64,000 nucleotides of DNA, from assembly GCF_001895025.1 (NCBI RefSeq), contig NZ_BCXI01000015.1, positions 1 to 64,000 of the forward strand, in the 5' to 3' direction. The position numbers and the translations under genes are program-made. Under the pieces are notes generated by a model, which saw only the letters and a list, made by a program, of their open reading frames with translations, had not been told where the DNA came from and did no database searches. This document shows positions 1 to 64,000 of this stretch, piece by piece. The stretch comes from Rhodococcus zopfii NBRC 100606 = JCM 9919. GTDB taxonomy: Bacteria; Actinomycetota; Actinomycetes; Mycobacteriales; Mycobacteriaceae. The number at the start of each line of letters is the position of its first letter. Position 1 is the first letter of the stretch.

Positions 1-314
1 CTAGCGCGAGCTGTACCTCAGTCCTGTATGCCGCCATCGGCATCACCATCGGTTCGGTCGCTCCTTGGGCACTGCAGCCGGAACATCAGGGCAGGTGCAC
101 TCTCCTCGACGACGTCGGCGACACCCCATTCACGAACTGTAAGCCTGGACGCAGCCTCGCCTACTGCACGAAATTCGAAGCCTGCCGGGTGTGATTTCGA
201 GCTACCGCGAGGTGTGATTGCCAACCGGTCAACCATTCCGGTCCCGGTGCAGCCTTGAGCGGACCGCCATTGGTGAACACCCTTCCACCATCCTCCATCC
301 CTCAGTCCGTCCTC
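1..314. other. Left-edge stretch without a supportable gene
   Basis: No gene can be supported here. A 72-codon minus-strand frame (18-236) has a plausible amino-acid mix (for example the stretch VREWGVADVVEESAPALMF), but it has no recognisable family or ribosome binding site. It lies just downstream of the hydrolase, so it could be the tail of a decayed gene. I would not annotate it as a CDS. Confidence 0.4.
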
Positions 315-1175
315 TCATGGAAACCGACGGGCGATGGCCGAGACGATCTCGTCCGGCGCGTACTCCTGGACGAAGTGCCCAGCACGGGGCAGCTCGACGA
401 CGTCGAGATCGGCAAATGCCGCACGTATCCGCGGGATACACGTTCCCGGACGAAAAACGATGTCCCGCATCCCCCATACTGCCAGCGCCGGCTTGTGCCC
501 CAGCAGAGCAGGTACGTCCCGGGCGAGGCGGTCCAACAGCGGGCGGGCGGCGCGAATTTCCCTGGGCATGACCGCAAGCCCGCGCCGCGATCTCTCCGTC
601 GGTTGCACCTGGCGGTAGTGGTCGGCCTCCGCCTCGGTGAGCGTGCCGCCCAGTTCCCCGAGCAGAAATCGCTCCACCAGCAGGTTCTGCCCGAGTATGC
701 GTCTTTGCATAGGACCGCTGCTCATGATTGCGCTGAATGCCCGATTGGCCAGCGGCTCGATCGGCCAGAACACCGTGTTGCCCAGCACGATCCCTCTGAC
801 TCGGCCTGCCCGTTCGGCCGCCGCGCTCAGTCCGATAGGCCCGCCCCAGTCGTGCCCCATCACGACGAAGCCATCCAATTGCAGGTGGTCGATCAGTTCG
901 CCCAGCACCGTCGAGTGCTCGGCGATCCTGTAGTCGAAACTCTCCGGCCGTTCGGACAGCCCGAAGCCCAGATGGTCCACCGCGATGCACCGATACCGGT
1001 CACGCAGACCCGCCACGATGTGGCGGTAGAGGAAACTCCACGTCGGTGAACCGTGGCAGAACAGAATCGGCGGTCCGAATCCCTCATCGACGTAGTGAAC
1101 CCGACCCGCAGAAGAGTCGAACCATCGCGACTCGAACGGATACAAGGTCTCGTCGGGAACGAAATCGATCATCAT
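315..1175 (-). CDS. Alpha/beta hydrolase, haloalkane dehalogenase-like
   Basis: The 286-residue protein has the alpha/beta-hydrolase layout of haloalkane dehalogenases and epoxide hydrolases. HGSPTWSFLYRH (41-52) forms the oxyanion region. GHDWGG supplies the nucleophile Asp109 followed by Trp110, as in dehalogenases. WGMRD (Asp238) fits the acid position of the DhlA subfamily, and RAGHFVQE gives His267. The residue after HG is Ser, where many dehalogenases have Asn or Glu, so halide binding is uncertain. It starts at the first of two adjacent ATGs behind a GGGGAGG ribosome binding site. It is divergent from the TetR gene at 1311, whose paired operators lie in the shared 135-bp gap, so it is probably that regulator's target. 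Dehalogenase or epoxide hydrolase activity is inferred. Confidence 0.8.
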   Translation of the reverse strand: MMIDFVPDETLYPFESRWFDSSAGRVHYVDEGFGPPILFCHGSPTWSFLYRHIVAGLRDRYRCIAVDHLGFGLSERPESFDYRIAEHSTVLGELIDHLQLDGFVVMGHDWGGPIGLSAAAERAGRVRGIVLGNTVFWPIEPLANRAFSAIMSSGPMQRRILGQNLLVERFLLGELGGTLTEAEADHYRQVQPTERSRRGLAVMPREIRAARPLLDRLARDVPALLGHKPALAVWGMRDIVFRPGTCIPRIRAAFADLDVVELPRAGHFVQEYAPDEIVSAIARRFP

Positions 1176-1267
1176 CGGGCGCCCTCCCCTTCCGGACCAT
1201 CTCTTCGTGCCGCTCGACGAGAACGGGGTAGATCCACCGATTCCAGCCCCTCCCCGACCACAGCTCC

Positions 1268-1310
1268 GCTACATCTGTAGCGTCACTGGATTTTAGGCTA
1301 CACCTGTAGC
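1268..1310. promoter_or_regulatory. Two copies of a 14-bp palindrome (TetR operators)
   Basis: GCTACAtcTGTAGC (1268-1281) and GCTACAccTGTAGC (1297-1310) each have perfect 6-bp arms around a 2-bp centre. They are 29 bp apart, about three helical turns. The second copy ends at the base before the ATG of the TetR gene. The position between divergent hydrolase and tetR genes fits an autoregulated operator pair controlling both. Confidence 0.75.
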
Positions 1311-1946
1311 ATGGGAAATGTGTCCACACGAGTGTCCGGTGGCGATGAACGCCGAGAGCTGGTCGCGAACAGCGCCATTCGCATTATTTCCCGCGATGGC
1401 CTTCGCGCGCTCACGCATCGGGCGGTCGATCAGGAGGCCGGAATCCCGCAGGGATCGACGTCCCACCACGCGCGAACCCGCCTCGCACTACTCGAACTCG
1501 TAGTCGACACACTTGGCGAACGCGCGATTGCGGATGCCGAACGTGCCGCAGACGTGCTGAGCGCATCGCCTCAGGGCGAACGCTGCCTGAGCATCGCCGA
1601 ACTTGCCGGCATCATCGCCGCGCTCGTCGAGAGACTCGCGGAACGCCGGGACGACATGAAGGCCCGCTACGCACTCATCCTCGAACTCGATGACGCCCCC
1701 TTGCTGCAGCGGAAACTGACGACACAGTCCGAAGTCCACGCGATCACCCGAGAGGTGACCTCGTCCCTCCTCACGGGCGCGGGCCTTTCCAATTCCGACG
1801 AACGGATCGAGGAGTTGATCTCGCTCACGGATTCCCTCGTCTTCACGAGAACGGTCATCCGCGTGGCCACTCCCTTGGAGTCCATCCTCGCCGCCTACCT
1901 GCGAGGTGTCGTCCGGCTTCCGGCCGGCTCGACCGACAAGTCGTGA
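1311..1946 (+). CDS. TetR/AcrR family transcriptional regulator
   Basis: A 211-residue TetR-type repressor. The helix-turn-helix is near residues 20-60 (ANSAIRIISRDGLRALTHRAV, then a region containing QEAGIPQGSTSHH). The C-terminal helical domain is variable and its ligand unknown. The ATG at 1311 touches the second palindromic operator and lacks a good Shine-Dalgarno. Either the transcript is leaderless, or a GTG at 1320 or 1332 is used. The gene is divergent from the hydrolase at 315-1175, and the paired palindromes between them suggest autoregulation plus control of the hydrolase. Confidence 0.82.
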   Translation: MGNVSTRVSGGDERRELVANSAIRIISRDGLRALTHRAVDQEAGIPQGSTSHHARTRLALLELVVDTLGERAIADAERAADVLSASPQGERCLSIAELAGIIAALVERLAERRDDMKARYALILELDDAPLLQRKLTTQSEVHAITREVTSSLLTGAGLSNSDERIEELISLTDSLVFTRTVIRVATPLESILAAYLRGVVRLPAGSTDKS

Positions 1947-1989
1947 GGTCCGACGCCATATCGGGTCCACCGCCGTGTGATCAGGGCCT

Positions 1990-2300
1990 CCGAGAAGTGT
2001 GATCGCCGACCGGTCGCAAGGTCCAATCCTCATGCAGTCCAGCACGAACCGCCAGAAGTGAACATTCCCGCCCAGGGTGTTCACCCCTTCCTGCGCGCTG
2101 TTCACCCATTGGAACCAACGCCGAGGTCGATGCGCATGCAGGCGGTTCTGCTTCAGGTCCGCGAACACACTCTCGATCCCGACCCGGCGGCGATACGCCG
2201 CCTTTCACGCGGGAGTGATACGCCGCGACAGGATCTGACCAGCGCTGGGAGACCACCGCCGAGCAGGTCCTGCCCGGCCGAGATTATCCAGTACCCCCGG
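1990..2300 (-). pseudogene. IS4-type DDE transposase C-terminal relic
   Basis: On the minus strand, bases 2151-2195 encode YRRRVGIESVFADLK. This is an exact match to the Y-x2-R-x3-E-x6-K signature of the last DDE block in IS4-group transposases. Upstream, the same frame reads SAGQILSRRITPA and then hits a TGA where a Trp codon would fit. Downstream, ADLKQNRLHAHRPRRW continues and then loses similarity. No start codon, no N-terminal DDE residues and no terminal inverted repeats were seen. It is a dead fragment of an insertion sequence between the first TetR gene and the catabolic cluster. Confidence 0.7.
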
Positions 2301-2309
2301 GGCACTTAA

Positions 2310-2330
2310 TTGACAGTCCGGACGGACTGT
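2310..2330. promoter_or_regulatory. TTGACA -35 element overlapping an 18-bp palindromic operator
   Basis: TTGACA (2310-2315) overlaps the palindrome ACAGTCCGgaCGGACTGT (2313-2330), whose 8-bp arms are perfect. The crotonase start is 64 bp downstream. A close copy in the same TTGACA context lies at 5587-5607, before the acyl-CoA ligase. A repressor bound here would block the -35 box. The TetR protein encoded at 4962-5552 is the natural candidate. Confidence 0.75.
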
Positions 2331-2393
2331 GAAATCCTCGTTGTACGAGATTGCCGGCCGGCCGCGTCGTCGGCACTGGAAAGAAGGCTCCCC

Positions 2394-3272
2394 ATGGCTT
2401 TGAGCACGAACACCATTGCGTACGAGGTGCGGGACCACCGTGCCTACATCACCCTCAACCGGCCCGAGCGGCTCAATGCACTGACTGCGGAAATGGGCCG
2501 CGAGATCCGTGGAGCGGTCGAAGAAGCGAATGACGACGACTCGGTGCGGGTCATCATTGTGCAGGGCGCCGGGCGCGCGTTCAGCGCTGGTTACGATCTC
2601 AAGCTCTACGCCGAAGGCGGAGAGGACCTCCAACCTCCGGTCTGGGATCCGATCAAGGACTTCAAGATGATGAAGGCCAACACGGACAACTTCTTCTCCC
2701 TGTGGACCTCAGCGAAACCGACCATCGCCAAGATCCGCGGCTACGCCGTAGCAGGTGGTAGCGACATCGCCCTCTCCTGCGACCTGCTCGTGATGGCCGA
2801 CGACGCCAAGATCGGATACATGCCCGCCCGGATCTGGGGCTGTCCCACCACCGCGATGTGGGTGTACCGCCTCGGCGCCACCCGCGCCAAGCGGATGCTG
2901 CTGACCGGCGACACCATCGACGGCAAGAAGGCGCTCGAATGGGGGCTGGCGATCGATACCGTTCCCGACGACCAGCTCGACGCCACGGTCGAGGAGCTTG
3001 CCGACCGCATCGTCGGCGTGCCGATCAATCAGCTCGTCATGCAGAAGATGATGATCAACCAGGCGTACGACAACATGGGCCTGCAGAGCACCCAGACTAT
3101 CGCCACCCTCTTCGACGGCATCACCCGACATTCCCCCGAAGGTCGCTGGTTCGTCGACTTCGCTCAGAAACACGGCTTCGACGCCGCGGTCAAGTGGCGC
3201 GACCAGGGCCGGTTCATTCCCGACGGCGGCGGCGACCTGCCCGACGAGGCTGACATCGCGAGCCTCGGGTAG
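2394..3272 (+). CDS. Crotonase / enoyl-CoA hydratase family protein
   Basis: This 292-residue crotonase-fold protein probably acts on an acyl-CoA in the catabolic pathway of this island. The oxyanion-hole segments are GRAFSAGYDLKL (about 60-71) and RGYAVAGGSDIALSCD (115-130). By eye alignment, the position of the first catalytic Glu of classical hydratases is Asp124. The region of the second (MPARIWG, 143-149) has no Glu. It may therefore be an isomerase, hydrolase or other crotonase rather than a true hydratase. The ATG at 2394 is chosen over an upstream in-frame start because AAGAAGG precedes it and the upstream codons run into the promoter and operator. A strong terminator follows at 3312-3346. 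Confidence 0.85.
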   Translation: MALSTNTIAYEVRDHRAYITLNRPERLNALTAEMGREIRGAVEEANDDDSVRVIIVQGAGRAFSAGYDLKLYAEGGEDLQPPVWDPIKDFKMMKANTDNFFSLWTSAKPTIAKIRGYAVAGGSDIALSCDLLVMADDAKIGYMPARIWGCPTTAMWVYRLGATRAKRMLLTGDTIDGKKALEWGLAIDTVPDDQLDATVEELADRIVGVPINQLVMQKMMINQAYDNMGLQSTQTIATLFDGITRHSPEGRWFVDFAQKHGFDAAVKWRDQGRFIPDGGGDLPDEADIASLG

Positions 3273-3311
3273 CCGAGAACAAGTCCTGAACCCCACTGCA
3301 CCATGCACGTC

Positions 3312-3346
3312 CCGCTCGGGCGGAGGACTTCTCTCCGCCCGAGCGG
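3312..3346 (+). terminator. Stem-loop terminator after the crotonase gene
   Basis: A perfect 14-bp stem (3312-3325 with 3333-3346) closes a 7-nt loop 40 bp past the crotonase stop and is followed by a short run of T. It should uncouple the crotonase from the SDR genes at 3415 and 4173, which implies a second promoter between 3347 and 3414. Confidence 0.75.
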
Positions 3347-3414
3347 CGTTTCCGAGACAAACACACGAGTCCGATTGCCCGACATCACATCTGACAACAA
3401 CCGGGAGAGACACA

Positions 3415-4170
3415 ATGCTATCTCTGAACGGAACCGTCGCCATCGTCACCGGCGCCAGCCGCGGCATCGGCCTCGGCATCGCGCAACACCTCGTCGACAG
3501 CGGCGCCCGCGTCTGCCTGACCGCCCGCAAGGAAGACGACCTCCGCGCCGCGGCCGACGAGCTCGGTGGTCCCGAACGCGCCATCTACGTCGCGGGCAAC
3601 AGCAGCGACCCGGCCCATCAGGACGAGACGATCGAAAAGGTCACCGCTGCTTTCGGTCCCGTGGACCTCCTGGTCAACAACACCGGAATCAACCCCGTGT
3701 ACGGGCCGATGATCGAACTCGACCTCGATGCCGCACGCAAGGTGATCGAGGTCAACTGCCTGGCCACACTGTCGTGGACGCAGAAGGTCGTCGCCGCCGG
3801 CATGGGTGAACGCGGCGGGTCGATCGTCAACATCAGCAGTACCTCGGCGCTGCGTCCTGAGTCCGGCATCGGCCTCTACGGGGCCAGCAAGGCGATGCTC
3901 AGCCACATGACGATGCAGCTCGCAGTCGAGCTCGCCCCGAGAATCCGGGTCAACGCCATCGCCCCTGCCGTGGTCAAGACCCGCTTCGCCGCCGCCCTCT
4001 ACGAGGGACGGGAAGAGCAGGTGTCGGCGGCCTACCCGATGCAGCGGCTGGGCGTTCCCGACGACATCGGAGGCGCCGCCGCCTTCCTCGCGTCGAGTGA
4101 ATCCGCCTGGATGACCGGCCAGACCGTTGTTGTCGACGGCGGGTTGACTCTGACGTTTGCGGGAGCGTGA
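3415..4170 (+). CDS. SDR family oxidoreductase (FabG-like)
   Basis: This 251-residue classical short-chain dehydrogenase/reductase has a cofactor motif TGASRGIG (12-19), a structural NNTG near 88-91, catalytic Ser at 141/142, and YGASK with Tyr155 and Lys159. The C-terminal DGGLT is typical. AR at 37-38 after beta2 suggests NADP(H) preference. In this setting it could oxidise or reduce a 3-hydroxyacyl-CoA or alcohol intermediate made by the ligase and crotonase products. CGGGAGAGACACA precedes the ATG. The next SDR gene begins 2 bp after its stop, so the two are cotranscribed. Confidence 0.87.
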   Translation: MLSLNGTVAIVTGASRGIGLGIAQHLVDSGARVCLTARKEDDLRAAADELGGPERAIYVAGNSSDPAHQDETIEKVTAAFGPVDLLVNNTGINPVYGPMIELDLDAARKVIEVNCLATLSWTQKVVAAGMGERGGSIVNISSTSALRPESGIGLYGASKAMLSHMTMQLAVELAPRIRVNAIAPAVVKTRFAAALYEGREEQVSAAYPMQRLGVPDDIGGAAAFLASSESAWMTGQTVVVDGGLTLTFAGA

Positions 4171-4172
4171 TC

Positions 4173-4943
4173 ATGAGCCTTCACGACAAGGGTGTCGTCG
4201 TCACCGGCGGCGGCAATGGAATCGGCCGTGCCCTGGCAGTGCGCGCGGCAGCCGACGGAGCACGTGTGGTCGTCAACGACATCGACGCCGACGCCGCCGT
4301 CGCCGTCGCCCGTGAGGTCGGGGGCATCGCACTGCCGGCCGACCTCGCCACCGAGAACGGCGCCACCCAGCTCGTCGAGACCGCGATCGAAGCACTCGGC
4401 GGGATCGATGTCTTCTTCGGTAACGCCGGGATCGACTCCGGTGCAGGCGAACACGTCGATGATCGCACCTGGGAGAAGGCGATCGACGTCAACCTGATGG
4501 CTCATGTCCGCGCCTCGCGGGCATTGGTCCCGCACTGGCTCGAACGCGGGTCGGGGCACTTCGTCGTTACCGCCAGCGCCGCGGGGTTGCTGACGATGAT
4601 CGGCAACGCCCCTTATTCGGTCACCAAGCACGCCACGGTGGCCTTCGCCGAGTGGCTGTCCATCGAGCACGGAAACCGCGGTGTCCGTGTGCAGGTCGTC
4701 TGCCCGCAAGGGGTCAACACCCGGATGCTTCGCTCGTCCGGGGCCGTTCAGGAACTGCTCAGCCATGACGACGCACTCGAACCCGCCGACGTCGCCGACA
4801 CGATCGTCGCGGCAATGGACGACGGACAGTTCCTCATCCTCCCGCACCCCGAGGTCGCCGGCTACTACGCGGCGCGAGCGGCCGACACCGACCGGTGGCT
4901 AGCGGGCATGCGCCGCTTGCACGAACGGACCTTCACCCGATGA
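4173..4943 (+). CDS. SDR family oxidoreductase
   Basis: A 256-residue classical SDR. It has TGGGNGIG (11-18), NAG near 84, Ser135, and Tyr148/Lys152 in YSVTK. Asp36 at the end of beta2 suggests NAD(H). The first 200 residues are conventional, while the tail (HPEVAGYYAARAADTDRWLAGM) resembles SDRs from degradation clusters. The ATG at 4173 has GGGAG 7 nt upstream. A GTG at 4167, overlapping the previous stop as GTGA, is an alternative. The gene is translationally close-coupled to the first SDR and convergent with the TetR gene at 4962. Substrate unknown. Confidence 0.86.
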   Translation: MSLHDKGVVVTGGGNGIGRALAVRAAADGARVVVNDIDADAAVAVAREVGGIALPADLATENGATQLVETAIEALGGIDVFFGNAGIDSGAGEHVDDRTWEKAIDVNLMAHVRASRALVPHWLERGSGHFVVTASAAGLLTMIGNAPYSVTKHATVAFAEWLSIEHGNRGVRVQVVCPQGVNTRMLRSSGAVQELLSHDDALEPADVADTIVAAMDDGQFLILPHPEVAGYYAARAADTDRWLAGMRRLHERTFTR

Positions 4944-4961
4944 GCACACACCGAGACCCGG

Positions 4962-5552
4962 TCAGAACTGGACGGGGGTGATCATCTTCTCGATCCAGAG
5001 ATCGATGACCTCGTCGGCCAGCGTCTCGTCTCGGCGCATGATCCTCGTCATCTCCAGGCCGCGCATCATCGCAACCAGCGACTCGAACGTGATACGGGCA
5101 GTCTCCGGATCGTCGAAATCAGCAGCCTTGTAGAAGATATCTCGCATCGCCCTGCCGAGCTTGCGCTCCGCAGGGCGCAGGGCCTCGAGCAACTCGGGAT
5201 CGGTGCGGGCAGCGGTCCACAGCTCCATTGCAGCCTGGAACGGCGGACCGGTCTGCGAGTGAGCAATCGCCTGGATGACTCGCCGCAGCGCGTCCGGTTG
5301 ATCGTCGACTTCCACAGCGAGGTCGCGAATGCTCTCGAGCCGCTTGTCGGCGATGTGGTGGATGGCAGCGACGAACAGCTCTGCCTTCGAACCGAAATGA
5401 TGCAGAAGGGCACCACGAGACACCCCGACTCGCTCCTGGACGCGCTGTGTCGTCGTGCCCGCGTAGCCGTACTCGACAAGGCACATCATCGCCGCATCGA
5501 GCAAGTTCTCTCGCGTTCGCTCGCGCTGCGCTTTGCGCGTCCCTGTAGCCAT
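4962..5552 (-). CDS. TetR/AcrR family transcriptional regulator
   Basis: A 196-residue TetR repressor with a clear N-terminal helix-turn-helix (TTTQRVQERVGVSRGALLHHF, ending about residue 54) and a helical ligand domain (FESLVAMMRGLEMTRIM near the end). It is transcribed away from the acyl-CoA ligase at 5673. The divergent gap holds an 18-bp palindrome (5590-5607), nearly the same as one before the crotonase (2313-2330). I infer that it represses the crotonase, the ligase and itself, with relief by an acyl-CoA or pathway substrate. The inducer cannot be read from the sequence. Confidence 0.85.
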   Translation of the reverse strand: MATGTRKAQRERTRENLLDAAMMCLVEYGYAGTTTQRVQERVGVSRGALLHHFGSKAELFVAAIHHIADKRLESIRDLAVEVDDQPDALRRVIQAIAHSQTGPPFQAAMELWTAARTDPELLEALRPAERKLGRAMRDIFYKAADFDDPETARITFESLVAMMRGLEMTRIMRRDETLADEVIDLWIEKMITPVQF

Positions 5553-5586
5553 GCCAGAACTGTATCGTTACCGCCCGACGGTCTTA

Positions 5587-5607
5587 TTGACAGTCAGGAC
5601 GGTCTGT
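5587..5607. promoter_or_regulatory. TTGACA box with 18-bp operator, second copy
   Basis: TTGACA (5587-5592) overlaps ACAGTCAGgaCGGTCTGT (5590-5607), which differs from the crotonase operator at three of 18 positions and keeps the same TTGACA...TGTGAAAT frame. Its arms match at 6 of 8 positions. It lies in the 120-bp divergent gap between tetR (5552) and the acyl-CoA ligase (5673). Confidence 0.72.
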
Positions 5608-5672
5608 GAAATTGTGGCCGAAACATCCGGCCGAGACTCCTCGGATCCCTCGCACAGCAAGAGGTAGAGCTC

Positions 5673-7316
5673 ATGACTGCGGATAACGAAATCTCCCCCA
5701 CGTTGGACTCGTCGTACTGGCCAGCGGACACCGACGCGCCCATCCTGGACATCAGCATCGGCGACCTGCTCCGTGCCGTCGCCTCAGCGGTTCCCGACCG
5801 AGTGGCACTCATCTCGGTCTCTCCCGACGAACCCAATCGGCAATGGACTTACCGGGACCTGCTCGAGGATGCCGAACGAGCAGCGCACTGGCTTCTCGAA
5901 CGATTCGAGCCGGGAGACCACATCACGGTCTGGTCGCCCAACCTGGCGGAATGGGTCGTCCTACAGCACGGCGCAGCAATGGCCGGCCTGGTCCTGGTCA
6001 CCGCAAATCCGAGTTTGCGTGGAGCCGAACTGAAATACGTGCTCGAACAGTCCGGTTCTGTGGGTATCGCGTTTGCCGACGAATTCCGCGGCACCGACAT
6101 GCGCGCACTGCTCACCGATGTCCTGTCCGACGTCCCCGCCGTCCGCGAGCACATCGCCTTCGCCGACTGGCTCGAGCAGGTCCGCGCGATCGACATCCAC
6201 TCTCGATCACTTCCGCAGGTAGCTCCTGATTCGCCGGCGCAACTCCAGTACACCTCCGGCACAACCGGTTTCCCGAAGGGCGCCAAGCTCAGTCATCGCG
6301 CAATGGTCACCAACGCGAGCTATGTGCAGCGTCGTGCCCTGTCGAGCGATGGCGTGATCGCGGTCTCTGCGATGCCTCTGTTCCACACCGCCGGCAGCGG
6401 CTTGGCGTGCCTGGGAACGCTCACCCAACGCGGCACCCTGGTCCTGTGCGTCGTGTTCGACCCGGAACTGGTCCTGCGCTCGATCCAGGACTGGGGGGCC
6501 AGCCGCTACCTCGGTGTCCCGGCCATGCTGCGCGCCATCCTCGATCATCCCCGCTTCGACCACTACGACCTGTCGAGCCTCGAGGTCCTGCAATCCGGCG
6601 GCGACACCGTCCCACCTGGACTGGTCAACGAGTGCGAATCCCGATTCGTCGTCAAGTTCACCACCGTCTACGGTCAGACCGAGCTGAGCCCGATCATCGC
6701 CCAGACCAGCCCGGACGACTCCACCGAGGACAAGTACACCACCGTGGGCCGGCCCCTGTGGAACGTCGAAGTCGCCATCCGCGACGCGATCGACGGCACC
6801 ATCGTCGATGTCGGGGACATCGGCGAGATCTGTGCTCGTGGCTACCAGACGATGCTCGGCTACCACAACATGCCCGACCAGACCCGCGCCACCATCGACC
6901 CCGACGGCTGGCTGCACACCGGCGACCTCGGCTCGATCGACGAGCGCGGCTTCATCCGGATGACCGGTCGCCTCAAGGACATGATCATCCGCGGCGGAGA
7001 GAACATCTATCCCCGCGAAGTCGAAGCAATACTGGTCCAGCACCCTGCCGTCCTGACCGCCACCGTCCTCGGCATCCCTGACGAGCGATGGGGTGAATCA
7101 GTCGCGGCAGTGGTCACACTCGACGATGACCGCACGGTCACCGGAACCGAGCTGCACGACTTCGTCCGAGCCCACCTCGCTCCCCACAAGGCCCCGAAGG
7201 CCTGGTATCGCGCCGGTCAGCTGCCCGCCAACGCCATGGGCAAACTGCAGAAGTTCAGGATCCGTGAGCAGATCCAGGCCGGCGAGCTGGAGCCGCTACC
7301 CGACAACGAAGCGTAG
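5673..7316 (+). CDS. Acyl-CoA synthetase (AMP-forming, ANL superfamily)
   Basis: This 547-residue adenylate-forming ligase activates a carboxylic acid to its CoA thioester, probably the entry step of this catabolic cluster. The AMP-binding P-loop TSGTTGFPKGAK is near residue 194. The A5 motif YGQTEL and the A7 GWLHTGDLG are present. The hinge GRLKDMIIRGGENIYP is near 431, and the A10 lysine is in ANAMGKLQKF near 522. Length is normal. The start has GAGGTAGAG upstream. Expression is probably controlled by the TetR protein encoded divergently, through the operator at 5590. Downstream lies the broken acyl-CoA dehydrogenase region. Acid specificity (fatty or aromatic) cannot be judged. Confidence 0.88.
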   Translation: MTADNEISPTLDSSYWPADTDAPILDISIGDLLRAVASAVPDRVALISVSPDEPNRQWTYRDLLEDAERAAHWLLERFEPGDHITVWSPNLAEWVVLQHGAAMAGLVLVTANPSLRGAELKYVLEQSGSVGIAFADEFRGTDMRALLTDVLSDVPAVREHIAFADWLEQVRAIDIHSRSLPQVAPDSPAQLQYTSGTTGFPKGAKLSHRAMVTNASYVQRRALSSDGVIAVSAMPLFHTAGSGLACLGTLTQRGTLVLCVVFDPELVLRSIQDWGASRYLGVPAMLRAILDHPRFDHYDLSSLEVLQSGGDTVPPGLVNECESRFVVKFTTVYGQTELSPIIAQTSPDDSTEDKYTTVGRPLWNVEVAIRDAIDGTIVDVGDIGEICARGYQTMLGYHNMPDQTRATIDPDGWLHTGDLGSIDERGFIRMTGRLKDMIIRGGENIYPREVEAILVQHPAVLTATVLGIPDERWGESVAAVVTLDDDRTVTGTELHDFVRAHLAPHKAPKAWYRAGQLPANAMGKLQKFRIREQIQAGELEPLPDNEA

Positions 7317-7440
7317 CGGCGCGTTCGATACAGGCCTGGCCACGTCGAAAGCACGAGCCCACCTCGAAATCCCCACAGAGGCCACCTCCGCACACCACGT
7401 ACACATCGCCACCAGTACCAACCCTGCAGGAGAAGCCCTC

Positions 7441-8010
7441 ATGTCCCTGTTCGACATCTCCGAACCCGCCAGGCAGTTGCAGAAGGAACTGCTGGACTTC
7501 ATGGCCTCGCACGTCTACCCGGCCGAGGCCGTGTACGAGGCGCAGATGCGGGAGGCCGGCGATCCGCACTTTCATCCGCCTGCACTGGAGGAGCTCGAGG
7601 CCGAGGCGAAGAAGCGAGGGCTGTGGAACCTCTTCCACCCCACCCCGGTACCGGCGCCGGACTGACCAACCTCGAGTACGCTCCGCTCGCAGAGATCATG
7701 GGCAGTAGCCACCTTGCCTCCGAGGCGTGCAACTGCAATGCACCCGACACCGGAAACATGGAGGTGCTCGAGCTCTTCGGAACCGGCGAGCACAAGGAGA
7801 AGTACCTGAAGCCGCTGCTCGACGGAACCATGGCGCCCGCGTTCGCAATGACGAACCCGCCGTAGCCAGCTCCGACGCCACGAACGTCGAGCTATCCATG
7901 GTCAAGGACGGTGACGATAATATCCTCAACGGCCGTAAGTGGTTCGCGTCCAACGCTCTTCACCGGAACTGCAAGGTGATGATCGTGATGGGCAAGACCG
8001 AACCGGTGCG
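7441..8010 (+). pseudogene. Acyl-CoA dehydrogenase N-terminal half, frameshifted
   Basis: The reading frame starts well ([19 protein letters not shown]) and encodes the N-terminal part of an acyl-CoA dehydrogenase of the type with [18 protein letters not shown] and NGRKWFASNALHRNCKVM. It changes frame near 7640, where the first frame runs to a stop about 25 bp later, and again near 7865, just after a TAG. Three frames are needed to read one continuous product. The similarity stops abruptly after MGKTEP near 8010, where another gene's fragment begins. It was presumably the dehydrogenase of the ligase operon, now dead. Confidence 0.8.
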
Positions 8011-8415
8011 GATACGGACGGAGCCACCCTCACGGGGAGGGTGACCTCGGTCTTCGCAGCGGACTGCGCCGACATCCTGGTCGTGCCCGCGACGGTAGCC
8101 GGGGAACCCGCTCTCACGCTCGTCGACGGCCGCGACGCAGGGGTCCGAGTCACCGCCGTCACCAGCATGGACATCACCCGCCCGGTCGCGACCGTCGACT
8201 TCGAATCTGCCCTCGACACCGCGTGTTCCTACCTGAAACGCGCCACCAATTCGGTCGGCCCATCGGCTCCTACCAGGCCCTGCACAACCGGGCCACCCAG
8301 ATGTGGATCGCGGCGACACAGGCCAGGGCGACGTCCCGGTACGCCGCCGCGATCCTCGCCAGCGACGGCCCCGATGCCGGGGTTGCCGCCTCGCTCGCCA
8401 AGGCAAACTACCCGG
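8010..8415 (+). pseudogene. Second acyl-CoA dehydrogenase fragment (middle and C-terminal part)
   Basis: From about 8010 the sequence encodes a different acyl-CoA dehydrogenase. It reads TDGATLTGRVTSVFAADCAD through VDFESALDTA in one frame, then after a shift near 8240 reads RHQFGRPIGSYQALHNRAT and ATSRYAAAILAS in another. QFGRPIGSYQALQH-like segments mark the substrate/FAD region of short acyl-CoA dehydrogenases of steroid or side-chain type. Similarity ends at AKANY near 8415. There is no start and no C-terminus, so this is an internal fragment fused to its neighbours by deletions. Confidence 0.75.
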
Positions 8416-8619
8416 TTCGGCGAGCAAGTCGCCGCCGTCATCCGAGTTCGTCACGGTATGTCGGTTGATTCCGCCGCCCTGGTCGCCCACTGCCGCACCC
8501 AGCTCGCCGGATACAAGCTGCCGCGGAAGATCGTCGCAGTCGACGAGGTACGACGCTCCCCCAGCGGAAGACCCGACTACCGCTGGGCTCGTGAAGTCCT
8601 GGCAGCAGTCCGCAACTGA
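8415..8619 (+). pseudogene. Acyl-CoA synthetase C-terminal fragment
   Basis: The last 68 codons encode FGEQVAAVIRVRHG, then ALVAHCRTQLAGYKLPRKIV and PSGRPDYRWAREVL, ending at TGA 8617-8619. This is the C-terminal subdomain of an AMP-forming ligase, with Pro-Ser-Gly-Arg-Pro at the usual A10 site and Arg in place of the catalytic Lys. It resembles the tail of the ligase at 13225-14832 (TPAGKADYRWA) more than that of the intact ligase upstream. It is joined directly to the dehydrogenase fragment, which suggests loss of several kilobases of a former operon. Confidence 0.75.
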
Positions 8620-8876
8620 CATTTGCCTGTGGCCCCCGGATCGCGACGCCATGTTCGTCAACGCTCTCCGCGAATGTGCACAGCTGCTGCCCTTGTATCC
8701 GCGCGGCCACCAGTCATCCGCCGGCGCGATCGTCACAGCGTGTAACTGCCGGCCGAGCGGATCCGTCTTCCTACAGGGTCGACGCTGAGGGGCACCGGCA
8801 GACAAGAACGCGATGACTTTCGGGTCCGTATCCGGTCGGTACCGGAGAACAGATCCATTCGACTCCGGGAGAAACC

Positions 8877-9581
8877 ATGACCCAGCAGACCACCAGTGCC
8901 CTACCCCCGATCGTCGATCAGCAGACCTGGCGGGCAGCACTCGACGACTTGCGGAGACGGGAGAAGGCCGCCACCCGTGAACTCGACGCCATCGCGGCAC
9001 AGCGCCGCAGGCTTCCGATGGTCGAACTGCCCGACTACACACTGATCGGACCGGACGGCCCGATCCGGCTCGTCGATGTGTTCCAGGGCCGCTCGCAGCT
9101 CATCGTCTACCACCACATGTGGTCCGACGGCGCGGAGTGGCAGTGCGGCGGCTGCACCGGCCTCACGTCGCAGTGGACTCGGCTGGGCATCCTCGACAAC
9201 TACGACGCCCGCATGGTCATCGTCACCAACGGGCCCATCGAAGAAGCCCAGGCCTACAAGACCAAGGTCGGCAACAGGATGGACTGGTACTCGTCCTCGG
9301 AGAGCTCGTTCGGCGCCGACGTCGACGCGCCGCCCGGCGGCGGCTTCGCAGTCAATGTGTTCCTCCGCGACGGCGACAAGGTCTACCGCACCTGGCACAC
9401 CACCGGCCGCGGCACCGAACAGCTCAGCTACACCTTCGCCCTGATCGACATCCTTCCGTGGGGCCGCCAGGAGGAATGGCAGGACTCACCCGAGGGGTGG
9501 CCGAAATCGCCCACCTACTCCAAGTGGCTCGACTCCCCCGATGTGGCACGGCTCTACGGCCCGACCACAGACGCCCGGTAG
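8877..9581 (+). CDS. DUF899 family thioredoxin-like protein
   Basis: This 234-residue protein has the hallmarks of DUF899: an N-terminal ALDDLRRREKAATRELD helix, then RRLPMVELPDY. The thioredoxin-like core carries QLIVYHHMW, a CGGC pair (Cys89 and Cys92), and a late stretch PWGRQEEWQDSPEGWPKSPT. The family's biochemical role is not established to my knowledge; the fold and CxxC suggest a redox or peroxiredoxin-like activity. GGGAGAAACC precedes the ATG. It stands alone between the decayed island and the DHFR-like gene on the other strand. No regulation is visible. Confidence 0.82.
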   Translation: MTQQTTSALPPIVDQQTWRAALDDLRRREKAATRELDAIAAQRRRLPMVELPDYTLIGPDGPIRLVDVFQGRSQLIVYHHMWSDGAEWQCGGCTGLTSQWTRLGILDNYDARMVIVTNGPIEEAQAYKTKVGNRMDWYSSSESSFGADVDAPPGGGFAVNVFLRDGDKVYRTWHTTGRGTEQLSYTFALIDILPWGRQEEWQDSPEGWPKSPTYSKWLDSPDVARLYGPTTDAR

Positions 9582-9638
9582 GGACCGTCGAATGAGCGTC
9601 TATTGCGTGTGAGCGTGGGTCGTTGCGGGTGAACGATC

Positions 9639-10190
9639 TCACTCGGCGAGGTAGCGCAGCATCACCACGGTGGCGAAGTGCCTCGTCTCGACCAATCGGA
9701 GCGTCAGACGCTTGTCCGATGTCGGGAACATCGGTGTGCCGCCGCCGAGCAGTACGGGTGAGATGAACAGCTGGTACTCGTCGATGAGACCGTGTGGGAT
9801 CAGCGAGGCCGCGAGGTTTGCGCCACCGACCTCCATGACGCCATCACCTGCGGCCTTGAGCTTGCGGACCTCCTCGACCGCGTTGTCACTGACCAGGCGG
9901 CTGTTCCAGTGGACCTCGGTAAGTGTCCGGGAGAAGACGACCTTGGGCTTCTGCGTCCAGAGCTCGGCGAACTCGCGTTCGATGGGCGACGCGGTGTCGG
10001 GGATGTGCGGCCAGTACTCCGCCATCAGTTCGTAGAGTCGGCGGCCGTGCAGGGCGATCTCGAGCTGGCGGTATCTGTCGTTGTGGAACTGGTGCAGTTC
10101 CTCGTCGGGGTCGGTCCAGTCGATGTTGCCGTCGCGGTCGTTGATGTAGCCGTCGAGGGACACGCCGTAGCCGTAGATCAGTTTCCTCAT
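9639..10190 (-). CDS. Dihydrofolate reductase / RibD C-terminal family protein
   Basis: A 183-residue member of the DHFR-like RibD-C fold. It opens with RKLIYGYGVSLDGYI (2-16), continues with HGRRLYELMAEYW, has the NADPH-binding region GVMEVGGANLAASLI, and ends with FISPVLLGGGTPMF. Such stand-alone proteins occur widely in actinobacteria and are presumed NADPH-dependent reductases; the substrate is generally unknown. The convergent DUF899 gene ends 57 bp away. The protein is complete and normal in length. Confidence 0.82.
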   Translation of the reverse strand: MRKLIYGYGVSLDGYINDRDGNIDWTDPDEELHQFHNDRYRQLEIALHGRRLYELMAEYWPHIPDTASPIEREFAELWTQKPKVVFSRTLTEVHWNSRLVSDNAVEEVRKLKAAGDGVMEVGGANLAASLIPHGLIDEYQLFISPVLLGGGTPMFPTSDKRLTLRLVETRHFATVVMLRYLAE

Positions 10191-10518
10191 GACCGGATAG
10201 ACCGCCGGCGCGCCCCGAACTCATCGGTTCGGGTTTCTCAGCGTGACGACGGGTGGAACTGCACGTCCGAAAGTCGGCGATACACCGCGAGTGCGTGGTG
10301 GACATCGGCTCGCCGCGCGGAGCCGTGTGATCGAGAGATGTCGCTCGGGGTGACTACAAGTCAGCTCCCCTCCGTTCCGCTTCCCGCTCGGGGTCGGGGC
10401 ATGAGTGAACACGCCCCTCTCTCCCCGTTCGGTCAACCTCGGTTCCGTCCCGGGTCGGTGTCGTACGTGACAGCCTGGAGGCAGCGGCCGGGGACCCCGG
10501 CCGGGGCAGGAGCCGACG
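10191..10518. other. Gap between divergent DHFR-like and YbdK-like genes
   Basis: No gene seen in 328 bp. The left part has a small hairpin: CCCGAAC (10214-10220) pairs with GTTCGGG (10227-10233) and is followed by TTT. It looks like a terminator reading rightward, although no rightward gene ends here. The right part should hold the promoter of the ligase at 10519, which has GGCAGGAG upstream of its ATG. No shared operator was found. Confidence 0.4.
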
Positions 10519-11622
10519 ATGACCTCATCCCCATCCCGCGCTGCTGAACTCGGCCCGACGATCGGGGTAGAGGAAGAATTCGTTCTTGCAGATCCGGACA
10601 CAGGGACGCCCTGGCTCGACAATGCCACCGTTGTGGCGGCCGGGCAGGAACTCGGCGTCGACCTGCAACTGGAGTTGTCCCGATGCCAGATCGAAACCGC
10701 CACACCGGTGTGCGCGAGCATCGCACAGTTGCGGACGCAGCTGCGGCGGATGAGATCCGGTGCCGCCGCGGCCGCCGCGCGCGCGGGCGCGGCTCTGCTG
10801 GCCACCGCAGTACCGCCGGTCGGCCCGCCACCGCGCCTGATCACCGATCTGACTCGCTATACCAGCCTGGTCGATCACTTCGGACTGCTCGGCGAGCAGG
10901 TCATCTGTGGCTGCCACGTCCACGTCGCCATTCCCGATCGGGAGGCCGGTGTGCGGATCAGCAATCATCTGCGGCCCTGGTTGCCGGCGTTGCTGGCGCT
11001 GTCGGCGAACTCCCCTATCGCCGCCGGACGTGACACCGGATACGCCAGCTGGCGTCACGTGCTGTGGTCGCGATGGCCCAACGCCGGGCCGCCGCCCTAT
11101 TTCGAGTCCGCGCAGCACTACGACGCGGTGGTCGCGGCCATGCTCGACCAGGAGGCCATCCTCGATACGGCGATGCTCTACTGGGACGTGCGGTTGTCGG
11201 CGCATCTGCCCACCATCGAGATCCGCATCGGCGACACCCAAGCCACCCTGGACGAGACGGTCCTGCTGGCCACCTTGGTGCGCGGGCTGGTGATCACCGC
11301 CCTCGATCCCGCGCGACGAGAACGGCAGGTCCTGCATGTGGAGCCGGAGGTTCTGCGGACCGCGTACTGGCGAGCCGCGCGCGACGGCGTCACCGGGCAC
11401 GCGATCGACACCGCCTCCGGTCGCCTCGTGCCTTCTGCGCATCCGATTGCCCGACTTCTCGACCATGTTCGCCCTGCCCTCGAACGCACCGGCGACTATC
11501 CGCCCACCCGGGAGGCCATCCATCAGGTCCTGGCCTGCGGGAACGGCGCCGCGCGCCAACGAGCGACCTTCGAATCCGGCACCACCGCCGACCTCGTCCG
11601 GCTGGTGACCTGCGCACCCTGA
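10519..11622 (+). CDS. YbdK family carboxylate-amine ligase (glutamate-cysteine ligase type 2)
   Basis: This 367-residue ATP-grasp-like ligase is of the GCS2/YbdK family. The diagnostic N-terminal GVEEEFVLAD is at 15-24. The central GCHVHVAIPD is near 131, followed by SANSPIAAGRDTGYASWR and, later, LPTIEIRIGDTQ. The family joins glutamate and cysteine, or related amines, in an ATP-dependent reaction. Since mycolata normally use mycothiol rather than glutathione, the natural product is uncertain. GGCAGGAG precedes the ATG. The gene converges on the phosphoribosyltransferase fusion at 11706, and a 51-bp palindromic repeat lies between the two stops. Confidence 0.85.
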   Translation: MTSSPSRAAELGPTIGVEEEFVLADPDTGTPWLDNATVVAAGQELGVDLQLELSRCQIETATPVCASIAQLRTQLRRMRSGAAAAAARAGAALLATAVPPVGPPPRLITDLTRYTSLVDHFGLLGEQVICGCHVHVAIPDREAGVRISNHLRPWLPALLALSANSPIAAGRDTGYASWRHVLWSRWPNAGPPPYFESAQHYDAVVAAMLDQEAILDTAMLYWDVRLSAHLPTIEIRIGDTQATLDETVLLATLVRGLVITALDPARRERQVLHVEPEVLRTAYWRAARDGVTGHAIDTASGRLVPSAHPIARLLDHVRPALERTGDYPPTREAIHQVLACGNGAARQRATFESGTTADLVRLVTCAP

Positions 11623-11638
11623 CCAACGTGAGCGGCCA

Positions 11639-11689
11639 CGTTCTGTGTGGATTCGTGTTCGCCTGGCGGGCACGAATCCACACAGAACG
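11639..11689. repeat. 51-bp dispersed palindromic repeat, copy 1
   Basis: Outer arms of at least 17 bp (11639-11655 and 11673-11689) are perfect inverted repeats around a GC-rich centre that is itself partly palindromic (CGCCTGGCGGGC). The element sits between two convergent genes, where it could terminate transcription in both directions. A second copy, in inverse orientation and identical at 46 of 51 positions, is at 19348-19398. Confidence 0.85.
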
Positions 11690-11705
11690 AACTGGGCCGG
11701 GCCGG

Positions 11706-13034
11706 CTACGCGCTGCTGGGTGATCCGGCGAGGTGGGTGGTGAACCAGTCACAGGCCAGTGAGGCGACTTCGTCGAGCGCCCCGGGTTCTTCGAAGAGGT
11801 GGGTTGCTCCTTCGACGATCGTGAGTTCGCGTTCGCACCGAAGTCGGGTCAGCGCGTGACGGTTGAGCGCGATGACGGCCTCGTCCCGTCCGCCGACGAT
11901 GAGCAGCGTCGGACAGGTGACCTGGTCGAGCCTGTCGGCGGCGAGGTCGGGACGTCCTCCGCGTGAAACGACGGCGAACGGCCCTGCGGCAGGGTCGGCG
12001 GCCGCCCACAGCGCGGCGCCGCCGCCGGTGCTCGCGCCGAAATAGCCGATCTGCGCGGCAGCCGCCTCGGGTCGGCGACGCAGCCATTCGGTGACATCGA
12101 CGAGTCGGCGTGCAAGCAGTGCGATGTCGAAGACGCAGCGTCGATCGGTTTCTTCGTGCGGCGTGAGCAGGTCGAGCAACAGCGTGCCGATTCCGGCATC
12201 GTTCAGCGTGCGCGCGACGAACCGGTTCCGCGGGCTGAACCGGCTGCTGCCGCTGCCGTGCACGAACACCACGATCGCGGCCGATTCGGCCGGCAAGGCG
12301 AGGTGTCCGGGCAGCCGGGCGTCCTCGGTCTGTATGACGACATCTTCGTCGACGGCGTGCGGCGGATTTCCGGCGGGCGTCACGGGCACCGGGACCCGAT
12401 CGGGGTTGACGCGTTGGAGTAATTCCGTGACCTCGGTATCCGTGATCTGCGGAAAGTGGCGATACCACTGGCCGACGGCGTTGAACTGCGCCGGTGAGGA
12501 CAGGCACACCACATCGTCGGCGATCCGGGACAGGTCCGTAACCGCGTCGGGGGGTGCTACCGGTACGGCGAGCACGATCCGGGCTGCGCCACGCGCCTTC
12601 ACCACCTGGCACGCCGCCTTGGCGGTCGATCCGGTCGCCACACCGTCGTCGACCACAATGACCGTCTTCCCGGTGAACGACAACGCCGGAGATGTCGATC
12701 GGAACCGGTGCACGCGCCGGTTCAGCTCGGTGCTTTCGACACTCACGGTGGCGGCGAGTTCCGCGGGGGTGACCGCGGCCGCGTCGATCACCGACGGGTC
12801 GAGCACCTGCACATCGCCTTCTCCGATTGCGCCCATGGCCAGCTCGCGCTGAAACGGCACGCCGAGTTTGCGGACGACGATGACGTCCAGCGGGGCACCG
12901 AGCGCCCGCGCGACCTCCCACGCGACGGGCACACCGCCGCGCGGCAGGCCCACGACGACGACATCCGGACCGTGCAGGTCACGCAGTGCCGTCGCGAGTC
13001 GGATTCCCGCATCGGTCCTGTCTACGAACATCAC
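11706..13034 (-). CDS. Phosphoribosyltransferase-dienelactone hydrolase fusion protein
   Basis: A 442-residue two-domain protein. Residues 1-215 form a type I phosphoribosyltransferase with the PRPP loop VVDDGVATGST (about 127-137) and GLPRGGVPVAWEVA near 29. Residues 230-442 form an alpha/beta hydrolase of dienelactone-hydrolase type. That domain has VFVHGSGSSRFSPRN, nucleophile Ser in GASTGGG near 330, the acid in VGGRDEAV, and His in GATHLFEEPG. The same fusion is widespread in actinobacteria and some proteobacteria, but I know of no established reaction. Start codon 13032-13034 is followed directly by a second ATG. It is convergent with the YbdK-like gene. Confidence 0.85.
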   Translation of the reverse strand: MMFVDRTDAGIRLATALRDLHGPDVVVVGLPRGGVPVAWEVARALGAPLDVIVVRKLGVPFQRELAMGAIGEGDVQVLDPSVIDAAAVTPAELAATVSVESTELNRRVHRFRSTSPALSFTGKTVIVVDDGVATGSTAKAACQVVKARGAARIVLAVPVAPPDAVTDLSRIADDVVCLSSPAQFNAVGQWYRHFPQITDTEVTELLQRVNPDRVPVPVTPAGNPPHAVDEDVVIQTEDARLPGHLALPAESAAIVVFVHGSGSSRFSPRNRFVARTLNDAGIGTLLLDLLTPHEETDRRCVFDIALLARRLVDVTEWLRRRPEAAAAQIGYFGASTGGGAALWAAADPAAGPFAVVSRGGRPDLAADRLDQVTCPTLLIVGGRDEAVIALNRHALTRLRCERELTIVEGATHLFEEPGALDEVASLACDWFTTHLAGSPSSA

Positions 13035-13224
13035 CCTCGCCTCCCGGCGTACCGCGGTGCGGCCGTAATGTCACTGTTCCGGTTTCACCAACCATCGTTC
13101 GCCTCGACCGCCGGGTGACGCCAGGGCCGGAATACCCCGATGTGACCGGCCCGGACGACGCGTCCGGCGATCGGTACCCCGCCGACGAGATCTCCGACGC
13201 GGATCCCCCGAGAAGGCCCCTTCC

Positions 13225-14832
13225 CTACTGCGCCGCCCGAGCGGTGGCCCACCGGTAGTCCGCCTTGCCGGCCGGGGTGCGCTTCACTTCGTCGACGAAA
13301 ACGACCGAACGCGGTATCTTATACCCCGCCAACGACTTTCGGCAGTGTTCCTGGACGGCCTCCGGCGTCAGCTCGCCCGCGTCCGGATAGGTGGCGATGA
13401 CGGCGGCGACGGCCTGGCCCATGCGCTCGTCCGGTACCGGCACGACGAGGGCGTCCGCGACGGCCGGGTGGGCATGGAGTGTGGCCTCGACCTCTTCGGC
13501 GAAGACCTTCTCGCCGCCGGTGTTGATGCACTGGGAGCCGCGTCCGAGGAAGACGATGGTGCCGTCGGCCTCCACGCGACCCATGTCGCCGAGGATCGAC
13601 AAGCGGGTGCCGTCGGCGCGGGTCGGGAACGTCCGGGCCGTCTTCTCCTCGTCCTTGTAGTAGCCGAGCGGAACGTTGCCGATCCGTGCGATGTAGCCGA
13701 CGTCGTCGGAGCCCGGCGGAATCTCCTCGAGGCGTTCGTCGACGAGAACCATATTGGGTGACGGCGCCATCCGCAGGCTCCCGGCTTCGTCGACGGTGAA
13801 CGCGCCGTCGTTGCCGGATTCGGAGGCGCCGAAGTTGTCGCGCAGCAACAGATCCGGCTTCACCGCGAGCATCCGGTCGCGCACACTCGTCGACCAGATC
13901 GCGCCGCCCGAGGCGATCGAGAACAGCGAGCTGAAGTCGATCTCCCCCTTCCGGCGTTCCATCTCGTCGACCAACGGCAATCCCATGCCGTCCCCGACGA
14001 TGAGGATCACCTGCACCCTGTCCTTCTCGATGGCCTCGACGACCTTCTCGGGATCGAAGTCCCGCCTCAGAACGACTCGGGCACCGAGCGTGAAGAAGGT
14101 GAACAGCGAGTACAGAGCGGCGCCGTGCATGAGGGGTGCAGCAATGAGGAACGCCAGGCCCGGAAACTCCTTCGCCCCCGCCGCCACCTCGGCGAGATCC
14201 TTCCGCGGCTCGGTGCCGTACGGGTTGCCTCCGGAGAGCGGCTTGCGGAAGAAGTCGTCGTGCCGCCACATGACGCCCTTCGGGTATCCCGTGGTACCAC
14301 CCGTGTAGAGCAGATAGAGGTCGTCTCCCGAGCGCGCCGGGAACTCCGCTCCGGCCGGCAGATCGTGCGCGTCGGCGAAGGAGATCACGGAGACGGATCG
14401 GTGTTCGGCGGCCTCCCGGAGTTCGTCCGTCGTCTCGCCGACGACGAAGACCGATCGGATCAGCGGACAGCTGTCGAGCAGCGACGCGAGCACCCGCTGA
14501 TGTTCGGGAAGTTCGACGACCACCGCCACCGAATCGGAGTTGGTGAAGATGTACTCGAGTTCGGTGGGTGTGTACCGGTAGTTGACGTTGATCGGCACGG
14601 CGCGGATCTTGATGAGGCCGAGGATGCTCGTGACGTGCTCGACGCTGTTCTTCAGGAACAGCGACACGTGATCGCCCACGGAGATCCCTTCACGGGCGAA
14701 GAGCTGCGCCGCGCGGTTTGCCTCGGCTTCCAGTTGCGCGTACGTGAGGTCCAGATCTTCGTAGGTGAGCGCGATGCGATCCGGCACCGAGGCGGCGACC
14801 GTCTCGAAAACATCCGCGAGGTTGAACTGCAT
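13225..14832 (-). CDS. Acyl-CoA synthetase, FadD19-like
   Basis: This 535-residue AMP-forming ligase has the P-loop LYTGGTTGYPKGVMWRHDDFF (about 172 onward). GGTTG followed by PKGVMWR is characteristic of FadD19/FadD17-type steroid side-chain or long-chain acyl-CoA synthetases in Rhodococcus and Mycobacterium. GASESGNDG, GRGSQCINTGGEKVFAEEVE and the terminal lysine in TPAGKADYRWA are all present. The start at 14832 is chosen because AGGAGGGG lies 7 nt upstream; the longer frame to 14982 has no support. It is a single gene with no neighbours from a steroid cluster, so sterol specificity is only a possibility. Confidence 0.87.
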   Translation of the reverse strand: MQFNLADVFETVAASVPDRIALTYEDLDLTYAQLEAEANRAAQLFAREGISVGDHVSLFLKNSVEHVTSILGLIKIRAVPINVNYRYTPTELEYIFTNSDSVAVVVELPEHQRVLASLLDSCPLIRSVFVVGETTDELREAAEHRSVSVISFADAHDLPAGAEFPARSGDDLYLLYTGGTTGYPKGVMWRHDDFFRKPLSGGNPYGTEPRKDLAEVAAGAKEFPGLAFLIAAPLMHGAALYSLFTFFTLGARVVLRRDFDPEKVVEAIEKDRVQVILIVGDGMGLPLVDEMERRKGEIDFSSLFSIASGGAIWSTSVRDRMLAVKPDLLLRDNFGASESGNDGAFTVDEAGSLRMAPSPNMVLVDERLEEIPPGSDDVGYIARIGNVPLGYYKDEEKTARTFPTRADGTRLSILGDMGRVEADGTIVFLGRGSQCINTGGEKVFAEEVEATLHAHPAVADALVVPVPDERMGQAVAAVIATYPDAGELTPEAVQEHCRKSLAGYKIPRSVVFVDEVKRTPAGKADYRWATARAAQ

Positions 14833-15188
14833 CGTGATTCCCCTCCTGCAACCGTCCGAGTCCGTTTCGTCGGTCTTCTCTGACCCCGAATCTAGAACAC
14901 GTTGCATCTGCAGTGGAAGGGTTCGCGCCGATTGCCACCCGTCTTCCCGCCGCGGGTACCGAACCGGGGGATGATCGGACACACCGCCCGAGTTCGTACC
15001 AGCTCGATCCGACCCACCCGCCCGCTCGCTTCGGAGTGCTTCATCCGGGTCTGCACGGGCGGAGGCGCCGATAGCCCGCGGACTCCAACATCCGGACAGG
15101 CCCCGGAAGGCGCACCCGACGCATACCGGAATCCGTCCAGATGTTGGAATCCACTGTCACCGCGCTGCCGGGGTGACAGCACCGGCAC
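14833..15188. other. Intergenic stretch with one long imperfect inverted repeat
   Basis: No gene seen. Bases 15081-15099 and 15133-15151 pair at about 16 of 19 positions (cores CCAACATC and GATGTTGG). They form a hairpin just past the stop of the small secreted protein gene, so this may be its terminator. The left end carries the ribosome binding site of the acyl-CoA synthetase. Confidence 0.45.
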
Positions 15189-15410
15189 TCACGGCGCCAC
15201 CAAGATGGCCGCCCAGCTGCCGTAGGCGTTCTGGCAATCGTATGTGTTGCCGGGAAGGCCGTTGTTCATGATCCACTGGGCACAATCCCATTCGCTGGTC
15301 AGTCCGGTCTTCAGCGGAATTCGCGTTTCTGCCGCAGCGGTCCCGGCCGCTCCGGCCACGATGGCCGTGGTACCGGCCGCCACGATCAGCGATGCGATCA
15401 GTTTCTTCAT
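15189..15410 (-). CDS. Small secreted protein
   Basis: A 73-residue protein with a textbook signal peptide: MKKLIASLIVAAGTTAIVAG followed by AAGTAAAE, with cleavage likely after AAA near residue 27. The mature part is about 45 residues and has two cysteines (EWDCAQWIM and YDCQNAYGSW) that could form one disulfide. GGAGAA precedes the ATG at 15408-15410; the longer frame to 15470 is not needed. The family is not recognised. It is divergent from the acidic glycine-rich protein gene at 15673, and the 262-bp gap may serve both genes. Confidence 0.75.
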   Translation of the reverse strand: MKKLIASLIVAAGTTAIVAGAAGTAAAETRIPLKTGLTSEWDCAQWIMNNGLPGNTYDCQNAYGSWAAILVAP

Positions 15411-15672
15411 CCGAGTTCTCCTCACAGTGTGTGTTCCTCGACGAAGAGCGCACCGGTGTGTGCTCTTCACGGATCAGAGTCCAGGGGTTCGCACAATGTT
15501 CCGGAGGGTCGAAAGTTCTCCCGGAGTTGACATTTCGTACTGCGGAGAGCTTGTAGAGCCGCCGCCCGGAATTCACCCGGCGACATCGGGAACATTTCGC
15601 CCTCCCCGAGTCTCGAACCTTCGGAACGACCCGTTCCTCCGATCTCACCCGGAACGTAAGGAAGGAACCGAC

Positions 15673-16320
15673 ATGACCGCTCCCGCAGAGGGCACCGACC
15701 AGACCGCACAATCCACCGGCACCGCGGCCCCGGCCGTCCCCGGGACCGCACCCGACGCGGTCGATGCCGGTCGAGCCCCGCAACCGACCGGTTCCGCCCC
15801 CGCCGCGACCCCGGACCCGACCAGCACCGCATCAGGTCTCGGCATCGACGTCGGCGCCATGATCAACGACCCGAACCAATCGGTCGACCTGTCCATCGAC
15901 GTGGTCGGCGGCGGCGTCGATGTGGACACCGGCGTCGCGGTGGGTGCCGGTGTCGACGTGTCGGTCAGCGCGCCCGGTGGCGTGCCCCAGGTCAGCGTCG
16001 GCGGCGGTGGTCAAGTCGCGGTGGGCGGCCAGTTCGATGCGTACGGCAGCTACGACGACATCGACGTGACCACCGATGCCGACGCCGGCACGGTCGACGC
16101 CGAGATCGAATCCGTCGACGCATCGGCGGCCGGATACGGCGGCGTTCAGGCGGGCGCCGAGTTCGGAATCGATCTCTCCGCAAGCCCCGTCGACGGCGGC
16201 GTCCCCGGTATCGGTGTCAGCGGTGAAGTCGGGTTCGAGACCCAGAGCGGACTCGACCTCGACGCGGACTACAGCAACTTCGACCTGCACAGCGAAACCG
16301 GCTACGACACCGGCTGGTGA
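15673..16320 (+). CDS. Acidic Gly/Val/Asp-rich protein of unknown function
   Basis: The 215-residue product is not recognised. The first ~55 residues are rich in Ala, Pro and Thr (linker-like). The rest alternates Val, Asp and Gly in a beta-strand-like pattern (QSVDLSIDVVGGGVDVDTG, VAVGAGVDVSVSAPGG). It has almost no Lys or Arg and ends HSETGYDTGW. There is no signal peptide and no membrane segment. The repetitive hydrophobic-acidic pattern could form a beta-roll or calcium-dependent surface layer, but this is speculation. GGAAGGAACCGAC precedes the ATG at 15673; an upstream in-frame extension has different composition and was rejected. Confidence 0.65.
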   Translation: MTAPAEGTDQTAQSTGTAAPAVPGTAPDAVDAGRAPQPTGSAPAATPDPTSTASGLGIDVGAMINDPNQSVDLSIDVVGGGVDVDTGVAVGAGVDVSVSAPGGVPQVSVGGGGQVAVGGQFDAYGSYDDIDVTTDADAGTVDAEIESVDASAAGYGGVQAGAEFGIDLSASPVDGGVPGIGVSGEVGFETQSGLDLDADYSNFDLHSETGYDTGW

Positions 16321-16853
16321 ACACCACGTCGCAGGATTTCGCTTCAGGCCCTTTGCATTCGCTCGGCACCCGGTCGCCCCCACAGACATCGAAATCAGCC
16401 GAACCCTGGAACTACCGCTCGCTGAGCACGATCAACGTCTCGCTGAGCAGGTCACGCACCTGGTTCTGCGAGGGGGCCTCGCGGTCCACCCACTCCCGGA
16501 CCGCCGCCTTCACCATCCCGCCGTAGGCGCGAAAGGTGGCCGGTGCGGTGGCACACACGCCCCCGGAGCCCCTCGTCGGCAAGACGTTGCACGCCGCCTA
16601 CTACTCGATGATCGAGGGCTTCGGTCTGGTCGGATTCGTGAACAACAACTTTCGCTATCCCTGCGAACACTTGGGCCGATATCGGTTGCGCCGCCGGGTA
16701 CGTGACCCCGAACTGTGGGATCGCGGAGATGGAGCCTGTCTCAGTGAAACGCACGGCCCGGGCGCGGCGTCAAAACCTGCATCGACACGGTCGACGACGC
16801 GACGGCGGAAGCCGACCGGCGTTGCGAACCCGCAAGCAGCGATCGCCCCTCCG
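16321..16853. other. Gene-poor stretch with remnants
   Basis: Apart from the TetR tail at 16412-16547, no gene is supported. A plus-strand frame (about 16560-16700) reads KTLHAAYYSMIEGFGLVGF and then NNNFRYPCEHLGRYR. It looks protein-like but is unrecognised and continues into low-quality sequence. The stretch looks like a deletion scar between the acidic protein and the ABATE regulator. Confidence 0.45.
16412..16547 (-). pseudogene. TetR regulator C-terminal remnant
   Basis: The minus strand reads ATFRAYGGMVKAAVREWVDR, then SQNQVRDLLSETLIVLSER and stop (16412-16414). This matches the ends of TetR-family regulators, where AAVREWL and LLSETL(I/L) helices close the ligand domain. There is no DNA-binding domain upstream and the frame is lost beyond about 16547, so it is a truncated relic. 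Confidence 0.6.
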
Positions 16854-17462
16854 TCACGACACGACCCTGCCTGATTCGATCGTCGAACGGCGTTGGTGAG
16901 TACGGGCTTTCACGCGGTTGCCGCACAGTTCCATCGAGCACCACGTGCGGCGCCGGTTCCGGGAGTGGTCGTAGTAGGCCCAGCGGCAACTCGGTTCCCG
17001 GCAGGCCTTGAGGCGGCTCCAAGTGTCGTCCGCGACCGCCTCGGCGACCACGATCAGCAGCCGGGTCAGTGCAGCGTCGATCGGGTCACCGGAGGCCGGA
17101 ATCAGCTGTGGCGGTCGACCGGTGACGTCGAGCGCCATCGGCAGGGACGGCGCGAGTTCGGCGAGGATCGCAGCGGCTTCGGGGTCCAGACCATCCGGGC
17201 GGGGGCTGGCGACCGGCTCGGCGTTGTTGCCGGCGATCAGAGCCCGCAACCCTTCCCGGATGTGTCCGGCTCGATCCCGTTGCCGCGCAGTGGCGGACGC
17301 GGCGGCAGTCACCAGGTCGTGCGCGTGGAACCAGCCGACGAGCTGCGCGGGGGTGGCAATGTCGTCCCGATCGACCCGGCGCGTGTTGACGAACTCTTCG
17401 ATCCAGCGGAGTCGTCCGGGTGCAGTTCCGACGGGATCGTTGTCCGGGCGAGGTTCCACCAT
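16854..17462 (-). CDS. ABATE / CGNR zinc-finger regulator
   Basis: A 202-residue protein with an N-terminal ABATE-type region (LRWIEEFVNTRR, then a region with PAQLVGWF) and a C-terminal CGNR zinc-finger. CREPSCRWAYYDHSRNRRR (about 161 onward) is followed by WCSMELCGNRVKARTHQRR. Four Cys (CxxxxC and CxxxxC) form the presumed zinc site, and CGNR is intact. The family is taken to be DNA-binding stress-response regulators. The gene is divergent from an SRPBCC gene at 17636. Repeats of CTAACCG on both sides of the gap (17472-17478 and, inverted, 17523-17529) are candidate binding sites. Confidence 0.83.
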   Translation of the reverse strand: MVEPRPDNDPVGTAPGRLRWIEEFVNTRRVDRDDIATPAQLVGWFHAHDLVTAAASATARQRDRAGHIREGLRALIAGNNAEPVASPRPDGLDPEAAAILAELAPSLPMALDVTGRPPQLIPASGDPIDAALTRLLIVVAEAVADDTWSRLKACREPSCRWAYYDHSRNRRRTWCSMELCGNRVKARTHQRRSTIESGRVVS

Positions 17463-17471
17463 GACCCCATC

Positions 17472-17529
17472 CTAACCGCCTATTGACGATGACCGGGTAC
17501 ATAACTAACGTAGCCCTTATACCGGTTAG
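17472..17529. promoter_or_regulatory. Candidate operator pair in the ABATE/SRPBCC divergent gap
   Basis: CTAACCG (17472-17478) and CGGTTAG (17523-17529) form an inverted pair 44 bp apart, with a further CTAACG at 17505-17510. A TTGACG at 17483-17488 with TAACGT 17 bp on is a possible rightward promoter. Short repeats like these can occur by chance. Confidence 0.35.
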
Positions 17530-17635
17530 CCACGAAGCAAGATCGAAATAGCCCCCCCGGCAATCCGGCCCGTGCCACCGCCGAGGGCAACCGGTTCTGC
17601 GTCGTGTCCCGGTGACACGAGAGGAGGCCATCGAC

Positions 17636-18055
17636 ATGGCTTCGGTAACCAGAGAGATCACGATCGCGGCCGATGCGGACCGCGCCTGGCAGGTTCTCGG
17701 CGACTTCACCGACGGACCGGTCAGGATGGCTCCCGGCTTCGTGCTCGACAGCGTCCTGAGCGAACCCGGAGTCAGGACGGTGACGTTCGCCGACGGAACG
17801 GTCCTGCGGGAACGCGAGATCACCGTGGACGGCCGCGGCAGACGACTGGTCTACGCAATCGTCGGCGGCACCGCGCCACCGGAACACGACAACGCGTCGA
17901 TCCAGGTTTCCCCGCTCACCGACGGGCGCTGCACCGTCACCTGGACACACGACGTGCTCCCCGCCGAATTCGCACCCGCCTGGGGCCGCAACATGGAACT
18001 CGTTCTCGACCTGTTCCAGAAGACACTGGAAGGCGCACAAGGCATCTCGATCTGA
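17636..18055 (+). CDS. SRPBCC family protein
   Basis: A 139-residue START/Bet v1-like protein. VTREITIAADADRAWQVLGD at the N-terminus is the usual first strand and helix, and FAPAWGRNMELVLDLFQKTL is the long C-terminal helix over the cavity. Members bind hydrophobic ligands or act as cyclases; none can be assigned here. GAGGAGG 9 nt before the ATG at 17636 decides this start over a GTG at 17612. It is divergent from the ABATE/CGNR regulator, which probably controls it. Confidence 0.82.
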   Translation: MASVTREITIAADADRAWQVLGDFTDGPVRMAPGFVLDSVLSEPGVRTVTFADGTVLREREITVDGRGRRLVYAIVGGTAPPEHDNASIQVSPLTDGRCTVTWTHDVLPAEFAPAWGRNMELVLDLFQKTLEGAQGISI

Positions 18056-18468
18056 GCGCAACGACGCTACCGGTCCGGAAGAGGAGGACCCGGCCGGCAA
18101 CCCGGGCACGGGTTCGACGTCGGGGTCGATCCGGCATCACTGAAGGGAGTATTCCGCAGGGCCGAAGCGAAGGTCGCCACCCCGCACAGGGCGCGGGACG
18201 ACAGAACCGGTAGCACGCCGGATGCCGGTGAAAACAGCCCGCAGAAATCCACATCGCCTCGTACACGCAGTGCCGGGTCCGCCGAATCGAGATGGTGACG
18301 CAGGAGTGGGCCATTGGTCGGCAGCTCGGAGGAGTTGACGTTCATCGGCACCGCGCTGCGGCGGCGCGACACAGCAAGTGGAGTAGTGCCGGCCGGGGGT
18401 TCCCGTGAGCACCGCCGCACGGCCGGCTCACCCCGAAGTAGGGGGGGCGACCCGGCCGCGGCGCGAGA
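18056..18468. other. Gene-poor stretch between SRPBCC genes
   Basis: No gene supported in 413 bp. A 117-codon minus frame (18067-18420) and a plus frame around 18314 exist, but neither has a ribosome binding site, family similarity or convincing composition. The 3' ends of two SRPBCC genes converge here; no clear terminator hairpin was found. Confidence 0.4.
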
Positions 18469-18954
18469 TCAGGAGCCGATCAGCTCGTCGATCTGGTTGA
18501 TCGCCGACGACGCGCCCTCGATCACACCCATGTCGAGTACCGTCTGGAGCGCCTCGGCGGAGGCAAAGGTGCTCACATAGGTTGCCCGCGTGCCACCTTC
18601 GTGTTCGGTGAAGGCGTAGGCGTTCTCGGAGACCGGGAGTTCCGGATTCGGATTGAAATCCAGATCGGCGAACCCATCGACGAAGGTGAAGCTCGTCGGT
18701 TCGTCGACCGTCTTGATCTGCCAGTATCCGGCGTGCTTGTCGCCTTCCGGTCCCGTCATGAAGTAGGTGACGCGGCCGCCGGGGGTGAGGTCGTGGTCGA
18801 CCACGGTCGCCGGGTAGGTCGGCGGGCCCCACACCTTCTCCAGCTGGCGCGGGTCGGCGTAGACCTGCCAGATGCGCGCGACCGGTGCGGCGAAATCGGC
18901 TGTGATGGTCAGGGTTCGGGAATCGAGATCGTGCTGAACGTCGGTGACAGGCAT
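18469..18954 (-). CDS. SRPBCC / AHSA1-like protein
   Basis: This 161-residue AHSA1-type SRPBCC protein has LTITADFAAPVARIWQVYAD near 15-34, a central KVWGPPTYPATVVDHDLTPG, and YVSTFASAEALQTVLDMGV in the C-terminal helix. VWGPP and DLTPGGR are typical of the activator-of-Hsp90-like subfamily encoded with ArsR genes. It begins 3 nt after the stop of the ArsR gene and is certainly its operon partner. The ligand is unknown; roles in detoxification are often assumed for such pairs. Confidence 0.85.
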   Translation of the reverse strand: MPVTDVQHDLDSRTLTITADFAAPVARIWQVYADPRQLEKVWGPPTYPATVVDHDLTPGGRVTYFMTGPEGDKHAGYWQIKTVDEPTSFTFVDGFADLDFNPNPELPVSENAYAFTEHEGGTRATYVSTFASAEALQTVLDMGVIEGASSAINQIDELIGS

Positions 18955-18957
18955 TTC

Positions 18958-19299
18958 TCAGCCCTCCTTGGTCGAGTCGGATGCGATGAGTTCGTCGATG
19001 CGCGCGATGCGACCGCGCCAAACCTGCTCGAGTTCGGTGAGCATGGATGCCACCGACCGCACCGCCGCCACGTCGCCACTGGCCAACTGTTCCCGGCCGC
19101 TGCGACGCTTGGTCAGCAGGCCGGACTTCTCCAATACCGCGACGTGCTTCTGGACAGCGGCGAAGCTCATGTCGTAGTTCGCCGCGAGCGCGGAGACCGA
19201 GTGCTCTCCGGCCAGCACCCTGCGCAGGATGTCGCGTCGGGTCCGGTCGGACAGCGCGTGGAACAGGGCATCGGCCCGGTCCTCGTCGTCTCCGCTCAC
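18958..19299 (-). CDS. ArsR family transcriptional regulator
   Basis: A 113-residue winged-helix repressor. It has ADALFHALSDRTRRDILRRV, then SVSALAANYDMSFAAVQKHV as the recognition helix, and VLEKSGLLTKRRSGREQ as the wing. No metal-binding Cys pair is present, so it belongs to the non-metal subgroup paired with SRPBCC proteins. A TTG at 19314 gives a longer frame but lies inside the perfect operator palindrome (19310-19327). The GTG at 19297-19299 is preferred, giving a leaderless or very short leader. It is the first gene of a two-gene operon with the AHSA1-like gene. Confidence 0.83.
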   Translation of the reverse strand: MSGDDEDRADALFHALSDRTRRDILRRVLAGEHSVSALAANYDMSFAAVQKHVAVLEKSGLLTKRRSGREQLASGDVAAVRSVASMLTELEQVWRGRIARIDELIASDSTKEG

Positions 19300-19309
19300 A
19301 GGACCAATA

Positions 19310-19327
19310 TACAACCAAATGGTTGTA
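19310..19327. promoter_or_regulatory. ArsR operator palindrome
   Basis: TACAACCAaaTGGTTGTA has perfect 8-bp arms around 2 bp and ends 10 bp before the arsR GTG. ACAACCA/TGGTTGT boxes are typical of ArsR repressors in arsR-SRPBCC operons. Autoregulation is the straightforward reading. Confidence 0.8.
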
Positions 19328-19347
19328 CGTCGTCAACCCCCTCGGAT

Positions 19348-19398
19348 CGTTCTGTGTGGATTTACGTCCGCCAGGCGAACACAAATCCACACAGAACG
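19348..19398. repeat. 51-bp dispersed palindromic repeat, copy 2
   Basis: Same element as 11639-11689 but in inverse orientation: 46 of 51 bases match its reverse complement. The 15-bp outer arms are identical in both copies, and the changes cluster in the inner part of one arm. It lies 2 bp past the stop of the PPOX gene and upstream of the arsR operator, where it probably works as a terminator insulating arsR. Confidence 0.85.
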
Positions 19399-19400
19399 AA

Positions 19401-19862
19401 TCAGAATTCGAGTTCGGGCGGGAACCCGCCGGTCGCGATCGGACCCCAGCTCTCGATGTGGACGCGGATCAACGACTTGTCCTGCCGCGCCATCGCTTCG
19501 CGGTACTCGGCCCAATCGGGATGCTCCCCCGAGATGCAGCGGTAGTACTCGACGAGGCCGTCCAGCGCGTCCGGCATGTCCAGGACTTCGGCGCGCCCGC
19601 CCACCTGCACGTACGCGTCGTTCCAGTCGTCGGACAGGACACACAGCGTCACGCGCGGATTTCGCCGCGCGTTGCGGGCCTTGGCCCGCGCCGGGTAGGT
19701 GGACACCACGATGCGGCCGCCGGAGTCGACGCCACAGGTCACGGGCGACATCTGCGGAGTGCCGTCCGCGCGGACCGTGGCGAGGACCGCCCGATGTCGC
19801 GGCCGCAGGAATTCCAGTAACGCATCACGATCGACCTTGTCGGCGGTGGCGATACGAGGCAT
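19401..19862 (-). CDS. PPOX class FMN/F420-dependent oxidoreductase family protein
   Basis: A 153-residue split-barrel flavin/deazaflavin-binding protein. It has RHRAVLATVRADGTPQMSPV (23-42), VVSTYPARAKARNARRNPRV as the phosphate-binding segment, and LIRVHIESWGPIATGG near the end. It resembles the Rv1155-type PPOX proteins of actinobacteria, which bind F420 or FMN and reduce diverse substrates. Length is normal. It is transcribed leftward as a single gene, separated from arsR by the palindromic repeat. Substrate unknown. Confidence 0.82.
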   Translation of the reverse strand: MPRIATADKVDRDALLEFLRPRHRAVLATVRADGTPQMSPVTCGVDSGGRIVVSTYPARAKARNARRNPRVTLCVLSDDWNDAYVQVGGRAEVLDMPDALDGLVEYYRCISGEHPDWAEYREAMARQDKSLIRVHIESWGPIATGGFPPELEF

Positions 19863-19891
19863 GGCGAACCCTTCCGATCGGAACCGTGCGG

Positions 19892-20205
19892 ATCGAGGAA
19901 ACGCTACCTCCCCTCAGTGCCTCCCCGACGGACCTCGAGCAGGTTGAGGCGATTCTGGCGCGGCAGGGCTACGAACCCCGGACCGGCAGGGACAGCATCC
20001 GGCTGGTGAACTGCCCGTTCCATCGTTTGGCCACCGAGCACCGGTCCTGGTGTGCTCGATGAACCTTGCGCTGATCGAAGGGCTCCTCGGTGGTCTCGAT
20101 GCCGGCGACCTCGCCGCGACACTCGCCCCCGAACCGGGATTCTGCTGCGTGACCGTCGATCGAACAGCCGCCGCACCGATCCGGTGCGGCGACTCGCCGC
20201 GGTAA
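19892..20205 (+). pseudogene. Helix-turn-helix regulator C-terminal remnant
   Basis: The plus strand reads PTDLEQVEAILARQGYEPR then LVNCPFHRLATEH. After a frameshift near 20045 it reads VLVCSMNLALIEGLLGGLDA and GFCCVTVDRTA, ending at TAA 20203-20205. Together these match the C-terminal half of actinobacterial HTH regulators with the NCPFHxLAxEHxxLVCxMNLALIEG signature. The N-terminal DNA-binding part is absent and the frame is broken, so it is a relic. Confidence 0.68.
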
Positions 20206-20473
20206 CCGGGCGAACCCCTGCTTCCAGGCGAACCAGCAGCCACCCCGGCAGGACGCGGTCCCACCGTCCGGCCTCGCGACGGCCCGATACCCACTCGGTC
20301 CTGGTGAGCTGACAACCGCCACTCCGGGTGCAGCATGTCCCCTGGGCCCGTGAACGGCACGAATTCGCGTAGTCGGCTACGCGTGTGTCATCGACCGCCC
20401 GGTCGCATCCTCGAACTGTCCCACCCTGCCGTACCGCAGTTCGCCGCGGTGCCCGACATTCAGGAAGACTACG

Positions 20474-21451
20474 ATGACCGCAACCCTCCCCGCCGTCCAC
20501 AACGGCGCAGTCACCACCGCCGATCCGTCGGCGGAAACCTCACCGGCATCACACACGCTCCCCGAATCCGCTCTCGCACAATCCCCGCCGTCCTCGGGTC
20601 CGCCCGGCGCACTCGCCGACATCACCGGGTCCGGCGCGGAATCGCTCGCCGGTTACTCGGGAACACCCGCCGCTCCCGGCAGCGGCCTGCAGGAACTGTT
20701 GCGGATGAATCCGCCGGACGCCGCCGAAGCGACGTGGGGCCCCGCGCCTGCCGGACAACCGGCCCTCGAATCCGTCATACTTCCCGACGATCGCGTCCAG
20801 ATCGGCGACACGACGATCTACCCGTGGCGTGTCCACTCGTACCTGCTCATCGAGCTGACCAACGGCACGTGGGCGAGCGGCACCGGCTTTTTCATCGGTC
20901 CGCACACCGTCATCACCGCCGGGCACTGCGTGTTCGTGCGCGGCACCGGTCCCGGTTCCGGCTGGGTGCGTTCGGTGACGGTGATGCCCGGCCGCAACGG
21001 TTCGTCGCTGCCGTTCGGTTCCGTCGCAGTGAGCGGCGGGGGCCTGCGGTCGGTGCAGGGCTGGACGCAGAACGGCGACTCGAACTGGGACATCGGTGCA
21101 CTCATCCTTCCGACGAATCTCGGCGAGCAAACCGGCTGGCTGGGATTCGGCGCCTACGACGACAACACCCTCATGTCGTCGATCGCCAACATCGCCGGCT
21201 ATCCGGCCGACAAGCCGACCGGCACTCAGTGGTATCACTCACGGAGGTTGTCATCGGTTGCTGCGCAGCGGATCTCCTACGAGGTCGACACGTACGGCGG
21301 TCAGAGCGGCAGCGCTGTGTATCGACTTGTGAACGGTCAACGGCATGCCTTCGGGATCCACACCAACGGCGTCTCACCGGGAGTGCCGGTGAACTCCGGT
21401 GTCCGGATCACCGGTCCGGTCTTCGACCGCTTGAAGGCGTGGAAGGCGTGA
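20474..21451 (+). CDS. Trypsin-like serine peptidase (V8/glutamyl endopeptidase type)
   Basis: This 325-residue peptidase has an intact triad: His151 in TAGHC, Asp206 in SNWDIGAL and Ser278 in GGQSGS. The first ~100 residues are a Pro/Ala/Ser-rich extension without a hydrophobic signal peptide, so it is either cytoplasmic or exported in an unusual way. GYPADKPTGTQW and YEVDTYGGQSGSAVY resemble glutamyl-endopeptidase/V8-like S1 enzymes. The ATG at 20474 follows GGAAGACTACG. Its TGA overlaps the GTG of the next small gene (GTGA), so the two are translationally coupled and probably act together. Confidence 0.83.
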   Translation: MTATLPAVHNGAVTTADPSAETSPASHTLPESALAQSPPSSGPPGALADITGSGAESLAGYSGTPAAPGSGLQELLRMNPPDAAEATWGPAPAGQPALESVILPDDRVQIGDTTIYPWRVHSYLLIELTNGTWASGTGFFIGPHTVITAGHCVFVRGTGPGSGWVRSVTVMPGRNGSSLPFGSVAVSGGGLRSVQGWTQNGDSNWDIGALILPTNLGEQTGWLGFGAYDDNTLMSSIANIAGYPADKPTGTQWYHSRRLSSVAAQRISYEVDTYGGQSGSAVYRLVNGQRHAFGIHTNGVSPGVPVNSGVRITGPVFDRLKAWKA

Positions 21452-21708
21452 TCCGAGGCATCGTCCGCTGCGGAAGCACCCCGGTCCCGTTCGCCCGCGT
21501 CGTCGTGGTGACGGGTCCGGGGCCGATGCCGGAGATCGCGATTCTGTCGGGGCCCGACGGCAGCTTCACCGTCGGCACGCCCTATCCCGGACGGTACCTA
21601 CTGGCGGTCCACGCCGACGAGCATCGGCCCGCCCGGATCGACGTGACCCTGGCCGAGGTGTCCTCGGTCGCCGACGTTGTCGCCGTCCTCGAACCCCTCC
21701 CCACCTGA
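21448..21708 (+). CDS. Small carboxypeptidase-regulatory-like domain protein coupled to the peptidase
   Basis: This 86-residue protein starts at a GTG overlapping the peptidase stop. It reads IRGIVRCGSTPVPFARVVVV, then LSGPDGSFTVGTPYPGRYLL and a closing stretch with ARIDVTLAE. The pattern, a G.V....PV..A.V.V strand pair followed by DG.F....PG.Y.L.V, is that of the carboxypeptidase regulatory-like (transthyretin-like) beta-sandwich, here as one free domain. It may bind or chaperone the peptidase or serve as its substrate anchor. The frame shares coordinates with a longer open frame, but only this portion is protein-like. Confidence 0.68.
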   Translation: MIRGIVRCGSTPVPFARVVVVTGPGPMPEIAILSGPDGSFTVGTPYPGRYLLAVHADEHRPARIDVTLAEVSSVADVVAVLEPLPT

Positions 21709-21752
21709 AAGATATGTCGCACCGGCACTTCCGGTCGGAACGGCGCTAAACG

Positions 21753-22270
21753 TCATCGGGTCGAACCGGGCATCGGTGTCGGTGACGGCACGAGCGACAG
21801 TCCCGCGTAGATCTCGTCGAGAACCGTCGACAGCAGGGCATTCGCGGTGGTCTCCCCTTCCGGCGACAGGGTCAGGTTCGTCCAGATCACCAGCATCACA
21901 TCATTTTCCGGGTCGCACCCATGAACGAATTGAAGCCAGGCAGCTCCCCTCCGTGGGAGTACATCGCGGCATTCGGCCCGAATCGCCGATAGCTGATGCC
22001 GTACCCGTACTGCTGCCCGTCGGGCATGTCCGGGTTCTCGCCTTGCAGACTGCCGAGCCATTGCTGCCGATATCCGGGATCGAAAGACCCCGCCGGAAAC
22101 CAGTGCCCTGATCCAGGTGGCCACGTCGCCTGCCGTGGCGATCGCTCCGCCGGCTGCGGTCGAAGAGGACGAGTTCTGGTTCGTGTAGTCGAGCGGCTGA
22201 AGTGTCCCGTTCCGAGCGGCGGCCTGCATGGCGGCGGGAATTCGGTTCGTCGACCAGTGCGTAGGCCGAC
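21753..22270 (-). pseudogene. Beta-lactamase-family serine hydrolase, truncated and frameshifted
   Basis: Minus-strand fragments give LQPLDYTNQNSSSSTAAGGA and IATAGDVATWIRALVSGGVF. In a second frame they give DPGYRQQWLGSLQGENPD, YGYGISYRRFG and YSHGGELPGFNSFMG, and back in the first frame DPENDVMLVIWTNLTL to the stop at 21753. This is the C-terminal half of a class C beta-lactamase/D-Ala-D-Ala peptidase-like hydrolase (HGGELPGF corresponds to the KTG-like HxG motif). The SxxK-bearing N-terminus is missing and at least two frameshifts are present. Confidence 0.75.
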
Positions 22271-22365
22271 CCGCCGCGCCGCTCAGGCTCGAGGGGCCGG
22301 TCGGGGTGAATCGCGGGAACCGACGGAGCCGTGCTTGCATGGAGCAAACGCAGGAGGAGCCGCCG

Positions 22366-23136
22366 ATGAGTTATTTCGAACGAACCGGACCGAACACGTA
22401 CCGGGCCACGCATCATGTCGGCGGCGCGTGGGCAACGAACGAACAGCACATCGCACCGGCACTGGGCCTGATGACGCACGCCGTCGAACTCGACCGCGAC
22501 GACCGCCGCGACGACCGGCTCGCCGTCGGCCGGCTCTCCTACGACATTCTCGGCACGATCCCCATCGACGAGGTCGAGGTGCGGGTGGCGGTGCTACGTC
22601 CCGGACGCACCATCGAACTCGTCGAGGCAGTCCTCGCGCACGACGACCGCGCCGCCGTGCGCCTGCGCGCCTGGCTGATGCAGACCCGCCCGACCGCCGT
22701 ACTCGAGGGAACATCGCTCGCGCGGATCGCCCCGCCCGAGGAGATGGAGGAGTGGGATCCGACGTCGGTGTGGCCCGGGGGTTTCATCGAGTCCGCGCAG
22801 GTCCGCCGCCGTCAGATGGAGCCGGGCCGGGCGTCGTACTGGGTGCGCACCCCGCTCCCGCTGGTCGCCGGCGAGGACGTCAGCGCGGTCGCCGGAGCCG
22901 CGGGCCTGCTCGACATCGCCAACGGCATGACGGTGCGCGCCCATCCGAAAGACATCGCGTTCCCGAACGTCGACCTGACCGCGCACTTCTTCGCCGAGCC
23001 GCGCGGCGAGTGGCTCGGGTTCGACACCACGGTCTCGTTCGGGGCGACCGGTCTCGGTCTGACGAGCAGCGTCATCCACGACGTCCACGGCCCGATCGGC
23101 ACCGCCTCGCAGGTCCTCACCGTGCGCCCGTCCTGA
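22366..23136 (+). CDS. Acyl-CoA thioesterase family protein (double hotdog)
   Basis: A 256-residue TesB-like thioesterase with two hotdog repeats. It has GGAWATNEQHIAPALGLMTH near 20-39, RLSYDILGTIPIDEVEV in the first repeat, and FPNVDLTAHFFAEPRGEWLG and GATGLGLTSSVIHDVHGPIG in the second. It likely hydrolyses acyl-CoAs. AGGAGGAGCCGCCG precedes the ATG at 22366, deciding against upstream in-frame ATGs. The next gene, a single-hotdog protein, starts 43 bp downstream on the same strand, so the two may form an acyl-CoA hydrolysing unit. Confidence 0.8.
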   Translation: MSYFERTGPNTYRATHHVGGAWATNEQHIAPALGLMTHAVELDRDDRRDDRLAVGRLSYDILGTIPIDEVEVRVAVLRPGRTIELVEAVLAHDDRAAVRLRAWLMQTRPTAVLEGTSLARIAPPEEMEEWDPTSVWPGGFIESAQVRRRQMEPGRASYWVRTPLPLVAGEDVSAVAGAAGLLDIANGMTVRAHPKDIAFPNVDLTAHFFAEPRGEWLGFDTTVSFGATGLGLTSSVIHDVHGPIGTASQVLTVRPS

Positions 23137-23179
23137 CCTGCCCGGACCGGGATCCCCCACGCTGGGTACTGTCCGAAGC

Positions 23180-23605
23180 ATGCCTCGCGTCGCCGTCACC
23201 CTGCAGAACAACGCGCCCCGGGACGCGCCGGACCACATCCGCCGGCACGTGCCGCACTACTGCGCGCTCGAGACGGCGACACGAGTGTGGAACCGCGTGA
23301 TGGCCGACGCGCTCGACGGGACCTTCGATCCGATCACGGACATCGCCGTCGTCAACGTGAACAGCAACTTCTCCAGCGAACTGTTCACCGAGGAGGCCAT
23401 GGTCGTCGTCGAGGTGGCGAAGATCGGCACCACCTCGGTGACGCTGGGGGTGGGGATCGAACAGGGCGGGATTCGCGCGGCGGACATGTCGGTGACACTC
23501 GTGCAGGTCGGTGACGGTCGCACCGTCTCACGGCCGTGGTCGCCGGAGCAGATCGCGTCGCTCGAGGCGCTGCGCAGTCCCGCCGCGCTCGCCGACCAGG
23601 CGTGA
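23180..23605 (+). CDS. Hotdog-fold thioesterase family protein
   Basis: The 141-residue protein resembles 4HBT-type thioesterases: VVNVNSNFSSELFTEEAMVV, then VEVAKIGTTSVTLGVGIEQG and ADMSVTLVQVGDGR. VEVxKIGxxSVTxG is the usual central hotdog strand pair. The catalytic Asp/Glu of classical members is not obvious; Glu in the FSSELFTEE stretch is a candidate. It probably belongs with the thioesterase at 22366. The epimerase remnant follows on the opposite strand. Confidence 0.75.
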   Translation: MPRVAVTLQNNAPRDAPDHIRRHVPHYCALETATRVWNRVMADALDGTFDPITDIAVVNVNSNFSSELFTEEAMVVVEVAKIGTTSVTLGVGIEQGGIRAADMSVTLVQVGDGRTVSRPWSPEQIASLEALRSPAALADQA

Positions 23606-23642
23606 GGGAAAGGCGAAGTGCGCGAACCGAAGTGAACCCAGG

Positions 23643-23849
23643 TCAGGACAGACCGTCCCGGAAACCCTGACGCCACGACGGATAACGCAACTCCCAGCCG
23701 AGCTCGCGCTTGGCCTTGGCGTTGGAGAACCCCCGCCCCTCGGTCATCATCGTCACCGCCACCTCCCCCGCCAGCAGCCCTCTCGCCACGAGGCGCGGCA
23801 CCAGCCGCTGCCCGAGCACCCCGGATCCGCCTGCCACGAAGACCCGCAT
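23643..23849 (-). pseudogene. NAD-dependent epimerase with an in-frame internal deletion
   Basis: The 68-codon frame starts MRVFVAGGSGVLGQRLVPRL, the Rossmann glycine-rich start of an NAD(P)-dependent epimerase. Around residues 25-35 it jumps to a C-terminal EGRGFSNAKAKRELGWELRY and ends RQGFRDGLS, the typical end of these enzymes. About 230 residues, including the YxxxK active site, are missing. The frame is open and could make a short product, but it cannot be an active epimerase. Confidence 0.75.
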
Positions 23850-23964
23850 GACCATCACCTTCTCGAATCGGATTCGTCTTCGTGGAGGTGACGTTTCGGC
23901 TCGGCGATGTGTGACGTGAACGCGCGTGCTTGCGGCCACAATGGTGCTGGATGTGGAGGTGGCG

Positions 23965-26900
23965 ATGACCGACAGCACGCACGATCCCCGAATCCACGGC
24001 GGGTCGCTCGCCGACGATACCGTCGCCCTGGTGCGACGGTGGATCGCCGAGGCCGCGACGATCCCGCCGGGCCGCGGCGCCGAACAGCTCGCCGCGGTCC
24101 TGAAGGACCCGCACGGCCTCGAGTTCACGGTCGCGTTCATCGACGGGGTGATCCGGCCCGAAGATCCGCGGGTCGCCGCGCGCAACCTCGCCGGCCTGGC
24201 CCGCGACCTTCCCGCTTTCCTGCCCGCGCACCTGCGGACCGCGATCCGGGTCGGCGGCACGCTCGGTCCCGCGCTGCCGCACGTCGTGGTGCCCGCGGCG
24301 CGGCGGGCGCTGCGGGCGATGGTCGGGCATCTCGTCGTCGACGCGACCGATGCGCGGCTCGGGCGCGCGATCGCCCGGCTGCGTCACGACGGGGTGCGGC
24401 TGAACCTGAATCTGCTCGGGGAGGCGGTGCTCGGGGAACGCGAGGCCGCTCGCCGGCTCGACGGCACCCGCACGCTGCTGGCCCGCGACGACGTGGACTA
24501 CGTGTCGATCAAAGTGTCCGCGGCGGTCGCGCCGCATTCGCCGTGGGCGTTCGACGAGGCGGTCGCCGACGTCGTCGAGCGGCTGGTGCCGCTGTACCAC
24601 CTGGCCGCGACCTCCCGTTCCCCGAAGTTCGTGAATCTGGACATGGAGGAGTACCGCGACCTGGATCTGACGATCGCGGTGTTCACGACGATCCTGGACC
24701 GGCCGGAGTTCAGGCATCTGGAGGCGGGCATCGTCCTGCAGGCGTATCTGCCGGATTCGCTGGCGGCGATGATGCAGTTGCAGGACTGGTCCGCGGCGCG
24801 GCGGGCGCGTGGCGGCGCGCCGATCAAGGTGCGGGTCGTCAAGGGTGCGAACCTTCCGATGGAACGTGTCGAGGCGTCGCTGCACGACTGGCCGCCCGCG
24901 ACGTGGGGTTCCAAACAGCAGACGGACACGCACTACAAGCGCCTGCTGGACTATGCGTTCGAGCCGGACCGCATCGCCAATGTGCGGATCGGCGTCGCGG
25001 GCCACAACCTGTTCGACGTCGCGCACGCATGGCTGCTCGCCGGGCGGCGCGACGTGCGCGACGGCGTCGACGTGGAGATGCTGCTCGGAATGGCGCACAG
25101 TCAGGCGGAGGTGGTGCGCCGCCACGTCGGCGGGATCCTGCTGTACACGCCCGTGGTGCATCCGGGCGAGTTCGACGTCGCGATCGCGTATCTGGTGCGG
25201 CGGCTCGAGGAAGGTGCGGGGCAGGACAACTTCATGTCGGCGGTGTTCGCGTTGCACGACGACGAGTCGTTGTTCGACCGCGAGAAGCAGCGGTTCCTCG
25301 CGTCGCTGGCGGATGTCGACGGCACCGTTCCGAGACCGAACCGCACCCAGAACCGGCTGGTGGGTCCGCTCGAACCGCCCGGGCCGGGGTTCGCGAACAC
25401 CGCCGACACCGATCCGTCGCTGCCCGCGAACCGCACGTGGGGCCGGCAGATCCTCGGACGCGCGGCCGCGTCGCGGCTGGGGGTGGACACGATCGCGTCG
25501 AATACGGTGCGCACGGCCCGACAGCTCGACGACCTGCTCGCGAACACTGCCGCACACGGCCGCGGGTGGGGCCGGCGCTCGGGCGCCGAGCGTGCGGCCG
25601 TTCTCGAACAGGTCGCGCACGAGCTCGAATGCCGGCGCGGCGAGCTCGTCGAGGTGATGGTCGCCGAGGCCGGCAAGACCCTGGATCAGGCCGATCCGGA
25701 GGTGTCCGAGGCGATCGACTTCGCCCGCTGGTACGCCGATCGGGCGCGGGAACTCGACACCGTCGACGGCGCCCGGTTCGTGCCGTCCGCGCTGACGGTG
25801 GTGACCCCGCCGTGGAACTTCCCGGTCGCGATCCCGGCCGGGTCGACGCTCGCGGCGCTGGCCGCCGGCTCGGCGGTGGTGCTCAAACCGGCGGCGCTGA
25901 CGGCCCGCTGCGGCGCGGTGCTGGCCGAGGCACTGTGGGCGGCGGGGGTGCCCCGCGACGTTCTGCATCTCGTGCAACTCGCCGACCGTGAGCTGGGCCG
26001 GTTGTTGATCGCGGACCCGCGCGTGGACCGGGTGGTGCTCACCGGCGCCTTCGAGACGGCCGAGCTGTTCCGGTCGTTCCGGCCCGATCTGCCGTTGCTC
26101 GCCGAGACCAGCGGCAAGAACGCGATCGTGGTGACGCCGAGCGCCGATCTGGATCTGGCGGTGCGCGACATCGTGCAGTCGGCGTTCGGGCACGCGGGAC
26201 AGAAGTGCTCGGCGGCGTCGCTGGTGATCCTGGTCGGGTCGGTCGCGTCGTCGCGCCGGTTCCGCAACCAGCTCGTCGACGCGGTGACGTCGCTGCCGGT
26301 CGGCCGCGCCGACGATCCGCGCACCCGGATGGGGCCGCTCGTCGAACCCGCACACGGCAAGCTGCTCGACGCGCTCACCACCGTGGATGCGGGGGAATCG
26401 TGGCTCGTCGCCCCGCGGCGTCTCGACGAGTCAGGGCAGCTGTGGAGCCCGGGCATCCGGACCGGTGTGCGACGCGGTTCGCGCACCCACCTCACCGAGT
26501 TCTTCGGGCCGGTGCTGAGCATCATGACGGCCCGTGACCTCGACGAGGCGATCGCGATCCAGAACCAGGTGGAGTTCGGGCTGACGGCGGGGCTGCACAG
26601 TCTCGACACCGGGGAGGTCGCGCGGTGGCTGAACGGGGTGGAGGCCGGGAATCTGTACGTCAACCGGGGTATCACGGGGGCGATCGTGCGCCGTCAGCCG
26701 TTCGGAGGCTGGAAACGGTCGGCGGTCGGTGCCGGGTTCAAGGCCGGTGGGCCGAACTACCTGGTCGGTTTCGGGGCATGGGAACCGGCGCGGCACAGCC
26801 CGATCGACGAGCCCGTGGACGGCGCCCCGGCGCGTCTGCTCGACGCCGCCGGGCTGTCGGAGGCCGAACGTGATTTCCTGCGCCGGTCGTTCGCGAGCGA

Positions 26901-27393
26901 CGCCCGCGCGTGGCGCACCGAGTTCTCCCGCGCACTCGACGTGAGTGCGTTGTCCGCCGAACGCAATGTGTTCCGGTACCGCCGGGTGCGGGTGCACGTC
27001 CGGCTCGGCGCGCGCGGAACACCGGTCGAGTTGCTGCGGGTGCTGGGCGCCGCCGCCCGGTGCGGCGCACCCGTCGACGTGTCCACCACCGCACCGCTCT
27101 CCCACGACATCACGCGCGTGCTGGGAACTTTCGCGACCACACTGGCAATCGAATCGGAGGTGGCGTGGCGGAACCGGATCGGCAGGCCCGCCCCGGACCG
27201 TATCCGGTTGATCGGCGGCGACAATCGCGCACTCGCCGAAAACCTGGACGGCCGTGCCGGAACGGCTGTGTACGCCGACCGGGTCACCGAGTCCGGCCGC
27301 CTCGAGATGCTGCCGTTCCTGCGGGAGCAGTCGGTCACGGTCACCGCGCACCGCTTCGGGACACCGAATCATCTCACCGACGAAATCCTCTGA
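23965..27393 (+). CDS. putA: Bifunctional proline dehydrogenase / delta-1-pyrroline-5-carboxylate dehydrogenase
   Basis: The 1142-residue PutA-type enzyme oxidises proline to glutamate. The FAD-dependent proline dehydrogenase barrel spans about 60-440, with DYVSIKVSA, KGANLPMERVEA and FVNLDMEEYRDL. The NAD-dependent aldehyde dehydrogenase domain spans about 520-960, with TPPWNFPVAIPAG, Glu in LAETSGKNA near 712 and catalytic Cys in GHAGQKCSAAS near 747. A ~180-residue C-terminal extension follows. There is no N-terminal ribbon-helix-helix DNA-binding domain, so it is not self-regulating like E. coli PutA. The ATG at 23965 has GGAGGT upstream. The PucR-type regulator at 28001 is the likely activator. 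Confidence 0.93.
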   Translation: MTDSTHDPRIHGGSLADDTVALVRRWIAEAATIPPGRGAEQLAAVLKDPHGLEFTVAFIDGVIRPEDPRVAARNLAGLARDLPAFLPAHLRTAIRVGGTLGPALPHVVVPAARRALRAMVGHLVVDATDARLGRAIARLRHDGVRLNLNLLGEAVLGEREAARRLDGTRTLLARDDVDYVSIKVSAAVAPHSPWAFDEAVADVVERLVPLYHLAATSRSPKFVNLDMEEYRDLDLTIAVFTTILDRPEFRHLEAGIVLQAYLPDSLAAMMQLQDWSAARRARGGAPIKVRVVKGANLPMERVEASLHDWPPATWGSKQQTDTHYKRLLDYAFEPDRIANVRIGVAGHNLFDVAHAWLLAGRRDVRDGVDVEMLLGMAHSQAEVVRRHVGGILLYTPVVHPGEFDVAIAYLVRRLEEGAGQDNFMSAVFALHDDESLFDREKQRFLASLADVDGTVPRPNRTQNRLVGPLEPPGPGFANTADTDPSLPANRTWGRQILGRAAASRLGVDTIASNTVRTARQLDDLLANTAAHGRGWGRRSGAERAAVLEQVAHELECRRGELVEVMVAEAGKTLDQADPEVSEAIDFARWYADRARELDTVDGARFVPSALTVVTPPWNFPVAIPAGSTLAALAAGSAVVLKPAALTARCGAVLAEALWAAGVPRDVLHLVQLADRELGRLLIADPRVDRVVLTGAFETAELFRSFRPDLPLLAETSGKNAIVVTPSADLDLAVRDIVQSAFGHAGQKCSAASLVILVGSVASSRRFRNQLVDAVTSLPVGRADDPRTRMGPLVEPAHGKLLDALTTVDAGESWLVAPRRLDESGQLWSPGIRTGVRRGSRTHLTEFFGPVLSIMTARDLDEAIAIQNQVEFGLTAGLHSLDTGEVARWLNGVEAGNLYVNRGITGAIVRRQPFGGWKRSAVGAGFKAGGPNYLVGFGAWEPARHSPIDEPVDGAPARLLDAAGLSEAERDFLRRSFASDARAWRTEFSRALDVSALSAERNVFRYRRVRVHVRLGARGTPVELLRVLGAAARCGAPVDVSTTAPLSHDITRVLGTFATTLAIESEVAWRNRIGRPAPDRIRLIGGDNRALAENLDGRAGTAVYADRVTESGRLEMLPFLREQSVTVTAHRFGTPNHLTDEIL

Positions 27394-27459
27394 CGCCGTT
27401 TCAAGATCGGTTACACCGAACCGGTCGGATCGCGGCGGCAGGTGCGGTGCAATAGGAAC

Positions 27460-27840
27460 ATGAACATCGCCGAAACCCCACCCACCGAACGCCGCCGGAA
27501 GGCCCTCGCTGCCGTGAAGGAGCTCGGACCCCAACGCACCGAACAAGCGGTCCTGAAGGTGCGATGTCCGGCCAGCCACACCGTCGCCGCGGTCTACAAG
27601 ACGACCGAAGGTCCGGTGGTGGTCTCGGCCAGCGGTCCCGGTGGGCGCGGGTCACGCGACCGGGAAGCGACCGGCCACCACGGCGACAAGCTCGATTCGG
27701 AATTCGTCGATACCCTGGAGGCGACCCAGTTCGAGGACGATGTCATCCCCGCCGGATGCGCGTGCGGGCCGCGCACCCTTTCCCGTAAGAAGCTGCAGGA
27801 CGCGGTCGCCTCGCACACCCACATCGTGAATCTGACCTGA
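27460..27840 (+). CDS. Hypothetical protein with CPxSH and CxCG motifs
   Basis: The 126-residue product is not recognised. It has KVRCPASHTVAAVYKTTEG in the middle and PAGCACGPRTLSRKKLQDAV near the end. The CPASH and CACG pairs could make a small zinc site, a zinc-ribbon-like arrangement. HTHIVNLT closes the protein. TAGGA precedes the ATG at 27460, and the upstream in-frame ATG at 27442 lacks a ribosome binding site. It lies between putA and the PucR regulator on the same strand; a functional link is not shown. Confidence 0.68.
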   Translation: MNIAETPPTERRRKALAAVKELGPQRTEQAVLKVRCPASHTVAAVYKTTEGPVVVSASGPGGRGSRDREATGHHGDKLDSEFVDTLEATQFEDDVIPAGCACGPRTLSRKKLQDAVASHTHIVNLT

Positions 27841-28000
27841 CACCGCCCTACCTCCCCTCGCAACCCGGAGACAGTCGCATACGCCCCGCGCGGCCGGCAC
27901 CCGGTCCGGCGGCTCCGAGCGGTGCGGGCGCCGAGCGGGTAGATTCGAAGGCCGCGCCGGTCGCGGCGCGCCACGCGATTCGATACTGGGAGGCCGCCCG

Positions 28001-29284
28001 ATGACGTCGGTTTTCGTCGACTGGTCCGACCAAGAGCAACAGGACGCGGCCCGGTACATCGCCGACGCCGTGGTGGCGCGCCGTAAGACGTTCATCGACG
28101 AACTCACGGAGATGACTGCCGCCGAGATTCCCGAGATCGCCAGCACCGAGAGCGACCGCGCGTTGCTGGCGGGCAGCATCGCAGAGAACACCACGGTGCT
28201 GATGACGGCACTGATCGGCGGCGCCGATCCGTCGACGGTCGAGCCCCCACCCGAGGCGCTCGCATTCGCACGGGCACTGGCCCGCCGGGGCGCGTCGATC
28301 GCGCATCTGTTGCGCGCCTACCGGATCGGCCAGGCCCGGTTCACCAGCATGTGCCTGGATGTCGCCGACGACGCGGCCCCGGCCGACAACAGGGTCGCGT
28401 TGCGCGCTGCGGTCAACAAGACCGCCGCGTTCATCGATCACATCTCCGAGCGCGTCACCATCGCCTACGAAGACGAACGGGAACGGTGGATCACCAGCCG
28501 CACCGGATTGACCCAGAACTGGATCACCCAGGTGCTCACCGGCGCGGTGACCGATGCCGCGCAGGCCGGCGCCGCACTCGACTATCCGCTCGACGGCATG
28601 CACCTGGCACTGGCGCTGTGGATTCCGGAGACGGAACGGTCCTCCTGCCCCGATGTCGCAACGGCGGTGCATCGACTGCTCGCCGAGGTCTCACCGGGAG
28701 CGGCCACGCTCGCGGTGCACACCGACCCGCTCGCGATGAACGCGTGGCTTGCCTTGCGCGGCAGTGCAGCCGACGTGATCGAGCGCCTGCGGACCGCAAT
28801 CGGTGCGGCCGACGTGCCGCTCCGCGTCGCGGTCGGACTACCGGGAAGCGGTATCGACGGGTTCCGGGCCGGGCATCGGCAGGCGGCCGCCGTCAAGGCG
28901 CTGGCGGGTACCGCCGTGCCGGAGGCTCCGGTGCTGGTGTCGTACGCGGAGATCGCCCCGGTCGCGATGCTCACCGGGGATCTCGCGGAGATGCGCAGTT
29001 TCGTCACCGGCACACTGGGCCCGCTCGCCGAGGACACCGACCGCACCGCCGAACTGCGCGAAACCCTGCGCGTGCACCTGTCCTGCAATCGCAGCCCGGC
29101 GACCACCGCGTCACGGATGAATCTGCACCGCAACACGATCCGATATCGGATTCAGCAGGCCACGGAGGACCTCGGCCGAGATCTCGAGGACATCGACCCG
29201 TTCCGGCTCGCCGCCGCCCTCGAAATCTGCCGGTGGTACGGGCACCGCGTCCTGACGCCACGCCGGACCGCTGTCACAGCCTGA
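28001..29284 (+). CDS. PucR family transcriptional regulator
   Basis: A 427-residue regulator with the PucR/CdaR arrangement. The N-terminal helical region includes LARRGASIAHLLRAYRIGQA near 97-116, the middle is a GGDEF-like domain, and the C-terminal helix-turn-helix is HLSCNRSPATTASRMNLH followed by RNTIRYRIQQATEDLG. Such proteins are usually activators of catabolic genes. PucR-like proteins encoded near proline-utilisation genes activate them in other actinobacteria, so control of putA is a reasonable inference. GGGAGG precedes the ATG. Its 3' end overlaps the SGNH hydrolase gene by 11 bp on the opposite strand. Confidence 0.85.
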   Translation: MTSVFVDWSDQEQQDAARYIADAVVARRKTFIDELTEMTAAEIPEIASTESDRALLAGSIAENTTVLMTALIGGADPSTVEPPPEALAFARALARRGASIAHLLRAYRIGQARFTSMCLDVADDAAPADNRVALRAAVNKTAAFIDHISERVTIAYEDERERWITSRTGLTQNWITQVLTGAVTDAAQAGAALDYPLDGMHLALALWIPETERSSCPDVATAVHRLLAEVSPGAATLAVHTDPLAMNAWLALRGSAADVIERLRTAIGAADVPLRVAVGLPGSGIDGFRAGHRQAAAVKALAGTAVPEAPVLVSYAEIAPVAMLTGDLAEMRSFVTGTLGPLAEDTDRTAELRETLRVHLSCNRSPATTASRMNLHRNTIRYRIQQATEDLGRDLEDIDPFRLAAALEICRWYGHRVLTPRRTAVTA

Positions 29285-30881
29285 TGCTCAGGGTCCGGCG
29301 GGCCAGGTCGGCAACTTCGTCGGCCCAGCTCAGGATCGACATCGTCGAGTCGATGTTCTGCGGTGGTGTCCGAATCAGGGTGTCGCGGCGGATGAGCCGT
29401 TCCCAGTCGACGGTGATCGGCCCGGTCCGCACCTCACCGCTCGGGTGCCGGAACTCGACGCCGGCGTGCGCCATGATCGTCATGATCTCCTGCGCGAGGA
29501 TCCCGTAGCCGACCGTCGTCGGATGCACCCCGTCGAGGGAGAAGAAGCCGCCGGTGGCCCGGCCCCCGCGACCGTCCGCGGTGAGGAACCGCGAATCGGG
29601 CACCGGATCGAGCGCGGCCAGCGCGGCGGGCAGCGGGTAGGGCGTCCACCACGCGGGGCGCGCCTGCACATCGTCGATGTAGCGGCGCAACGCGAGCCGT
29701 TCGAGCAGACCACACACGTCGAGGAGATGCCAATCCCGCACCGGGCCGGACGTTCCCGCGCGGGCGTCGGCGACGGTGCGGGAGATGGTGGTGTTGTAGA
29801 GGTCGATCGCCGCATCGACGACGGCGGCCTGCGCACCGGTGATGTTCGGGTCGCGGGTCGCGTCGAAATGCCGCTCGTCGATCCACGGCCGCGTGTAGTA
29901 CGGGAAGTACCGCGAGCCGGGTTCGACCTTCGTGCCCAGGCCGCGCGCGATCGGTGCGATCGTGACGTGCGGAATCGTGCACCAGACGACGTGGCGCGCG
30001 GAGATGCGTTCGACCTGCGCCACCACCTCGGCGAACTCGGCGTCGAAATGCTCGGGACGCCAGATCGTGTACGCACCCTTCCTCGCGAGGTCGCGGAAGT
30101 CCGGTCCGCTCCACTGCACCCGCAGGTCGGTGACGGTGCCGAGCACATTGTTGGAACCGAGGAACACCACGAGGGTTTCGATGCCGCTCTCGGTGGTGCC
30201 GTCGTGGTCCTCGCCGAGCGCGAAAGCGGCGTCGAACAGGGTCATCGTCCGCTGCGGCGGCGCCCAGTGCGGATACACGTGCAGCGCCGCGCGGTCGCCG
30301 TTGTTCTGCACGACCTGATCCAGGAAATCGTCGCCGGGTGTGTCGATCGCGTCCGCGCAGGTTTGCGCGGTCCGGCTCAGCGCGTCGCGCAGATCCCAGC
30401 CGAAGCAGGACAGATTGTGCTGGTAGGCCGCGACGACCGGGGTGGTCGCGCCGGGCCCCCGTTCCCAGTAGTCCTCGACCTCGTCCATGAAGGAACGCAC
30501 CGCGAACAGCGCGAGCGGCACCTCCCACGGCTGCAGCGACGACCCGAACCGGTCGTCGAGGCGGCGCAGCATCAGTTCGATGTTCAGCGGCAGCCCGCCC
30601 GGTCCCCCGTAGCGGGGGTACCGGAAGGTGCGGAGCACTCCGAGTTCGTGCGCGACGATCGCCGGAACCGAGAGGTCGGTGTGGAAGACCGCGCCGCTCT
30701 GGAAGCCCTGCAACAGCGAGTCGCCGAGCGCCACGATGCGATGCGGTGGTGTGCCACGCGTCTCGGGTTCGACGGCGATTCCGAGCGTGGAATCGAACTC
30801 GGGCAACCGTGGTTCCTTCGTCGCTTGCGCCGCAACATCTCTCGGAGTCCCCTGCGGAATCTCCCGCGTCTGTGCCGGCAT
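29274..30881 (-). CDS. SGNH/GDSL hydrolase family protein
   Basis: This 535-residue SGNH-type esterase or lipase has block I IVALGDSLLQGFQSG with the catalytic Ser near residue 50. VVFLGSNNVLGTVTDL gives the block III Asn, and the block V region FSLDGVHPTTVGYGIL gives the Asp-x-x-His pair. It is much longer than typical GDSL enzymes. No signal peptide is seen from the start at 30881, so it is presumably intracellular or has another N-terminus. The frame extends to 30944, but the start chosen has AAAGGGCGAG upstream. Substrate unknown. Confidence 0.8.
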   Translation of the reverse strand: MPAQTREIPQGTPRDVAAQATKEPRLPEFDSTLGIAVEPETRGTPPHRIVALGDSLLQGFQSGAVFHTDLSVPAIVAHELGVLRTFRYPRYGGPGGLPLNIELMLRRLDDRFGSSLQPWEVPLALFAVRSFMDEVEDYWERGPGATTPVVAAYQHNLSCFGWDLRDALSRTAQTCADAIDTPGDDFLDQVVQNNGDRAALHVYPHWAPPQRTMTLFDAAFALGEDHDGTTESGIETLVVFLGSNNVLGTVTDLRVQWSGPDFRDLARKGAYTIWRPEHFDAEFAEVVAQVERISARHVVWCTIPHVTIAPIARGLGTKVEPGSRYFPYYTRPWIDERHFDATRDPNITGAQAAVVDAAIDLYNTTISRTVADARAGTSGPVRDWHLLDVCGLLERLALRRYIDDVQARPAWWTPYPLPAALAALDPVPDSRFLTADGRGGRATGGFFSLDGVHPTTVGYGILAQEIMTIMAHAGVEFRHPSGEVRTGPITVDWERLIRRDTLIRTPPQNIDSTMSILSWADEVADLARRTLSIRL

Positions 30882-30991
30882 CGCTCGCCCTTTCGGACCG
30901 GAGGTGGCTCCCTCGAGCGTGAGCCGTCGGCCCGGCGTTGTCAACGATGTCGCATGATGGAACCGGTGCCCCCCGAGAGCAAGGAGCAGAG

Positions 30992-31315
30992 TTGGACACT
31001 CCCGATTTCGCGCACACCGACCAGGCCGCGAAGAATCGTCGCGAGAAGACGCTGGCGCTGGCGCGTTTCGCGTGGGATCGCGGCATCACCGGCGCCGAAC
31101 TGCTCGCGATGACCGACGACTACCGCCGCCGCCTGGCGCGGGAGGCGGGCGCGCACCCGCCGCGCACGATGGAGACCTGGAACGGCGTCGCCGCACTGCT
31201 CGACGACAAGACGGCTTGGGCGCTCGGCCATCCGGATCATCCGGCGGCCGAGCGCGCCCACCCGGACGAGAAGATCATGTGGGTGAAGCCGCCGGTGCGA
31301 CCGTGGTTCGAGTGA
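30992..31315 (+). CDS. Conserved hypothetical protein with a TTG start
   Basis: A 107-residue basic-acidic protein, not recognised. It opens with DTPDFAHTDQAAKNRREKTL, then has ITGAELLAMTDDYRRRLARE (helical) and a C-terminal TAWALGHPDHPAAERAHPDE ending WVKPPVRPWFE. Its compactness and charge suggest a small cytoplasmic, perhaps nucleic-acid-associated, protein. The TTG at 30992-30994 is preferred because AAGGAG lies 5 nt upstream; there is no nearby ATG or GTG with similar support. Confidence 0.65.
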   Translation: MDTPDFAHTDQAAKNRREKTLALARFAWDRGITGAELLAMTDDYRRRLAREAGAHPPRTMETWNGVAALLDDKTAWALGHPDHPAAERAHPDEKIMWVKPPVRPWFE

Positions 31316-31613
31316 GCGGCCCGTCGGAGACGGTGGCCCGCGCTCGGCGACGGACTCGAGTTCGGTGGGCAGCCCGACGGTGAAGCAGGAATATCCTCCC
31401 GGTCGAGGGTAATCGGGGTGCGACGACCCCGGCATCGGGCGGCACCTGCGGGTGTGCCCGGCGTTTCCCCCACCGGCCGCGCGGGAACTCCGATGCGAGG
31501 AGGTGGCGCGCAGCCGGCGACGCGCTACGTACGGCTGGTGCGCGTCCGGAGGCAGCAACACCCGCCGGCACCGCGCCCACTCCGTGACAAATGACCGAAT
31601 TGCGTTGGCGGCA
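31316..31613. other. Intergenic stretch before the 29-codon gene
   Basis: No gene is supported. Open frames on the minus strand cross it (for example 31275-31919) but lack starts with ribosome binding sites and have shadow-like composition. Toward its right end the base composition becomes markedly AT-richer than the flanks, leading into the promoter at 31614. Confidence 0.45.
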
Positions 31614-31641
31614 TTGACTTTTCGAATTCTGCAAAAATGAT
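31614..31641 (+). promoter_or_regulatory. Promoter of the 29-codon gene
   Basis: TTGACT (31614-31619) is followed at 16 bp by AATGAT (31636-31641), in a locally AT-rich island (TTTTCGAATTCTGCAAAAAT). The predicted transcript would start near 31648 and carry a ~30-nt leader with AGGAGG at 31667-31672. Confidence 0.55.
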
Positions 31642-31677
31642 CTCAGGTCGGGATCGTCGAGAGTGCAGGAGGATCTC

Positions 31678-31767
31678 GTGTCTGCCGCAACCGACCTGGG
31701 GCCCGCGTTCGGCGCGTTCCTGAAGTGGCTGAGTGTGACATTCGGCCTGGGTATCGGGTTGAGCTGA
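31678..31767 (+). CDS. 29-residue hydrophobic small protein
   Basis: A GTG codon 5 nt after a perfect AGGAGG opens a 29-codon frame ending TGA. The peptide is acidic and polar at the start (VSAATDLGPA), then strongly hydrophobic and amphipathic with aromatic residues and a single Lys (FGAFLKWLSVTFG, LGIGLS). There is no signal peptide. Promoter, ribosome binding site, frame and a downstream stem (31768-31793) line up, which is unusual for chance. Short unprocessed amphipathic proteins are known as channel-forming PorA/PorH in corynebacteria and as phenol-soluble modulins. The resemblance is in character only, so function is open. Confidence 0.55.
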   Translation: MSAATDLGPAFGAFLKWLSVTFGLGIGLS

Positions 31768-32017
31768 GCACGCCGATCCGGGCCCCGGCGTGCCGGCAAC
31801 AGCGCCGGTAGCGCCGAGGACAGGTTTTGCACGTCCTGCAACGCGGGCGGGGGCTGCGCTGCAGGACGTGGCGCGCGTCGCTCCGTCGGTTCCCGCACCA
31901 CGGCGACATCTCGGGTCAAGGCGACATTCCGGCTGAGGAGTGCGACGAAAAGAATGCAGGTGACCGACCCCCGTACTCACCTGGCCTATACCGGGTGAGG
32001 AGAAGCCAGGCTTCTCC
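31768..32017. other. Three successive stem-loops after the small gene
   Basis: GCACGCCG/CGGCGTGC (31768-31775 with 31786-31793) begins right after the small gene's stop. CACGTCCTGCA/TGCAGGACGTG (31830-31840 with 31860-31870) is a perfect 11-bp stem. GGAGAAGC/GCTTCTCC (31999-32006 with 32010-32017) is a perfect 8-bp stem on a 3-nt loop. None has a long T run. They may be terminators, RNA stabilisers or parts of a non-coding RNA. No other gene was found up to 32299. Confidence 0.55.
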
Positions 32018-32299
32018 GAAGGCCGGTCACACCCCGAATTCTACTCCCACCCACTTTCCAGCCCGGTTGCCTGCGCACACCGGCAGGCCGGAATGCGATC
32101 CAGCCTCAGCGGTGTCCCCGCCGCGGGCCGCGACCGGTGCGACGGTCTTCTGTGTGTCCGGCGGATCTGCGGCTCCGGGTACCGGCGGATACCTCGATCG
32201 CCGCGGCGAGTTCACCCGTCCGACCTCGCGGAACGGGTAGAATCAGGCACGCGGTTTTCTTCACCGACAACGTTTTCCGGCGACGAGGAGCACCGTCCG
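32018..32299. other. Leader region of the SRPBCC gene
   Basis: No gene seen. The sequence is less GC-rich at 32030-32060 and again around 32240-32280, where a promoter for the SRPBCC gene is likely. A GAGGAG at 32285-32290 is the only ribosome-binding-like motif, 9 nt before the ATG at 32300. Confidence 0.4.
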
Positions 32300-32839
32300 A
32301 TGGCGATTCGCGACTACCGGCCGAGCCCCCTTCAGTCCGCCGTGGTGATCGATGCGGGCGACCAGTGGACCCTCGTGTTCACCCGCGACTTTCCGCAGTC
32401 CCCGGACGTGGTGTGGGGCGCGCTCACCGATCCGACGCAGGTCGTGCAGTGGGCGCCGTACCGGCCCGAACGCCATCTCGGCACCGTCGGACCGGCCACG
32501 CTGATCGTCGTCGACGGCGACGACGCCACCGAGTTCGACGGCACCGTCGTCGCCGCGGGGATTCCCCACGTGCTCGAACACCGGTGGGACGAGGACTGGC
32601 TACGGTGGGAAATCACCCCCCGCCCCGGCGGCGGATGCACACTGACGCTGCAGCACACCGTCACCGGGCCGGACACCTCGGCACAGCTCGCCGCGGGCTG
32701 GCACATGTGTCTCGACGTCGCGCAGGAGATGATGGAGCACCGCTCCGCCGGACCGATCGTCGGGCGCGACGCCCTCGAGCACGGCTGGACCGAACTGTAC
32801 GAGGCATACAGCAAACGCCTCGGCGGCGACGGGGGCTGA
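32300..32839 (+). CDS. SRPBCC / AHSA1-like protein
   Basis: A 179-residue SRPBCC protein. WTLVFTRDFPQSPDVVWGAL (24-43) is the first strand and helix, PTQVVQWAPYRPERHL follows, and the C-terminal helix is TSAQLAAGWHMCLDVAQEMM. VVQWAPYRP in place of the common KWWGP is a subfamily feature. There is no neighbouring ArsR gene, unlike the pair at 18469-19299. The ATG at 32300 follows GAGGAG at a normal distance; the longer frame upstream is shadow. Ligand unknown. The aroD gene follows on the same strand after a 152-bp gap with a perfect inverted repeat. Confidence 0.8.
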   Translation: MAIRDYRPSPLQSAVVIDAGDQWTLVFTRDFPQSPDVVWGALTDPTQVVQWAPYRPERHLGTVGPATLIVVDGDDATEFDGTVVAAGIPHVLEHRWDEDWLRWEITPRPGGGCTLTLQHTVTGPDTSAQLAAGWHMCLDVAQEMMEHRSAGPIVGRDALEHGWTELYEAYSKRLGGDGG

Positions 32840-32904
32840 CCCGCGCCCGGCGGCACGCATCCGGGCACAGCCCACCTTTCCGGGCGCTCATCCGTGCGTT
32901 TTTC

Positions 32905-32957
32905 CGAGCGAATGTACCGTTCGTTCGGTTGAAGGAGACGAACGGTACATTCGCTCG
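32905..32957. repeat. Perfect 20-bp inverted repeat upstream of aroD
   Basis: Bases 32905-32924 and 32938-32957 are exact reverse complements around a 13-bp loop, TCGGTTGAAGGAG. The element ends 34 bp before the aroD ATG. As RNA it would fold into a very stable hairpin that presents a Shine-Dalgarno-like GAAGGAG in the loop, with no start codon nearby. As DNA it could be a large operator; ACCGTTCGTTCGGT inside it is itself partly palindromic. It could also terminate transcripts from the SRPBCC gene. Confidence 0.85.
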
Positions 32958-32991
32958 AACAGGGTGCCGGAGTCGACGACGGGAGTCAGCA

Positions 32992-33777
32992 ATGGGTGAC
33001 AGGGCGATCACGCCGGTCCGCGTCAAGGACGTCACGATCGGTGAGGGCACACCCAAGATCATCGTGCCGATCACCGGGCGCACCCCCGGCGAACTGCGCA
33101 CCCAGGTCGAGGCCCTGACCGGCGTCGACGTCGACCTCGTCGAATGGCGGACGGACTTCTACGACACGATCACCGATACCGCGAGCGTCGTCGCGCAGGC
33201 CCGCGACCTCGCCGGCCAGTTCGCCGGAATCCCGCTGCTCGCCACCTGCCGCACCCGGCACGAGGGCGGCGAGGCCGATCTGACGGACGAGGCGTACGCC
33301 GATCTCAACGTCGCGGTCGCCGAGTCCGGGGCCGTCGATCTCGTCGACGTCGAATACCGGCGCGACCGCACCGCCGTGGACCGGATCGTCGGAGCCGCGC
33401 ACGCACGGAAGGTCGCGGTGGTCGCGTCGAACCATGATTTCGCGGGCACCCCCGCGAAGGACGAGATCGTCGCGCGGCTGGTCGCGATGCAGGACCTGGG
33501 CGCCGACATCTGCAAGATCGCGGTGATGCCGCACGACGCCGCCGACGTGCTGACCCTGCTCGACGCGACCCGCACGATGCACGAAGAATTCGCCGACCGC
33601 CCGATCGTCACGATGGCGATGGGCGGGCTCGGTGTGGTCTCCCGCCTGGCCGGTCAGGTATTCGGATCGGCCGCGACGTTCGGGATGGTGGGCACGGCGT
33701 CGGCGCCCGGGCAGGTCGGTGCCGCCGACCTGAAGGTCGCGCTCACCCTGCTCGACCGCGCGCTCGCCACGGGGTGA
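32992..33777 (+). CDS. aroD: 3-dehydroquinate dehydratase, type I
   Basis: This 261-residue class I dehydroquinase converts 3-dehydroquinate to 3-dehydroshikimate by a Schiff base. It has Glu51 and Arg53 in VEWRTDFYD, Arg87 in TCRTRHEGG, the general base His148 in SNHDF, and Schiff-base Lys175 in CKIAVMP. The C-terminal loop GTASAPGQ is complete. Length fits the family. Most mycolata use the unrelated type II enzyme for biosynthesis, so this may serve quinate catabolism or be a second copy; no quinate genes are near. The start follows GGGAGTCAGCA. Confidence 0.9.
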   Translation: MGDRAITPVRVKDVTIGEGTPKIIVPITGRTPGELRTQVEALTGVDVDLVEWRTDFYDTITDTASVVAQARDLAGQFAGIPLLATCRTRHEGGEADLTDEAYADLNVAVAESGAVDLVDVEYRRDRTAVDRIVGAAHARKVAVVASNHDFAGTPAKDEIVARLVAMQDLGADICKIAVMPHDAADVLTLLDATRTMHEEFADRPIVTMAMGGLGVVSRLAGQVFGSAATFGMVGTASAPGQVGAADLKVALTLLDRALATG

Positions 33778-33786
33778 CGGATCCCA

Positions 33787-34716
33787 TCACCGGGGAGTGC
33801 CGGTGGTGCCGTCCCAGATGTCCAGCAGCGACTGCAGGATCTCCTCCGAGACACCGAGGCCGCCGAGGTGGCTCTCCCCCCGCAGGTGGTGGAACTGGGC
33901 GTCGGGCAGCCGATCGACCATGTGCAGGCCGTGCTCGAACGGAATGATGTGGTCGGTGTCGCCGTGCCACCAGCGCACCGGCGTCCTGACGTCGGACACC
34001 CGGAAACCCCAGTCGCGGGCGAAGACCACGACGTCGGCGAAGGGCGCGGCCATCTGTTTGCGGCTGCCGTTGAGCAGGTCGTCAAGGAACATCGCCTTGA
34101 ACTCGGGGCGGGCCAGCAGTCGGCGGTCCGCTTCCGGTGACATCCGGCCGTACAGGTCGATGATCGGTGATCCGAGCGGGCGGACCAGCCTGATCAGCGA
34201 ACTCAGCACGACTCCCGCGGGCACCCCGCCGACCTCGAGCAGCGGTGCGACGAACGTGCCCAGCTTCATCAGACCGCCGTCGATGGCATCAGGGCCGACG
34301 ACGGGCGCGACCCCGCCGAGCACGCCCGCGGCAACGACCCGATCGGCCATCGCATACGCCGCGGCCAGTGTGTACGGGCCGCCACCGGACAGACCGACGA
34401 CCGCCATCCGGTCCACTCCGAGCGTGTCGGCGACTATCTGCAGGTCGTCGGTGAATGCGAGGACGTTCTCGTAGCGGTGCGGGGTGGACGAACCGATTCC
34501 GGGGCGGTCGATGCCGATCAGCCGGACGTTCTTGCGTTCGGCGAAAGCCCTGGCTTCGACGGGAATCTGCCGACGCGCGCCGGGTGTGCCGTGCAGCCAG
34601 AACACCGCGCGGCCCTGCGCGGACCCGAACTCGGCAAAACCGATCCGGCGCCCCCGCCCCACCGCGACGGTCCCCTCCAATTTCGGACGTGCGACGTCAA
34701 CCATGCGCGCCAGCAT
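33787..34716 (-). CDS. Alpha/beta hydrolase
   Basis: This 309-residue alpha/beta hydrolase has FWLHGTPGARRQIP for the oxyanion region, GIDRPGIGSSTPHRY, and the nucleophile Ser in VGLSGGGPYTLA near 115-120. The acid is in HGDTDHIIP and the His in GESHLGG near the end. HGTPG.R and DRPG.G.S are typical of actinobacterial esterase-like members. Three in-frame ATGs (34725, 34716, 34704) are possible; 34716 has AGGGA at good spacing. It is convergent with aroD, 9 bp apart. Substrate unknown. Confidence 0.82.
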   Translation of the reverse strand: MLARMVDVARPKLEGTVAVGRGRRIGFAEFGSAQGRAVFWLHGTPGARRQIPVEARAFAERKNVRLIGIDRPGIGSSTPHRYENVLAFTDDLQIVADTLGVDRMAVVGLSGGGPYTLAAAYAMADRVVAAGVLGGVAPVVGPDAIDGGLMKLGTFVAPLLEVGGVPAGVVLSSLIRLVRPLGSPIIDLYGRMSPEADRRLLARPEFKAMFLDDLLNGSRKQMAAPFADVVVFARDWGFRVSDVRTPVRWWHGDTDHIIPFEHGLHMVDRLPDAQFHHLRGESHLGGLGVSEEILQSLLDIWDGTTGTPR

Positions 34717-34750
34717 CGCACACATTCCCTGTCGCTCCGCTCGCCTCAGA

Positions 34751-34766
34751 TGTGACCGGGATCACT
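34751..34766. promoter_or_regulatory. CRP/GlxR-like half-palindromic site
   Basis: TGTGAccgggaTCACT matches nine of ten conserved positions of the TGTGA-N6-TCACA site bound by CRP/GlxR proteins. It lies in the divergent gap between the hydrolase (start 34716) and the VOC gene (34951). A single site of this kind can arise by chance. Confidence 0.4.
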
Positions 34767-34853
34767 TCCACCGCGGGGTTCGATCTGCGCTTCACCCGAA
34801 CCTGTCGGCCCCCGCAGGTACCGTGATTCCCGCACGACCGGAACACCTCGCAC

Positions 34854-34921
34854 GATGCCGATTCCTCGGCGATGCCGGTTCCTCGGCAACGCCGATCGGT
34901 CAGCTACGCCGATTCCTCAGC
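34854..34921. repeat. Four 17-bp tandem repeats upstream of the VOC gene
   Basis: Units at 34854-34870, 34871-34887, 34888-34904 and 34905-34921 follow the pattern nAyGCCGATTCCTCGGC. Units 1 and 2 differ by one base; units 3 and 4 are more diverged. The array ends 29 bp before the VOC ATG, in the expected promoter region. It may be a multi-site binding array or an expanding repeat that tunes expression. Confidence 0.75.
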
Positions 34922-34950
34922 AAACCAGCCCAGGAACACAGGAGACCGTC

Positions 34951-35727
34951 ATGCCCGAACATCAGCCCCGGACCGGCGCACCCGGCTGGGTCGATCTCAC
35001 CAGCTCCGACCCGAAACACGTCATCCCGTTCTATCGCGAACTCTTCGGCTGGCAGGCCGACACGAACGAGGACCCGCAGTACGGCGGATACACCATCTTC
35101 AGCCACCGCGGCGCACCCGTCGCCGGTCTCGGTCCCCAGCAGCCGGGCAACCCGTACGGCAACATTTGGACGGTCTACCTGGACTCCGACGACGCCGATG
35201 TCACCGCACGAAAGGCCGGGGAGGCCGGCGGGCAGGTCCTGATGCCTGCGATGAAGGTCGGCGACCAGGGAACCATGGCGATCCTCGCCGACCCGGCCGG
35301 TGCCGTGATCGGCGTGTGGCAGGCCGATCAGCATCACGGATTCGGGTTCGACAGCGAACCCGGCGCGCCGGTGTGGTTCGAGGCGATGTCGCGCAACTAC
35401 GCCGCGTCTCTCTCCTTCTATCGAGACGTGTTCGGCTGGGATTGTCAGCCGATGAGCGATTCCGGCGACTTCCGGTACTCGACCGGCAAGGTCGGGGGCG
35501 AGGACATCGCCGGGATCATGGACGCGTCCGGCTTCCTTCCCGACGGTGTGCCGTCGTTCTGGCAGTTCTATATCGGTGTCGAGGACGCCGACGCGGCCTC
35601 GGCGGCCGTGACGCGGCTCGGGGGCACCGTCGAACGCGAGGCCGAGGACACCCCGTTCGGCCGGCTCGCCACGATCAGCGATCCCCTCGGCGCGCGCCTG
35701 CAGATCAATCAGGCCCCGCCTGCGTAG
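34951..35727 (+). CDS. VOC family protein (two glyoxalase-like modules)
   Basis: This 258-residue protein contains two vicinal-oxygen-chelate modules. Module 1 (about 12-125) has GWVDLTSSDPKHVIPFYREL and VLMPAMKVGDQGTMAILADP. Module 2 (about 140-255) has VWFEAMSRNYAASLSFYRDV and AEDTPFGRLATISDPLGA. It resembles the CFP32/27-kDa antigen type of glyoxalase-like protein in mycobacteria and streptomycetes, of unknown substrate. GGAGACCGTC precedes the ATG at 34951. It is convergent with the TetR gene, 3 bp apart. Confidence 0.83.
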   Translation: MPEHQPRTGAPGWVDLTSSDPKHVIPFYRELFGWQADTNEDPQYGGYTIFSHRGAPVAGLGPQQPGNPYGNIWTVYLDSDDADVTARKAGEAGGQVLMPAMKVGDQGTMAILADPAGAVIGVWQADQHHGFGFDSEPGAPVWFEAMSRNYAASLSFYRDVFGWDCQPMSDSGDFRYSTGKVGGEDIAGIMDASGFLPDGVPSFWQFYIGVEDADAASAAVTRLGGTVEREAEDTPFGRLATISDPLGARLQINQAPPA

Positions 35728-35730
35728 CGG

Positions 35731-36348
35731 TCACCGGTGCGCCGTGACCAGGTAGTGGCGGGTCGCGGCGTCGACGATCTGCTCGGGGGTCACGTCGACC
35801 TCGCCGCGCAGCCATGCCGTCATCACCTCGGCGAGGCCACCGACGAACAGCAGCGCCGACACCTCGTCGTGCGGCGGCTGCAACGCGCTCTCGCCCCACA
35901 GTTCCCGCGACTCCTGCGCGACGAGGTGCGCGAACTGCCGGAGCAGTGCGCGGCGCCGGGTGCGTAGCGGTTCCGTCGCGGCGGATTCGACGACGGCGAT
36001 ACGGCCCTTGCGCGGGTCGTCGGTGAGCACCGCCACGAATGCCGCGATCGCGGCCCTGGCCCGCTCTTCGGGACTGTGCTCGGTCTCGGCGAGGGCAGCC
36101 AGGGCGCGGTCGCGGATGTCGCCGGCGATCCGCTCGACGACACACACGAGCAACTCGTCGCGGCCCGCGAAACTCTCGTAGAAGTAGCGTTCGGTGAGGC
36201 CCGCCTCCTGGCAGATGGCCGTCATCGTGGCCTTCGTGTCCCCCTCACCGCCGAAGACGGTCAGGCCCGCCTCGAGCAGGCGTTCGCGACGGTCTGCCGC
36301 GCGTTCTTCCGCGCTGCGACCGCGGTATTGGCGGGTGGGTCGGCTCAT
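35731..36348 (-). CDS. TetR/AcrR family transcriptional regulator
   Basis: A 205-residue TetR regulator. ADRRERLLEAGLTVFGGEGD (18-37) begins the DNA-binding domain, and the recognition region reads MTAICQEAGLTERYFYESF. The C-terminal domain has EVSALLFVGGLAEVMTAWLR. It is divergent from the cytochrome P450 gene, with operator-like palindromes in the 90-bp gap. In M. tuberculosis, as I recall, a TetR gene (Rv3058c) is divergent from cyp136 in the same way. This supports a regulator-P450 unit. Confidence 0.84.
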   Translation of the reverse strand: MSRPTRQYRGRSAEERAADRRERLLEAGLTVFGGEGDTKATMTAICQEAGLTERYFYESFAGRDELLVCVVERIAGDIRDRALAALAETEHSPEERARAAIAAFVAVLTDDPRKGRIAVVESAATEPLRTRRRALLRQFAHLVAQESRELWGESALQPPHDEVSALLFVGGLAEVMTAWLRGEVDVTPEQIVDAATRHYLVTAHR

Positions 36349-36356
36349 TCTCGAAT

Positions 36357-36413
36357 CTTGACAGATCCACGCATGTGATCCACGCTACAGTCAAGTGACA
36401 GGGACTCCTGTCA
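36357..36413. promoter_or_regulatory. Operator-like repeats between tetR and the P450 gene
   Basis: TGACAGGgactCCTGTCA (36396-36413) has perfect 7-bp arms. CTTGAC (36357-36362) and GTCAAG (36390-36395) form an outer inverted pair, and GATCCACGC occurs twice (36364-36372, 36377-36385). The 18-bp palindrome is the best candidate for TetR binding and overlaps the probable P450 leader. Confidence 0.68.
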
Positions 36414-36438
36414 GATGGACCCCACCGAGGGAGATCTC

Positions 36439-37785
36439 ATGACGAAGGTGCTTGCCGACCCACCGCCCGGACTGACCGCGGTCCCCGGCGACGGCGGCCT
36501 GCCGTACGTGGGCTATGCGCTGGACTACATGCGCGACCCGATCGGCGCGTACGACCGCCGCTACCACGAACACGGCCCGGTCTCGTGGTTCCGGTTCGCG
36601 GGCAATCCGTGGGTTGTCCTGCTCGGCCCCGACGCGTGCGGCGCCGCGTTGCAGAACCGCGACCGCGCCCTGGCCAACGGACCGGGCTGGCGGGTGCTCA
36701 TCGGCCCGTTCTTCGACCGCGGCCTGATGCTGCTCGACGGCGACGAACACGCCGCGCACCGGCGAATCCTGCAGCAGGCGTTCACCCGCGACCGGCTGGC
36801 CCGATACACCGAAGCGTTGCATCCGGCCGTCGAGCAGGGGCTCGAATCCTGGTCTCCGCAATCGGGTTTCCGCGCCTATCCGGCGCTGAAGGAGCTCACC
36901 CTCGGGATCGCGACGTCGCTCTTCATGGGGGGCGCGGAGGGGTCGTCGGCCGCCGAGATGGCCGAGGTCAACAAATCGTTCATCGGATGCGTCCAGGCCG
37001 CGACCGCGCTCGTGCGCTACCCGCTGCCCGGCACCCGCTGGCGGCGCGGCGTCGTCGGGCGTCGACGCCTCGAGGAGTTCTTCCGCCGCTATCTGCCCGC
37101 CCGCCGCGCCGGCGACGGCGACGACCTGTTCACCGCCCTGTGTCACGTCGAATCCGACGACGGGCAACGCTTCACCGACGACGACGTGGTCAACCACATG
37201 ATCTTCCTGATGATGGCCGCGCACGACACCTCCACCATCACCCTGTCGACGGCCGTGCAGTATCTCGGGCAGTTCCCGCAGTGGCAGCAGGCGTGCCGCG
37301 ACGAATCGGAGGCACTCGGCACCACCACACCCACGCTGGACCAGCTCGAGCAGCTCACGAGCCTGGATCTGGTCATCAAGGAATGCCAACGGCTGGTCAC
37401 TCCGGTGCCGGGGATCGTGCGGCGCGCGGTGGCGGACACCGAGATCCTCGGTCACTACATTCCCCGCGGAACACTGATCAACGTCGGCCTGCACTACACC
37501 CACCACATGGCCGAATTGTGGCCCGATCCCGAACGATTCGATCCGGAACGGTTCTCCCCCGAACGACGCGAGGACCGCGTCCACAAGTACGCGTGGTCGC
37601 CGTTCGGCGGCGGCGCGCACCGCTGCCTCGGCATGTACTTCTCGAGCGCGGAGATCAAGACGGTCCTGCACCACCTGCTGCTCGGCTACCACTGGCACGT
37701 GCCCGCCGACTATGTCGCGCCGATGAACTTCACGTCCCTGCCGTTCCCGTCGGACGGGCAGCCGATCGATCTGCACCGACGTTGA
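36439..37785 (+). CDS. Cytochrome P450 (CYP136-like)
   Basis: This 448-residue P450 has the I-helix oxygen-activation motif MAAHDTST, the ExxR pair in VIKECQRL, the PERF segment in FDPERFSPERR and the heme loop FGGGAHRCLGMYF with the Cys ligand. The overall pattern (GLPYVGYALDYMRDPIGAYD, FTSLPFPSDGQPIDL) resembles CYP51/CYP136-type enzymes. With a divergent TetR gene it matches the Rv3058c-cyp136 layout of M. tuberculosis as I recall it. The ATG at 36439 has GAGGGAG upstream and is preferred over 36415, which touches the operator. No ferredoxin or reductase gene is adjacent. Substrate unknown. Confidence 0.88.
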   Translation: MTKVLADPPPGLTAVPGDGGLPYVGYALDYMRDPIGAYDRRYHEHGPVSWFRFAGNPWVVLLGPDACGAALQNRDRALANGPGWRVLIGPFFDRGLMLLDGDEHAAHRRILQQAFTRDRLARYTEALHPAVEQGLESWSPQSGFRAYPALKELTLGIATSLFMGGAEGSSAAEMAEVNKSFIGCVQAATALVRYPLPGTRWRRGVVGRRRLEEFFRRYLPARRAGDGDDLFTALCHVESDDGQRFTDDDVVNHMIFLMMAAHDTSTITLSTAVQYLGQFPQWQQACRDESEALGTTTPTLDQLEQLTSLDLVIKECQRLVTPVPGIVRRAVADTEILGHYIPRGTLINVGLHYTHHMAELWPDPERFDPERFSPERREDRVHKYAWSPFGGGAHRCLGMYFSSAEIKTVLHHLLLGYHWHVPADYVAPMNFTSLPFPSDGQPIDLHRR

Positions 37786-37874
37786 GCGCCGCACCGACCT
37801 CGGGCGCCACTGCGGGGAGCACCGGGTAACCGGAAAACGGTCCGCGGGACGTCCCGAGGGCGTACGACGGAGGG

Positions 37875-39992
37875 ATGCCGGCAGAACCGCTCGACGATCA
37901 TTTCACCGCGATCGTGCAGGCGCGGGTACCCGACGTCCGGCACCGCCCCGACCGCCGGGTGAGCGACGACGTGCTGCTGCGGTACTTCGACGCCCAGCTG
38001 CAATCACGGCACCTCGATTTCGCGGCCCGCGACCTGCAGCGGCGCGGCGAGGGTTTCTACACGATCGGTTCGGCCGGGCACGAGTCGAACGCGGCCCCGG
38101 GCCTGGCCGCGCGCGTCACCGATCCGGCGCTGTTGCACTACCGATCGGGCGGGTTCTACGCGGCCCGCGCGTCGCTGGTGCCCGGCAGCACCCCGATCCG
38201 GGATGTGCTGGCCGGATGCGCCGCGTCGACACTGGATCCGATCTCCGGCGGCCGCCACAAGGTGTTCGGGAACGCGGCCCTGAACATCCTGCCGCAGACG
38301 TCGACGATCGCCTCGCATCTGCCGCGGGCGGTGGGACTCGCCCTCGCCCTGACGTGGACGGCACGTCTGGGCGTCGACTGTCCGTGGCCGGCGGATTCGG
38401 TGGTGTTGTGCAGTTTCGGGGATGCGTCGGCGAATCACTCCACCGCGGTCGGTGCGCTCAACGCGGCGGCGTATCTCACCCATCGCAGATTGCCGCTGCC
38501 GATCCTGTTCGTCTGCGAAGACAACGGATTCGGCATCAGCGTGCGCAGCCCGGCCGGGTGGGTCGAGCGGACCCTCGGGTCGTATCCGGGGGTCGGCTAC
38601 CGGGAGGCGGACGGGTCCGATCCCGTCGACGCGCTCACCGCGGCATCCGAAATGCTTGTGTCCGTTCGCACCTCGCGTGCACCGGCGATCCTGCACCTGA
38701 AGACGGTCCGGTATCTCGGGCACGCCGGATCGGATGCCGAGCCGGCCTACCGCACCCCCGCGGACATCGCCGGGGACTACGCACGCGACCCGCTGCTCGG
38801 CACCGCACGCGAACTCGTGGACCGCCGGATCCTCTCCCCCGCCGAACTCCTCGAACGATACGAACGGTCGCGGCGCGCTGTGGCGGATGTCGTGGTCGGC
38901 CTAGGTTCCCCTCCCAGAATGACGTCGGTCGCGGAGGTCGTGCGGCCGCTCCATACGCACGGCCACCCGCAGATCCCGGGCGATCCGGACCCGATACCGC
39001 GGGACCCGCTCACCCTGGCGCAGGCGGTCGGCCGCGCGCTGGACAACATCCTCGCGCAGGTCCCGCAGGCGTGCGTGTTCGGGGAGGACGTCGCAGTCAA
39101 GGGCGGTGTCTACGGCGTGACCCGCGCGCTGGCACGACGATTCGGTCCGCTGCGCGTGTTCGACACCCTGCTCGACGAGCAGACGATTCTCGGAACCGCC
39201 CTCGGATTCGCGGTCGCCGGGCTGCTGCCGATTCCGGAGATCCAATATCTCGCCTATCTGCACAACGCGGAGGACCAGCTGCGCGGGGAAGCCGCGACGC
39301 TGAAATTCTTCTCCGACGGCAGCTACCGCAATCCCATGGTGGTGCGCATCGCCGGCCTGGCCTATCAGCGCGGTTTCGGCGGGCACTTCCACAATGACAA
39401 TTCCCTCGCGGTGCTGCGCGACATCCCGGGACTGACGGTCGCGGTGCCGAGCCGGCCCGCCCACGCCGGGGCCCTGCTGCGCTCGTGCTTCGAGCTGGCC
39501 CGCAGCACCGGACGGGTGTGCGTGTTCGTCGAACCGATCGCGCTGTACCACGAGCGGGATCTCTACGAGGACGGCGACGGCCTGTGGGCGCAGGTACCGG
39601 CTCCGGAGGCGGTGCAGCCCGGGGAGGTACGGACGTACGGCGACGGCACCGACGCGCTGCTGGTGACGTTCGGCAACGGGGTCCGCATGAGCCTGCGCGC
39701 CGCGCACCGGGTCGCCGCGCGCGGGCTCGACGTCACCGTTCTGGATCTGCAATGGATCGCCCCACTGCCCGCCGCGTCGCTGGTGGCGCACGCCGAACGG
39801 TTCCCGCGGGTGCTGGTGGTCGACGAGACCCGCCGCAGCGGCGGGGTTTCCGAGGGCGTGGTGACCGCGTTGACCGACGCCGGGTACACCGGCCGAATCC
39901 AGCGCATCACCAGCCGTGACAGCTTCGTACCGCTGGGGCCGGCGGCCTCGACGGTGCTGCTGTCCGAGGACGACATCGCCGGTGCGTTGTAG
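37875..39992 (+). CDS. Fused alpha-beta E1 component of a 2-oxoacid dehydrogenase
   Basis: A 705-residue TPP-dependent enzyme combining both E1 subunits of a branched-chain-type 2-oxoacid dehydrogenase. The alpha part (about 1-345) has the TPP/Mg motif GDASANHSTAVGALNAAAYL near 180, then LPILFVCEDNGFGISV. The beta part (about 375-705) has FGEDVAVKGGVYGVTRALA, LDEQTILGTALGFAVAGLLP and IARFGGHFH-like GFGGHFHNDNS. The fusion occurs in several actinobacteria. No E2 (lipoyl transferase) or E3 gene lies nearby, so partner subunits must be encoded elsewhere. The start ATG at 37875 follows GACGGAGGG. Confidence 0.85.
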   Translation: MPAEPLDDHFTAIVQARVPDVRHRPDRRVSDDVLLRYFDAQLQSRHLDFAARDLQRRGEGFYTIGSAGHESNAAPGLAARVTDPALLHYRSGGFYAARASLVPGSTPIRDVLAGCAASTLDPISGGRHKVFGNAALNILPQTSTIASHLPRAVGLALALTWTARLGVDCPWPADSVVLCSFGDASANHSTAVGALNAAAYLTHRRLPLPILFVCEDNGFGISVRSPAGWVERTLGSYPGVGYREADGSDPVDALTAASEMLVSVRTSRAPAILHLKTVRYLGHAGSDAEPAYRTPADIAGDYARDPLLGTARELVDRRILSPAELLERYERSRRAVADVVVGLGSPPRMTSVAEVVRPLHTHGHPQIPGDPDPIPRDPLTLAQAVGRALDNILAQVPQACVFGEDVAVKGGVYGVTRALARRFGPLRVFDTLLDEQTILGTALGFAVAGLLPIPEIQYLAYLHNAEDQLRGEAATLKFFSDGSYRNPMVVRIAGLAYQRGFGGHFHNDNSLAVLRDIPGLTVAVPSRPAHAGALLRSCFELARSTGRVCVFVEPIALYHERDLYEDGDGLWAQVPAPEAVQPGEVRTYGDGTDALLVTFGNGVRMSLRAAHRVAARGLDVTVLDLQWIAPLPAASLVAHAERFPRVLVVDETRRSGGVSEGVVTALTDAGYTGRIQRITSRDSFVPLGPAASTVLLSEDDIAGAL

Positions 39993-40005
39993 CCGTGCGG
40001 GCGCG

Positions 40006-40842
40006 TCAGCAGTCGGACAGGACCCGGGTCATCGCGTCGTGTTCCTCCGGGGTGACCCACAGTCCGTACGCGGCCTTCACCTCGATCTGCCGGGACACGT
40101 AGGTGCACTGGTACGCGCGGTTCGGCGGCAGCCACGTCGCGGCGTCCGCGTCCCCCTTGCCCTGGTTGGTCGGGCCGTCGACGGCCTGCAGGTTGCGGGG
40201 GTCGTTCGCGAGGTTGCGGCGGGTCTGCTCGTCGAGTTGCCGAGCACCCTTCTGCCACGCATCCGACAGCGCGACGACGTGATCGATCTGCACCGCCGCC
40301 GACGTGTCGGTGCCGCGCCGGAAGAAGATCGTCCGGCCCGTGTACACGTCGTTGAGCGTGCCCGTGCGGACCGTGCAGTCGCGGGTCGCGGGAACCAGCG
40401 AGATGTCGATCAGATCGCGCTTGAGGATGTCGTTGCGGGTGTCGCAGCCGTTGCGGCCCAGGGCAACGGTCACGTCGTCGGTCCAGGCGCTGCCGAACAG
40501 GGCGCGGTCGTAGCCGGTCTTCGGGGCACGCCCCTTGACCGGCAATGTCGCGAGCGTCGCCAGAGCCGGTGAGACGGCGGACCCCGGGGCGGCCGTAGTC
40601 GGCGTCGCGGACGGACGCCACGTCGGCGCCGCCGAACTTTCACCGGACCGCCAGGTGGGTGTCACCGGCCCCGTAGGTGTGGGCGTCCACGATCGTGGCG
40701 CCGAGGTGAGCCCCTCGGCCGTGAGCGCATCGGATTCGTCGCGCCCACCGGGAGCGAGCGCGACGAATGCGACGACGATCAGGACCGCGAGGCCGACGAT
40801 CCACAGCCATCGCCGCGGCGACGGCCGGTCGGCCGGGGACAC
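40006..40842 (-). CDS. Membrane-anchored HNH endonuclease family protein (DUF1524-like)
   Basis: This 278-residue protein has one N-terminal membrane or signal segment (RRWLWIVGLAVLIVVAFVAL), then a ~65-residue Pro/Thr/Ser linker, then a DUF1524/HNH nuclease domain. The motif is QIDHVVALSDAWQKGA with His near 190, followed by NDPRNLQAVDGPTNQGKGDA. It ends YGLWVTPEEHDAMTRVLSDC. It probably acts outside the membrane, on DNA taken up or in the environment. It begins with GTG immediately after the FabH-like stop, so the two genes are cotranscribed, though they seem unrelated. Confidence 0.85.
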   Translation of the reverse strand: MSPADRPSPRRWLWIVGLAVLIVVAFVALAPGGRDESDALTAEGLTSAPRSWTPTPTGPVTPTWRSGESSAAPTWRPSATPTTAAPGSAVSPALATLATLPVKGRAPKTGYDRALFGSAWTDDVTVALGRNGCDTRNDILKRDLIDISLVPATRDCTVRTGTLNDVYTGRTIFFRRGTDTSAAVQIDHVVALSDAWQKGARQLDEQTRRNLANDPRNLQAVDGPTNQGKGDADAATWLPPNRAYQCTYVSRQIEVKAAYGLWVTPEEHDAMTRVLSDC

Positions 40843-41865
40843 CTACTGGGCCAGACGCGGCATCTTCACGACCTGGCCCGCGTAGGACAGGCCGGCCCCG
40901 AAGGCGAGCAGCAGCGCGGTGTCGCCTTCCTTCACCTGGCCGGTGCGCAGCATCTTCTCCATCGCGAGCGGGATCGATGCGGCGGAGGTGTTGCCGGTCT
41001 CGATGATGTCGTCCGCGACCGCGACGGTGTCGGGAAGCTCGAGCTGCTTGACGATGACGTCGTTGATGCGCAGGTTCGCCTGGTGCGGAACGAATGCGTC
41101 GAGGTCGGTGACCGCGACCCCGGCCTTGTCGGCGATCTGGCGCGCGAACTTGCTCATCTCGAACGCCGCCCACCGGAACACCGCGGTGCCCTCCATGATG
41201 ATCCACGGACGCTTCTGGTCCGGGTTCTGGGCGAAGTCGACCCAATCCGGCTCCTGGCGGATCGCGTTGCCCTGCGCGCCGTCCGAACCCCACACGGTCG
41301 GTCCGATGCCGACCTCATCGGACGGTCCGACGACGACGGCGCCGGCGCCGTCACCGAAGATGAAGCGCACGGAGCGATCGGTGGGTTCGGTGGTGTCGCT
41401 CATCCGCTCGACACCGACGACCAGGACGTGCTCGGCGGTACCTGCCCGGACGAGGTCCGAGGCGACACCGAGCGCGTAGCAGAAGCCCGCGCAGCCGGCG
41501 GAGATGTCGAGAGCGCCGGCACCGCCGGTGCCGAGTCGATCGGCGACGGTCGCCGCGCACTGGGGCGTCTGCATCGGGTAGGTCGAGGTCGCCACGATGA
41601 CGGTGTCGATCTGCGCCCCCGAAAGGCGAGCCGCCTCGAGCGCCTTGGCACCCGCCGAGACCGCCATGTCGGCCACGGATTCCTCCGGGTGGGCCTTGGC
41701 GAAGCGCCGCGACTTGATGCCGGACCGCGACTGGATCCACTCGTCGCTCGAGTCGATCAGCTCGCAGATCTCCGCGTTGGTGACGACACGCTCGGGGCGG
41801 TGCACGCCCAGCCCGAGCAACGCGGTGTTCCGCAACGGGGCGGGACCGGCAATCTGTGCACCCAT
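40843..41865 (-). CDS. fabH: 3-oxoacyl-ACP synthase III (FabH-type KAS III)
   Basis: This 340-residue ketosynthase III condenses acyl-CoA with malonyl-ACP in type II fatty acid synthesis. The catalytic Cys125 lies in ISAGCAGFCYAL, His in VPHQANLRIND and Asn in ETGNTSAASIPLAM. RSGIKSRRFA and MEGTAVFRWA match mycolata FabH proteins that start mycolic-acid chain elongation. It is complete with the terminal LLLAFGAGLSYAGQVV. The start at 41865 is followed by an HNH gene in the same transcript. Divergent DUF4185 gene starts 185 bp away. Confidence 0.88.
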   Translation of the reverse strand: MGAQIAGPAPLRNTALLGLGVHRPERVVTNAEICELIDSSDEWIQSRSGIKSRRFAKAHPEESVADMAVSAGAKALEAARLSGAQIDTVIVATSTYPMQTPQCAATVADRLGTGGAGALDISAGCAGFCYALGVASDLVRAGTAEHVLVVGVERMSDTTEPTDRSVRFIFGDGAGAVVVGPSDEVGIGPTVWGSDGAQGNAIRQEPDWVDFAQNPDQKRPWIIMEGTAVFRWAAFEMSKFARQIADKAGVAVTDLDAFVPHQANLRINDVIVKQLELPDTVAVADDIIETGNTSAASIPLAMEKMLRTGQVKEGDTALLLAFGAGLSYAGQVVKMPRLAQ

Positions 41866-42050
41866 CAGGCGAACTCCTCTTCTTCGGGCACTGCGTGTCA
41901 GTGCACGACAACTTCAATACGGTAACGCGTGTCAGAATTGTGCCCGGGGTCACCTTCCCTGTGGTAGGCCCACACGTCCCGATCACAAGATCGAGAAGTT
42001 CCCAGGATTGCCTCGCAATCCGGGCACGGCACCTGCTAGCGTCCGGCGCT

Positions 42051-43184
42051 GTGCATCTGTTCGGGGGAAGTATTCGAAGGTCGATCCGATTCGGCGTCGC
42101 GGCTGCCACGGCCACCGCGTTGGCGCTGCCGTTGATTCCGGCGGTCGCGTCCGCCAATCCCAACGCAATCAACCCGATCCCGGGGCTGAACGGCGTGAAC
42201 GGCGTGCCTCAGCTCGGCGGACGGGCCCGGGCGGTGGCGCAGCAGACCGGCATTCTCAGTGAGAACCGGACACAGGACCTGAATGTGCTCGGCACCGACC
42301 TCGGAATCATGTGGGACAACGGCCGCGGCGAGATCCTCACGGCGTTCGGCGACACCGCAGGTCTCGGCCTGCCCAACCTGCTCTCGGGCAGCCTGTGGGC
42401 GTGGCGGAGCAACGTGCTGTTCCGCAGCAACGACCGCGACCTCGCCGACGGCATGAACTTCAGCAGCGCCGCGACCGACGTCTTCGGCCAGGCCAAGGAG
42501 CTGGTCCCGAGCCCGAAGATCCCGTTCATCGAGATCAGCCGGATTCCCACGGCGGGAGTCGCCGTCGGCGACACCCAGTATCTGAGTGCCATGTCGGTGA
42601 AGAACTGGGGTCCGGCCGGAACCTGGGAGACCAACTACTCCGGGTTGATCTTCTCGAACGACAACGGCGAGAACTGGGCGGCAGCCCCGGAGACGGCACG
42701 CCCGAGCGAGGGCGGCAACCGCAACTTCCAGATGAGCGCGTTCCTGAAGCGCGGCGGCTTCGTCTACCAGTACGGCACGCCCCCCGGCCGTGGGGGCCTC
42801 GTGCATCTGGCGCGCGTCCCCGAGTCACAGATCCGCGATCTCGGTGCCTACGAATACTGGGACGGCGGCGCCTGGGTGCGCGACGTGAACGCGGCGCGCC
42901 CGCTCATGGGTGACGGCGTCGCCGAACTGTCGGTGCAGTGGAACGACTACCTCGGCCAGTTCCTGATGCTCACCACCGACACGCACAACTCGGTCGTCAT
43001 GCGCCGCTCGCCGTCGGTGACGGGACCGTGGAGCGCGCCGGAGGTCATCGTCGACACCCGTGAACTCCCGAGCGCGTACGGCGCGTACATCCATCCGTGG
43101 TCGTCCGGCCCGGATCTGTACTTCCTGACCACCGTGCATCAGAACTACAACGTGTTGTTGATGCACACGACCCTGCACCGCTGA
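42051..43184 (+). CDS. Exported DUF4185 domain protein
   Basis: This 377-residue exported protein has a signal peptide with an RRSIRFGVAAATATALAL core, cleaved near AVASANP at about residue 36. The mature part has the DUF4185 pattern: LGTDLGIMWDNGRGEILTAF, GDTAGLGLPNLL, GLIFSNDNGENW and VQWNDYLGQFLMLTTDTHNS, resembling a five-bladed beta-propeller or glycosidase-like fold. The family is common in actinobacteria and has no proven role that I know of. The GTG start at 42051 is the first in-frame codon consistent with the signal peptide. It is divergent from fabH. Confidence 0.83.
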   Translation: MHLFGGSIRRSIRFGVAAATATALALPLIPAVASANPNAINPIPGLNGVNGVPQLGGRARAVAQQTGILSENRTQDLNVLGTDLGIMWDNGRGEILTAFGDTAGLGLPNLLSGSLWAWRSNVLFRSNDRDLADGMNFSSAATDVFGQAKELVPSPKIPFIEISRIPTAGVAVGDTQYLSAMSVKNWGPAGTWETNYSGLIFSNDNGENWAAAPETARPSEGGNRNFQMSAFLKRGGFVYQYGTPPGRGGLVHLARVPESQIRDLGAYEYWDGGAWVRDVNAARPLMGDGVAELSVQWNDYLGQFLMLTTDTHNSVVMRRSPSVTGPWSAPEVIVDTRELPSAYGAYIHPWSSGPDLYFLTTVHQNYNVLLMHTTLHR

Positions 43185-43201
43185 CGCGCTACCGTGCCCG
43201 C

Positions 43202-43810
43202 ATGGAGGCACGGGATTGGGACGAACGGTACGCGGCGGCGGACATGGTGTGGGGTGCGCCGCCGAACCCCGTCGTCGTCGAGTTCACCGCGGCACTGCCT
43301 CAGGGGCGAGCACTGGATCTGGCGTGCGGTGAGGGCAGGCACTCGCTGTGGCTCGCCACCCGCGGTTGGGAGGTCGACGGCGTCGACTTCTCCGGCGTCG
43401 CGATCGAGAAGGCCCGGCGGATCGCCGCGCAGGCACCCAAGCGCAGCCGTGATCGGCTGCGTTACATTCGCGCGGATGTGACCCGGGACGCTTTCGACGG
43501 TGAATATGATCTGATTCTCGCCGTATTCCTCCACCTCGTTGCACCACAGCGCGCAACCGTGATCGACAATGCGATCAATTCCCTGAAACCTGATGGAATC
43601 CTCATATTTCTGGGACACGATTCGACCAATCCCACGCTGGGCACCGGAGGCCCACAGGACCCCGAAATTCTTTACACCCCAGCAGATATCGTGAACGAAA
43701 TCGGCGGGAGACTGGAAATTGTCACCGCCGAAAGGCGAGCCCGGGAAACCGATTCGGGAACCGCCGTCGACGCCCTTGTCGTCGCCCGGAAATCCGCCCT
43801 TGGCAGTTAG
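43202..43810 (+). CDS. SAM-dependent methyltransferase
   Basis: A 202-residue class I methyltransferase. It has DWDERYAAADMVWGAPPNPV (5-24), the SAM motif I ALDLACGEGRHSLWLATRGW near 37-56, the acidic end of beta2 in VDGVDFSGVAI, and DLILAVFLHLV in the motif IV region. Members of this TehB/Mtase25-like group act on small molecules or metalloids. The gene sits 17 bp after the DUF4185 stop. Its 3' third (from about 43480) is clearly lower in GC than the flanks, which may mark a past recombination. Confidence 0.83.
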   Translation: MEARDWDERYAAADMVWGAPPNPVVVEFTAALPQGRALDLACGEGRHSLWLATRGWEVDGVDFSGVAIEKARRIAAQAPKRSRDRLRYIRADVTRDAFDGEYDLILAVFLHLVAPQRATVIDNAINSLKPDGILIFLGHDSTNPTLGTGGPQDPEILYTPADIVNEIGGRLEIVTAERRARETDSGTAVDALVVARKSALGS

Positions 43811-43849
43811 TTGCCCGGCGAGTAACATAGAGATGTTACCGACGAGTAA
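43811..43849. promoter_or_regulatory. fadE5 operator region with TTACYCnnGRGTAA-type sites
   Basis: TTACCGACGAGTAA (43836-43849) matches the 14-bp pattern TTACYCnnGRGTAA found between fadA2 and fabG4 and before tetR, with one mismatch. A variant with a longer spacer, TTGCCCGGCGAGTAA, is at 43811-43825. The palindrome GTAACATagagATGTTAC (43822-43839) overlaps both. This lies 57-96 bp before the fadE5 ATG, where a repressor would block transcription. Confidence 0.75.
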
Positions 43850-43906
43850 TAAGCTTGGGCGGTACTTGACATCACAGCTCGACCGCACCGCACTGGGAGA
43901 CACAGA

Positions 43907-45742
43907 ATGGGCCACTACAAGAGCAACCTCCGTGACCTCGAGTTCAATCTCTTCGAGGTCCTGAAGATCCAAACGCTCCTCGAGGCCGGCAAGTTCGGCG
44001 ATCTCGACGAGGACACCGCTCGGGGCATCCTGGCAGAGGTCAAGGCCCTCGCCGAGGGTCCGGCCGCCGAAGCCTTCGCCGACACCGACCGCAATCCCCC
44101 TGTGTTCGACCCCGAGACCCACTCGGTCTCCCTTCCGGAAGGCTTCAAGAAGGCGTTCCGCGCCTGGTGGGATGCCGGCTACTGGTCGATGGGCATCCCG
44201 GAGGCGATCGGCGGCACCGAAGCCCCGCGCTCGCTGCTGTGGGCCACCAACGAATTGATGCTGGGCGCGCAGCCGGCGGCCTTCATGTACGCCGCGGGCC
44301 CCGCCTTCGCCGGTGTCCTCTACGAGAACGGCACCGAGGAGCAGAAGCAGTGGGCGGCCACCTGCGTCGAGCGCGGCTGGGGCTCCACCATGGTCCTGAC
44401 CGAGCCCGACGCGGGCTCCGACGTCGGCGCCGGCCGCACCAAGGCGGTCCGGCAGGACGACGGCTCCTGGCACATCGAGGGCGTCAAGCGGTTCATCACC
44501 TCCGCCGACTCCGACGACCTGTTCGAGAACATCTTCCACCTGGTCCTGGCCCGTCCCGAGGGCGGCAAGCCGGGCACCAAGGGCCTGTCGCTGTTCTTCG
44601 TCCCGAAGTTCCACTTCGACTTCGAGAAGAACGAGCTCGGCGAGCGCAACGGCGTGTTCGTCACCAATGTCGAGCACAAGATGGGCCTCAAGGCCTCCGC
44701 GACCTGTGAGGTCACCTTCGGCGGCCACGGTGTCCCCGCCAAGGGCTGGCTCGTCGGCGAGATCCACGACGGCATCGCGCAGATGTTCGACGTCATCGAG
44801 CACGCCCGCATGATGGTCGGCACCAAGGCCATCTCCACGCTGTCCACCGGCTACCTCAACGCCCTCGACTACGCCAAGGAACGCGTGCAGGGCTCCGACA
44901 TCACGCAGATGGCGGACAAGACCGCACCGCGCGTGACGATCACCCACCACCCGGACGTCCGCCGCTCGCTGGCGATGCAGAAGGCATACGCCGAGGGCCT
45001 GCGCGCCGTGTACCTGTACACCGCCGCTCACCAGGACATCGTTGTCGCCGAGCAGGTTTCCGGTGCCGACGCGGACCTCGCGCACCGCATCAACGATCTG
45101 CTGCTGCCGATCGTCAAGGGCTGCGGCTCGGAGCGCGCCTACCAGTACCTGACGGATTCGTTGCAGACGCTCGGTGGCTCGGGCTTCCTGCAGGACTACC
45201 CGATCGAGCAGTACATCCGGGACTCGAAGATCGACTCGCTGTACGAGGGCACCACCGCCATCCAGGCGCAGGACTTCTTCTTCCGCAAGATCGCCCGTGA
45301 CCGCGGCGTCGCCCTGGCGCACGTCGCCGGCCAGATCAAGCAGTTCCTCGACTCGGATTCGGCCGACGAGCGCCTCAAGTCCGAGCGCGCCCTGCTGGCC
45401 ACCGCGCTCGAGGACGTGCAGGCCATGACCGCGACCCTCACCGGTTTCCTCATGGGCGCTCAGGAGCAGCCGAAGGAGCTCTACAAGGTCGGCCTCGGCT
45501 CGGTGCGTTACCTGCTCGCGTTCGGCGACCTGCTCATCGGCTGGCTGCTGCTGCAGCACGCCGAGATCGCCCTCGCCGCACTGGATGCCGGCGCGGACGC
45601 CAAGGATGTTCCGTTCTACGCGGGCAAGGTCGGGATCGCGTCGTTCTTCGCCAAGAACGTGCTGCCCGAGCTGACCGCTTCGCGCGGCATCATCGCCAAT
45701 GTCGACACCGACATCATGGAGCTCGACGAAGCGGCGTTCTGA
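43907..45742 (+). CDS. fadE5: Acyl-CoA dehydrogenase FadE5
   Basis: A 611-residue acyl-CoA dehydrogenase, the exact length I recall for M. tuberculosis FadE5. It oxidises acyl-CoA to trans-2-enoyl-CoA with [19 protein letters not shown] and [13 protein letters not shown] are the FAD/substrate regions. The catalytic Glu is 447 in [14 protein letters not shown]-terminal extension ([20 protein letters not shown]) is typical of this broad-specificity subgroup. GGGAGACACAGA precedes the ATG. It belongs with htdX, fabG4 and fadA2 by function, gene order and shared operators. A strong terminator follows at 45783-45821. Confidence 0.93.
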
Positions 45743-45782
45743 TCGAGCCGCCCGGGGCCGACAGGCCCCGGCAGGGTTGACA

Positions 45783-45821
45783 GGCAGTGACCCCCATCGG
45801 ATTCCGGTGGGGGTCACTGCC
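45783..45821 (+). terminator. Hairpin terminator after fadE5
   Basis: A perfect 14-bp stem (45783-45796 with 45808-45821) on an 11-nt loop lies 40 bp after the fadE5 stop. Its 3' arm runs into a tandem repeat array (45815-45896). There is no T run, common in high-GC actinobacteria. Confidence 0.8.
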
Positions 45822-45896
45822 GTTCGGACGCACTGCCGTTCGGACGCACTGCCGTTCGGACGCACTGCCGTTCAGGGACACGGCCGTTCAGGGACA
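45815..45896. repeat. 16-bp tandem repeats and a 14-bp derivative
   Basis: CACTGCCGTTCGGACG is repeated exactly three times (45815-45830, 45831-45846, 45847-45862) with a partial fourth copy. GCCGTTCAGGGACA follows twice (45867-45880 and 45883-45896). The array extends into the last codons of the alcohol dehydrogenase relic and probably grew by slippage from the terminator arm. Confidence 0.85.
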
Positions 45897-46320
45897 GAAT
45901 GCTCGGTGTCGGAGACGACGACCCCACGCAGGTTTCGGCCCTCGTGCATGTCGGCGAAGCCTTGCGCGATGTCCTCGAGCTTGTAGGTGGTGATCAACTC
46001 GTCGAGCTTCAGCTTCCCCGACGTGTACAGGTCGATCATCCACGGGATGTCGGCCGTCGGCGTGGACGCGCCGAAAAGCGAACCCTGAAGCCGTTTCTGG
46101 TAGAGCACCAGTTCCATCGGGCTGATCGGTATTCCGACGTCGGTCATCTTGCCGAGCCCGGTGACCACGCAGGTTCCGGCCTTGCGGATCGCCGAGAACG
46201 CCTCCGCGATGTGCTCGCCGGTCGTGGCGCTCACGGTCACGATCGCAGCGTCGGCGCCCTGTCCGTTGGTACGAACGCGCGATCCTCGGTGGCCTCCGCC
46301 ATGTCCGCGACCGCGTTACT
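45872..46320 (-). pseudogene. Zinc alcohol dehydrogenase (NDMA-dependent type) C-terminal relic
   Basis: The minus-strand frame reads RTNGQGADAAIVTVSATTGE, then RKAGTCVVTGLGKMTDVGIP and LKLDELITTYKLEDIAQGFA, ending at 45872. This is the C-terminal third of an NDMA-dependent Zn-type alcohol dehydrogenase. A neighbouring frame supplies AVADMAEATEDRAF just upstream, so there is a frameshift near 46275. Everything N-terminal, including the zinc ligands and start, is missing. The break lies at the stop of the VanW gene (46316-46318), which suggests the VanW block replaced it. Confidence 0.78.
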
Positions 46321-49273
46321 CGCCGACGGCCGATGCGTCGGGCACGGCCGGCTCGTCCGTGGCGGATTCGGGTTCCGGGGCGCGGCTCGTCGTCGGCTGC
46401 GCACCGGGTTGCGGCCGGGCGCTCGGCGTCGGCGACGAACCGGATTCCGGTGTGCTTCCCGGCGAACCGGCGGGGTTCCGTTCCGGACCCGGCGCGGGCT
46501 CACGTTCGGACTCGGGCTCGATGCACTCGACGATCGGAACCGGGTCGTACTTGACGGTGCGGGTCGTGCGCGAAAGCTGCGCCCCGGTTTTGGCGTCCGT
46601 GATCACCCGGGTGTCGCTGACCGTGAAACCCTGTGCGCCGCTGGACGGAATGCACGAATCTCCCGCCGGAAGGGTGATCTTGTTCGGCGAAGTGAATGCC
46701 GTTCGGTCCCCGGTGAACGACTGCACGTCCACCGTCTTCGTCCCCCAGATCCGGACCGTGATGTCCGAGCTCGTGCCGATGGTCTGGATCAGCACACCCG
46801 TGTCGAAGGGGTTGCGGAACTGCAGGTCGATCGCGCCCTCGTACACGGTGGCCTCGCGTGCCGCCGGGTACCGCGAGATGTAGTAGCTGTGCTCGGTGTG
46901 GGCGACGTCCTCCATGCCGGCGAAATACGTTGCGTTGTAGAGGGTTGTCGCGAGCTGGCTGATGCCGCCACCGACGGCCGTGCCGGGCCGCCCGGCCTCG
47001 ATGATGCCGGATTCGACGTAGCCCTGGGCGGCACCGCGCGGACCGGTATATCCGTTGAGCGAGAACGTGTCTCCGGGCTTGACGAGGGCACCGTCGATCT
47101 CGGAGGCGGCGAGCCGGATGTTCACACCCGACGCGTAGGTGAACCCGCCGGTGGTGTACTCACCGATGACCTCGCGGATGCCCAGTTTCTCGGCGGCCTC
47201 GGTCGTGAGCGCGGGTTCCACCGGTGCGTACACCGCGGGCGTCGTCCGGTCGCCCGGCGCAGCCAGCAGCCGGGGCAGCGGCTCGAGGGTCTTCGCCCAG
47301 TCGACCAGCTCGCCCTTCACCGCGGGCACGACCGTCGGGCCGCTCCCCTCGATGACGATGCGCGCGTCCTTCGGTTCCACCTCGGTCTCCGCGAGCTGCG
47401 GACGCAGGAAGTCGATGACGGCTTCCGAGTGGTATTCGGGATTCAGGCCGCCGTCGCCGTCCGGCACGAAGGACAAGATCGTGCCGATCCGGTCGCGGGG
47501 CAGGGTTGCGACGGTGTTGTCGCGCCCCTGGACCTTCACGTCCGACTCGACCGCGGGGAACGCGATGTCGGTGAGTGCGCGATCGACCGCTTCGGGGGTG
47601 ACGGTCACCTCGATCGTCTCCACCGGGAGCGTGACGTCGCCGAATGCCCACCGCTCGGCGAACACGTCCGCGGCGACCTGCGGGTCGAGGTCCTGACCGG
47701 GTTGGGGGGACACCGCGACCGGGGTCGCACCCTCGAAGACGACGGTGCCTTCACGCGGGGCGCGTTCGGCGCTCGACCGCACGCCTTCGAGCGCGCTGGT
47801 CAGTGCCGCGTCGTCGCGGAGCGAGGCGACACCGATCTCGTCGCTGCCGAACAGGGACGCCAGCCGGGTGAAGGGGTTGAGCGGCTGCGATCCGATGCGG
47901 TCGAGGGTGTGTTCCCAATCGACCGCGAGACCGGCCTGCGACGGAACGACCTCGCCGGTGGTGTCGCCGGCGGTCACCTCGACGGGACGTCCGAGGCGGT
48001 CGCCGAGTTCGTCGCGCAGCAGCGTTTCGGCTTCGGTGACCGACTTACCGCCGATCTCGATTCCCGCGACGGTCACGCCGCGCGGAACGTTGCCCGACGT
48101 GACCGCAAGATCGACGCCGTAGAGGACCGCGAGTGCCGCGGCGACACCGCCGGCCGCGAGCGCGATCTTCCGCCACGGCGGACCCGCGGGTGAGGGCGAC
48201 CCCGCGGCATCCCCCGGCGGTGTCGTGGGCGGTTCGGAGGGCGGAGGCGGGACCGAGCCGGCGGCGACGGCCGGAACGACCTCGGTCACCGCGTCGTCAG
48301 CGGATCCGGCCGCAGCGAGATCGCCCGCCGATCGCTCTGTCGGCGGAACCGACGGGGGCTCGGCCGCGGACTCGGCCCGGGGCGGGGTGGACGGTGCACT
48401 CCTGACCGCGGACATGTCGATCGCGACGGTCGGGGCCGAGTCGTCGACAGCGGTGGGCGCCGCCGCGGCGGGTTCCGGCTGCGCGGCCGCTGATTCGGCA
48501 GGGGATTCGGCCGGCGTCGGGTCTTCGGCCCACGGATCGTCCCCGGCGAGGTCCGCCGCGTCCACCGGGGCAGGAGCCGAGGGCTCGGCGGCGGGTTCGA
48601 CATGCGGTTCGGTGACGACCGGCTCGGTGACGACAGGTGCGGTGACGACCGGCTCGGTGAAGGCGGGCTTGGTGAACGCGAACGGCGCTGGTTTCTGCGG
48701 CGCAGCCGGGATACCGGTGGTCGGGACCTCCCACGGACGGAGCTGCGCAGTCGTCGGCTCGGCAGCAGGTTCGGGAGTCGGCGCGGCATCCTGCCCGGGG
48801 GCCGCTTCCCGGTCGGCGGGTGCCTCCGGGACTGCGGGTGCCTCCGGGACTGCGGGAGCCTCCGGGACTGCGGGAGCCTCCGGTGCCAGGCTCTGCGGTT
48901 CCGGTTCCGGTTCCGGTTCCGGTTCCGGTTCCGGTTCCGGTTCCGGTTCCGGTTCCGGTTCCGGTTCCGGTTCGGGCGTCGCATCGGCGGCCGTCAGGGC
49001 GTCGTGCGCATCGGCGTTCCCCGCTGCGGGCGGTTCGTCCGCGGGTGCGGCTGTCGGTGTGGTCGGGAGCGGCGCCATCGAGACGAACCGTTCGGTGGCA
49101 GCCGGGCCGGCCGGCTCGGCAACGACGTCCGGTTTCGCGTCGGCGACTGTTCCCGCAGTGTCGTCCACTGCGGTGTCCCCGGCCGTCTCCGGCTTCTGCT
49201 GCGTCTCCGGCTCGTTGGGGGGAACGGCGCCGCTCATGTTCTCGCGCTCGTCCGCCCCGTTGTTACCACTCAC
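46316..49273 (-). CDS. VanW family membrane protein with Pro/Glu-rich tail and PG-binding-like repeats
   Basis: A 985-residue protein. Residues 1-360 are low-complexity Ala/Pro/Glu, including a PE-repeat block encoded at 48901-48972 and APAVPE repeats. One membrane segment is near 365-390 (IALAAGGVAAALAVLYGVDL). The periplasmic part has repeated PG_binding_4-like modules (VPRGVTVAGIEIGGKSVTEA). A C-terminal VanW domain follows (ESGIIEAGRPGTAVGGGISQ, LATTLYNATYFAGMEDVAHT) and then an acidic Pro-rich tail. VanW proteins are linked to cell-wall remodelling and glycopeptide resistance loci, but their activity is not established. GGAGGGA precedes the GTG at 49273. It interrupts fadA2 and fadE5. 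Confidence 0.83.
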   Translation of the reverse strand: MSGNNGADERENMSGAVPPNEPETQQKPETAGDTAVDDTAGTVADAKPDVVAEPAGPAATERFVSMAPLPTTPTAAPADEPPAAGNADAHDALTAADATPEPEPEPEPEPEPEPEPEPEPEPEPEPQSLAPEAPAVPEAPAVPEAPAVPEAPADREAAPGQDAAPTPEPAAEPTTAQLRPWEVPTTGIPAAPQKPAPFAFTKPAFTEPVVTAPVVTEPVVTEPHVEPAAEPSAPAPVDAADLAGDDPWAEDPTPAESPAESAAAQPEPAAAAPTAVDDSAPTVAIDMSAVRSAPSTPPRAESAAEPPSVPPTERSAGDLAAAGSADDAVTEVVPAVAAGSVPPPPSEPPTTPPGDAAGSPSPAGPPWRKIALAAGGVAAALAVLYGVDLAVTSGNVPRGVTVAGIEIGGKSVTEAETLLRDELGDRLGRPVEVTAGDTTGEVVPSQAGLAVDWEHTLDRIGSQPLNPFTRLASLFGSDEIGVASLRDDAALTSALEGVRSSAERAPREGTVVFEGATPVAVSPQPGQDLDPQVAADVFAERWAFGDVTLPVETIEVTVTPEAVDRALTDIAFPAVESDVKVQGRDNTVATLPRDRIGTILSFVPDGDGGLNPEYHSEAVIDFLRPQLAETEVEPKDARIVIEGSGPTVVPAVKGELVDWAKTLEPLPRLLAAPGDRTTPAVYAPVEPALTTEAAEKLGIREVIGEYTTGGFTYASGVNIRLAASEIDGALVKPGDTFSLNGYTGPRGAAQGYVESGIIEAGRPGTAVGGGISQLATTLYNATYFAGMEDVAHTEHSYYISRYPAAREATVYEGAIDLQFRNPFDTGVLIQTIGTSSDITVRIWGTKTVDVQSFTGDRTAFTSPNKITLPAGDSCIPSSGAQGFTVSDTRVITDAKTGAQLSRTTRTVKYDPVPIVECIEPESEREPAPGPERNPAGSPGSTPESGSSPTPSARPQPGAQPTTSRAPEPESATDEPAVPDASAVGE
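48901..48972 (+). repeat. Twelve perfect CCGGTT hexanucleotide repeats in the VanW coding sequence
   Basis: CCGGTT is repeated 12 times without error (72 bp) inside the VanW gene, encoding alternating Pro and Glu (on the minus strand). Each gain or loss of one unit changes the protein by two residues and keeps the frame. Such tracts are prone to slippage, so the length is probably polymorphic among strains. The adjacent APAVPE codons form a second, less perfect repeat. Confidence 0.95.
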
Positions 49274-49386
49274 CCGTGTCCCTCCGACTGGGCACCCCCG
49301 AGCGGGTGCGCCTCGTCATCCAGCCTAAATGCCGGCCCGCGCCGACTCCGATTCGAGCCGGTCCTCAACGACCCGGAAACGAGAAT

Positions 49387-49433
49387 GACCCCGCGTTGCC
49401 ACCAGGTCGGGGGTCAGGCAGCAATGCGGGGTC
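49387..49433 (-). terminator. Hairpin between vanW and fadA2
   Basis: GACCCCGCGTTGC (49387-49399) pairs with GCAATGCGGGGTC (49421-49433) through 12 Watson-Crick pairs and one G-T pair around a 21-nt loop. It lies between the fadA2 stop (49502) and the VanW start, both read leftward, and is the probable fadA2 terminator. Confidence 0.6.
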
Positions 49434-49501
49434 GCTAGGTCTATCGACCCGCTCCCACGGGTGTTACAGACCTTCCGGAATTTTTTTGGTGCGGTTCCGT
49501 C

Positions 49502-50824
49502 TCACGCCTCGAGGATCGCGGTGACGCCCTGCCCACCGGCCGCGCAGATGGAGATCAGACCGCGTGCGGGCTTGCCGGTCTCCGCCTTCTTCTCGTGCAG
49601 CATCTTGGCGAGCGAGGCGACGATCCGGCCCCCGGTCGCGGCGAACGGATGCCCCGCCGCCAAGGACGATCCGTTGACGTTGAGCTTGCTGCGGTCGATC
49701 GAGCCGAGCGGCGCGTCGAGTCCGAGCCGGCCCTTGCAGTACTCGTCCGACTCGAAGGCCTGCAGCGTCGCGAGCACGACGGACGCGAACGCCTCGTGGA
49801 TCTCGTAGAAATCGAAGTCTTGCAGGGTCAGGCCGTTGCGCTTCAGCAGACGCGGAATCGCGTAGGTCGGGGCCATCAGCAGGCCGTCGCCGCCGTGCAC
49901 GTAGTCGACCGCGGCGGTCTCGGAATCCACGAGGTACGCGAGGACGGGCAGGTTACGGGCAGCGGCCCATTCCTCGGTGGACAGCAACGCCGCGGACGCG
50001 CCGTCGGTCAGCGGTGTGGAGTTGCCGGCCGTCATGGTGGCGTCGCCGAGCTTCGTGCCGAACACCGGCTTCAGCGTCGAGAGCTTCTCGACCGACGAGT
50101 CGGGGCGCAGGTTGTCGTCGCGGGTGAGGCCGAGGAACGGGGTGACGAGGTCGTCGAAGAACCCGCGGTCGTAGGCGGCGGCCATGTTGCGGTGGCTCGC
50201 GGCGGCCAGTTCGTCCTGGTCGGCGCGGGCGATCCCGAATTCCTTGGCGGTGATCGCGGCGTGATCACCCATCGACAGTCCGGTGCGGGGTTCGCCGTTG
50301 CGGGGGATCTCGATGCCCAGCATCGACGGGCGCACGTTGCCGAGCAGCTTGATGCGGTCACCGGTGGAACGCGCCCGGTTCAGTGACAGCAGGAATTCGC
50401 GCAGGTCGTTGTTGACGCCGATGGGCGCGTCGGACGTGGTGTCGACGCCGCCGCCGATGCCCGACTCGATCCGGCCGGCGGCAATGGCGTCGCCGACGGA
50501 GATGATCGACTGCAGGCCTGTGCCGCAGGCCTGCTGCAGGTCCCATGCGGGCGTGTGAGGGTTCAGGGGGCTGCCGAGCACGGATTCGCGGATCAGGTTG
50601 AAGTCGCGGCTGTGCTTGAGGACCGCGCCGCCGACGACGGCGCCGAGCTGTTCGCCCTGCAGGTTGAACCGGCTGATCAGGCCGTCGAGGGTAGCGGTGA
50701 ACATGTCCTGGTTCGAGGCGCGAGCGTACTTGCGGTCGGACCGGGCGAACGGGATGCGGTTGCCGCCGAGGATCGCGACGCGGCGCGACGAGCGCGCAGA
50801 GCTGGAACGGGCTTTGGTGGTCAC
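49502..50824 (-). CDS. fadA2: Acetyl-CoA acetyltransferase / thiolase FadA2
   Basis: This 440-residue thiolase matches the length I recall for M. tuberculosis FadA2. It cleaves 3-ketoacyl-CoA. Nucleophile Cys100 is in [10 protein letters not shown], His in [10 protein letters not shown] and [12 protein letters not shown], and the second Cys in [10 protein letters not shown] near the end. It is divergent from fabG4-htdX. The 14-bp operator TTACTCACGGGTAA (50872-50885) lies 47 bp upstream of its start, in the shared promoter. With FadE5, HtdX and FabG4 it completes a beta-oxidation or elongation-reversal set. Confidence 0.92.
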
Positions 50825-50871
50825 GTGTCGTCTCCCGATGTGCTGGTGGATGCGAACTCTGGCTACTATTC

Positions 50872-50885
50872 TTACTCACGGGTAA
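50872..50885. promoter_or_regulatory. Operator between fadA2 and fabG4
   Basis: TTACTCACGGGTAA is an exact match to TTACYCnnGRGTAA, the pattern also found before tetR (53854-53867) and, with one mismatch, before fadE5. It is in the 107-bp divergent gap, so one bound dimer could repress both fadA2 and fabG4-htdX. Confidence 0.8.
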
Positions 50886-50931
50886 GTTGTTGTCGACACC
50901 GCATGACGTCCGAACCAGAGAAGGTGGAATC

Positions 50932-52278
50932 GTGGCCGAAACCAAGGGTGCACCCAAGCTCTATGCCCAATTCATCACGTCCGCACCCGGAGCTTTCCTC
51001 GCCAAGCAGTTCGGGTTGCCCCAGCCGGAGAAGCTCCGCCGCTACCAGCCGGGCGAGCCGGCCCTCGCCGGCCCGGTGCTGCTCGGGGGCAACGGCCGGC
51101 TCGTCGAGCCGATCCGCGCCCTGCTCACCGACTACGTCTTCGCCGAGCCCGACGAGAAGAACTTCGGCGCCCTCGTGTTCGATGCGACCGGCATCACCGA
51201 GCCTTCCGGACTCGAGCAGCTGTTCACGTTCTTCCAGCCGGCCGTGAAGGGTCTCGGCCCGAGCGGCCGCGTCGTCGTCCTCGGCACCACGCCGGAGGAA
51301 ACGTCGTCGGTCGACGAGCGCATCGCCCAGCGCGCCCTCGAAGGCTTCACCCGCAGCCTCGGCAAGGAACTGCGCCGCGGCGCGACCGTGCAGCTCGTAT
51401 ACGTCTCGCCGAAGGCGCCCGCCGGACTCTCCGGTGCCGAATCGACCCTGCGTTTCCTGCTCTCGGCCAAGTCCGCGTTCGTCGACGGCCAGGTCGTGCG
51501 GATCGGCGACGGCGAGGCCACCGCGCCCGAGTCCTGGGACAAGCCGCTCGCCGGGAAGGTCGCCGTCGTGACCGGCGCGGCCCGCGGCATCGGCGCGACC
51601 ATCGCCGAGGTCCTCGCCCGTGACGGCGCGACCGTGGTCGCCGCGGACGTCCCGGCGGCGGGCGAGGCGCTGTCGCAGACCGCCAATCAGGTCGGCGGCA
51701 CGTCCCTCGCGCTCGACGTCACCGCCGCCGACGCCGGCGACAAGCTTGCCGCGCACCTGCTCGAGCGTCACGGCGGCGCCGACATCATCGTGCACAACGC
51801 CGGCATCACCCGCGACAAGCTGCTGGCCAACATGGACGCGGCCCGCTGGAACTCGGTGATGGCCGTCAACCTCATCGCTCCGCAGAAGATCACCGACGTG
51901 CTCGTCGAGAAGGGCGCCCTCAAGGAGGGCGGCCGCGTGATCGACGTGTCGTCGATCGCCGGAATCGCCGGCAACCGCGGCCAGACCAACTACGGCGCAT
52001 CCAAGGCCGGTGTCATCGGTCTCGTGCAATCGACCGCGCCGGTGCTGGCCGAGAAGAACATCACCGTCAACGCCGTCGCGCCCGGCTTCATCGAGACCGC
52101 GATGACCGCCGCGATCCCGCTCGCCACCCGCGAAGGCGGCCGTCTGATGAGCTCGCTGCAGCAGGGCGGCGAGACCGTCGACGTCGCCGAGACCGTCGCG
52201 TGGTTCGCGAACCCGGCGTCGGGCGCCGTCACCGGCCAGGTCGTGCGCGTGTGCGGCCAGTCCATGCTGGGGGCGTAG
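50932..52278 (+). CDS. fabG4: FabG4-type 3-oxoacyl-CoA/ACP reductase
   Basis: A 448-residue high-molecular-weight FabG. Residues 1-205 form an N-terminal flavodoxin-like domain without a cofactor motif ([19 protein letters not shown]). Residues 206-448 are an NADH-type SDR with [11 protein letters not shown] near 216, HNAG, Ser in IDVSSIAG and YGASKAG near 370. FabG4 reduces or oxidises 3-oxoacyl/3-hydroxyacyl thioesters. The GTG at 50932 has AGAAGGTGG upstream; the longer ATG frame at 50887 begins inside the operator region. The htdX start follows the stop without a gap, so the two are coupled. Confidence 0.9.
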
Positions 52279-53136
52279 ATGGCCGTCATCGAACTCGACT
52301 CGGTGCCGTCGATCCTCGACGTCTACTCGCGCGCCGTGCTCTCCGCGTTGCCGGTCGTCGGCGCGTCCGGCACGTCCCTGCCCGACGACACGCTGCTGCT
52401 GCGGGGCGTGCGGGTCGATCAGGACAACCTCGCCGAGTACGCGAAGGTCTGCGGGCTGCGTTTCGGCGACACCCTGCCGATCACCTACCCGTTCACGCTC
52501 ACGTTCCCCGTCGTGATGAAACTGATGGTGTCCAAAGGATTTCCGTTCGCGGCCATGGGGTCGGTGCACGCGGAGAACGTGATCGAACACCGCCGCCCGA
52601 TCTCCGCCGGCGAGCCCCTGGACATCCGCGTGCACGCGGCCGATCTGCGAGAGCACCGCAAGGGCCTGCTCGTGGACGTCGTCACCGAGATCTCCGTGGG
52701 CCGTGAACCGGTCTGGCACCAGAGATCGACGTTCCTGCACCAGCAGCGCACGTCGTTGTCCGGTACCCCGAAGCCGGAACCGGAGCCGGAGCACATCCCG
52801 GCCGTGCCGACGTCGACCCTGCGGGTGGATCAGAAGACGATCGACCGGTACGCGGCGGTCTCCGGCGACCGCAATCCGATCCACGTTTCGAGGCTGGGCG
52901 CCAAGGCCTTCGGTTTCCCGCGCACCATCGCGCACGGCATGTGGAGCGCCGCAGCGGCGCTGCGTGCCGTCGAGGGCCGCATCCCGGAGAAGGTCACGTA
53001 CGCGGTGCGGTTCGGGAAGCCGGTGCTGTTGCCGGCCACGGTGAACCTGTACGCGCAGCACGTCGCGGACGGCTGGGACCTGTCCCTGCGGCATCCGACC
53101 GAGCAGTACCCGCACCTGAGCGCCACCTTGCGCTGA
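52279..53136 (+). CDS. htdX: HtdX-type (R)-hydratase / MaoC dehydratase
   Basis: This 285-residue double-hotdog MaoC-type dehydratase hydrates trans-2-enoyl-CoA to (R)-3-hydroxyacyl-CoA. The hydratase-2 motif is in the second half: YAAVSGDRNPIHVSRLGAKA, then FGFPRTIAHGMWSAAA, with Asp and His near 194-199. The first half is the degenerate hotdog (LRFGDTLPITYPFTLTFPVV). Length matches the mycobacterial HtdX (about 280). The ATG directly follows the fabG4 TAG. It is convergent with the TetR gene at 53215. Confidence 0.9.
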   Translation: MAVIELDSVPSILDVYSRAVLSALPVVGASGTSLPDDTLLLRGVRVDQDNLAEYAKVCGLRFGDTLPITYPFTLTFPVVMKLMVSKGFPFAAMGSVHAENVIEHRRPISAGEPLDIRVHAADLREHRKGLLVDVVTEISVGREPVWHQRSTFLHQQRTSLSGTPKPEPEPEHIPAVPTSTLRVDQKTIDRYAAVSGDRNPIHVSRLGAKAFGFPRTIAHGMWSAAAALRAVEGRIPEKVTYAVRFGKPVLLPATVNLYAQHVADGWDLSLRHPTEQYPHLSATLR

Positions 53137-53214
53137 GGCCGGGTACGGCACACCGACTTCGGGCGGACCGGGGCGCGATGGGGGCGTCCCGGTTCGCCCG
53201 ATCCGTTGCCGGGG

Positions 53215-53823
53215 TCAGCAGGACGGATCGCTGCGCTTGCGACCGGCCAGGCCGCGCCACGCGAGGTTTTCCAGCAGATCGGCAGCCTTGACAACGTCGA
53301 TCTCCCCGCCGGCGATGCGGTCGGCGACCGCCTCACCCGCACCGACCAGCGCGACCGCCATGATGTTGAAATCCATGTCCGGTTCGGGCTCGCGCGTGCT
53401 CGATTCGAGCAGGTGCGCGGTCAGTTCGATCAGCCGGTCGCGGCTGCCGCGCACCTGGCTCGCGAAGGCCTGCTGGGCGAGCGCCTGACGGTAGAGCACC
53501 ATCCACGAGTGGCGATGCTCGTCGACGAACCCGAGAAACGACTCGAGCGCGACCCGCAGTTGCGCACGCGGCGGCAGGGTGGGGTCGCCCGCCGGAGCCA
53601 GGGCCTCGACGAACCGCTGGCCCTCGCGGCCGATGCACGCGGCGAACAGTTCGTCCTTCGAGCCGTAGTACAGGTACAGCATCGGCTTGGAGATCGACGC
53701 GCGCGCGGCGATCGCATCCATCGAGGTTTCGTGGAACCCGTTCTCGGAGAACACCTCCACGGCGGCATCGAGCATCTGCTGTTCCCGCACCGCGCGAGGC
53801 AGTCGCTTGGTACCGCCGGCCAT
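53215..53823 (-). CDS. TetR family regulator, candidate repressor of fadE5, fadA2 and fabG4-htdX
   Basis: A 202-residue TetR protein. The DNA-binding domain includes REQQMLDAAVEVFSENGFHE and SMDAIAARASISKPMLYLYY. The C-terminal domain has ESFLGFVDEHRHSWMVLYRQ. It lies where Rv0238 lies in M. tuberculosis, next to lpqI and the htdX block. Its promoter carries TTACCCTAGAGTAA inside a longer perfect 10-bp-arm palindrome (53851-53870 region), and the same core appears at the fadA2/fabG4 and fadE5 promoters. I infer it autoregulates and represses all of them, probably with an acyl-CoA as inducer. Confidence 0.86.
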   Translation of the reverse strand: MAGGTKRLPRAVREQQMLDAAVEVFSENGFHETSMDAIAARASISKPMLYLYYGSKDELFAACIGREGQRFVEALAPAGDPTLPPRAQLRVALESFLGFVDEHRHSWMVLYRQALAQQAFASQVRGSRDRLIELTAHLLESSTREPEPDMDFNIMAVALVGAGEAVADRIAGGEIDVVKAADLLENLAWRGLAGRKRSDPSC

Positions 53824-53847
53824 GTCTCCTCCATACTGCTCGGGTAA

Positions 53848-53873
53848 CGCTCCTTACCCTAGAGTAAGGAGCG
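53848..53873. promoter_or_regulatory. tetR autoregulatory operator
   Basis: CGCTCCTTAC and GTAAGGAGCG are perfect 10-bp arms around CCTAGA; the core TTACCCTAGAGTAA is at 53854-53867. The centre CTAG is palindromic. The site lies 30 bp upstream of the tetR start codon. A half-site GGGTAA is at 53842-53847. Confidence 0.82.
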
Positions 53874-53907
53874 CTGCCGGGTTCCCCGGATTCCGATTCG
53901 CCGGAAA

Positions 53908-55098
53908 TCAGCAGCCGAGCGCGCCCTTGGCCCGCACGACCGTGCGCACCGCCTCGTCCACCCGCGCTGCCGGCAACGCACCCGACTGCACGGACTGCTC
54001 GAGATGATCGAGGACCGCGGGCACCTGATCGGTGGTCAGCCACAACGCCTGGTCGACTCCGGCGGTCAACGCGGCCTCCACGGCCTCGGCGATACCGTAG
54101 TTGTCCGTGATCGCGCGCATCCCGGACAGATCGTCGGTGAAGATCACCCCGTCGAACGGCGGCGCCCCGTAGCCGGTGCCGTCCCGCAGCAGCCGCACCG
54201 CCGCGGGGCTGATGCTCGCCGGCCGCCCGTCGGTCAGACCCGGCACGTCCAGATGGCCGATCATCACGGCCACCCCCGAGGTGACGAGTTCGCGGTACGG
54301 CACCAGATCGATCTGCTGCAGCTGCTCGAACGGCGGCGCGACCACCGCACCGGTGTGCGAATCACCCGACGCCGAGCCGTGGCCCGGAAAGTGCTTGAGC
54401 ACCGGCAGGATTCCCGCATCGCGCAGGCCGCGCGCGTACGCATCGGCGTACTGCACGACGACCTGCGGATCGTCGGAGAAGGAACGGTCGCCGATCACAT
54501 CGCCGTCCGGCCGGTCGGTCACGTCGACATCCGGCGCGAAATCCACGGTGATACCCAGTTCGCGCAATTCGCGACCGCGCTCGAGCGCCATCGCGTACGT
54601 CTCGTCGACCGTCATCGTCCGGGCCGTGACCCGCGCCGACGGATCCTCCCCGAGGAGCTCACCGACCCGGGAGACGCGGCCGCCCTCCTCGTCGATCGTC
54701 ACCATCAGCGGCAGCGGGCTCTGCGCCGCGACCGCGGGGATCTCCCGGTTCGCCAGCATCGACATGTCGGTCCAGCTGCCGATGAAAATGCCGCCGATCT
54801 GCTCCGACCGCACGACCGCGAGCGCATCCTCGGAGCCGGTCACCCCGACGTTGAGCAACTGTGCGAGTTTCTGCCGCAACGTCAGCGACGCGAGCAGATC
54901 GTCGCCGCACACCGGCGCGGACGCCGGCGCCGCAGGGGACTCCGGGAGGGACTCCGGGGTGGTCACGGACGCCGCGGATGTCGCGGACACGGACTCGCCG
55001 CCGGAGGTCGCGGAGACGCCGGGCGAGCCGTTCCCGCCACAGCCGACCGCCGCTGTCGCGGCCGCGAGCACGACGATCAGGCTGTGACGGATACGCAT
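53908..55098 (-). CDS. lpqI: LpqI-type lipoprotein glycoside hydrolase family 3 (N-acetylglucosaminidase)
   Basis: This 396-residue lipoprotein has a signal peptide with lipobox A-V-G-C (Cys20), then an Ala/Ser linker and a family 3 glycosidase domain. NagZ-type motifs are present: KHFPGHGSASGDSHTGAVV, with the catalytic His/Asp region, and FTDDLSGMRAI with the nucleophile Asp. GSWTDMSMLANREIPAVAA and VTIDEEGGRVSR are typical. It releases N-acetylglucosamine from muropeptides in peptidoglycan recycling. The ATG at 55098 starts the lipoprotein signal; a GTG at 55122 is an alternative. The gene precedes tetR on the same strand, as in M. tuberculosis. Confidence 0.88.
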   Translation of the reverse strand: MRIRHSLIVVLAAATAAVGCGGNGSPGVSATSGGESVSATSAASVTTPESLPESPAAPASAPVCGDDLLASLTLRQKLAQLLNVGVTGSEDALAVVRSEQIGGIFIGSWTDMSMLANREIPAVAAQSPLPLMVTIDEEGGRVSRVGELLGEDPSARVTARTMTVDETYAMALERGRELRELGITVDFAPDVDVTDRPDGDVIGDRSFSDDPQVVVQYADAYARGLRDAGILPVLKHFPGHGSASGDSHTGAVVAPPFEQLQQIDLVPYRELVTSGVAVMIGHLDVPGLTDGRPASISPAAVRLLRDGTGYGAPPFDGVIFTDDLSGMRAITDNYGIAEAVEAALTAGVDQALWLTTDQVPAVLDHLEQSVQSGALPAARVDEAVRTVVRAKGALGC

Positions 55099-55199
55099 GA
55101 ACGTCGACGGTAGCCGACCCACGCACAGTCGGCTCCCACAGCCCGCCGGGACCGGTAATGTGCACCTCGAGCAGCCGGTTTCGAACCAAGGGGTGTGCG

Positions 55200-55667
55200 A
55201 TGCCCGCAGATCTGATTCTCATTGCCTACGACGGCTCCGAGAACTCGAAACGCGCCGTCGAATACGCGGGACGCTTTCTCGAGTCCTGCCGCGCCGTCGT
55301 CGTCACCGCGTGGGAACCCATGGTCCGCCAGGCCGCACGGATGTCCGGACTCTCCGGGGTGATGCAACCGGAATGGGTGCCCGACGAGGACACCGAGGAC
55401 GTTGCGCTCACCGACGCCAGGATCACCAACTCCGAAGGCCTCGAGCTGGCCCGCTCGGTGGGACTGCACGCCGAAGGCCGCACCCTCGAGATCGTCAACG
55501 CGGTGTGGACGTCGATCATCGAAGCCGCCGACGAACTCGACGTCGACATCATCGTCACCGGAACCCGCGGCACCACCGGCCTGCGGTCCCTGCTGCAGTC
55601 CTCCGTCGCCGACCACGTGCTGCGCCACAGCCACCGTCCGGTGCTGATCGTGCCGCCGGGACGCTAG
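55200..55667 (+). CDS. Universal stress protein (UspA family)
   Basis: A 155-residue single-domain Usp protein. LIAYDGSENSKRAVEYAGRF (7-26) is the usual beta1-alpha1 and the ATP-type loop is VTGTRGTTGLRSLLQSS. Canonical G-2x-G-9x-G(S/T) has its last Gly replaced by Ser here, which may weaken nucleotide binding. HSHRPVLIVP ends the protein. It sits between lpqI and the isochorismate synthase gene, a spot with no Usp gene in M. tuberculosis as I recall it, so it is an insertion in this lineage. AAGGGGTGTGCG precedes the ATG at 55200. Confidence 0.85.
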   Translation: MPADLILIAYDGSENSKRAVEYAGRFLESCRAVVVTAWEPMVRQAARMSGLSGVMQPEWVPDEDTEDVALTDARITNSEGLELARSVGLHAEGRTLEIVNAVWTSIIEAADELDVDIIVTGTRGTTGLRSLLQSSVADHVLRHSHRPVLIVPPGR

Positions 55668-55707
55668 GCACACCACCGTCGCCGCCGGGCGATATCGTCG
55701 AGCGATC

Positions 55708-56790
55708 ATGGACGGCTTCCTGCTCTCGCGCCCCGATCGCACCCTCCGCACCACCGGAACCCGGCGCCTCTACGACACCACCGCCGCGGCGTCACGGGCA
55801 CTGCAACGCGACGAGGCCGACCTGATCGTCGGTGCCCTGCCCTTCGATCCCGAACGAATGCCCGCACTGATGCAACCCGAGACGAGCACCGTCACCGACG
55901 GGCCGTGGACCCCGCCCGCGGACCTCGATGCATTACCGACGGTGCGGGTCGTCGCGGAGACCCCGCAGCCGCGCATCCACGTCGCACGGGTACGGGCACT
56001 GATCGACCGGCTCTCACTGGGCGAGTTCGGCAAGGTCGTCGCCGCGCGTTCGGTGTCGCTCGAGGCGGACGGACCGCTCGATCCCCTCGCGGTCGCCGCA
56101 CGCATGGTCGCCCGGCACCCGACCGCCTCGACCTACGCCGTGGACCTCAGTGCCGCCGGCGAGCGCTACTGGGGACACACCCTCGTCGGCGCGACCCCCG
56201 AGGTGCTGGTGAGCCGCCGCGGCAGCACCGTCACGTGCCGTCCGCTCGCCGGGACGGCCGCGCGCTGCGCCGACCCCGCCGACGACGAGGCGGCCGGCCG
56301 GGAACTGCTCGCGTCCGCGAAGAACCTCGCCGAGCACGCGTACGTCACCGCGTGGATCCGCGACCGCCTGGGCCCGCTGTGCACCGACCTCGACATCCGC
56401 GACGTGCCGGTGCTGACGAGCACCCCCGACGTGTGGCACCTGGCGACCCCGATCACCGGGACACTGCGCGACCCGGCGACCGATGCCTTGACCCTCGCGA
56501 CGGTGCTGCATCCGACACCCGCGGTCGCGGGAACGCCCACCGAGGCCGCGCTCGCCTCGATCCGGGCCGTCGAGGGCGACCGCCGCTTCTACGGTGGTGC
56601 CGTCGGCTGGTGCGATGCCGCAGGTGACGGCGACTGGCTCGTCGCGATCCGCTGCGCGGAGATCAGCTCCGACGGGTTGCGCGCTCGCGCGTGGGCGGGC
56701 GGCGGGATCGTCGCCGATTCCGATCCCGGCGCCGAGCTCGACGAGACGACCGCGAAGCTGCGGACCCTGCTCGGCGCGCTCGGACTCTAG
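55708..56790 (+). CDS. Isochorismate synthase
   Basis: A 360-residue chorismate-utilising enzyme of the ADCS/isochorismate synthase type (EntC/DhbC/MenF). It has LGEFGKVVAARSVSLEADGP near 105-124, YAVDLSAAGERYWGHTLVGA, TPEVLVSRRG, the C-terminal SIRAVEGDRRFYGGAVGW and AGGGIVADSDPGAELDETTA. Gly-Gly-Ile-Val and Glu-x3-Lys at the end match the Mg/chorismate site. The product feeds menaquinone or catecholate/salicylate siderophores; no such genes are nearby. It is complete, 40 bp after the Usp gene on the same strand, so the two may be cotranscribed. Confidence 0.85.
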   Translation: MDGFLLSRPDRTLRTTGTRRLYDTTAAASRALQRDEADLIVGALPFDPERMPALMQPETSTVTDGPWTPPADLDALPTVRVVAETPQPRIHVARVRALIDRLSLGEFGKVVAARSVSLEADGPLDPLAVAARMVARHPTASTYAVDLSAAGERYWGHTLVGATPEVLVSRRGSTVTCRPLAGTAARCADPADDEAAGRELLASAKNLAEHAYVTAWIRDRLGPLCTDLDIRDVPVLTSTPDVWHLATPITGTLRDPATDALTLATVLHPTPAVAGTPTEAALASIRAVEGDRRFYGGAVGWCDAAGDGDWLVAIRCAEISSDGLRARAWAGGGIVADSDPGAELDETTAKLRTLLGALGL

Positions 56791-56884
56791 CTCCAGGCGC
56801 ACTGTGTGACGCGGGTGATACCTTGACGCGGTGCGAAACGGCGCGGGGACTTCCCGCGCCGACGTTGACGATGGGGAGATGGGC

Positions 56885-57058
56885 ATGGCGAAGTTCCTTG
56901 GACCCGGCCTGGGCAGCGCTGTGATCGGCGCCGTCCTCGGTGCTGCTGCAGTTTTCGGTGTAACCGCCGCGGTGCAGGACAACACCCGCCCGGAGATCGA
57001 CCGCAGCGGCAACGCCGATTCGTCCCTCCTGAACCAGGTTGAGTACGGCAGCCGCTGA
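56885..57058 (+). CDS. DUF2613 small membrane protein
   Basis: A 57-residue protein with one hydrophobic segment (GSAVIGAVLGAAAVFGVTAA, 11-30) and a polar tail (DNTRPEIDRSGNADSSLL). It matches the length and position of Rv0236A, the small secreted or membrane protein encoded just before aftD in M. tuberculosis. It may help AftD assemble or localise; that is inference. GGGGAG stands 6 nt before the ATG at 56885, while the ATG at 56879 abuts it. Its 3' end overlaps the aftD start by 20 nt, so translation is coupled. Confidence 0.82.
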   Translation: MAKFLGPGLGSAVIGAVLGAAAVFGVTAAVQDNTRPEIDRSGNADSSLLNQVEYGSR

Positions 57059-60000
57059 CGGCGCCGGTAACGCTGCGAGTTCACGCACTTCCTCCGGCGT
57101 GACGGCCCCGCACGATCCGGGGCCGTCCGCCGCACCCCTGTCGCGTCGCTGGTTGCTCGGGGCTGCCGCGGTGGCGTTCGCGCTGGCCTTCGCGCAGGTC
57201 CCCGGCCTGATCGTGGCCGACACCAAGTACGACCTGACGCAGAACCCGCTGGGGTTCCTGGCGCGCGCCTCCCATCAGTGGAGCAGCATCGCCCCGCTCG
57301 GGCAGGTCCAGAACCAGGCGTACGGCTACTTCTTCCCGCACGGCACGTTCTTCGCGGCCGGACAGGTCCTCCACGTTCCCCCGTGGATCACCCAACGGAT
57401 CTGGTGGGCGCTGCTGCTGATCGCCGGGTTCTGGGGCATCGTGCGGCTCGCCGAGGCACTGGGCATCGGGAGCCGCAGCTCCCGGGTTCTCGCCGCGGTG
57501 GTGTTCGCGCTGTCCCCTCGGGTCCTGACGACCCTCGGATCGATCTCGTCGGAAACCCTGCCGATGATGCTGGCGCCGTGGGTGCTGCTGCCCGTCGTCC
57601 GGTACGCCCGCGGCGATTCCGGGCGTTCCGCCCTGCAGCTCGCCGCACAGTCCGCGGTCGCGGTGGCCCTGATGGGCGCGATCAACGCGGTCGCGACCGC
57701 GGCGGCGTGCCTCGTCGCCGGCGTGTGGTGGCTCGCGCACCGGCCCAACCGGGCGTGGTGGTATTTCACGATCCGGTGGATCCCGTGCTGCATCGTCGCG
57801 GTGCTGTGGTGGATGGTGCCGTTGCTGCTGCTCGGCAGGGTCAGTCCGCCCTTCCTCGACTTCATCGAGTCGTCCGGCGTCACCACCGAGTGGACGTCGC
57901 TGGCGGAGATCCTGCGCGGCACCGACAGCTGGACACCGTTCGTCTCGCCGGAACGAATCGCCGGGGCGGTGCTCGTCACGCAACCCGCCGCGGTCCTCGT
58001 CACCGGTCTCCTCGCCGCCGCGGGCATGGCCGGTCTGGCAATGCGATCGATGCCGGCACGCGGCCGGCTGACACTGATCCTGTTCGTCGGGGTCGCCGGG
58101 CTCGGGGCCGGTTACGCCGGAGAGCTCGGTTCCCCGTTCGCCGATCAGGTACGCCTGTTCCTCGACTCCGGTGGGGCGGCGCTGCGCAACGTCCACAAGC
58201 TCGAACCTCTGGTCCGGCTGCCGCTGGTGCTCGGCCTCGCGCACCTGCTGCGGCGGGTGCCGCTGCCCGGGTCGGTGCCGTGGGGCCGCGCCCGCAACGC
58301 GTTCGCGCATCCCGAACGGGACCCCATGGTCGCGTTCACCACCCTGATCCTGGTCGCCGCGACCCTCGCGACGTCCCTGGCGTGGACCGGCAAGCTCGCG
58401 CCGCGCGGCGCCTACGACGAGGTGCCCGGGTACTGGCACGAGACCGCGGCCTGGCTCGGCGAACACACCTCCGACCGCGGCGAACGCGCCCTGATCGTGC
58501 CGGGCGCCCCGTTCGGCAGCCAGGTCTGGGGCCTGACCCGCGACGAACCGATCCAGGCCCTGGCCGAATCGCCGTGGGTCTCCCGCGACGCGGTGCCGCT
58601 GGTGCCGCCCGGCGCGATCCGCGCACTCGACTCGGTGCAACGGCTCATCGCCGACGGCCGGCCCTCGGACGCTCTCGCCGCGACGCTGCGCGGCCAGGGC
58701 ATCGGCTACGTGGTCGTCCGCAACGACCTGGACCCGGACACGTCCCCGGCCGCGCGCAGCGCGCTGGTACACCGCGCGCTCGACGGCTCCCCCGGGCTGG
58801 TCCCCGTCGCCGAGTTCGGCCCGGACATCCGGCGCGAACTCGGAGCGGACTTCGTCGCGGACGCCGATCTGCAACCCGACTATCCGGCGATCGAGATCTA
58901 CCGCGTCGACGTGCCGGAGCCGGCGCCCGTCGGCCCCTACGTCGTCGACGCCGCGTCGGTTCCGCTCGTGCAGGGTGGCCCCGAATCGTTGCTGCAACTC
59001 GCCGACGGTGAACCGCCGCTGGCCGGCCCGGTGCTGCTCGCCGCGGACGCGCGGCGCGCCGGCCTGCCCGTCGACGCGGTCACCGTCACCGACACCCCCA
59101 CCGATCGTGAAACCGACTACGGGCAGGTCGACTACCACTCGTCGACGATCCGGGCCGCCGACGATCCGCGGCGCACCCACAACCTGGTGCCGGACTATCC
59201 GGTGGCCGACACCGACCTCGTCCACGCCGAATGGGAGGGGGCCCGCATCGCGGTGTCCAGCGCCGCGTCGGACGCCACACAGCTCGGCGGCACCTCACCG
59301 GGCAGCGGACCCGCCACCGTCGTCGACGGCGACCCGACCACCGGCTGGCACAGCAACGGTCTCGAATCGGCGGTCGGGCAATGGCTGCAGATCGACCTCG
59401 ACGCCCCGATCGAGGCCGGGATGCTGCGCCTGACCACCAGCCCCGGCGCGCTCGGCGCGCCCGTCAAGTGGCTGGAAGTGGAAACCGACCGTGGCACCAC
59501 CGCCGTTCGGGTCGAGAAACCCGGCCGCGAACAGACGGTCGCGTTGCCGCTGGGCACCACGACGTGGATCCGGATCACCGCCACCAACACCGACGACGGC
59601 ACCGCCGGCAGTCAGTTCGGGATCACCGAGGTCGCGGTGGACGACTTCACCGATCGCGAGAACCCGCAGCGCATCGACATCCGCCGGCGCATCGTGCTGC
59701 CGCCGGTTCCCGAGGGCGCCGAGGTGCTCGGCTGGCAGCTCGGCCAGGAGTTCCCGGGCCGCGGCAGCTGCGTCGACACCCCGGATCGGGTGCGGTGCGC
59801 CCGCGGACTGGCGACGGCGGCGGAGGAACCGAACACGTTCACCCGCACCCTGTCGGTGCCCGCGGAAACCGAGGTCGCGCCGCAGGTGTGGGTGCGGATG
59901 CGTCCCGGCCCGGCCGCGGACGCGATCGCCGCGCCGCCGGAGCGGGTCACCGCGAGCGGACCCGCCGATGTCGTGGACCTGTCCGGCTCCGCGTTCGCCG

Positions 60001-61358
60001 CGACCGACGGGGATCCGCGCACCTCCTGGACCGCGCCGGAATCCGCCCTCGAGCCCGGGGCACCGCGCCCGACCCTGACCCTCGAACTGCCGTCGGCGGA
60101 ATTCGTGACCGGTCTCGATGTGGCCGCGAGCCTCGGCGCGCTGCCGGTCGCGCCGACACGGATCGCCGTCAACCTCGGCAGCGGCCCGCAGGTGCGCGAT
60201 GTCGACCTCGCCGAGGGCGCGGCCCGTCTCGAGCTGGAGCCGCACGTCACCGACCGGATCGTCGTCAGCCTCGTCGACTGGCCCGACGTCCTCGACCGCA
60301 CGGTCCTCGGATTCGCGAAGCTCAGCCCGCCCGGCCTCGCCGAAATCACCGTCCTCGGCCCCGACGGACAGGTCGGGGCGCAGGATCCGGTCGCCGACCG
60401 GACGGTCACCATCGGCTGCGACAGCGGCCCGGTCGTGACCGTCGGCGACCGCACCTACCGCACGTCGGTGACCACGACGGTCGGCGCCTTGGCCGCCGGT
60501 GCGGAGGTCCCCGCAACGTTGTGCGACACCGGCACCGTCACGCTGCCGTCGGGTCGCGTGCACATCGACATCGAACCGGGTACGGCGTTCATCGTGTCGA
60601 GCGTGAACCTGCCCGTCCCGGGTGCGGTACCGCCCGTGCCCGCGCCGGTCGAGCTCGACACGGGCACGTGGACCGAGGACCTGCGGGAGCTCGACGTACC
60701 CGTCGCGGGTACCGAACGGATCGTCGTGGTGCCCGAGAGCACCAACATCGGCTGGGTCGCGACCGCACCGGACGGGAGCGAGCTGACCCCGGTCGTGGTC
60801 GACGGCTGGCAGCAGGGCTGGATCGTGCCGGCCGGAACCGGCGGCACCGTCACCCTCGCGTTCGCCACCGACCGCTGGTACCGCGCGGGGATCTTCGGCG
60901 GCCTGCTGCTGTTGCTCCCGCTGTTCGCGGCGGCGTGGTGGCCGCGACGACGTCGGGCCCGGGAACTGCCCGGTCCGGCACCGAGGCCGTGGCGCAGCAC
61001 CCTCGTCGGACTCGCAGGGGTCGTCGCGGTCGCGACGGTCGCGGCAGGCGCGCTCGGGGCGGGGGTCGCGGTGGCCGGGGCCGCGGCGATCGGCGTGATC
61101 ATCGCGCGCCGGGGCGAGACCGCCGCGTCACGCCTCCTGGTGGGGACGACCGGTGCGGCGACGATGGTCGCGATCGCGTTGCTGTCGACGGGTCCGTGGC
61201 GGGCGCCGGGCGGCTACGTCGGCCACTCGTTCTTGATTCAGTTCGCGGCGGTCGTCGGGCTGGTCGCGCTGGGACTCGCCACCGTGCCGCTGTCTCCACG
61301 GTTCGCCCGCGTCCTGCGATGGAACTCGCGGCGGACGGGTTCCTCGACGAGCGCGTAG
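57039..61358 (+). CDS. aftD: Arabinofuranosyltransferase AftD
   Basis: This 1439-residue glycosyltransferase (about 1400 in M. tuberculosis) adds arabinofuranose in arabinogalactan and lipoarabinomannan synthesis, using decaprenyl-phosphoryl-arabinose. N-terminal GT-C membrane domain: FALAFAQVPGLIVADTKYDL carries the aspartate of the first periplasmic loop, followed by about ten membrane segments. The periplasmic part has carbohydrate-binding discoidin-like modules near 750-870 (VVDGDPTTGWHSNG) and 980-1110 (AATDGDPRTSWTAPE). C-terminal membrane segments span about 1285-1420. Start TTG 57039 overlaps the DUF2613 gene; a GTG at 57099 is possible. The last 121 bp overlap the acyltransferase gene on the other strand. 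Confidence 0.9.
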   Translation: MSTAAADGAGNAASSRTSSGVTAPHDPGPSAAPLSRRWLLGAAAVAFALAFAQVPGLIVADTKYDLTQNPLGFLARASHQWSSIAPLGQVQNQAYGYFFPHGTFFAAGQVLHVPPWITQRIWWALLLIAGFWGIVRLAEALGIGSRSSRVLAAVVFALSPRVLTTLGSISSETLPMMLAPWVLLPVVRYARGDSGRSALQLAAQSAVAVALMGAINAVATAAACLVAGVWWLAHRPNRAWWYFTIRWIPCCIVAVLWWMVPLLLLGRVSPPFLDFIESSGVTTEWTSLAEILRGTDSWTPFVSPERIAGAVLVTQPAAVLVTGLLAAAGMAGLAMRSMPARGRLTLILFVGVAGLGAGYAGELGSPFADQVRLFLDSGGAALRNVHKLEPLVRLPLVLGLAHLLRRVPLPGSVPWGRARNAFAHPERDPMVAFTTLILVAATLATSLAWTGKLAPRGAYDEVPGYWHETAAWLGEHTSDRGERALIVPGAPFGSQVWGLTRDEPIQALAESPWVSRDAVPLVPPGAIRALDSVQRLIADGRPSDALAATLRGQGIGYVVVRNDLDPDTSPAARSALVHRALDGSPGLVPVAEFGPDIRRELGADFVADADLQPDYPAIEIYRVDVPEPAPVGPYVVDAASVPLVQGGPESLLQLADGEPPLAGPVLLAADARRAGLPVDAVTVTDTPTDRETDYGQVDYHSSTIRAADDPRRTHNLVPDYPVADTDLVHAEWEGARIAVSSAASDATQLGGTSPGSGPATVVDGDPTTGWHSNGLESAVGQWLQIDLDAPIEAGMLRLTTSPGALGAPVKWLEVETDRGTTAVRVEKPGREQTVALPLGTTTWIRITATNTDDGTAGSQFGITEVAVDDFTDRENPQRIDIRRRIVLPPVPEGAEVLGWQLGQEFPGRGSCVDTPDRVRCARGLATAAEEPNTFTRTLSVPAETEVAPQVWVRMRPGPAADAIAAPPERVTASGPADVVDLSGSAFAATDGDPRTSWTAPESALEPGAPRPTLTLELPSAEFVTGLDVAASLGALPVAPTRIAVNLGSGPQVRDVDLAEGAARLELEPHVTDRIVVSLVDWPDVLDRTVLGFAKLSPPGLAEITVLGPDGQVGAQDPVADRTVTIGCDSGPVVTVGDRTYRTSVTTTVGALAAGAEVPATLCDTGTVTLPSGRVHIDIEPGTAFIVSSVNLPVPGAVPPVPAPVELDTGTWTEDLRELDVPVAGTERIVVVPESTNIGWVATAPDGSELTPVVVDGWQQGWIVPAGTGGTVTLAFATDRWYRAGIFGGLLLLLPLFAAAWWPRRRRARELPGPAPRPWRSTLVGLAGVVAVATVAAGALGAGVAVAGAAAIGVIIARRGETAASRLLVGTTGAATMVAIALLSTGPWRAPGGYVGHSFLIQFAAVVGLVALGLATVPLSPRFARVLRWNSRRTGSSTSA

Positions 61359-62428
61359 CTCGCGGACGCGACCGCGATGCTCAGGGCGAGGGTGATCGCC
61401 AGCACGAACCAGAAGTCGCCCTGGAACGGCAGGATGCCGAATACCGGGAACACGATCGACAGCACGGCGAGATGCCAGATGAAGATGCCGTAGGACCAGC
61501 GGCCGACGGCCAGCGCCGCGGGCGACGCGAGGATGCGGTGGTTGCCGCGCGGCGCGAGGACCAACGGGGCGAGCAGCGCCGCACTCATCACGGCCCCGAG
61601 CAGGATCTTGCCGTTGTACTGCCACGGTTCGAGATCCGTGAGTCCTTCCGGACCGCCCAGCGGGGTGGTGGCGAGCGCGAATGCACCGACCGCGATCGCC
61701 GCCATCAGCCCGCGCCGCGCCGCGAGACGATGCACCCACGTCGAGGCGACGGTTGCCAGTTCGGCGAGCAGCATGCCGGCACCGAACCACGGCAGGTAGC
61801 CGGGCAGCCAGTTGTCGTGGTGGATGTGCTCGGGTGTGGCCACCGGCAGCCACACCCACACGAAGCTCAGCGCGCACGCCGCAAGGATCACCGGAATGCG
61901 GAACCGCGCGGCGTTCCCGCGCAGCCGGCACAGCGCGAGTGCGAGCACAGGCAGCAACAGATAGAACGCGACCTCGACGGACAGGCTCCACATCTGGGTG
62001 AGCCCCTCGGTGAGGGTCAGCGGCATGAACACCTGCACCAGCGTCAGATTCGCCACCCACACGCGCCACCCGCCGCCCGCGCCCGGCAGCAGAAGCAGCA
62101 CCAGGCACACGACGGTCCAGTAGGCGGGCAGGATGCGCACGGCCCGGGAAACGAGGTAGCGCCCGGTCGGCTGCGCGACACCGTATCCGCGGGCCGCCGC
62201 GGCGTGCGGGCGCCACAGCAGGAAACCGGACAACGCGAAGAACAGAGCGACCGCGAGATCGAACCGGCCCCACACGCGGCCGATCACCGGATCGTGCACA
62301 GCACCGGTCTGGAACGCGACGTGGGTGATGAGAACACCCACTGCGGCGAATCCGCGCATGCCCTCGAGAGCTGGCAGGAAGCCGGTGGCACCACGGGGCG
62401 ACATACCGGTATCGGGTCGATTGGTCAT
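61238..62428 (-). CDS. Membrane acyltransferase family 3
   Basis: A 396-residue integral membrane acyltransferase with about ten membrane segments. It has the family's FLPALEGMRGFAAVGVLITH with the catalytic His and RFDLAVALFFALSGFLLWRP at the N-terminus, MWSLSVEVAFYLLLPVLALA in the middle, and SYGIFIWHLAVLSIVFPVFG near the end. In M. tuberculosis Rv0228 occupies the equivalent place beside Rv0227c. It probably O-acylates an envelope glycan. Its 3' end overlaps aftD by 121 bp in convergent orientation. It is divergent from the DUF3068 gene. Confidence 0.87.
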   Translation of the reverse strand: MTNRPDTGMSPRGATGFLPALEGMRGFAAVGVLITHVAFQTGAVHDPVIGRVWGRFDLAVALFFALSGFLLWRPHAAAARGYGVAQPTGRYLVSRAVRILPAYWTVVCLVLLLLPGAGGGWRVWVANLTLVQVFMPLTLTEGLTQMWSLSVEVAFYLLLPVLALALCRLRGNAARFRIPVILAACALSFVWVWLPVATPEHIHHDNWLPGYLPWFGAGMLLAELATVASTWVHRLAARRGLMAAIAVGAFALATTPLGGPEGLTDLEPWQYNGKILLGAVMSAALLAPLVLAPRGNHRILASPAALAVGRWSYGIFIWHLAVLSIVFPVFGILPFQGDFWFVLAITLALSIAVASASYALVEEPVRREFHRRTRANRGDSGTVASPSATSPTTAAN

Positions 62429-62623
62429 CGTCGACCAGTGTGCCCGGGAAGCGTCCTGTCCCGGAAGTCCGGGTTCTTCCGCGATCCGAACGTACGCACA
62501 ACGTCTGTCGGCTGTTAGTGTCTGGGCTCACGTGGTGTCCGCAATGTCGTGCACCAGACGATCCGTGCAGCCCGGCTGCCGGTGGGGGTACTCGATGACA
62601 ACCGTTGAGTGAGGAGAGACAGC

Positions 62624-63865
62624 ATGGCTGAGCGTTCGAGCTCGGGCCGGAAACTTGCGCTGGTGTTGGTGGGCCTGGGGACTTTCCTCCTGGCGATCGC
62701 GCTGCTGGTGCCGACCTACACAGTGGGCAAGCTGAAGAAGACGCCGCTCGACCTCGAGGTCACCACGGTGGCCGAGGGTACGGGCGACATTCTGAACTCC
62801 AAGGCTCTGCTCTCCGGTAAGGCGCAGGTCGACACGAATGTTCCGATCGTCGCGCAGCGTTTCGTCACGGTCGAGGACCCCTCGGACGCCGATATCATGA
62901 CGCTGCAGGCCGGCCAGACGGTGCGTCGCCTGGACATGCAGGGCGATACCGGCCTGGTGTCCGCCATCGTGGACCGGCTGACCATCGACCGAGTCACCTC
63001 GATGCCGGTGTCGAAGGAGGAGTACCCGAACCGTGTAAGCACGGTTCAGACCTCGGCGACCGCGCCGCCCACGGAGATCGACAACCGTGACGGTCTGCAG
63101 TACAAGTTCCCGTTCGACGTCGAGCAGAGGAACTACCCGTACTACGACCTCAATGCCCGCGAGAACTACGACGTCGAGTACCAGGGCGAGGAAGAGATCA
63201 GCGGCGTCGACGTCTACCACTTCCGGCACACCGTCGATCCGGTCGACCTGTCGAAGGCCGATCCGACGAATCCGTCGTACAAGCTGAGCCTGCCCGCCTC
63301 CACGTGGGGTGTCGAGGGCGACGGACCGATCACGATGGTCCGCTGGTACACCAACGTCCGCGACCTGTGGGTCGACCCGGTCACCGGTGTCGTCGTCAAG
63401 GGCCAGGAGCAGCAGTACCAGTACTACGCCCGCGAGGCCGACAAGCCCGAGGTGACGGTCCTCAAGGTCACGCTGCCGTTCGACCAGGACACCGTCGAAT
63501 ACCAGGTCGGGCAGGCCAAGGACGGCCAGGACACGCTGTCGACGTTCGGCCGCACGGTCCCGATCATCCTCGGCATCCTCGGTGCCCTCTCGCTGATCGC
63601 CGGCATCGTGCTCGGCCTGCGCGGCGGCAAGGGCGGTACCCCGGCCGCCGCTGCCGGCGGCCCGGCTCCGGCCGGTCCGGCCGCAACCACCCCGTCCGGC
63701 CCGGCGCACGCCGCTCCGGCCCAGCGGGACTGGACCACCGACGACACGCAGGTGATCCCGCGGACCGAGGCGGAACAGAATCCGCCGCAGCAGCGGGACT
63801 GGACCACCGACGCGACGCAGGAGATCCCGACGACGGATCTGCGCAAGCCGCCGACGGACAAGTAG
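62624..63865 (+). CDS. DUF3068 membrane protein (porin PorA family in databases)
   Basis: A 413-residue envelope protein, counterpart of Rv0227c. It has an N-terminal membrane segment (RKLALVLVGLGTFLLAIALL), a large extracytoplasmic beta-rich domain (about 33-308), and a second membrane segment (VPIILGILGALSLIAGIVLG, about 309-330). A ~80-residue Ala/Pro-rich cytoplasmic tail holds two copies of QRDWTTDxTQxIP (367-379 and 390-402). The Thr in TQxIP (375 and 398) resembles serine/threonine-kinase sites recognised by FHA domains in mycobacteria. GAGGAGA precedes the ATG. Function is not established; it is divergent from the acyltransferase. Confidence 0.85.
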   Translation: MAERSSSGRKLALVLVGLGTFLLAIALLVPTYTVGKLKKTPLDLEVTTVAEGTGDILNSKALLSGKAQVDTNVPIVAQRFVTVEDPSDADIMTLQAGQTVRRLDMQGDTGLVSAIVDRLTIDRVTSMPVSKEEYPNRVSTVQTSATAPPTEIDNRDGLQYKFPFDVEQRNYPYYDLNARENYDVEYQGEEEISGVDVYHFRHTVDPVDLSKADPTNPSYKLSLPASTWGVEGDGPITMVRWYTNVRDLWVDPVTGVVVKGQEQQYQYYAREADKPEVTVLKVTLPFDQDTVEYQVGQAKDGQDTLSTFGRTVPIILGILGALSLIAGIVLGLRGGKGGTPAAAAGGPAPAGPAATTPSGPAHAAPAQRDWTTDDTQVIPRTEAEQNPPQQRDWTTDATQEIPTTDLRKPPTDK

Positions 63866-63880
63866 TCGTCGACAGTTCAC

Positions 63881-63918
63881 ACGAACGCCCGGCCGGGCTC
63901 TCCCGGCCGGGCGTTCGT
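63881..63918 (+). terminator. Strong terminator after the DUF3068 gene
   Basis: A perfect 17-bp stem (63881-63897 with 63902-63918) on a 4-nt CTCT loop is followed by GTTTCGG. It lies 15 bp after the stop, ending the transcript. Confidence 0.88.
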
Positions 63919-64000
63919 GTTTCGGCCGGAGCCGGGCGCCGATGACCTCCGGCGGGCGGAGCCGACGACAGCCCGAAGCGGAACGGTCTCGTCAGGCCGG

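Follow-up and report, generated by a model that had tools for sequence, protein, structure and literature searches.

The window (i.e., the whole 64,000-nt stretch of Rhodococcus zopfii DNA that was analyzed) carries a fadE5-like acyl-CoA dehydrogenase gene (43907..45742, plus strand; 611 aa; Pfam acyl-CoA dehydrogenase domains), whose product is about 69 to 73% identical to that of the gene found close to this cluster in mycobacteria, in loci where the latter is complete. A fadA2-like thiolase gene (49502..50824, minus strand; 440 aa; NF006740, 769.5 bits; cut-off, 539), the product of which has the motifs QACGT, GHP, and CAAGGQ, is divergent from a fabG4-like 3-oxoacyl reductase gene (50932..52278, plus strand; 448 aa; NF006110, 680 bits; cut-off, 410). 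For fabG4 we chose the GTG start at 50932; the mechanical open reading frame starts with TTG at 50887. Motif reading of FabG4 found GAARGIG and S..YGASK, which we take to be motifs that include the SDR catalytic residues. The htdX-like MaoC hydratase gene (52279..53136, plus strand; 285 aa; PF01575) encodes YAAVSGDRNPIH, presumably the hydratase-2 motif. Right after htdX, as initially described, and convergent with it, lies a tetR gene (53215..53823, minus strand; 202 aa; PF00440 and PF21943), the counterpart of Rv0238/FdmR.

A pattern search of the window for TTACYCNNGRGTAA (the original pattern, TTACYCnnGRGTAA) returned exact sites in the divergent fadA2/fabG4 gap (50872-50885; TTACTCACGGGTAA) and upstream of tetR (53854-53867; TTACCCTAGAGTAA) and a site with one mismatch upstream of fadE5 (43836-43849; TTACCGACGAGTAA), i.e., the positions given in the preliminary description. 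At two mismatches or fewer, the window contained 4 matches versus 0.92 expected, a number reached by 2 of 100 shuffles; therefore, the window on its own is suggestive but not decisive. A refined pattern, TTACYSNNSRGTAA (TTACYSnnSRGTAA), which was picked after the sites of relatives had been seen, is wider than the original in that positions 6 and 9 are C or G. All three sites match it exactly and are its sole window matches at one mismatch or fewer (0.21 expected; three matches were attained by no shuffle). An operator common to the fadE5, fadA2/fabG4-htdX, and tetR promoters, as had been proposed, is thereby recovered.

The tetR site is enclosed by a 24-bp palindrome, GCTCCTTACCCTAGAGTAAGGAGC (53849..53872), which is perfect except for its two central steps and is a probable autoregulatory operator. 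Upstream of fadE5, a degenerate copy, TGCCCGGCGAGTAA (43812..43825; two mismatches to TTACYSNNSRGTAA), lies 24 bp before the main site and is also kept in a same-genus genome. The longer-spaced variant that the preliminary description had placed at 43811 reads TTGCCCGGCGAGTAA and contains this 14-mer; it is present but weak when taken alone. The sites fall into two sub-types (e.g., TTACTCCAGAGTAA and TTACTGGTGGGTAA), the second of which is common at etfB and etfD.

The proposal had been made to depend on conservation at the same promoters in other genera, a check that it passed. Among 80 mycobacterial loci, which all hold tetR by selection, include two (L104 and L105) from one MAG, and do not include Mycobacterium tuberculosis, an exact site was present in 67 of 67 measurable fadA2/fabG4 gaps, and the refined motif was exact in 43 of 43 fadE5 promoters (13 and 37 loci, respectively, were left out of these counts because genes or starts were missing or too far). 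A second site (≤2 mismatches) lies 23 to 26 bp upstream of the main one in 41 of the 43 fadE5 promoters, and all 43 carry TTACTGGTGGGTAA, identical to the R. zopfii etfB site. The site upstream of tetR was found in only 18/80 loci (original motif, ≤1 mismatch).

Conservation was further assessed in the family Mycobacteriaceae with 30 loci (R. zopfii included) for each of five genes, taken from 41, 37, 32, 48, and 63 matches. Among the matches listed, the refined motif occurred at one mismatch or fewer upstream of fadE5 in 30/30 loci and of etfD in 23/30, and the original motif did so upstream of etfB in 21/30 and of fadE24 in 26/30; in the fadE24 set, one miss (L199) has shortened upstream DNA, and the reversed control also got to one mismatch twice. 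The enoyl-CoA hydratase site is narrow (7/30 family loci among the matches listed). A TTAC-N6-GTAA core (≤1 mismatch) precedes tetR in each of six further family loci (L140 to L145). In four other families, represented by 14 hand-picked loci, the regulator, fadA2-fabG4-htdX, and the operator core stay linked.

Across the R. zopfii genome, the original pattern yielded 18 sites (7 exact and 11 with one mismatch) versus 2 for the reversed control, and the refined pattern yielded 11 versus 0. That the palindromes arose by chance or serve a structural purpose rather than as operators is a reading to which we give practically no credence: three sites in one window could have been picked by eye, and some shuffles equaled the window count at two mismatches or fewer, but the genome-wide control and the conservation of the sites at homologous promoters across genera led us to reject it. 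The 11 refined sites lie at ten loci, namely, fadE5, fadA2/fabG4-htdX, tetR, etfB, etfD (two sites), a fadE24-fadE23-like pair, and genes for an enoyl-CoA hydratase, a thiolase, a DUF4442 protein, and an SDR protein; the identity of etfD was confirmed by a 936.5-bit match to the M. smegmatis EtfD structure (9ojn). The preliminary description had envisaged a regulon of four enzymes. The shared operator and the linked TetR with its own copy of it stand; the operator is at ten loci in R. zopfii, and this is therefore not a four-enzyme regulon. The same strings at etfB and at mycobacterial fadE5 also disfavor a strictly local set.

Rv0238, earlier suggested as the mycobacterial counterpart of the TetR, proved to be a positional match, and the R. 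zopfii protein shares 59.7 to 66.6% identity with its relatives in the 80 mycobacterial loci. Most of these loci have the same neighbors where the sequence reaches (nagZ, htdX-fabG4-fadA2, and fadE5 nearby); the mycobacterial locus numbers used in this comparison (e.g., the position of Rv0238) are presumed. FdmR was reportedly described by Dong et al. (2021, PNAS) in Mycobacterium marinum. Published reports equate Rv0238 with FdmR, a long-chain acyl-CoA-responsive repressor (PMC12403877), and name FdmR as a key regulator of fadE5 (PMC9262360). The likeness to FdmR covers the gene position beside nagZ, htdX, and fabG4, the fadE5 target, and a role in fatty-acid degradation; the R. zopfii protein differs in being a relative from outside the mycobacterial loci. 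Along with the FdmR (Rv0238) orthologs, a palindromic operator is conserved at the promoters of fadE5 and of further beta-oxidation genes. The R. zopfii tetR product is probably a relative of the known FdmR, with putative targets broader than those first listed. Among the literature matches listed, neither a published FdmR operator nor an FdmR link to etfB or etfD was found; the present analysis supplied the operator, the sites at etfB, etfD, and fadE24-fadE23, the tandem spacing, and the extension to four other families.

In a fold search, the solved chain nearest to the TetR was the TetR-like regulator 3f1b from Rhodococcus sp. RHA1 (fold-match identity, 79%), followed by FasR and FadR-type regulators; the fold neighbors also include DarR, HapR, and KstR2, which have other ligands. 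It is very likely that the 3f1b chain is the same protein as it occurs in a relative. Its entry (released in 2008) has a title without ligand, operator, or target, and our analysis offers a probable role for this solved structure of unnamed function. The nearest characterized TetR protein in both sequence and fold is FasR (Rv3208), which is reported to sense long-chain acyl-CoA, to dissociate from DNA upon binding it, and to activate fas-acpS (PMC7382501), whereas the R. zopfii TetR is a proposed repressor. Membership in FasR was rejected, as the TetR scores 91.6 bits against the NCBIfam FasR equivalog (cut-off, 330). In Bacillus subtilis, FadR (YsiA) is a TetR repressor of fatty-acid degradation that is released by long-chain acyl-CoA; its regulon includes etfBA, and its operator differs from the one here. 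Bacillus FadR is a structural neighbor (3whb), yet the identity in the fold match is 16 to 17%, and a score of 41.2 bits (NCBIfam cut-off, 200) excludes the TetR from that group as well.

Building on the operator anatomy, its genome-wide enrichment and conservation, the gene linkage, the Rv0238-orthologous position, and the fold class, we consider it likely that an FdmR-type repressor released by acyl-CoA governs, via the 14-bp palindrome, a beta-oxidation set that includes the etf genes. The product of tetR (53215-53823) would act as an unliganded dimer that binds TTACYSnnSRGTAA, either at single sites or at tandem sites about 24 to 26 bp apart. Its predicted targets are fadE5, the divergent fadA2/fabG4-htdX promoters, and its own promoter within the window and etfB, etfD, the fadE24-fadE23-like pair, and a small number of further loci elsewhere. 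Long-chain acyl-CoA in the effector domain would then take the repressor off DNA, a step suggested by the fold neighborhood (FasR and FadR), and the acyl-CoA dehydrogenases, an R-specific branch, the electron-transfer flavoprotein, and the membrane oxidoreductase that goes with it would be derepressed together. The R-specific hydratase/3-hydroxyacyl dehydrogenase/thiolase branch would consist of FadE5, HtdX, FabG4 working oxidatively, and FadA2; both the hydratase-2 motif of the MaoC protein and the SDR catalytic residues of the reductase were found.

Because their operator is shared with fadE5, fadA2, etfB, and etfD, FabG4 and HtdX may run oxidatively in the cell. The target list would link these two proteins, which are often regarded as biosynthetic, with the breakdown of fatty acids; in one report, fabG4 and htdX are grouped with mycolic acid biosynthesis and modification (PMC10501769). 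According to the same report, the rv0158 knockout of M. tuberculosis had fadE23/fadE24 induced and fabG4/htdX down (PMC10501769), and these opposite moves imply that the targets can be uncoupled. Another report states that etfD, and not etfBA, responds to iron via IdeR (PMC8593149). If the proposal is true, the electron exit EtfBA-EtfD is under joint control with the enzymes that feed it. The operator sequence offered here is directly testable.

The numbers of sites were compared between genomes with and without an ortholog of the regulator. The 34 genomes with an ortholog contained 256 sites versus 16 for the control, and 7 without one at that threshold contained 15 versus 8 (the Mann-Whitney test ignored kinship). 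Of the 256 sites, 68, from 12 ortholog-bearing genomes, were examined one by one; 46 are within 350 bp upstream of our listed targets (site L392 was assigned to tetR from coordinates, as the stretch ended there), and 22 have no target from our list. Among the genomes lacking the ortholog, G151 and G178 had zero sites, and G153 and G180 had no excess over the control. These four genomes bear on the quite improbable reading that the repressor serves linked genes only (fadA2, fabG4-htdX, tetR, and perhaps fadE5) and that a second regulator, which recognizes a similar motif, accounts for the sites at etf, fadE24, and elsewhere. The two site sub-types, with many etfB and etfD sites of the TTACTGGTGGGTAA kind, and the opposite responses in the rv0158 data (PMC10501769) favor such a division; the site counts of the four genomes and the TTACTGGTGGGTAA string shared by R. 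zopfii etfB and mycobacterial fadE5 (43/43) argue for the single FdmR-type repressor.

Two other genomes of one genus, G155 and G182 (99 and 95% complete), also have no ortholog (best hits, 27 to 28% identity, with a FasR-like segment); despite this, each holds 4 sites versus 0 for the control, including exact sites that precede fadE5 in each genome and etfB in G182. Another protein may thus own the operator there. We regard as unlikely the reading that generalizes this, in which the operator is also or mainly read by another acyl-CoA-sensing TetR, most plausibly FasR, the linked tetR product being one of two proteins in competition for these sites, whereby synthesis would be coupled to breakdown. 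It draws on the sites kept in G155 and G182, on the best TetR hit in these genomes, which has SKPVLYQHFPSKLELYL (nearly the segment of the FasR chain), on a one-mismatch site (L371:5768) upstream of that gene in G155, and on FasR being the nearest characterized protein. However, none of 11 FasR-like genes in the family had a site at one mismatch or fewer within 400 bp upstream (2/11 did at two mismatches), G182 has no site at one mismatch or fewer before its FasR-like gene, and the linked tetR, fadA2-fabG4-htdX, and motif core co-occur outside Mycobacteriaceae.

With the FdmR-type repressor kept as the preferred reading, a wider and rather doubtful extension is that one acyl-CoA-released repressor runs a whole beta-oxidation module older than Mycobacteriaceae (i.e., the dehydrogenases, the HtdX-FabG4 pair usually filed under synthesis, the thiolase, and the EtfBA-EtfD electron exit) and that, in a genus that had lost it, its operators persisted and were taken over by another TetR (e.g., FasR). 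Such a takeover would join synthesis and breakdown under one sensor, and genomes in which the ortholog is lost and the operator kept would be a natural case of how regulons change hands.

The peripheral sites of the R. zopfii genome differ in recurrence. Among 75 listed sites, the DUF4442 site recurs twice, whereas neither the SDR site nor the thiolase site was seen again. Original-pattern sites with one mismatch that lie beside selO, histidine-kinase-like, and endonuclease genes, next to a lysS-like frame and next to a ribosomal-protein region (both assigned by eye), and at C37:46272, which has no clear gene nearby, were set aside as probable chance occurrences. Two further one-mismatch sites (C11:57468 and C32:33876) were observed at a pyruvate carboxylase gene and at another enoyl-CoA hydratase gene.

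A rescan of the window confirmed the operator placement given in the preliminary description, with perfect TTACYCNNGRGTAA matches at 50872 and 53854 and a single-mismatch one at 43836. The 50872 site lies in the divergent fadA2/fabG4 gap, 47 bases from the start of fadA2 (49502-50824, minus strand) and 46 bases from that of fabG4 (plus strand; start taken as GTG at 50932). The 53854 site, 30 bases upstream of the TetR-type regulator gene tetR, forms the central part of a 24-bp palindrome (53849-53872) whose 9-base arms are perfect. The 43836 site lies 57 bases upstream of fadE5. A second element is also present at 43811, where a longer-spaced variant had been proposed, and is better described as a degenerate operator copy 24 bp upstream of the 43836 site. 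With the motif widened to TTACYSNNSRGTAA (i.e., only after the sites of relatives had been inspected), 43836, 50872, and 53854 are all exact and are the sole window matches at ≤1 mismatch (3 versus 0.21 expected; no shuffle reached 3).

Across the genome, TTACYCNNGRGTAA has 7 exact and 11 one-mismatch matches (2 for the reversed control), and TTACYSNNSRGTAA has 11 sites (0 for the control) that fall at ten loci. Besides fadE5, fadA2/fabG4-htdX, and tetR, these are an enoyl-CoA hydratase gene (C6:11844; L016:3001-3016), whose start codon is overlapped by the site (TTACTCTCGAGTAATG); an acyl-CoA dehydrogenase pair, which we take to be fadE24-fadE23; etfB; etfD, where two sites are spaced 25 bp apart; a DUF4442 gene transcribed divergently from nadD; an SDR gene; and a thiolase gene. 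EtfD was confirmed by its match to M. smegmatis EtfD (9ojn). For the etfB product, the top matches came from models and structures of electron-transfer flavoprotein beta, with every NCBIfam score under its cutoff. Acyl-CoA enzymes or the beta-oxidation electron exit are encoded at 7 of the 10 loci; the remaining three are tetR, DUF4442, and SDR.

The preliminary description had called for a motif search at the same genes in mycolata genomes, and in other genera the operator proved to be retained. Among the best 80 of 572 loci from an aligned-regulator scan (all titled Mycobacterium or close kin), most of those whose sequence extends that far again contain nagZ, tetR, htdX, fabG4, fadA2, and fadE5. 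Within this set, the operator is exact in 67/67 measurable fadA2/fabG4 gaps, and TTACTGGTGGGTAA precedes fadE5 in 43/43 measurable loci, with a second site 23 to 26 bp upstream of the main one in 41 of the 43. In these promoter regions, no reversed or permuted control motif matched with two or fewer mismatches, and shuffled sequences gave a single two-mismatch match per set. Conservation is lower at the tetR promoter (18/80 loci at ≤1 mismatch and 30/80 at ≤2), and 14 of these 30 sites overlap the homology-assigned start codon. The start-codon overlap described for the enoyl-CoA hydratase gene is shared by tetR in several mycobacteria (e.g., L067-L069 and L083). In loci of M. peregrinum, M. 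senegalense, M. septicum, M. houstonense, and some others (L075, L077-L081, L084-L088, and L092), htdX is either separated from tetR by about 5 kb or more or absent from the available sequence. Since the tetR promoter site of these loci has 4 to 5 mismatches, its loss suggests that autoregulation has been lost there.

In the family-wide search (41 genomes of 31 genera per target; 30 returned loci examined for each), sites at ≤1 mismatch were listed for 26/30 fadE24, 21/30 etfB, and 7/30 enoyl-CoA hydratase loci with the original motif and for 30/30 fadE5 and 23/30 etfD loci with the refined one. For the reversed control, the fadE24 set gave two one-mismatch matches and the other four sets gave none. 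These counts suggest that fadE5, fadE24, etfB, and etfD are core targets and that the hydratase gene is a local one. A tetR ortholog (E ≤1e-30) is present in 34 of the 41 genomes, which carry 256 refined sites versus 16 control matches, compared with 15 versus 8 in the other 7 (Mann-Whitney p ~1e-4, in a test that ignores kinship). In 12 ortholog-bearing genomes, 46 of the 68 sites among the matches listed fall ≤350 bp upstream of a gene for one of 13 target proteins, versus 0/4 in the genomes G153 and G180; the figure is 2/3 in G161, a genome only 66% complete. For seven of the 22 sites lacking a listed target, a picked subset, Pfam identified as neighbors malate synthase (L438), biotin carboxylases (L394 and L443), a 4HBT thioesterase (L426), an Oxidored_FMN/Pyr_redox protein (L396), a glycerol-3-phosphate-oxidase-like protein (L444), and an aldehyde dehydrogenase (L395), several of which would fit lipid metabolism. 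The same 521-aa frame, which in L395 is this aldehyde dehydrogenase, directly follows the site in L395 and L399 (G152 and G179; one genus), and a frame judged by eye to be MerR-like lies beside it in L395.

The central idea of an acyl-CoA-responsive regulator with an Rv0238 counterpart holds, and its outline is already known under the name FdmR. According to the parts of the cited reports consulted, FdmR (Rv0238) represses fatty acid degradation and modification genes and responds to long-chain acyl-CoA (PMC12403877, citing Dong et al. 2021), is named as a key regulator of fadE5 (PMC9262360), and is among five TetR regulators kept in all mycobacteria analyzed in a 2015 survey, including M. leprae (PMC4482099). 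In excerpts of the FdmR literature other than the original Dong et al. 2021 paper, we found neither a link to etfB/etfD nor the operator sequence or its reach into other families. The window TetR contains TetR_N and TetR_C_46 domains (Pfam), and its closest solved chains are 3f1b and FasR. Its structure model (mean pLDDT, 85.7; pTM, 0.76) matched 3f1b of Rhodococcus sp. RHA1 first (79% identity), followed by FasR and FadR-type regulators and, lower down, TetR proteins with other ligands. 3f1b, a solved structure with no named function, is very probably its ortholog. As excerpted, PMC7382501 reports that long acyl-CoA fills the tunnel of FasR and takes it off DNA; we assume by analogy that the window TetR is released likewise.

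The repressor would most likely bind the operator near the promoter and silence its targets, long-chain acyl-CoA would most likely lift this repression, and tetR is most likely autoregulated in its own genus. The enzymes fit a beta-oxidation round via an R-3-hydroxyacyl intermediate, in a step order that we infer: FadE5 would yield enoyl-CoA, HtdX would hydrate it, FabG4 would oxidize the product (a direction likewise inferred), FadA2 would cleave it, and EtfBA-EtfD would take the electrons. Tight co-control of the targets is doubtful, because parts of two reports describe fadE23 and fadE24 up and fabG4 and htdX down in an M. tuberculosis rv0158 knockout (PMC10501769) and an IdeR-mediated iron response of etfD and not of etfBA (PMC8593149).

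Two genomes of one genus, G155 and G182, have no tetR ortholog (top matches, just 27 to 28% identical), and their best TetR matches bear a FasR-like DNA-binding segment. Each nonetheless holds four operator sites versus 0 control matches, and exact sites precede fadE5 in both genomes (two tandem paralogs; L370:5362 and L372:3841) and etfB in G182 (L188). Since exact sites are kept despite the missing ortholog, the operator of this genus may be read by another protein. A FasR-like gene lies about 16 to 22 kb from the fadE5 genes and is preceded by a one-mismatch site in G155 (L371:5768); however, no site at ≤1 mismatch precedes that of G182 or any of 11 FasR-like genes elsewhere in the family. 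The operators of this genus may also be a relic.

The FdmR-type regulator itself extends beyond the family, as tetR relatives at 43 to 53% identity occur in four further families (f5, f12, f14, and f15) among 150 genomes of the order. Relatives of fadA2, fabG4, and htdX lie ≤10 kb from tetR in 12 of 14 hand-chosen loci of these families, and the TTAC-N6-GTAA core is found at ≤1 mismatch upstream of tetR in 9/14 and of fabG4 in 8/12 (shuffled sequences, ~3%). The unit of regulator, genes, and operator seems older than Mycobacteriaceae. In six of the 14 loci (L146, L149, L150, L151, L152, and L155), the core occurs upstream of tetR or fabG4 as tandem sites 16 bp apart, whereas the spacing within the family is 24 to 26 bp.
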